Source: Mycoplasmataceae bacterium
Lineage (GTDB): Bacteria > Bacillota_I > Bacilli_A > Mycoplasmatales > Mycoplasmoidaceae
Length of the DNA stretch: 5,377 nt
NCBI GenBank assembly: GCA_031278855.1
Contig: JAITJR010000056.1
Coordinates: 1-5,377 of the forward strand
Direction: 5' to 3'
The notes below the pieces were generated by a model. It was not told where the DNA came from, did not search any database, and saw only the letters and a list, made by a program, of their open reading frames with translations. The translations under genes and the position numbers were made by a program. This document shows positions 1 through 5,377 of the stretch, in pieces. Each line of letters starts with the position of its first letter. The stretch's first letter is position 1.

Positions 1-2
1 CT

Positions 3-938
3 TATACTGTTAACGCAACTGATTACAAAGCTCATTATCCTCAAGGATATGTGCCTAATAAAGATCCCGTTTATAATCCATATACACAAGATTTTTTAGC
101 TTTGGTACCGCAAAATCCAAATTCCTATCAAACATATAACATTAAGATCAACTCTTCAGTACACAATTTTACCATCGGTCAACATGTGTATTTTTTGAGC
201 CAACCCCGTTTCTTTGGTTTAGAGTACGCCTCGGGATTAAAACACATTGTTATAAGACCTGTTGTAGCTACTACTCACGACCAAGATAGCTTTAGAAATT
301 GACAATTTACACCGCCAAGCTATACTCTTTCTGGAATGAGCTATGATCGTATTAAATCGCAATGAATTAAGAAGTGAGAACAAATGAACATCAAGCAATG
401 TCGTGTTGATATTTCCCCTAACCAGACATTTAGCAACTACTTAGCCCCTGGTGATAAACAAAAATGAGCACAAGCATTTATGTTTAGTCGAAATTGAACT
501 GATGTGGATTTTAATAATGACCTGCCTGCTTTTATTGCTAACAAAAAAGCTGAATACAGAAATAACGATGCTTGCTTAAATGGTAGTGATAATGTGCCCT
601 GAAAAAACATTAATGTTTATTTGCCTGACCAGACAAAAATAATAGAAAATATTCCTTATTATCAAGTTATTCAACAGAGTTCCAACAATTGAAATGATGT
701 TAAATCGATCATCGATGGTTCTAATTTAGCTGTCTGACATTACTATGTTAATGAATGAAAGACTGACTACTCAAACATTGGTTACGATCAAACCACTGAT
801 AAATTTACTTGGTTCGGCATGGGTTTAAATTACCTGTTTTATGCTGATAATATGCAAGCTTCCAGCGACAATGTTTTTTACTATAATAAGGATCAATTAA
901 ATAACATGAATCTAAGTTTTGTAAATCAGCCTGTATAA
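3..938 (+). CDS. C-terminal part of a Trp-rich, probably exported protein of unknown function (5'-truncated)
   Basis: The reading frame is open from the left edge of the window to a TAA at 936-938, giving 311 residues; the start and any signal peptide lie outside. Nine in-frame UGA codons (first at 300-302, last at 756-758) must be read as Trp, with one UGG at 810-812. I recognise no family. The chain is polar and rich in Asn, Asp, Tyr and aromatics, with about ten Trp in 311 residues, two Cys, and no membrane segment or C-terminal anchor. That composition suits an extracellular or surface-exposed protein of a wall-less bacterium, but this is inference from composition. The ABC permease gene starts two bases after the stop, so the two are probably co-transcribed, and this protein may be a substrate or partner of that transporter. 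A GTG at 51 is only an internal Val codon. Confidence 0.8.
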
Positions 939-940
939 AT

Positions 941-1705
941 ATGTCCAATAGCCGCATAATAAGTAATCCTTCGTATTTTCCTGCATTAAACATGGGAATT
1001 GTTTATCGTAATTCACTTAAAAAAATATTGAAATCACCGCTCCCATATGTGATTTTAGGCGTTACTATCTTGGCGGATGCATTCGCTTATTTTTTATGAC
1101 CTTATGTCACCAACATGGGAAATATTTCTATTTATTATGAAAGTGATACATGAGTAGTACTGACGATGCAAATTTCTTTTTCCATATTTGCTTTAATCGG
1201 AGCAACTATTGGTGAAACCAATGCTATATCAAATGAAAAAATTTATATTTTATCTAAGCCCATCAAGCGCGGTACTTTTTTGTGTGGTAAGTGTTTATCG
1301 ACGTTAACTGTTGCTTTTTTATTTGCTATGCCCACCATACTCATATTAATCGGGATTGCTGTTTATGAGTTATTAGCTCATCAACAAAATATCTTTGATA
1401 TTACTCAAGCCGATAACCCCTATGCAATTTTTGGTAGTTTTATTGCTATTTTGATTTTTAGTTCGTTTATATCAACGATTTGAAAATATCAGACTAGGGG
1501 CGGCATTTGAATTATTACTTGTTTTGGTATTTTATTAACTTACGTGGTGTTATATCCTATGTTGGCAAATGTATGAGAGAGTGATTTTACTGTCATCGCT
1601 AGATTTTGATGATTGTTTTTACCAATCCCGATTTGTATATTATTAACTTGTTTTGGAACAGCTTTGGGTTCATATATTTTTATTAAAAGTGAGATTGAGT
1701 CTTAA
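941..1705 (+). CDS. ABC-2 type transporter permease, six-helix membrane subunit
   Basis: This 254-residue integral membrane protein is probably the membrane half of an ABC-2 type exporter, paired with the ATPase encoded directly downstream. Seven in-frame UGA codons are read as Trp, two of them adjacent just before the last helix. Six hydrophobic segments are visible at about residues 35-54, 71-91, 119-146, 159-180, 188-211 and 224-250. Between helices 2 and 3 lies NEKIYILSKPIKRGTFLCGK (residues 98-117), which matches the cytoplasmic loop typical of ABC-2 permeases (Glu, then a Leu-Ser-Lys-Pro-Ile-like stretch, then Gly-Lys). The chosen ATG is two bases after the preceding stop. No Shine-Dalgarno is visible, so translation probably depends on coupling. 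A later ATG at 992 would still keep all helices. The substrate cannot be told from sequence; Mollicutes often use such pairs for drug, lipid or peptide export. Confidence 0.85.
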
Positions 1706-1707
1706 TT

Positions 1708-2472
1708 ATGATTAAAGCAGCTAAACAAAAATTACCGTTCACTCATGCATTAGTGGTTCATAAATTAAATGCCTACACTACTAATATTTTCGGCAAATCT
1801 CGTCATCGTTTGTTGTTTAATGTGAGTTTCAAAGTACCAACTGGTAGTATGTGTACTTTCATTGGGCATAACGGTGCAGGTAAGACTACTACCGTTAAAT
1901 CATGTTTAGGTTTGCGTGCGATTCAATCAGGCAAAATTACTATTAATGGAATTGATAGTAAGAATATTTTAGCTCGTCAGAGAGTCGGTTATATTACAGA
2001 AAAATGTAATTTAGAAAAAATTACAGCTCGTGATTTTTTAATTGAAGCTGGTGCTTTCTATGGTTTGAATGAACAGCAAACTTTACAAAAAGCATATCCT
2101 TTACTAAAATTTTTCGGTTTACTCCGTGATCGTCTGAATGTTAAGCTTAATAAGTTATCATCTGGTCAAAATAAAGTCATCACTATTATTCAAGCTTTTT
2201 TAGGAGATCCTTATTTAATCATTGCCGATGAACCTACCGATAATTTAGACCCTGAAACTAGGGACATTTTTTGAGAATTTGTTCATCAATATCATCAAAA
2301 ACACCCTTATGCAACTTTCTTTTTGATTACTCATAATTTGGATGAAATCGAAAAATACACCGATCACTTAGTATTTTTAGATCATGGTCACATAAAAAAA
2401 GAAATGGGTCATGATCGTTCGGCTGGATTAAGAGAAATGTATCGTAAATTGCGTCATAAATGAAGGATATAA
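1708..2472 (+). CDS. ABC transporter ATP-binding protein (ABC-2 exporter ATPase)
   Basis: This 254-residue cytoplasmic nucleotide-binding subunit should hydrolyse ATP to drive the permease encoded just upstream. All core motifs are present in order: Walker A GHNGAGKT at residues 53-60, a Glu at the Q-loop position (E98, as in many drug-exporter ATPases), signature LSSGQ at 150-154, Walker B LIIADEP at 170-176, D-loop NLDP at 179-182, and the switch His in ITH at 207-209. The signature has Ser where LSGGQ has the first Gly, a tolerated variant. Two UGA codons are read as Trp (W189 and W252). With a standard code the protein would stop between the D-loop and the switch His, so the UGA reading is well supported. 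The gene ends at a TAA at 2470-2472. The start is two bases after the permease stop with only a weak GAG upstream. Drug, bacteriocin or lipid export are all possible. Confidence 0.93.
2463..2466 (+). promoter_or_regulatory. Ribosome binding site that decides the pth start
   Basis: AAGG (extending to AAGGA at 2467) lies eight bases before the GTG at 2475, inside the last codons of the ATPase gene. It is too far from the ATG at 2487 and lies inside the coding sequence for the ATG at 2460, so it favours GTG 2475 as the pth start. Confidence 0.6.
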
Positions 2473-2474
2473 CT

Positions 2475-3056
2475 GTGTCTATATACATGATTGTCGGGTT
2501 AGGTAATTATCCCGAGCAATATCGTAACACAAAACATAATGTTGGTTTTATGGTAATTGATAAATTATGCCAATCATTATCGTTAGAATTAACTAACCAT
2601 AAATTTAATGGTTACTTTGTAAAAGTAGCGGTTGAAACTCAACAATTTATCATTGCTAAGCCATACACATATATGAACTTATCTGGTGATTTTGTTAAAG
2701 ACATATGTCAGTTTTATCAAATTCCGCCACAAAATATTTTGGTGATCCATGATGATGCTGATAGTAATATTGGCACAATTCGAGTACGAAGTAGCGGTTC
2801 GTCTGGTGGGCAAAACGGAATAAAAGACATTATTAATAAATTAAATACTGATAATTTTAACCGAGTAAAAATTGGGATTGGTCGATCCAATAATAGAAAT
2901 ATTAGTTTGGCGGATTATGTTTTAACTCCGTTTGGTAACATTGAAAAATCTGTCATCAATCAAGTCATTGGTAAAGCGGTGGAACTATTAATTGATTTTA
3001 TGAATGGTGCTTCCGTGCAAGATTTAATGAATCATTACAATATCACAGTCAAATAG
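2475..3056 (+). CDS. pth: Peptidyl-tRNA hydrolase
   Basis: This 193-residue cytosolic esterase releases tRNA from peptidyl-tRNA that has dropped off the ribosome. Family motifs are seen in order: IVGLGN (6-11), TKHNVGF (19-25) with the catalytic His at H21, the YMNLSG block with N68, IHDDAD (91-96) with D93, and GGQNG (111-115) with N114. N68, D93 and N114 fall at the same numbers as in the E. coli enzyme, and the length is normal. Two oddities stand out: the usual GLGNPG reads GLGNYP, and the His before N114 (H113 in E. coli) is Gln. I chose the GTG start because AAGG lies eight bases upstream and the start then follows the ATPase stop by two bases, like the other junctions here. Alternatives are ATG 2460, overlapping the ATPase by 13 bases, and ATG 2487, giving 189 residues. 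No Trp codon occurs. It is last in the operon, upstream of a terminator. Confidence 0.95.
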   Translation: MSIYMIVGLGNYPEQYRNTKHNVGFMVIDKLCQSLSLELTNHKFNGYFVKVAVETQQFIIAKPYTYMNLSGDFVKDICQFYQIPPQNILVIHDDADSNIGTIRVRSSGSSGGQNGIKDIINKLNTDNFNRVKIGIGRSNNRNISLADYVLTPFGNIEKSVINQVIGKAVELLIDFMNGASVQDLMNHYNITVK

Positions 3057-3075
3057 TATTGCGTATTTTTTGTAA

Positions 3076-5001
3076 TTAAATGTTGTAGTAGTTGACTTTA
3101 GCTTGAGTCAACATTTTTTTCATCAATTTTTTATATTCAAGTTCCTTGGCATTCGTTGGTTTGAAGTCTTGGTAAAAAACAAAGTAAGGATTAATTTGGA
3201 TTACAAAGTCAATGTTGTGTACATTTACATTGCTACAGACAAAACGGATACCGATTTTCTTAAGATTATTAACATTGGTTACGATGTTATGTAAATCTAA
3301 TTTAGGATTTAGAAAATTTAGATTCAATAATAAAATAATTTGACGAGCTGATAAATCAAAATGTGATATTTTACTATAAAAAATTTGGGTAGAAAAATTG
3401 GGATCTAATAGTGATTCAATGGGATAGTGCGTCATTAATAGTGTATGTTTATTCTCACTAGTCGAAAAATGTTGCAACGCTTTGGCGGCCAAATGTTTAA
3501 TCATGATCGGTCTTAAATGCTGGGGGGTGATACGAATAATGGTTTCGGTATTAAAAGCAGTCAATTTTAGTAAACTAAAAATTGGAAAAACAATTTTTTG
3601 ATCACGGTAGTTAATAACATGGGCTTTTAGTTGAATTTGATTAATATCTACCAATTGTTTGAGTCGTTGAAATTGCTGCATATCATAGCGTGATGTAAAT
3701 TCAATTTGAGGATTAAGTAATTGGACGAGATTGTATTCACATTTTGGTTCAAACGATTGAATCATATTTTCAAGATTGTGAATTAAGTTAAAGATATTAT
3801 TATCATGAACACCATATAAACTGACAAATAAATTATTTTGAAAACTAATTTTGACGTTTTGAAATTCAAATGGTGTAATTCGAAATGATTCAAATTGTGC
3901 CAAAAGATCATGGCTTTTTCGTTTTTTTAAATAATTATCATCACTCATAGTTTTTAAATTTTTAGTAATTTGGACGTTAGCTTTTAGTAACACAAAAAAT
4001 AAATCATTTTCACTCATGAATAATAATTTATCTTGATAATCTTTAAAAAAATGGTTAATTTGAACAGCAACATGTTCGTTAATTTGATTTACTAGACGAC
4101 TTCCGAAAGTATGGGTTGTTGTTTTCATATTTTTTATTGAAAACCCAATCACGTAAGCATATTGAATGTTTTTAGTTTGAATAAATTCGTTGATTGCTTG
4201 TTGTACATAATTTGCAACAATAAAATATTTATAGTTGTAAGCTACCTGTACATTCATGTGTCGTGCTTTTTGGTAAATCCGATTTATATAAGTCATGACA
4301 AGCCATGACAAAAAAATAAATAATTGTAAAATTGCCGAAGTAATTCAAAGCTCATGTTGCAATTCGAGCGAAGGCATTTTCAAAGCATAATTGATTATGA
4401 CCACTAAAATGAATTGACCAAAGATAAAAATGGTGTGAGCAGTAATGATTTGGAATATTTTGGCCAGTTTTGGCAAAAAATAAAAGATACATAATGTGAT
4501 TACAACATAAATTACATAGCTTGTAATCACATATGTAGCAGAAATATTGGTCAAGTGAAATAATGAGAAAATACCAATTAACATGGCAATAATGCCACCA
4601 ACACCAAAATATGGACTAGTATAAAATACACCAGGCAAAACGATTAGCACAATTGCTACAGCATTAATCATTGAACTATCAACATTGGTGGAAGCTAAAA
4701 AAAATGTCACAAAAAAAATTAAGCTTAAAATAGCTCCTACCGCCACATCGATGAATGGTCAAAGTCGTTTTTTGCATAAGACATGTCGTTGGTAAAAAGT
4801 TGCATTTCTAATTGTAAGAGTGATGGTAAATATTAAAATAGTAAATAATAGTGCGATCACATTACACATGAATACATTGCTGAAATAATAATTACTCATC
4901 TCCATAATTATAAAATGTAAAGTCTTACAAAAATAATGTTGTAAAAGATTTGCTATATGATTGGTTTTACGAAGTTTTTTTGATCGATAAGATTTTGTCA
5001 T
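3076..5001 (-). CDS. Membrane-anchored protein with degenerate GGDEF and EAL-like domains
   Basis: About 641 residues, read as one gene through two UGA-Trp codons (plus-strand positions 4759-4761 and 4345-4347). Seven hydrophobic segments lie near residues 45-65, 87-105, 111-128, 131-150, 157-178, 183-207 and 219-239. Residues 109-150, with Pro-Gly and a Ser-Pro-Tyr-Phe-Gly turn between helices, recall 5TMR-LYT sensor domains. Residues 280-410 follow the GGDEF layout: a beta strand with GFSIKNMK, then TFG, an amphipathic helix, and SENDLFFVLL where RxGGDEFxxLL is expected. Residues 435-615 follow the EAL layout: ITPQHLRP like the I-x-P-x-x-F-I-P block, and HYPIESLLDPNF like the VNxSxxxLxDPxF block. 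FSL (475-477) stands where EAL is expected, and the DDFG metal site is absent. The domain assignment is by pattern only. Catalysis is unlikely; nucleotide binding or scaffolding is possible. The start is uncertain: ATG 5001 is used, with ATG 4905, 4899 or 4869 as alternatives, none with a good Shine-Dalgarno. Confidence 0.78.
3091..3120 (+). terminator. Rho-independent terminator of the plus-strand operon, inside the opposing gene
   Basis: GTTGACT (3091-3097) and AGTCAAC (3106-3112) form a perfect 7-base-pair stem with an eight-base loop. One A and then seven T (3114-3120) follow. The element starts 35 bases after the pth stop and works only in the plus direction, because the other side has no T-run. 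It lies within the last codons of the minus-strand GGDEF-EAL-like gene, so the same bases also encode that protein's C-terminus (residues TQAKVN). Confidence 0.72.
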
Positions 5002-5008
5002 ATATAAT
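4980..5008 (+). promoter_or_regulatory. Promoter for the exported-protein gene at 5069
   Basis: A perfect -10 hexamer TATAAT is at 5003-5008, preceded by TTGATC at 4980-4985 with the ideal 17-base spacer. Transcription would start near 5015 and leave a leader of about 54 bases before the ATG at 5069. The element overlaps the presumed start of the divergent minus-strand gene. Confidence 0.6.
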
Positions 5009-5053
5009 ATTGGTACTTTGTCATAGGAAATATATCTGCCATTAAATAAGGTA

Positions 5054-5062
5054 GGGGAGGAG
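5054..5062 (+). promoter_or_regulatory. Strong Shine-Dalgarno site for the gene at 5069
   Basis: The purine run GGGGAGGAG contains a full GGAGG (5056-5060), eight bases from the last G of that core to the ATG at 5069. It is by far the strongest ribosome binding site in the window and fixes this start. Confidence 0.85.
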
Positions 5063-5068
5063 TGTTTT

Positions 5069-5377
5069 ATGTTCAAACACAACAAATTATTAAAAAGAAT
5101 CGGTTTATTTTCAGTTATTGGAGTAACTGGAAGTTTAAGTACCCTTTTAATTTTAAATAATGTTACTTACAGTAACTCAATCATTACAACTCAATCATCT
5201 CGAACAACGACTACAGGGATGCAAGCGGTTGGTGAAAACGACGATCCGTATCCAAGCGCTATCACTGGTAATAATGTATTAGACATGTCATCTGAGAAAA
5301 GTGGCACTGCCACATTTGATTGGTATGCCATTGATCCTTATTCAAATATTATCAATTTATCTACATGGGGTAACTTC
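5069..5377 (+). CDS. N-terminal part of an exported protein with a signal peptide (3'-truncated)
   Basis: The frame is open for 103 codons from a well-supported ATG to the right edge of the window. The N-terminus is a classic signal peptide or signal anchor: a basic start MFKHNKLLKR (1-10), a hydrophobic core at about 11-29, then a polar Asn/Ser/Thr region. No Cys follows the core, so it is not a lipoprotein; cleavage or anchoring cannot be decided. The early mature part is rich in Ser and Thr, typical of a surface-exposed Mollicute protein, and there is no recognisable domain yet. Both Trp codons seen (5321 and 5366) are UGG, with no UGA. It has its own promoter and strong ribosome binding site, diverging from the GGDEF-EAL-like gene. 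It could belong to the same family as the truncated exported protein at the left edge, but the two visible parts do not overlap, so this cannot be tested here. Confidence 0.82.
   Translation, partial: MFKHNKLLKRIGLFSVIGVTGSLSTLLILNNVTYSNSIITTQSSRTTTTGMQAVGENDDPYPSAITGNNVLDMSSEKSGTATFDWYAIDPYSNIINLSTWGNF

Follow-up and report, generated by a model that had tools for sequence, protein, structure and literature searches.

The gene on which this report centers lies in the stretch of DNA that we analyzed (the window, 5,377 bases, which is the entire contig C86 of an 895-kb assembly that is 79% complete), and its product is predicted to have seven membrane helices, then a GGDEF fold and then an EAL fold, the catalytic residues of both folds being lost. 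We tentatively propose, with a probability of about 0.4, that this product regulates the diadenylate cyclase (DAC), the c-di-AMP synthase, without being an enzyme itself. A role in the c-di-AMP system is suggested because the gene directly precedes the DAC gene in many relatives, and a close rival is that this gene order is simply inherited and surrounds a sensor of unrelated role. The window carries the following features.

1708-2472, plus strand: ABC transporter ATPase (PF00005, 1.7e-23), a neighbor outside the system.
2460-3056, plus strand: peptidyl-tRNA hydrolase (PF01195, 2.1e-62), the convergent neighbor.
3076-4899, minus strand: likeliest coding sequence, 607 aa, with predicted seven transmembrane helices, GGDEF-like and EAL-like domains and UGA read as Trp (judged by the ATG of relatives, database entry P0003 and dN < dS).
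3079-3669, minus strand: predicted EAL-like domain, residues 445-641, catalytic residues lost and last barrel strand missing.
3712-4245, minus strand: predicted GGDEF-like domain, residues 253-430, with the GGDEF motif replaced by SENDL.
4282-4893, minus strand: membrane domain, residues 37-240, seven helices predicted by two models and by hydropathy.
4345-4347, minus strand: TGA read as Trp codon W219, Trp in six of six sequences (the window protein and its five closest relatives).
4759-4761, minus strand: TGA read as Trp codon W81, Trp in four of the same six sequences.
4900-5001, minus strand: open 34-codon N-terminal extension, probably upstream of the true start (unaligned to close relatives, low model confidence).
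5069-5377, plus strand: start of a divergent protein with a signal-like N terminus (open frame, without Pfam match).

Under translation table 4, the minus strand from 3076 to 5001 is a single open frame of 641 aa, with TGA at W81 and W219, and a frame of 641 codons free of TAA and TAG would arise by chance with a probability of ~2e-17 at the base composition of the window. The original prediction had proposed just such a long UGA-Trp frame, which a standard-code annotation would split in three, and table 11 indeed yields pieces of 411 aa (3076-4311), 133 aa (4345-4746) and 108 aa (4759-5085), while one entry of the protein database (P0002) is a 393-aa piece of the window protein. The bacterium likely reads UGA as tryptophan. 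As for the start, residue 35 (ATG at 4899) corresponds to the first ATG in four of the five closest relatives. In the fifth, G185, whose row was trimmed at its presumed start prior to alignment, the frame is open further upstream, yet database entry P0003 begins at the point of residue 35. The likelier gene is therefore 3076-4899, and the 34 N-terminal residues may be untranslated. By eye, no clear ribosome-binding site precedes either ATG of this gene.

The gene lies tail to tail with the peptidyl-tRNA hydrolase, which occupies the place held by the DAC in many relatives, and head to head with the protein that has a signal-like start. Shortly 5' of the ATG of the latter (window 5040-5068, plus strand) there is a GGGGAGGAG-type stretch that by eye looks like a strong ribosome-binding site for this divergent, secreted-looking protein, unlike what is seen for the GGDEF-EAL-like gene. 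Scans of the window for Rfam families, tRNAs and tandem repeats returned nothing.

The window protein belongs to a family that spans the order. A first search found relatives in 35 of 198 genomes of the order, and a 39-member profile then detected the family in 96 of 320 genomes, which represent 27 of 50 genera. This answers the search for orthologues in related Mollicutes that the original prediction had suggested; the counts from the profile, like the neighborhood survey below, retain weak and truncated matches. Alignment A3 was built without L029, which lies at a contig end, and alignment A4 without L065. Named members come from Spiroplasma poulsonii and S. phoeniceum. A contig search with an alignment of f5 members found three Spiroplasma loci, and the same kind of search with the window protein found nothing. 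In the protein database, the window protein had three matches, all hypothetical or unnamed, among 7997 scored candidates sharing most words with it, and the family profile matched seven of 7998 scored candidates. When 247 genomes of the class were searched (order included), the matches listed from outside the order spanned the GGDEF-EAL part only, with at most 66.7 bits versus 534 for the window. Among the matches listed, the full architecture thus appears to be confined to the order in the genomes sampled.

Within residues 37 to 254, the model and hydropathy (with segments merged by eye) agree on seven membrane helices, in line with the "about seven" of the original prediction. Folded alone, the membrane domain had no Foldseek match at an E value of 0.001. 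It is weakly similar to ECF S-components, whose fold has six helices, but the score lies within the helical-bundle range of the tool and designed proteins reach a similar Z; this likeness was kept out of the mechanism proposed below. A match to NfeD_membrane in 1 of 38 members (E values of 0.012 and 0.0017, below cut-off) was dropped as chance.

Beyond the membrane domain, comparison of the predicted structure with solved ones reveals a GGDEF fold and then an EAL fold, the domain order anticipated at the outset, and the best matches are GGDEF-EAL crystal structures; structures of LapD (6pwk and 6pwj) and FimX are among the matches. The predicted EAL barrel of the window protein is incomplete since the protein stops at the AEGVE strand and the final strand is absent. 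The EAL end is truncated in 16 of 39 members, and many f5 members cover the EAL profile to position 234 of 236. Among the first 30 family members (window included), with E values up to 1, Pfam EAL matches 15 (best 1.7e-22), and the NCBIfam models for RimA EAL, LapD and CsrD match 13, 12 and 8, respectively. Taken as a single sequence, the relative L016, from an f5 genome, finds as its best PDB match Bacillus subtilis YkuI (E 8.6e-5), a soluble protein that retains the EAL signature; the match covers 217 residues, and no GGDEF-like domain was aligned. The family profile matched a profile of four GGDEF-EAL proteins with 98.7% probability (E 2.7e-16 over 389 columns), a test that is not independent because these four proteins had been retrieved by the family profile itself. 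The profile-profile comparison suggested originally is therefore positive when the family relatives are included, and falls short of significance for the window protein with its five closest relatives (E 0.011, 3.7%). Searched by itself, the window protein is not significant either: the single sequence shows no EAL (PF00563) or GGDEF match at E up to 1, and no Pfam or NCBIfam family above cut-off. Our assignment of the window protein to the GGDEF-EAL fold superfamily, as a predicted GGDEF fold followed by a predicted EAL fold, accordingly rests on bridging relatives and on the modeled structure.

The link to c-di-AMP comes from gene order. Of the 320 genomes of the order, 220 have a detected DAC (PF02457). 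Outside the taxonomic family f5, 55 genomes carry the protein family, and 46 of them also have a DAC. In 29 of the 46, distributed over 12 genera of the families f1 (17 loci), f7 (6) and f11 (6), the DAC follows immediately on the same strand, the distance between the end of the family profile match and the DAC domain being 197-319 bp. In two more genomes (f8) it lies 3.5-3.6 kb downstream, and in the remaining 15 the two genes are otherwise arranged, on different contigs in 11 and on one contig in 4; these 15 include G188, G198 and G228, which lie at contig ends, and G059, G145 and G025, whose family matches are weak. In G102, one of the 4, a distance of 2.3 kb separates the two genes, which are on opposite strands. 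The assembly that contains the window (79% complete, as noted) has its DAC on another contig, C96, where a PAP2-like gene precedes it, and in this assembly MgtE gives no match above the cut-off. In the 29 linked loci, MgtE follows within three genes of the DAC in 15, and the typical order in f7 and f11 is rnr-smpB-[family gene]-DAC-(purine phosphorylase in f11)-MgtE-PLD-type protein. Here RNase R, SmpB, TrmB and PAP2 were named by eye, whereas Pfam was used to check one to three examples each of the DAC, MgtE, PLD-type and purine phosphorylase frames. The two DACs that were scanned pass the Pfam DAC threshold, and the nearest NCBIfam models are CdaM and CdaA, below the cut-offs of these models.

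Two side observations concern individual loci. L125 (G227:C4) has a tandem duplicated DAC, at 101401-101751 and 102082-102432, directly behind the GGDEF-EAL-like gene. L089 (G000:C96) shows, at both contig ends, long repetitive fragments that resemble surface proteins and by eye have a leucine-rich-repeat look.

In Firmicutes, the usual membrane partner of CdaA, and its proposed modulator, is CdaR, whose YbbR domains lie outside the cell. The family is, like CdaR, membrane-bound and encoded beside a diadenylate cyclase (in the 29 of 46 genomes above, the window's own not being one of them), but no sequence or fold relation to CdaR was seen. YbbR (PF07949) is absent from the window protein, and none of the 198 genomes searched in the order has it. 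MgtE is a target of c-di-AMP in B. subtilis, where c-di-AMP levels change together with Mg2+ under osmotic stress (PMC8844918). A locus that unites a membrane protein, a c-di-AMP synthase and MgtE fits one circuit, and because of this locus, and because CdaR (YbbR) was not found in the 198 genomes, we tentatively interpret the family as catalytically dead GGDEF-EAL proteins that would regulate the cyclase. The membrane part would sense a condition at the membrane, such as a small molecule, an ion or tension, and the two dead domains would relay the signal by contacting the cyclase or by binding a nucleotide. The output would be the level of c-di-AMP, hence ion and osmolyte balance, in a role comparable to that of CdaR for CdaA.

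The same loci can be read otherwise. The protein might serve more generally as a sensor or scaffold at the membrane, acting on something other than c-di-AMP, and stand next to DAC and MgtE as a relic of an ancestral order rnr-smpB-[gene]-DAC-mgtE; this we regard as a serious possibility, if not the one that we would choose. RNase R or SmpB is found within three genes upstream in 13 of the 29 linked loci, as an inherited block would have it, and the family gene persists where no DAC is detected (f5, g5, g7) or no MgtE is detected (g1, g3, g32). All 41 f5 genomes with the family lack a detected DAC, as do nine f1 genomes, some of them incomplete; since none of the 220 genomes with a DAC is from f5, which includes Spiroplasma, f5 may do without c-di-AMP synthesis altogether. 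MgtE adjoins the family gene without a DAC in 13 of 19 f5 loci viewed and in six of the nine DAC-less f1 genomes (four seen as neighbors and two deduced from coordinates), and in genus g32 (Spiroplasma) neither DAC nor MgtE was found (MgtE in 0 of 6). Conversely, 174 of the 224 genomes without the family have a DAC, and over the 320 genomes the association between family and DAC is negative (odds ratio 0.26, kinship left uncorrected). Several of the assemblies behind these absences are incomplete. Each thus persists without the other and neither needs the other, and an obligate dependence of the family on DAC or MgtE was rejected. Against mere inheritance of the order, genus g1 keeps the DAC link in 12 of 15 genomes (G188 is at a contig end, G000 and G167 are without link), while the upstream neighbors in these 12 loci fall, by clustering, into seven kinds. 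Across all 29 linked loci, SmpB is the commonest immediate upstream neighbor, with only 8 occurrences. The DAC link therefore outlasts the other flank. In addition, the predicted GGDEF-EAL-like and DAC frames of G201 overlap by at least 11 bp (L127, 5085-5666 and 5656-7551, minus strand), which suggests a putative single transcript.

We placed the catalytic columns through an alignment of L016 with solved EAL proteins, so that the placement depends on that alignment, and considered the residues that we take to serve phosphodiesterase activity: the metal-binding Glu of EAL, the Glu of ExTE, the two Asp of DDFG and a Lys. Across the 39 aligned members, the Glu of EAL, the Glu of ExTE and the first Asp of DDFG are each kept in none, the second Asp in one, and the Lys of KxD in none (two gaps), while the Asn of the VNxS strand is kept in 10 and an Asn stands at the position of the second DDFG Asp in 26. 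The GGDEF motif is SENDL in the window, and none of the 39 shows a canonical version of it within the aligned columns, although L065 has one AGEQF outside these columns. Neither the residue set of c-di-GMP phosphodiesterases nor the GGDEF motif of diguanylate cyclases is thus present in the aligned members.

LapD, FimX and CsrD are GGDEF-EAL proteins that have lost catalysis, and LapD and FimX are c-di-GMP receptors. The family resembles these three in having a GGDEF fold followed by an EAL fold with catalysis lost, LapD and FimX being among its structure matches, and differs from them in its seven-helix membrane part, in an EAL signature that is not kept and in a gene that is often beside a diadenylate cyclase. 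By analogy, the family could act as receptors whose EAL-like or GGDEF-like pocket takes up a cyclic dinucleotide, either c-di-AMP or c-di-GMP supplied by neighbors or the host, and which relay its signal in the way of LapD and FimX for c-di-GMP; degenerate receptors of this fold are known and a c-di-AMP synthase is nearby, but we consider this unlikely. The EAL and DDFG residues that would line a LapD-type pocket appear, from the alignment, to be replaced, with no other conserved set except the Asn at the second DDFG Asp, and members persist without a detected DAC. Nor did a search of 198 genomes of the order reveal c-di-GMP machinery: PilZ occurs in none, and GGDEF in four (one over cut-off), all of which by eye have a DHH-like motif after a degenerate GGDEF, as in GdpP, so that no c-di-GMP maker is visible in this sample.

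Pfam EAL exceeds its curated cut-off in 42 of these 198 genomes, some of the matches being to other EAL-like proteins of f4, and a c-di-GMP role was proposed for an EAL-bearing protein of another mollicute in PMC11535214. Both would suit an active c-di-GMP phosphodiesterase or cyclase within a working c-di-GMP system in Mollicutes, which on the sequence evidence we hold to be very improbable and have rejected: the catalytic Glu and Asp residues and the GGDEF motif are absent, the EAL-like domain of the window is truncated, and in the 198 genomes no PilZ was found and the only GGDEF proteins are, by eye, GdpP-like. The degenerate f4 protein is a different one of 593-600 aa (L049, 2457-4256, minus strand; L050, 1397-3187, L051, 1644-3425, and L052, 1591-3369, all plus strand), which by eye has a single membrane helix near its N terminus and which matches EAL at its C terminus (PF00563, 6.2e-11 in L049); its gene adjoins a prolyl-tRNA synthetase-like frame. 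Genomes of f3 and f11 encode further EAL-like proteins (L056, 1569-3188, and L057, 1-1524, both plus strand), near genes that by eye are for phosphate uptake (PstS/PstC-like) or two-component systems.

Equally improbable is a decaying remnant without function, which the truncated EAL ends and the 224 of 320 genomes in which the family was not found might suggest, given that frames of 500-700 codons stay open across deeply separated families, mostly as a single copy in 27 genera, and that, for the window and its nearest relative G185, dN is 0.26 and dS 1.25 (dN/dS ~0.2, dS being high). All three parts behave alike, with dN and dS of 0.28 and 1.24 for the membrane domain, 0.28 and 1.09 for the GGDEF-like domain and 0.23 and 1.61 for the EAL-like domain, where dS is again high. 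Since dN is far below dS throughout, selection keeps a dead enzyme fold in the window's clade.

In Mollicutes, the c-di-AMP network includes GdpP, which is membrane-bound, has a degenerate GGDEF domain and degrades c-di-AMP by cleavage, with DHH-DHHA1 at its C terminus (PMC5508000 and PMC10720645). The family shares with GdpP the membrane location and the degenerate GGDEF domain, but it has an EAL fold at its C-terminal end and no DHH match in Pfam scans. The coral symbiont Ca. Oceanoplasma callogorgiae, also a mollicute, has a protein (U1) that resembles the family in combining a membrane segment with an EAL match; PMC11535214 reads it as a possible c-di-GMP phosphodiesterase, and describes Mollicutes as using c-di-AMP and not c-di-GMP, except Acholeplasma laidlawii. 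Apart from this single EAL protein, neither the family nor its DAC link is described in the titles and abstracts surveyed, with few subscription journals covered.

The original prediction had left a choice between a surviving receptor for a cyclic dinucleotide and a repurposed scaffold. Catalytic loss and gene neighborhood, both read from sequence, favor the repurposed side, tentatively in the direction of c-di-AMP, which had not been foreseen. That Mollicutes, having lost c-di-GMP, retained the GGDEF-EAL architecture and made of it a dead-enzyme partner for DAC, a membrane sensor and stand-in for CdaR that sets c-di-AMP and thereby Mg2+ and osmolytes in wall-less cells, is a more doubtful proposition. 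An order-wide family of dead GGDEF-EAL membrane proteins, frequently encoded beside DAC, is a concrete candidate for the control of the cyclase without CdaR in reduced cells, and EAL annotations in the order do not imply c-di-GMP signaling. If the stand-in proposition is true, a protein of one second-messenger system would have been captured by another.
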